A stretch of DNA of 5,339 nucleotides from Candidatus Rokuibacteriota bacterium (GTDB lineage Bacteria; Methylomirabilota; Methylomirabilia; Rokubacteriales; JACPHL01): positions 1 through 5,339 of the forward strand of contig JACPHL010000332.1 in the NCBI GenBank assembly GCA_016188625.1. Reading direction: 5' to 3'. The translations under genes and the position numbers were made by a program. Under the pieces are notes generated by a model. It did no database searches. It was not told where the DNA came from and was given only the letters and a program-made list of their open reading frames with translations. The stretch's first letter is position 1. The number at the start of each line of letters is the position of its first letter. Positions 1 through 5,339 of the stretch are shown piece by piece.

Positions 1-1
1 C

Positions 2-850
2 CGGCACGTCAAGAAGATCTCCTTCCTCCGCGACCCGGCGGGGCCCCCACCCAGGCCGACCTTCCCCCTGACCGCTCGCCTCGTGACGGCCCGGTTTCTG
101 GACCGGGAGACGATCCACGGCATCACCCAGGGGGGAGGACCCCGGAGCGGGCTCTTCCTGGTCCCCACCGCCCTCGACGAGGTCGAGCGGGTCTTCGTCC
201 CCCTCTCGGCGATCCGGGACGTCGTCTCGGTCAAGCGGCTGGGGGAGATCCTCGCCCAGCAGGGGGCCGCGACCCCCGCCATGGTCCAGCGCGCCCTCGA
301 GCGGCAACGGCTCCTCCGAGGTGGGCACCGGACCCCGATCGGCCAGCTCCTGCTCGGGGCCAGCGCCCTGAGCGGGCCGCAGCTGGCGCAGGGGGTGTCC
401 CTGCAACGGCGAGGGGCGGGCCGGCGGCTCGGGGAGATCCTCGTCGAGCAGGGGTTCATCACTCGGGCCCAGCTCGACGAGGCCCTAGCGGTTCAGCGGC
501 GGCAGCTGGCCGAGGACACGAGGCTGGGGGCGATCATGGTCGAGATGGGCGTCACCACCTGCAATGCGATCGGCATCGCTCTGGCGATCCAGTACCAGGT
601 CCCGTTCCTCGACCTGGCCGGCCGGTCGATCGACCCCGGACTCCGCGAGCTCGTGCCGGCGGCCCTGGCGCGCCGGTGGCAGATCGTGCCGGTCAGCCTC
701 GAGGAGGGGATCCTGACGATCGCGCTGGCCGACCCGACCGAGGAGGCCGCCCGGGACGAGATCCGGGCGGCGACGGGGCTGACGGTGACCGCCGCGGTGG
801 CGACGCCTCCGGACGTCGCCGGCGCCATCGCCCGCTGGTACGGGCCCTAG
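2..850 (+). CDS. DUF6982-like / tandem MshEN (GspE_N) c-di-GMP receptor-type protein, 5'-partial
   Basis: The frame is open from the left edge, so the start lies outside the window. A GTG at 83 is a possible start but falls inside the first beta domain, whose strands begin upstream (HVKKISFL near residue 2). 282 residues are visible, numbered from codon 2-4. Residues 1-77 resemble the DUF6982 beta domain (TARFLDRETIHGITQ, then GLFLVP and RVFVPLSAIRDV). Four tandem copies of the 24-residue MshEN motif (RLGxx..hhxxGhhxxxxLxxxLxxQ) follow, at about 79-102, 112-135, 142-165 and 174-197. Copies 1 and 2 are degenerate; copy 2 begins PIG instead of RLG. Copy 3 fits perfectly (RLGEILVEQG...Q) and copy 4 nearly so, with 8 residues between them. 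Residues 198-282 have the GspE_N alpha/beta fold (YQVPFLDL, LTIALADPT). In this family a tandem motif pair binds one c-di-GMP. No Walker motif or secretion ATPase domain follows, so it is probably a cytoplasmic c-di-GMP effector rather than a pilus or type II motor. The partner is unknown. Confidence 0.85.
   Translation, partial: RHVKKISFLRDPAGPPPRPTFPLTARLVTARFLDRETIHGITQGGGPRSGLFLVPTALDEVERVFVPLSAIRDVVSVKRLGEILAQQGAATPAMVQRALERQRLLRGGHRTPIGQLLLGASALSGPQLAQGVSLQRRGAGRRLGEILVEQGFITRAQLDEALAVQRRQLAEDTRLGAIMVEMGVTTCNAIGIALAIQYQVPFLDLAGRSIDPGLRELVPAALARRWQIVPVSLEEGILTIALADPTEEAARDEIRAATGLTVTAAVATPPDVAGAIARWYGP
847..850. other. Shared CTAG stop of two convergent genes
   Basis: The + strand gene ends with TAG at 848-850 and the minus-strand hybrid kinase ends with TAG read from 849 down to 847. 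The palindrome CTAG therefore serves as the stop for both genes, which overlap by four bases. No room remains for a terminator between them, so any termination must happen inside the opposite coding sequence. Confidence 0.9.
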
Positions 851-3465
851 GCCGGACCCCCCACGCGGGCCCTTCGCTCCCTCTCCTCCCGCGCGGCCCG
901 CTGGATCACCCGCCGGACCTCCTCCAGGGCGAAGGGCTTGGCGAGGCTGGGGGCGCCGGTCTCGTTCAGGAACGCGGTGATCTCCGGGCTCAGCGTGTCC
1001 CCGGTCAGGAAGACGACCCTGGGGAGGAGGTCCGGGCGGCGGCGGGCCAGCTCCCGATAGAGGCCCGGCCCGTCCAGCTGGGGCATCCGGAGGTCGCTCA
1101 GGATCAGGTCGTAGGACCGCGTCTGGAGCGAGTCCAGGGCGGAGGCCCCGTCGTCGGCCACCTCGACCTGATGGCCGTCGGCCGCCAGCATCTCCGCCAG
1201 GACGTCCGCCACCTCGGGCTCGTCGTCCACCACCAGGATCGCCTGTCCTCGGGGCGCCGGGAGCTGGTCCGCCGGCGGCGCCTCGGGCCTGGCCCGGGGC
1301 GGGGCGACAACGGAGAGATCGATCCTGAAGGTCGCTCCCTGCCCCGGCCGGCTCTCCACCCCGATGGATCCCCCGTGCGCCGCGATGATCCCCTGGCAGA
1401 GGGCCAGCCCGACCCCCGTCCCCTGCCCCGGGGGCTTGGTGGTGAAGAACGGCTCGAAGATCCGCGCCTGGATCTCGGGGGGGATCCCGGGCCCGCTGTC
1501 GGCGACCTCCAGCGTGATCCGGCCCCGGGCGGGATCGTGTCGCGTGGTGAGGGTGAGCCGGCGCGGGGGCGGCGTCCCGCGCATGGCCTGCTGGGCGTTG
1601 GTGATGAGGTTGACCACCACCTGACCGAGCTGGTGAGGGTCGGCCCAGAGGACGGGGAGCCCGTCGGCCAGGTCGAGCCGCACCTCCACGGTGTCCATCC
1701 GGAGCTGGTAGGCCAGCAGCTCCAGGACCTCCTCGACGACCTCGTGGAGCCGGACCGGGTGCCGCTCGGGCGGATGCTGGTGGGCCATGGCCAGGAAGTT
1801 CTTCACGATCCGGGCGCAGCGCTCCGCGGCCCGGGCGATCTTCTCGGCCCGCTGCGCCAGCGGCCCGCCCTCGGCCGCCTCGCGGAGCAGGGCCGTCTGC
1901 CCCAGCACGACCGAGAGGGGGTTGTTCAGCTCGTGGGCCACGCCCGCCAGCAGCTCGCCCATGGCGGCGAGCTTCTCGCTCTGGGCGAGCTGGCCCTGGA
2001 GCCGGCGCTGCTCCTCCTCCCGCCGCCGCCGCTCGGTGATGTCGGTGAAGGCGATCACCGCGCCAACGATCGCGCCGCGCTCCCGGATGGGGGTGCTCAC
2101 GTACTCGACCGGGAAGCTCGTCCCGTCCTGCCGCCAGAACACCTCGTCCCTGACGCGGGCGACGGCGCCGCCGGCCAGCGTGGCGTGGATCGGGCAGTCC
2201 TCCAACGGGTGGGCGGTCCCGTCCGGCCGCGAGTGGTGCACGACGACGTGCACGGGCTGGCCGACCAGCTCCTCCGCCGCGTACCCGACCATCGTCGCGG
2301 TGGCCTGGTTCACGAAGGTGGCCTTCCCCTCGAGATCCACCCCGAAGATCCCCTCGCCCACAGAGTCCAGGATCAGGGCCTGGCGCCGGGTGAGCCGGTC
2401 GAGGGCATCGGCCATCTCGTCGAAGGCCTGGGCGAGCTGGCCCAGCTCGCCTTCCCCGTGCGGCAGTCCGGAGCGGACGCTCAGGTTCCCCGCGGCGAGC
2501 CGCCTCGCGGCTCCCGCCAGGGCCTTGATCCGGCGCAGGACGAACAGGTCGCCACCCACCCACGCGGCCCCGAGCGCCAGCGCCCCGACGAGCCCGACTC
2601 CGACGAGGTTCTTGGCGAGGAGCCGGTCGAGCCGGGAGAGAACGGCCTCCCGCGAGAGGCCGATGCTCAGATAGATCTCCCCGGCATCCCGGGCCTCGAA
2701 GAGCGGGAGGAACCCGAGGATCTGCGGGACGCCGTCGAGGTCCACCGCCTCGGCGACGCCGATCCGGTCGGCCAGGGCCGTCTTGACGATCGCCGCCTCC
2801 GGGAGGGAGCGCCCCACCCAGCGCTCCGGGTCGGGGTGGCGGACCAGGATCGTCCCGTTCCCGTCGATCACGGTGAGCACCGACCCTGGCGGCAGCGAGG
2901 CGTCCGCGCCCAGGCGGCCGAGCCCGGAGAGGTCGAGGGCGGCGAAGACCACCGCCCGCACCCGGCCCTCGTCGTCGAGGGCGGGGTAGCCGAGGTTGAT
3001 GGTCGCCCGGCCCGTCGCGCGGCCGATCTGGTAGTCGCCGACCGCGAAGGCGCGCGTCGCCACGGCCCGTTGGAAGTAGGCCCGGTCGGCCAGGTGGATG
3101 GGCCTGTCCTGGGGGAGGGCGCTGCAGAAAAGCTCGCCGTCGGGGTCGATCGCGCCCAGGTTGGCGTAAAGGGGGTACTCGGGGAGCAGGGCGGCGAAGA
3201 GCGCGCCGCAGGCCTCGCCCTTCCGCTCGCGCACCTCCGGCAGGTGCGCCAGGCCGACCAGGAGTTGCCGCGCCCCCTCCAGCACGCGCGCGTGATTGGC
3301 GGTCGCGAGGCGGGTCAGGCGCAGCACGCTCTCTCCGACCTCGGTCGCCGCGGCCCGCCGCCGTTCCAGGGCCGAGGAGAGGATCAGTCCCGCCATCGGG
3401 AGGAGGGCGACGAAGACGAGCGCCAGGAGGCGGGCGCGAAGGCTCGAGAGCAGGGATCGGGTCAT
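847..3465 (-). CDS. Hybrid sensor histidine kinase (dCache-HAMP-PAS-HisKA-HATPase-REC)
   Basis: Complete 872-residue inner-membrane hybrid kinase. The basic N-terminus (MTRSLLSSLRARL) leads into TM1 at about 12-32. Residues 33-284 form an extracytoplasmic dCache-type sensor (ANLGAIDPDGELFCSA, LADRAYFQRAV, AVGDYQIGRATGR, LTVIDGNGTILVRHPDP). C86 and C114 could pair as a disulfide. TM2 is at about 287-309, HAMP at 309-360 and PAS/PAC at 362-480. HisKA carries phospho-acceptor H511 (GVAHELNNPLS). The ATPase domain shows the N box with N619 and N623, G1 DSGPGIP from D656, F box FEPFFTTK from 670, and G2 GTGVGLAL from 682. A proline-rich linker (about 721-740) leads to a receiver at 742-860 with D747/D748, phospho-acceptor D791 (LSDLRMP), T821 and K843. 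All catalytic residues are intact, so autophosphorylation and His-to-Asp transfer are expected. There is no output domain, so phosphate probably moves to a partner or the receiver is regulatory. The ATG at 3465 has no in-frame rival start and no clear Shine-Dalgarno. The upstream kinase ends 41 bp earlier, suggesting one transcript. The ligand is not predictable from sequence. Confidence 0.95.
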   Translation of the reverse strand: MTRSLLSSLRARLLALVFVALLPMAGLILSSALERRRAAATEVGESVLRLTRLATANHARVLEGARQLLVGLAHLPEVRERKGEACGALFAALLPEYPLYANLGAIDPDGELFCSALPQDRPIHLADRAYFQRAVATRAFAVGDYQIGRATGRATINLGYPALDDEGRVRAVVFAALDLSGLGRLGADASLPPGSVLTVIDGNGTILVRHPDPERWVGRSLPEAAIVKTALADRIGVAEAVDLDGVPQILGFLPLFEARDAGEIYLSIGLSREAVLSRLDRLLAKNLVGVGLVGALALGAAWVGGDLFVLRRIKALAGAARRLAAGNLSVRSGLPHGEGELGQLAQAFDEMADALDRLTRRQALILDSVGEGIFGVDLEGKATFVNQATATMVGYAAEELVGQPVHVVVHHSRPDGTAHPLEDCPIHATLAGGAVARVRDEVFWRQDGTSFPVEYVSTPIRERGAIVGAVIAFTDITERRRREEEQRRLQGQLAQSEKLAAMGELLAGVAHELNNPLSVVLGQTALLREAAEGGPLAQRAEKIARAAERCARIVKNFLAMAHQHPPERHPVRLHEVVEEVLELLAYQLRMDTVEVRLDLADGLPVLWADPHQLGQVVVNLITNAQQAMRGTPPPRRLTLTTRHDPARGRITLEVADSGPGIPPEIQARIFEPFFTTKPPGQGTGVGLALCQGIIAAHGGSIGVESRPGQGATFRIDLSVVAPPRARPEAPPADQLPAPRGQAILVVDDEPEVADVLAEMLAADGHQVEVADDGASALDSLQTRSYDLILSDLRMPQLDGPGLYRELARRRPDLLPRVVFLTGDTLSPEITAFLNETGAPSLAKPFALEEVRRVIQRAAREERERRARVGGPA

Positions 3466-3506
3466 GGGGAGATGGGGCCCGCGCCCGGCTCAGATGTCCA
3501 TGGCGA
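3466..3506 (-). other. 41-bp intergenic gap between the two kinase genes
   Basis: This is the gap between the TAG of the upstream kinase (3507-3509) and the ATG of the hybrid kinase. Read on the minus strand it is C-rich just before the ATG (CCCCATCTCCCC) and contains no purine-rich ribosome site. A four-codon ATG GAC ATC TGA sits inside it. No promoter or terminator hairpin stands out. The spacing suggests co-transcription, with weak or coupled translation of the downstream gene. Confidence 0.5.
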
Positions 3507-5189
3507 CTACGCCGGCACAGGGTCCGGCGCCAGGGGGAGGAGGATCCGGAAGGTCGTCCCGATCCCTGGCGAGCTCCGGAAGGTGATGGTCCCCCCGTGA
3601 TCCTCGATGATCTTGTGGGCGAGCGCCAGCCCGAGCCCCGTCCCGTCGGCCTTGGTCGTGAAGAAGGGGTTGAAGACCTTGTCGGCGTCGGCCGCCGGGA
3701 TGCCGGTCCCGGTGTCCTCGATCTCCACCCTGACCCGCTGGGCGTGGGGTCGTCGCCGCACCCGCACCCACGGGTCGCCCCCCTCGCTCCAGCCCGCCCG
3801 CAGCGTCAACCGCCCGCCCGGCCCCATGGCGTCCAGGGCGTTGGCCACGAGGTTCACCAGCGCCTGGTAGAGGTGCTCCTGGTCCGCCTGGACGGGGGGA
3901 AGGTCCCGGGCGTACTCGCGCGCCACGGTCAGCTGCTGAGCCTCGACCTGGTGGGCGTACAGCTCCAGGACCCGCTCGAGGAGGAGCGGGAGCCGCACCG
4001 GGGCGAAGTGGAGCCGGCTGGGCCGCGCCAGCTCGAGGAGCCGCTCCACGATCCCGTTGATCCGCTCCAGCTCCCGCGGGACCACGTCCTGGAAGGTCTG
4101 ACGGAAGCGCTCGTCCAGGAACTTTCTGGGCACGAGCCGCGTGAAGGTGCGGAGCGAGGTGAGGGGGTTCTTGATCTCGTGGGCCAGGCCGGTGGCCAGC
4201 GTCCCGAGGGCGGCGAGGCGGTCGGAGCGCCGGAGCTGCTCCTCGAGCTCCCGGACGTGGGTGAGGTCCCGCAGGACCCCGACCACCCCGAGGTCCTTCC
4301 CCTCGGTCCCCTTGAGCGGCGCGGTGCTCATCTCCACCGGGATGCTCGTGCCGTTCCGCCGCCGGAGCGTCATCGGGAGGCCGGCCACCCCGGTCCGGCT
4401 GGCCAGGGTCTCCATCAGGAGCTCCACGACCTCCGGGGCATGGGCGAAGACCTCGGTGCAGTAGCGCCCGGTGACCTCGCCGGTGAAGAGGCCGGTGAGG
4501 AGCTCCGCGGCGGGGTTGAGGGTGACCACGCGCCCGTCCAGATCGACGGTGACGATCCCGCCGGTGATGGAGGCCAGGATGGTGTCGGTGTAGCTCTTGA
4601 GGTCCGCCAGCTCCTCGAAGCGATGGCGCAGCTCGCTGTGGGCCGCCTCCAGGGCCGTCCGCTCCTCGAAGAGCTGGGCGGCCATGTGGTTGAAGGCGAT
4701 CGCGAGATGGCCGATCTCGTCCGAGGTGGTGGGCTCGATCCGCTGGTTCAGCTCGCCGCGGGCGATCGCCTGCGCCCCCGCGGCAAGCTGCCGGACCGGC
4801 CGGACGATCCGCCGGGCGACCAGGGCCGCCGCCACCCCTCCCAGGACCAGGATCACCACGGTCAGCGCGCCCAGCTCCCGGCGGGTCCGGCTGATCTCGG
4901 CCTCCATCCGCTCCTTGGAGAGGCCCACCCGGACCGTCCCCCACCGCTGCCCCTCGACCCGGACGGGGACGGCGAAGTCGTAGATCGAACCCCCGGTGTC
5001 CGCCATCTCCGTCTCCTGAACCAGGAGCCCTTCCGCGGCCGCCGCCCGCTGGGCCACCTCGCCCTCGAGGGAGAGCCCGACGGATTCGGGGGAGCGGCTG
5101 TGGGCGGCCACCTTCCCCTCGGCGTCCAGAACGATGGCGTAGACCACGTCGGCCTCTCCAAACGACGGATGGAAGCCCAGATCGCCCAA
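3507..5189 (-). CDS. Sensor histidine kinase (periplasmic sensor-TM-HAMP-PAS-HisKA-HATPase), N-terminus missing
   Basis: Numbering is from a TTG at 5189 (560 residues), but this is not a credible start: residues 1-10 are antisense to another kinase fragment, and the frame stays open to the window edge. Genuine sequence begins around DVVYAIVLD (residue 14). Residues 14-92 form a small extracytoplasmic single-Cache/PAS-like sensor (LDAEGKVAAHS, YDFAVPVRVEGQRWGTVRVGLS). TM2 is at about 106-126, HAMP at 127-180, a short coiled linker at 175-198 and PAS/PAC at 198-312. HisKA carries phospho-acceptor H337 (GLAHEIKNPLTSL). The ATPase domain has the N box with N446 and N450, G1 DTGTGIP from D492, F box FNPFFTTK from 506, and G2 GTGLGLAL from 516. 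Catalytic residues are intact. The style is NtrB/AtoS-like, and no receiver is attached. Members normally have an N-terminal membrane segment before the sensor; none is present here, so the gene is truncated by the junction near 5148-5158. A small basic insertion (about 470-485, VRVRRRPHAQ) sits before G1. It lies 41 bp upstream of the hybrid kinase, probably in one operon. Its cognate response regulator is not in the window. Confidence 0.88.
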   Translation of the reverse strand: MGDLGFHPSFGEADVVYAIVLDAEGKVAAHSRSPESVGLSLEGEVAQRAAAAEGLLVQETEMADTGGSIYDFAVPVRVEGQRWGTVRVGLSKERMEAEISRTRRELGALTVVILVLGGVAAALVARRIVRPVRQLAAGAQAIARGELNQRIEPTTSDEIGHLAIAFNHMAAQLFEERTALEAAHSELRHRFEELADLKSYTDTILASITGGIVTVDLDGRVVTLNPAAELLTGLFTGEVTGRYCTEVFAHAPEVVELLMETLASRTGVAGLPMTLRRRNGTSIPVEMSTAPLKGTEGKDLGVVGVLRDLTHVRELEEQLRRSDRLAALGTLATGLAHEIKNPLTSLRTFTRLVPRKFLDERFRQTFQDVVPRELERINGIVERLLELARPSRLHFAPVRLPLLLERVLELYAHQVEAQQLTVAREYARDLPPVQADQEHLYQALVNLVANALDAMGPGGRLTLRAGWSEGGDPWVRVRRRPHAQRVRVEIEDTGTGIPAADADKVFNPFFTTKADGTGLGLALAHKIIEDHGGTITFRSSPGIGTTFRILLPLAPDPVPA

Positions 5190-5339
5190 ACCCGGTGGGA
5201 GCTGGGAGCCTTGACGGCGGTGACGCTGATCTTGGGCGGATTGGCAGCGGCCCTGGTCGCGAGGCGGATCGCCCGGCCTGTCCGCCGGCTTGCCGAGGGC
5301 GCCGCGGCCATCGCCCGCGGAGAGCTGAACCAGCGGATC
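4737..5339. repeat. Diverged inverted repeat, 192-bp arms (4737-4928 and 5148-5339), 219-bp spacer
   Basis: The reverse complement of 4737-4928 aligns to 5148-5339 without gaps, with about 39 mismatches (roughly 80% identity by hand count). Both arms encode the TM2-HAMP part of a sensor kinase, pointing away from each other. The spacer (4929-5147) is the sensor domain of the minus-strand kinase and has no counterpart. Homology fades abruptly to the left of 5148. The right arm ends exactly at the window edge, where both copies read GAGCTGAACCAGCGGATC. The repeat arises from two paralogous genes, not from a mobile-element terminus: no transposase or target duplication is visible. Confidence 0.85.
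5148..5339 (+). CDS. Fragment of a second, paralogous sensor kinase (TM2-HAMP), inverted and partial at both ends
   Basis: The + strand frame from 5148 to the edge encodes 64 residues: VGLSKRRMEAQIAQTRWELG, then a transmembrane segment (ALTAVTLILGGLAAALVA), then the start of a HAMP domain (RRIARPVRRLAEGAAAIARG, ending GELNQRI). It aligns without gaps to residues 88-151 of the minus-strand kinase, with 51 of 64 residues identical. By my count 20 codons differ silently and 13 by replacement, so the divergence looks protein-constrained in this frame. Ten of 64 codons end in A/T, against two of 64 in the other copy. No sensor domain precedes it: upstream of 5148 this frame reads through antisense of the neighbouring sensor and shows no homology. 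The ATG at 5169 lacks a visible ribosome site. It continues past the right edge. It is a real coding sequence by descent, but probably not an intact gene here. Confidence 0.8.

Follow-up and report, generated by a model that had tools for sequence, protein, structure and literature searches.

Two kinds of artificial inverted joins have been described. Microhomology-induced chimeric reads arise in end repair, where either a hairpin forms in one strand or homologous single strands are mis-annealed (PMC8674242), while inverted-repeat chimeras have been explained by similar molecules whose partial single strands pair with each other (PMC10908179). Here we analysed a DNA stretch of 5339 bases (the window), which ends in two inverted, diverged segments of a sensor kinase gene. 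From the sequence comparisons given below, we consider it highly likely that the right end of the window is a chimeric tip, about one read long, that joins orthologous templates, and that it is thus an artefact.

The contig and its inverted arms

The window is a whole contig (C161) of a Rokuibacteriota draft genome (2.6 Mb in 344 contigs, 84% complete, 2% contamination), and position 5339 is the contig end. At the opposite side, another contig of the same assembly, C73, terminates within the left-hand gene of the window and overlaps positions 1-649 at 91% identity, which indicates that the bin contains sequence of more than one strain. The overlap lies at 2794-3451 of C73 (L149); both contigs end in the same MshEN-domain gene, and C73 has a 9-base N gap. 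Searches of the plasmid collection and of Rfam with the window gave no match.

The features at the right end are as follows.

3507-5147, minus strand: native part of kinase A, a single cache (N-terminal part absent)-TM2-HAMP-PAS-HisKA-HATPase_c protein (Pfam, orthologue alignment)
4737-4928, minus strand: left arm, the TM2-HAMP segment of kinase A (repeat search, arm alignment)
4929-5147, minus strand: spacer, the cache sensor region of kinase A, colinear with intact orthologues (orthologue alignment)
5148-5159, no strand assigned: junction microhomology GTCGGCCTCTCC, read as VGLS on the plus strand (copy B) and as (G)EAD on the minus strand (kinase A) (codon pattern, alignment)
5148-5339, plus strand: right arm, the TM2-HAMP segment of orthologue B, inverted and reaching the contig end (repeat search, Pfam, alignment, tree)

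The repeat search placed the two inverted arms of 192 nt each 219 nt apart, with 80% complementarity and without gaps. Their translations, 64 residues each, are 79.7% identical, also gap-free, and a self-BLAST of the arm region gave an E value of about 1e-69, far above chance. The repeat search and the translated alignment hence agree on the position and the similarity of the arms that a sequence-only reading of this DNA had put forward. That reading had also described diverging coding directions and an identical 18-base stretch at the contig end. Both were borne out: the final 18 bases of the contig match arm positions 175-192 of the left arm, and this is the longest identity between A and B within the arms. 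Its statement that the N-terminal parts of both genes are missing at one junction needs a refinement. The N-termini are indeed absent in both cases, but the protein positions of the cuts differ; kinase A keeps its sensor from '(E-A)-DVVYAIV', whereas the first residues of the plus-strand copy, VGLSK, lie 73 residues further on.

The right arm also gave a HAMP match in Pfam. The arms differ at 10, 9 and 20 sites of codon positions 1, 2 and 3, respectively, corresponding to dN of 0.134, dS of 0.551 and dN/dS of about 0.24, values that are comparable to those of orthologue pairs. Judged by these substitutions, both arms look like parts of functional genes under purifying selection, and the distance between A and B appears to be that of genes from different genera.

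A plus-strand open frame of 581 residues runs across the junction. We rejected it as a gene, since its part up to 5147 reads kinase A in antisense, in GC-rich DNA. Directly downstream of kinase A, the minus strand carries an intact hybrid histidine kinase gene (847-3465) with a dCache-like sensor, HAMP, PAS, HisKA, HATPase_c and a response regulator receiver domain. DNA copies that are 74-76% identical to the kinase part of this gene occur on two further contigs (C173 and C260), forming a local paralogue family.

Kinase A in the related genomes

In kinase A, Pfam detected sCache_3_2, HAMP, PAS, HisKA and HATPase_c domains. The sCache_3_2 profile was matched only from position 55 of 140, so the start of the cache domain is missing. 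The upper limit of the native gene in the window is at least 5147 and possibly 5156-5159, inside the microhomology. Orthologues occur throughout the order, the named matches being Candidatus Rokuibacteriota. Of 59 relatives, about 40 contain a single full-length match each (56-76% protein identity), and the next-best kinases of those relatives are at most 43% identical. A phylum-wide search with the kinase A DNA likewise gave one match per genome, and the DNA of the right arm matches the same gene, again once per genome, short weak matches aside.

The orthologues that reach upstream are colinear through the junction, from DVVYAIVLD back to ...LLLYNFTALEQNVxRVAxEx and the TM1 segment. Their TM1 region ends ...YNFTALEQNVxRVAxEx/DVVYA (the slash marks the position of the junction), and about 75-86 residues precede DVV. 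The window follows these orthologues to about 5147 and then turns into the antisense strand, leading to VGLSK... of the second copy; this turn was seen only in the window. The search for intact versions of the kinase, which had been suggested as a check, thus had a divided outcome: an intact single-copy gene is present in about 40 relatives, but no intact N-terminus was found elsewhere in the bin. On its other contigs, searches for the N-terminus of kinase A and for the peptide ABC substrate-binding protein that usually lies upstream of it yielded only weak or paralogous matches, so that no contig of the bin was recognised as the neighbour. Absence of the N-terminus is expected if the contig merely breaks at this point, given the 84% completeness of the bin.

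We compared the arms with the corresponding segments of the relatives. The closest pairs were A with L005 and B with L034 (82.3% each), as against 79.7% for A with B. A tree of the 192-nt arms paired A with L005 (0.815), placed B beside L034 (only 0.485) and kept A and B apart. None of 95 genomes of the phylum proved to be the source of copy B, the best other genome being 82% identical. This tree, weak as it is, and the single-copy status of the gene speak for an origin of copy B in another organism. The two kinases had been taken for paralogues, and this view is not supported: the gene is single-copy in the relatives, and the arms have the character of orthologues that belong to two organisms. 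On this comparison, they are most likely orthologues of one single-copy gene, derived from two related bacteria.

The junction and other contig tips

The strand switch falls on an inverted microhomology, GTCGGCCTC(TCC), of 9-12 nt, where 9 nt are certain by the codon pattern and up to 12 nt are possible. At the junction position, the relative L010 reads exactly gag gcc GAC GTG GTC, which makes a shared stretch of 9 nt or more probable, or of 12 nt if the preceding codon of kinase A is GGA. A conserved inverted repeat, which could act as a hairpin hotspot, was not seen across all the orthologues tested; the matches were of 4-9 nt, mostly 4-5. The window shows three marks of a chimeric contig end: the inverted segment adjoins the end of the contig, a short microhomology lies at the switch and the gene is uninterrupted in the relatives.

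We surveyed the ends of the 111 unmasked contigs read (0.79 Mb) for inverted repeats. Among these, imperfect palindromes of more than 150 nt flush with the end were found only in the window and in C26. Positions 1-405 of C26 (L178) comprise the 3' end of a mutase-type gene, a repeat of about 180 bp and then an inverted, 97% identical 3' end (GAWSLPLF* and GTWSLPLF*), and the genome contains no close copy of that mutase gene end other than this tip. Contig ends doubling back on a variant of their own sequence therefore recur in this assembly. The two cases are not identical, in that C26 turns through a dispersed repeat, whereas the window does not, and C26 could instead hold convergent paralogues.

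The dispersed repeat of about 180 bp (81-94% identical) was present in 27 of the 111 contigs, several times at contig ends. Its sites include C26 (about 111-289), L215 (13681-13860), L171 (3376-3555) and L264 (3374-3557), and on C26 it is flanked by inverted TGTGTCTGAGCAAGGCTTTCGGG sequence. It may represent a MITE-like or REP-like element of the lineage.

Origin of the inverted tip

An origin of the tip in assembly or amplification had already been favoured, and the position at the contig end, the microhomology and the intact single-copy gene in the relatives support it. In the organism, kinase A would be an ordinary sensor kinase gene that runs upstream past 5147 into the TM1 segment. A library strand that stops at the antisense of '(E)AD' (...GTCGGCCTC) may have annealed, via the inverted microhomology of 9-12 nt, to the VGLS region of orthologue B on a template from a co-occurring relative, and would then have been extended along B. 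The assembler would have carried the chimeric sequence as an extension of about 190 nt at the contig end; the actual 192 nt are close to one read length. As for the step at which the chimera formed, we infer that a hairpin or mis-annealing in end repair, amplification or MDA could have acted, together with strain mixing in assembly. Assembler k-mers are usually longer than the stretch shared at the switch (at most about 15 nt). A graph error alone is thus improbable, and a chimeric molecule or read has to be assumed. Random ligation between species would miss the same gene; hence homology-driven pairing or foldback must be assumed. The simplest foldback of a single molecule (an MDA-type palindrome) would give identical arms and is excluded by arms that are 80% identical, so that a second template or a strain switch within the spacer is needed.

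Within the artefact reading, the hairpin foldback might have occurred wholly in a molecule of organism B, and the assembler would have passed from A to B within the spacer at 4929-5147. This variant accounts for a join that is inverted, local and within the same gene, and strains are indeed mixed in the bin; however, it requires an A-B identity of k-mer length in the variable sensor region, while even the better conserved arms reach only 18 nt. We regard it as possible but the less likely route. Considerably less probable is a real event in the organism, in which a TM2-HAMP fragment of a relative's orthologue was inserted head-to-head in inverted orientation through microhomology and destroyed the N-terminus of the resident kinase. 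Arms that differ would fit such an insertion better than a simple hairpin artefact on one molecule; microhomology junctions form in vivo too, and the intact N-terminus was found on no other contig of the bin. Nevertheless, the gene is single-copy and intact in about 40 relatives, the arrangement was seen in no other genome, it is located at a contig end within a strain-mixed bin, and copy B appears to be under purifying selection, without decay.

The remaining explanation, two divergent resident paralogues left by an old inverted duplication in the lineage, could draw on the in-frame arms and their 80% identity. Two copies per genome, which an inverted paralogue pair of the lineage should show, were found in no relative; moreover, orthologues of other genera are no more distant from A and from B than these two are from each other, and the arrangement leaves no room for the N-terminus of either copy. 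We therefore give this explanation very little credence.

With the chimeric tip as the preferred reading, the inverted kinase copy most likely represents no real rearrangement and tells nothing new about the organism, and its importance is limited to quality control. If the tip were annotated, a false 'inverted kinase duplication' would result, and kinase A, truncated here, would be called a pseudogene, although the organism probably has the intact gene. The case also illustrates that contig tips of strain-mixed bins can hold diverged segments of one and the same gene in inverted orientation; a simple search for identical palindromes would not reveal them.

Compared with the sCache-HAMP-PAS-HisKA-HATPase_c sensor histidine kinases of Rokuibacteriota, kinase A is colinear over more than 540 residues, with up to 76% identity, and the sole difference is the loss of its N-terminal TM1 part where the contig breaks off. 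The tip itself resembles the microhomology-induced chimeric reads (PMC8674242) in being an inverted join at a short microhomology; those reads came from human FFPE libraries, whereas here only a finished contig tip is at hand, and the joined orthologues are about 80% identical. It is also like the inverted-repeat chimeras (PMC10908179), in which a sequence is followed by its inverted complement around a natural inverted repeat and similar molecules pair. The arms of those chimeras, however, share one locus and are almost the same in sequence, whereas the arms of the window differ by 20%.
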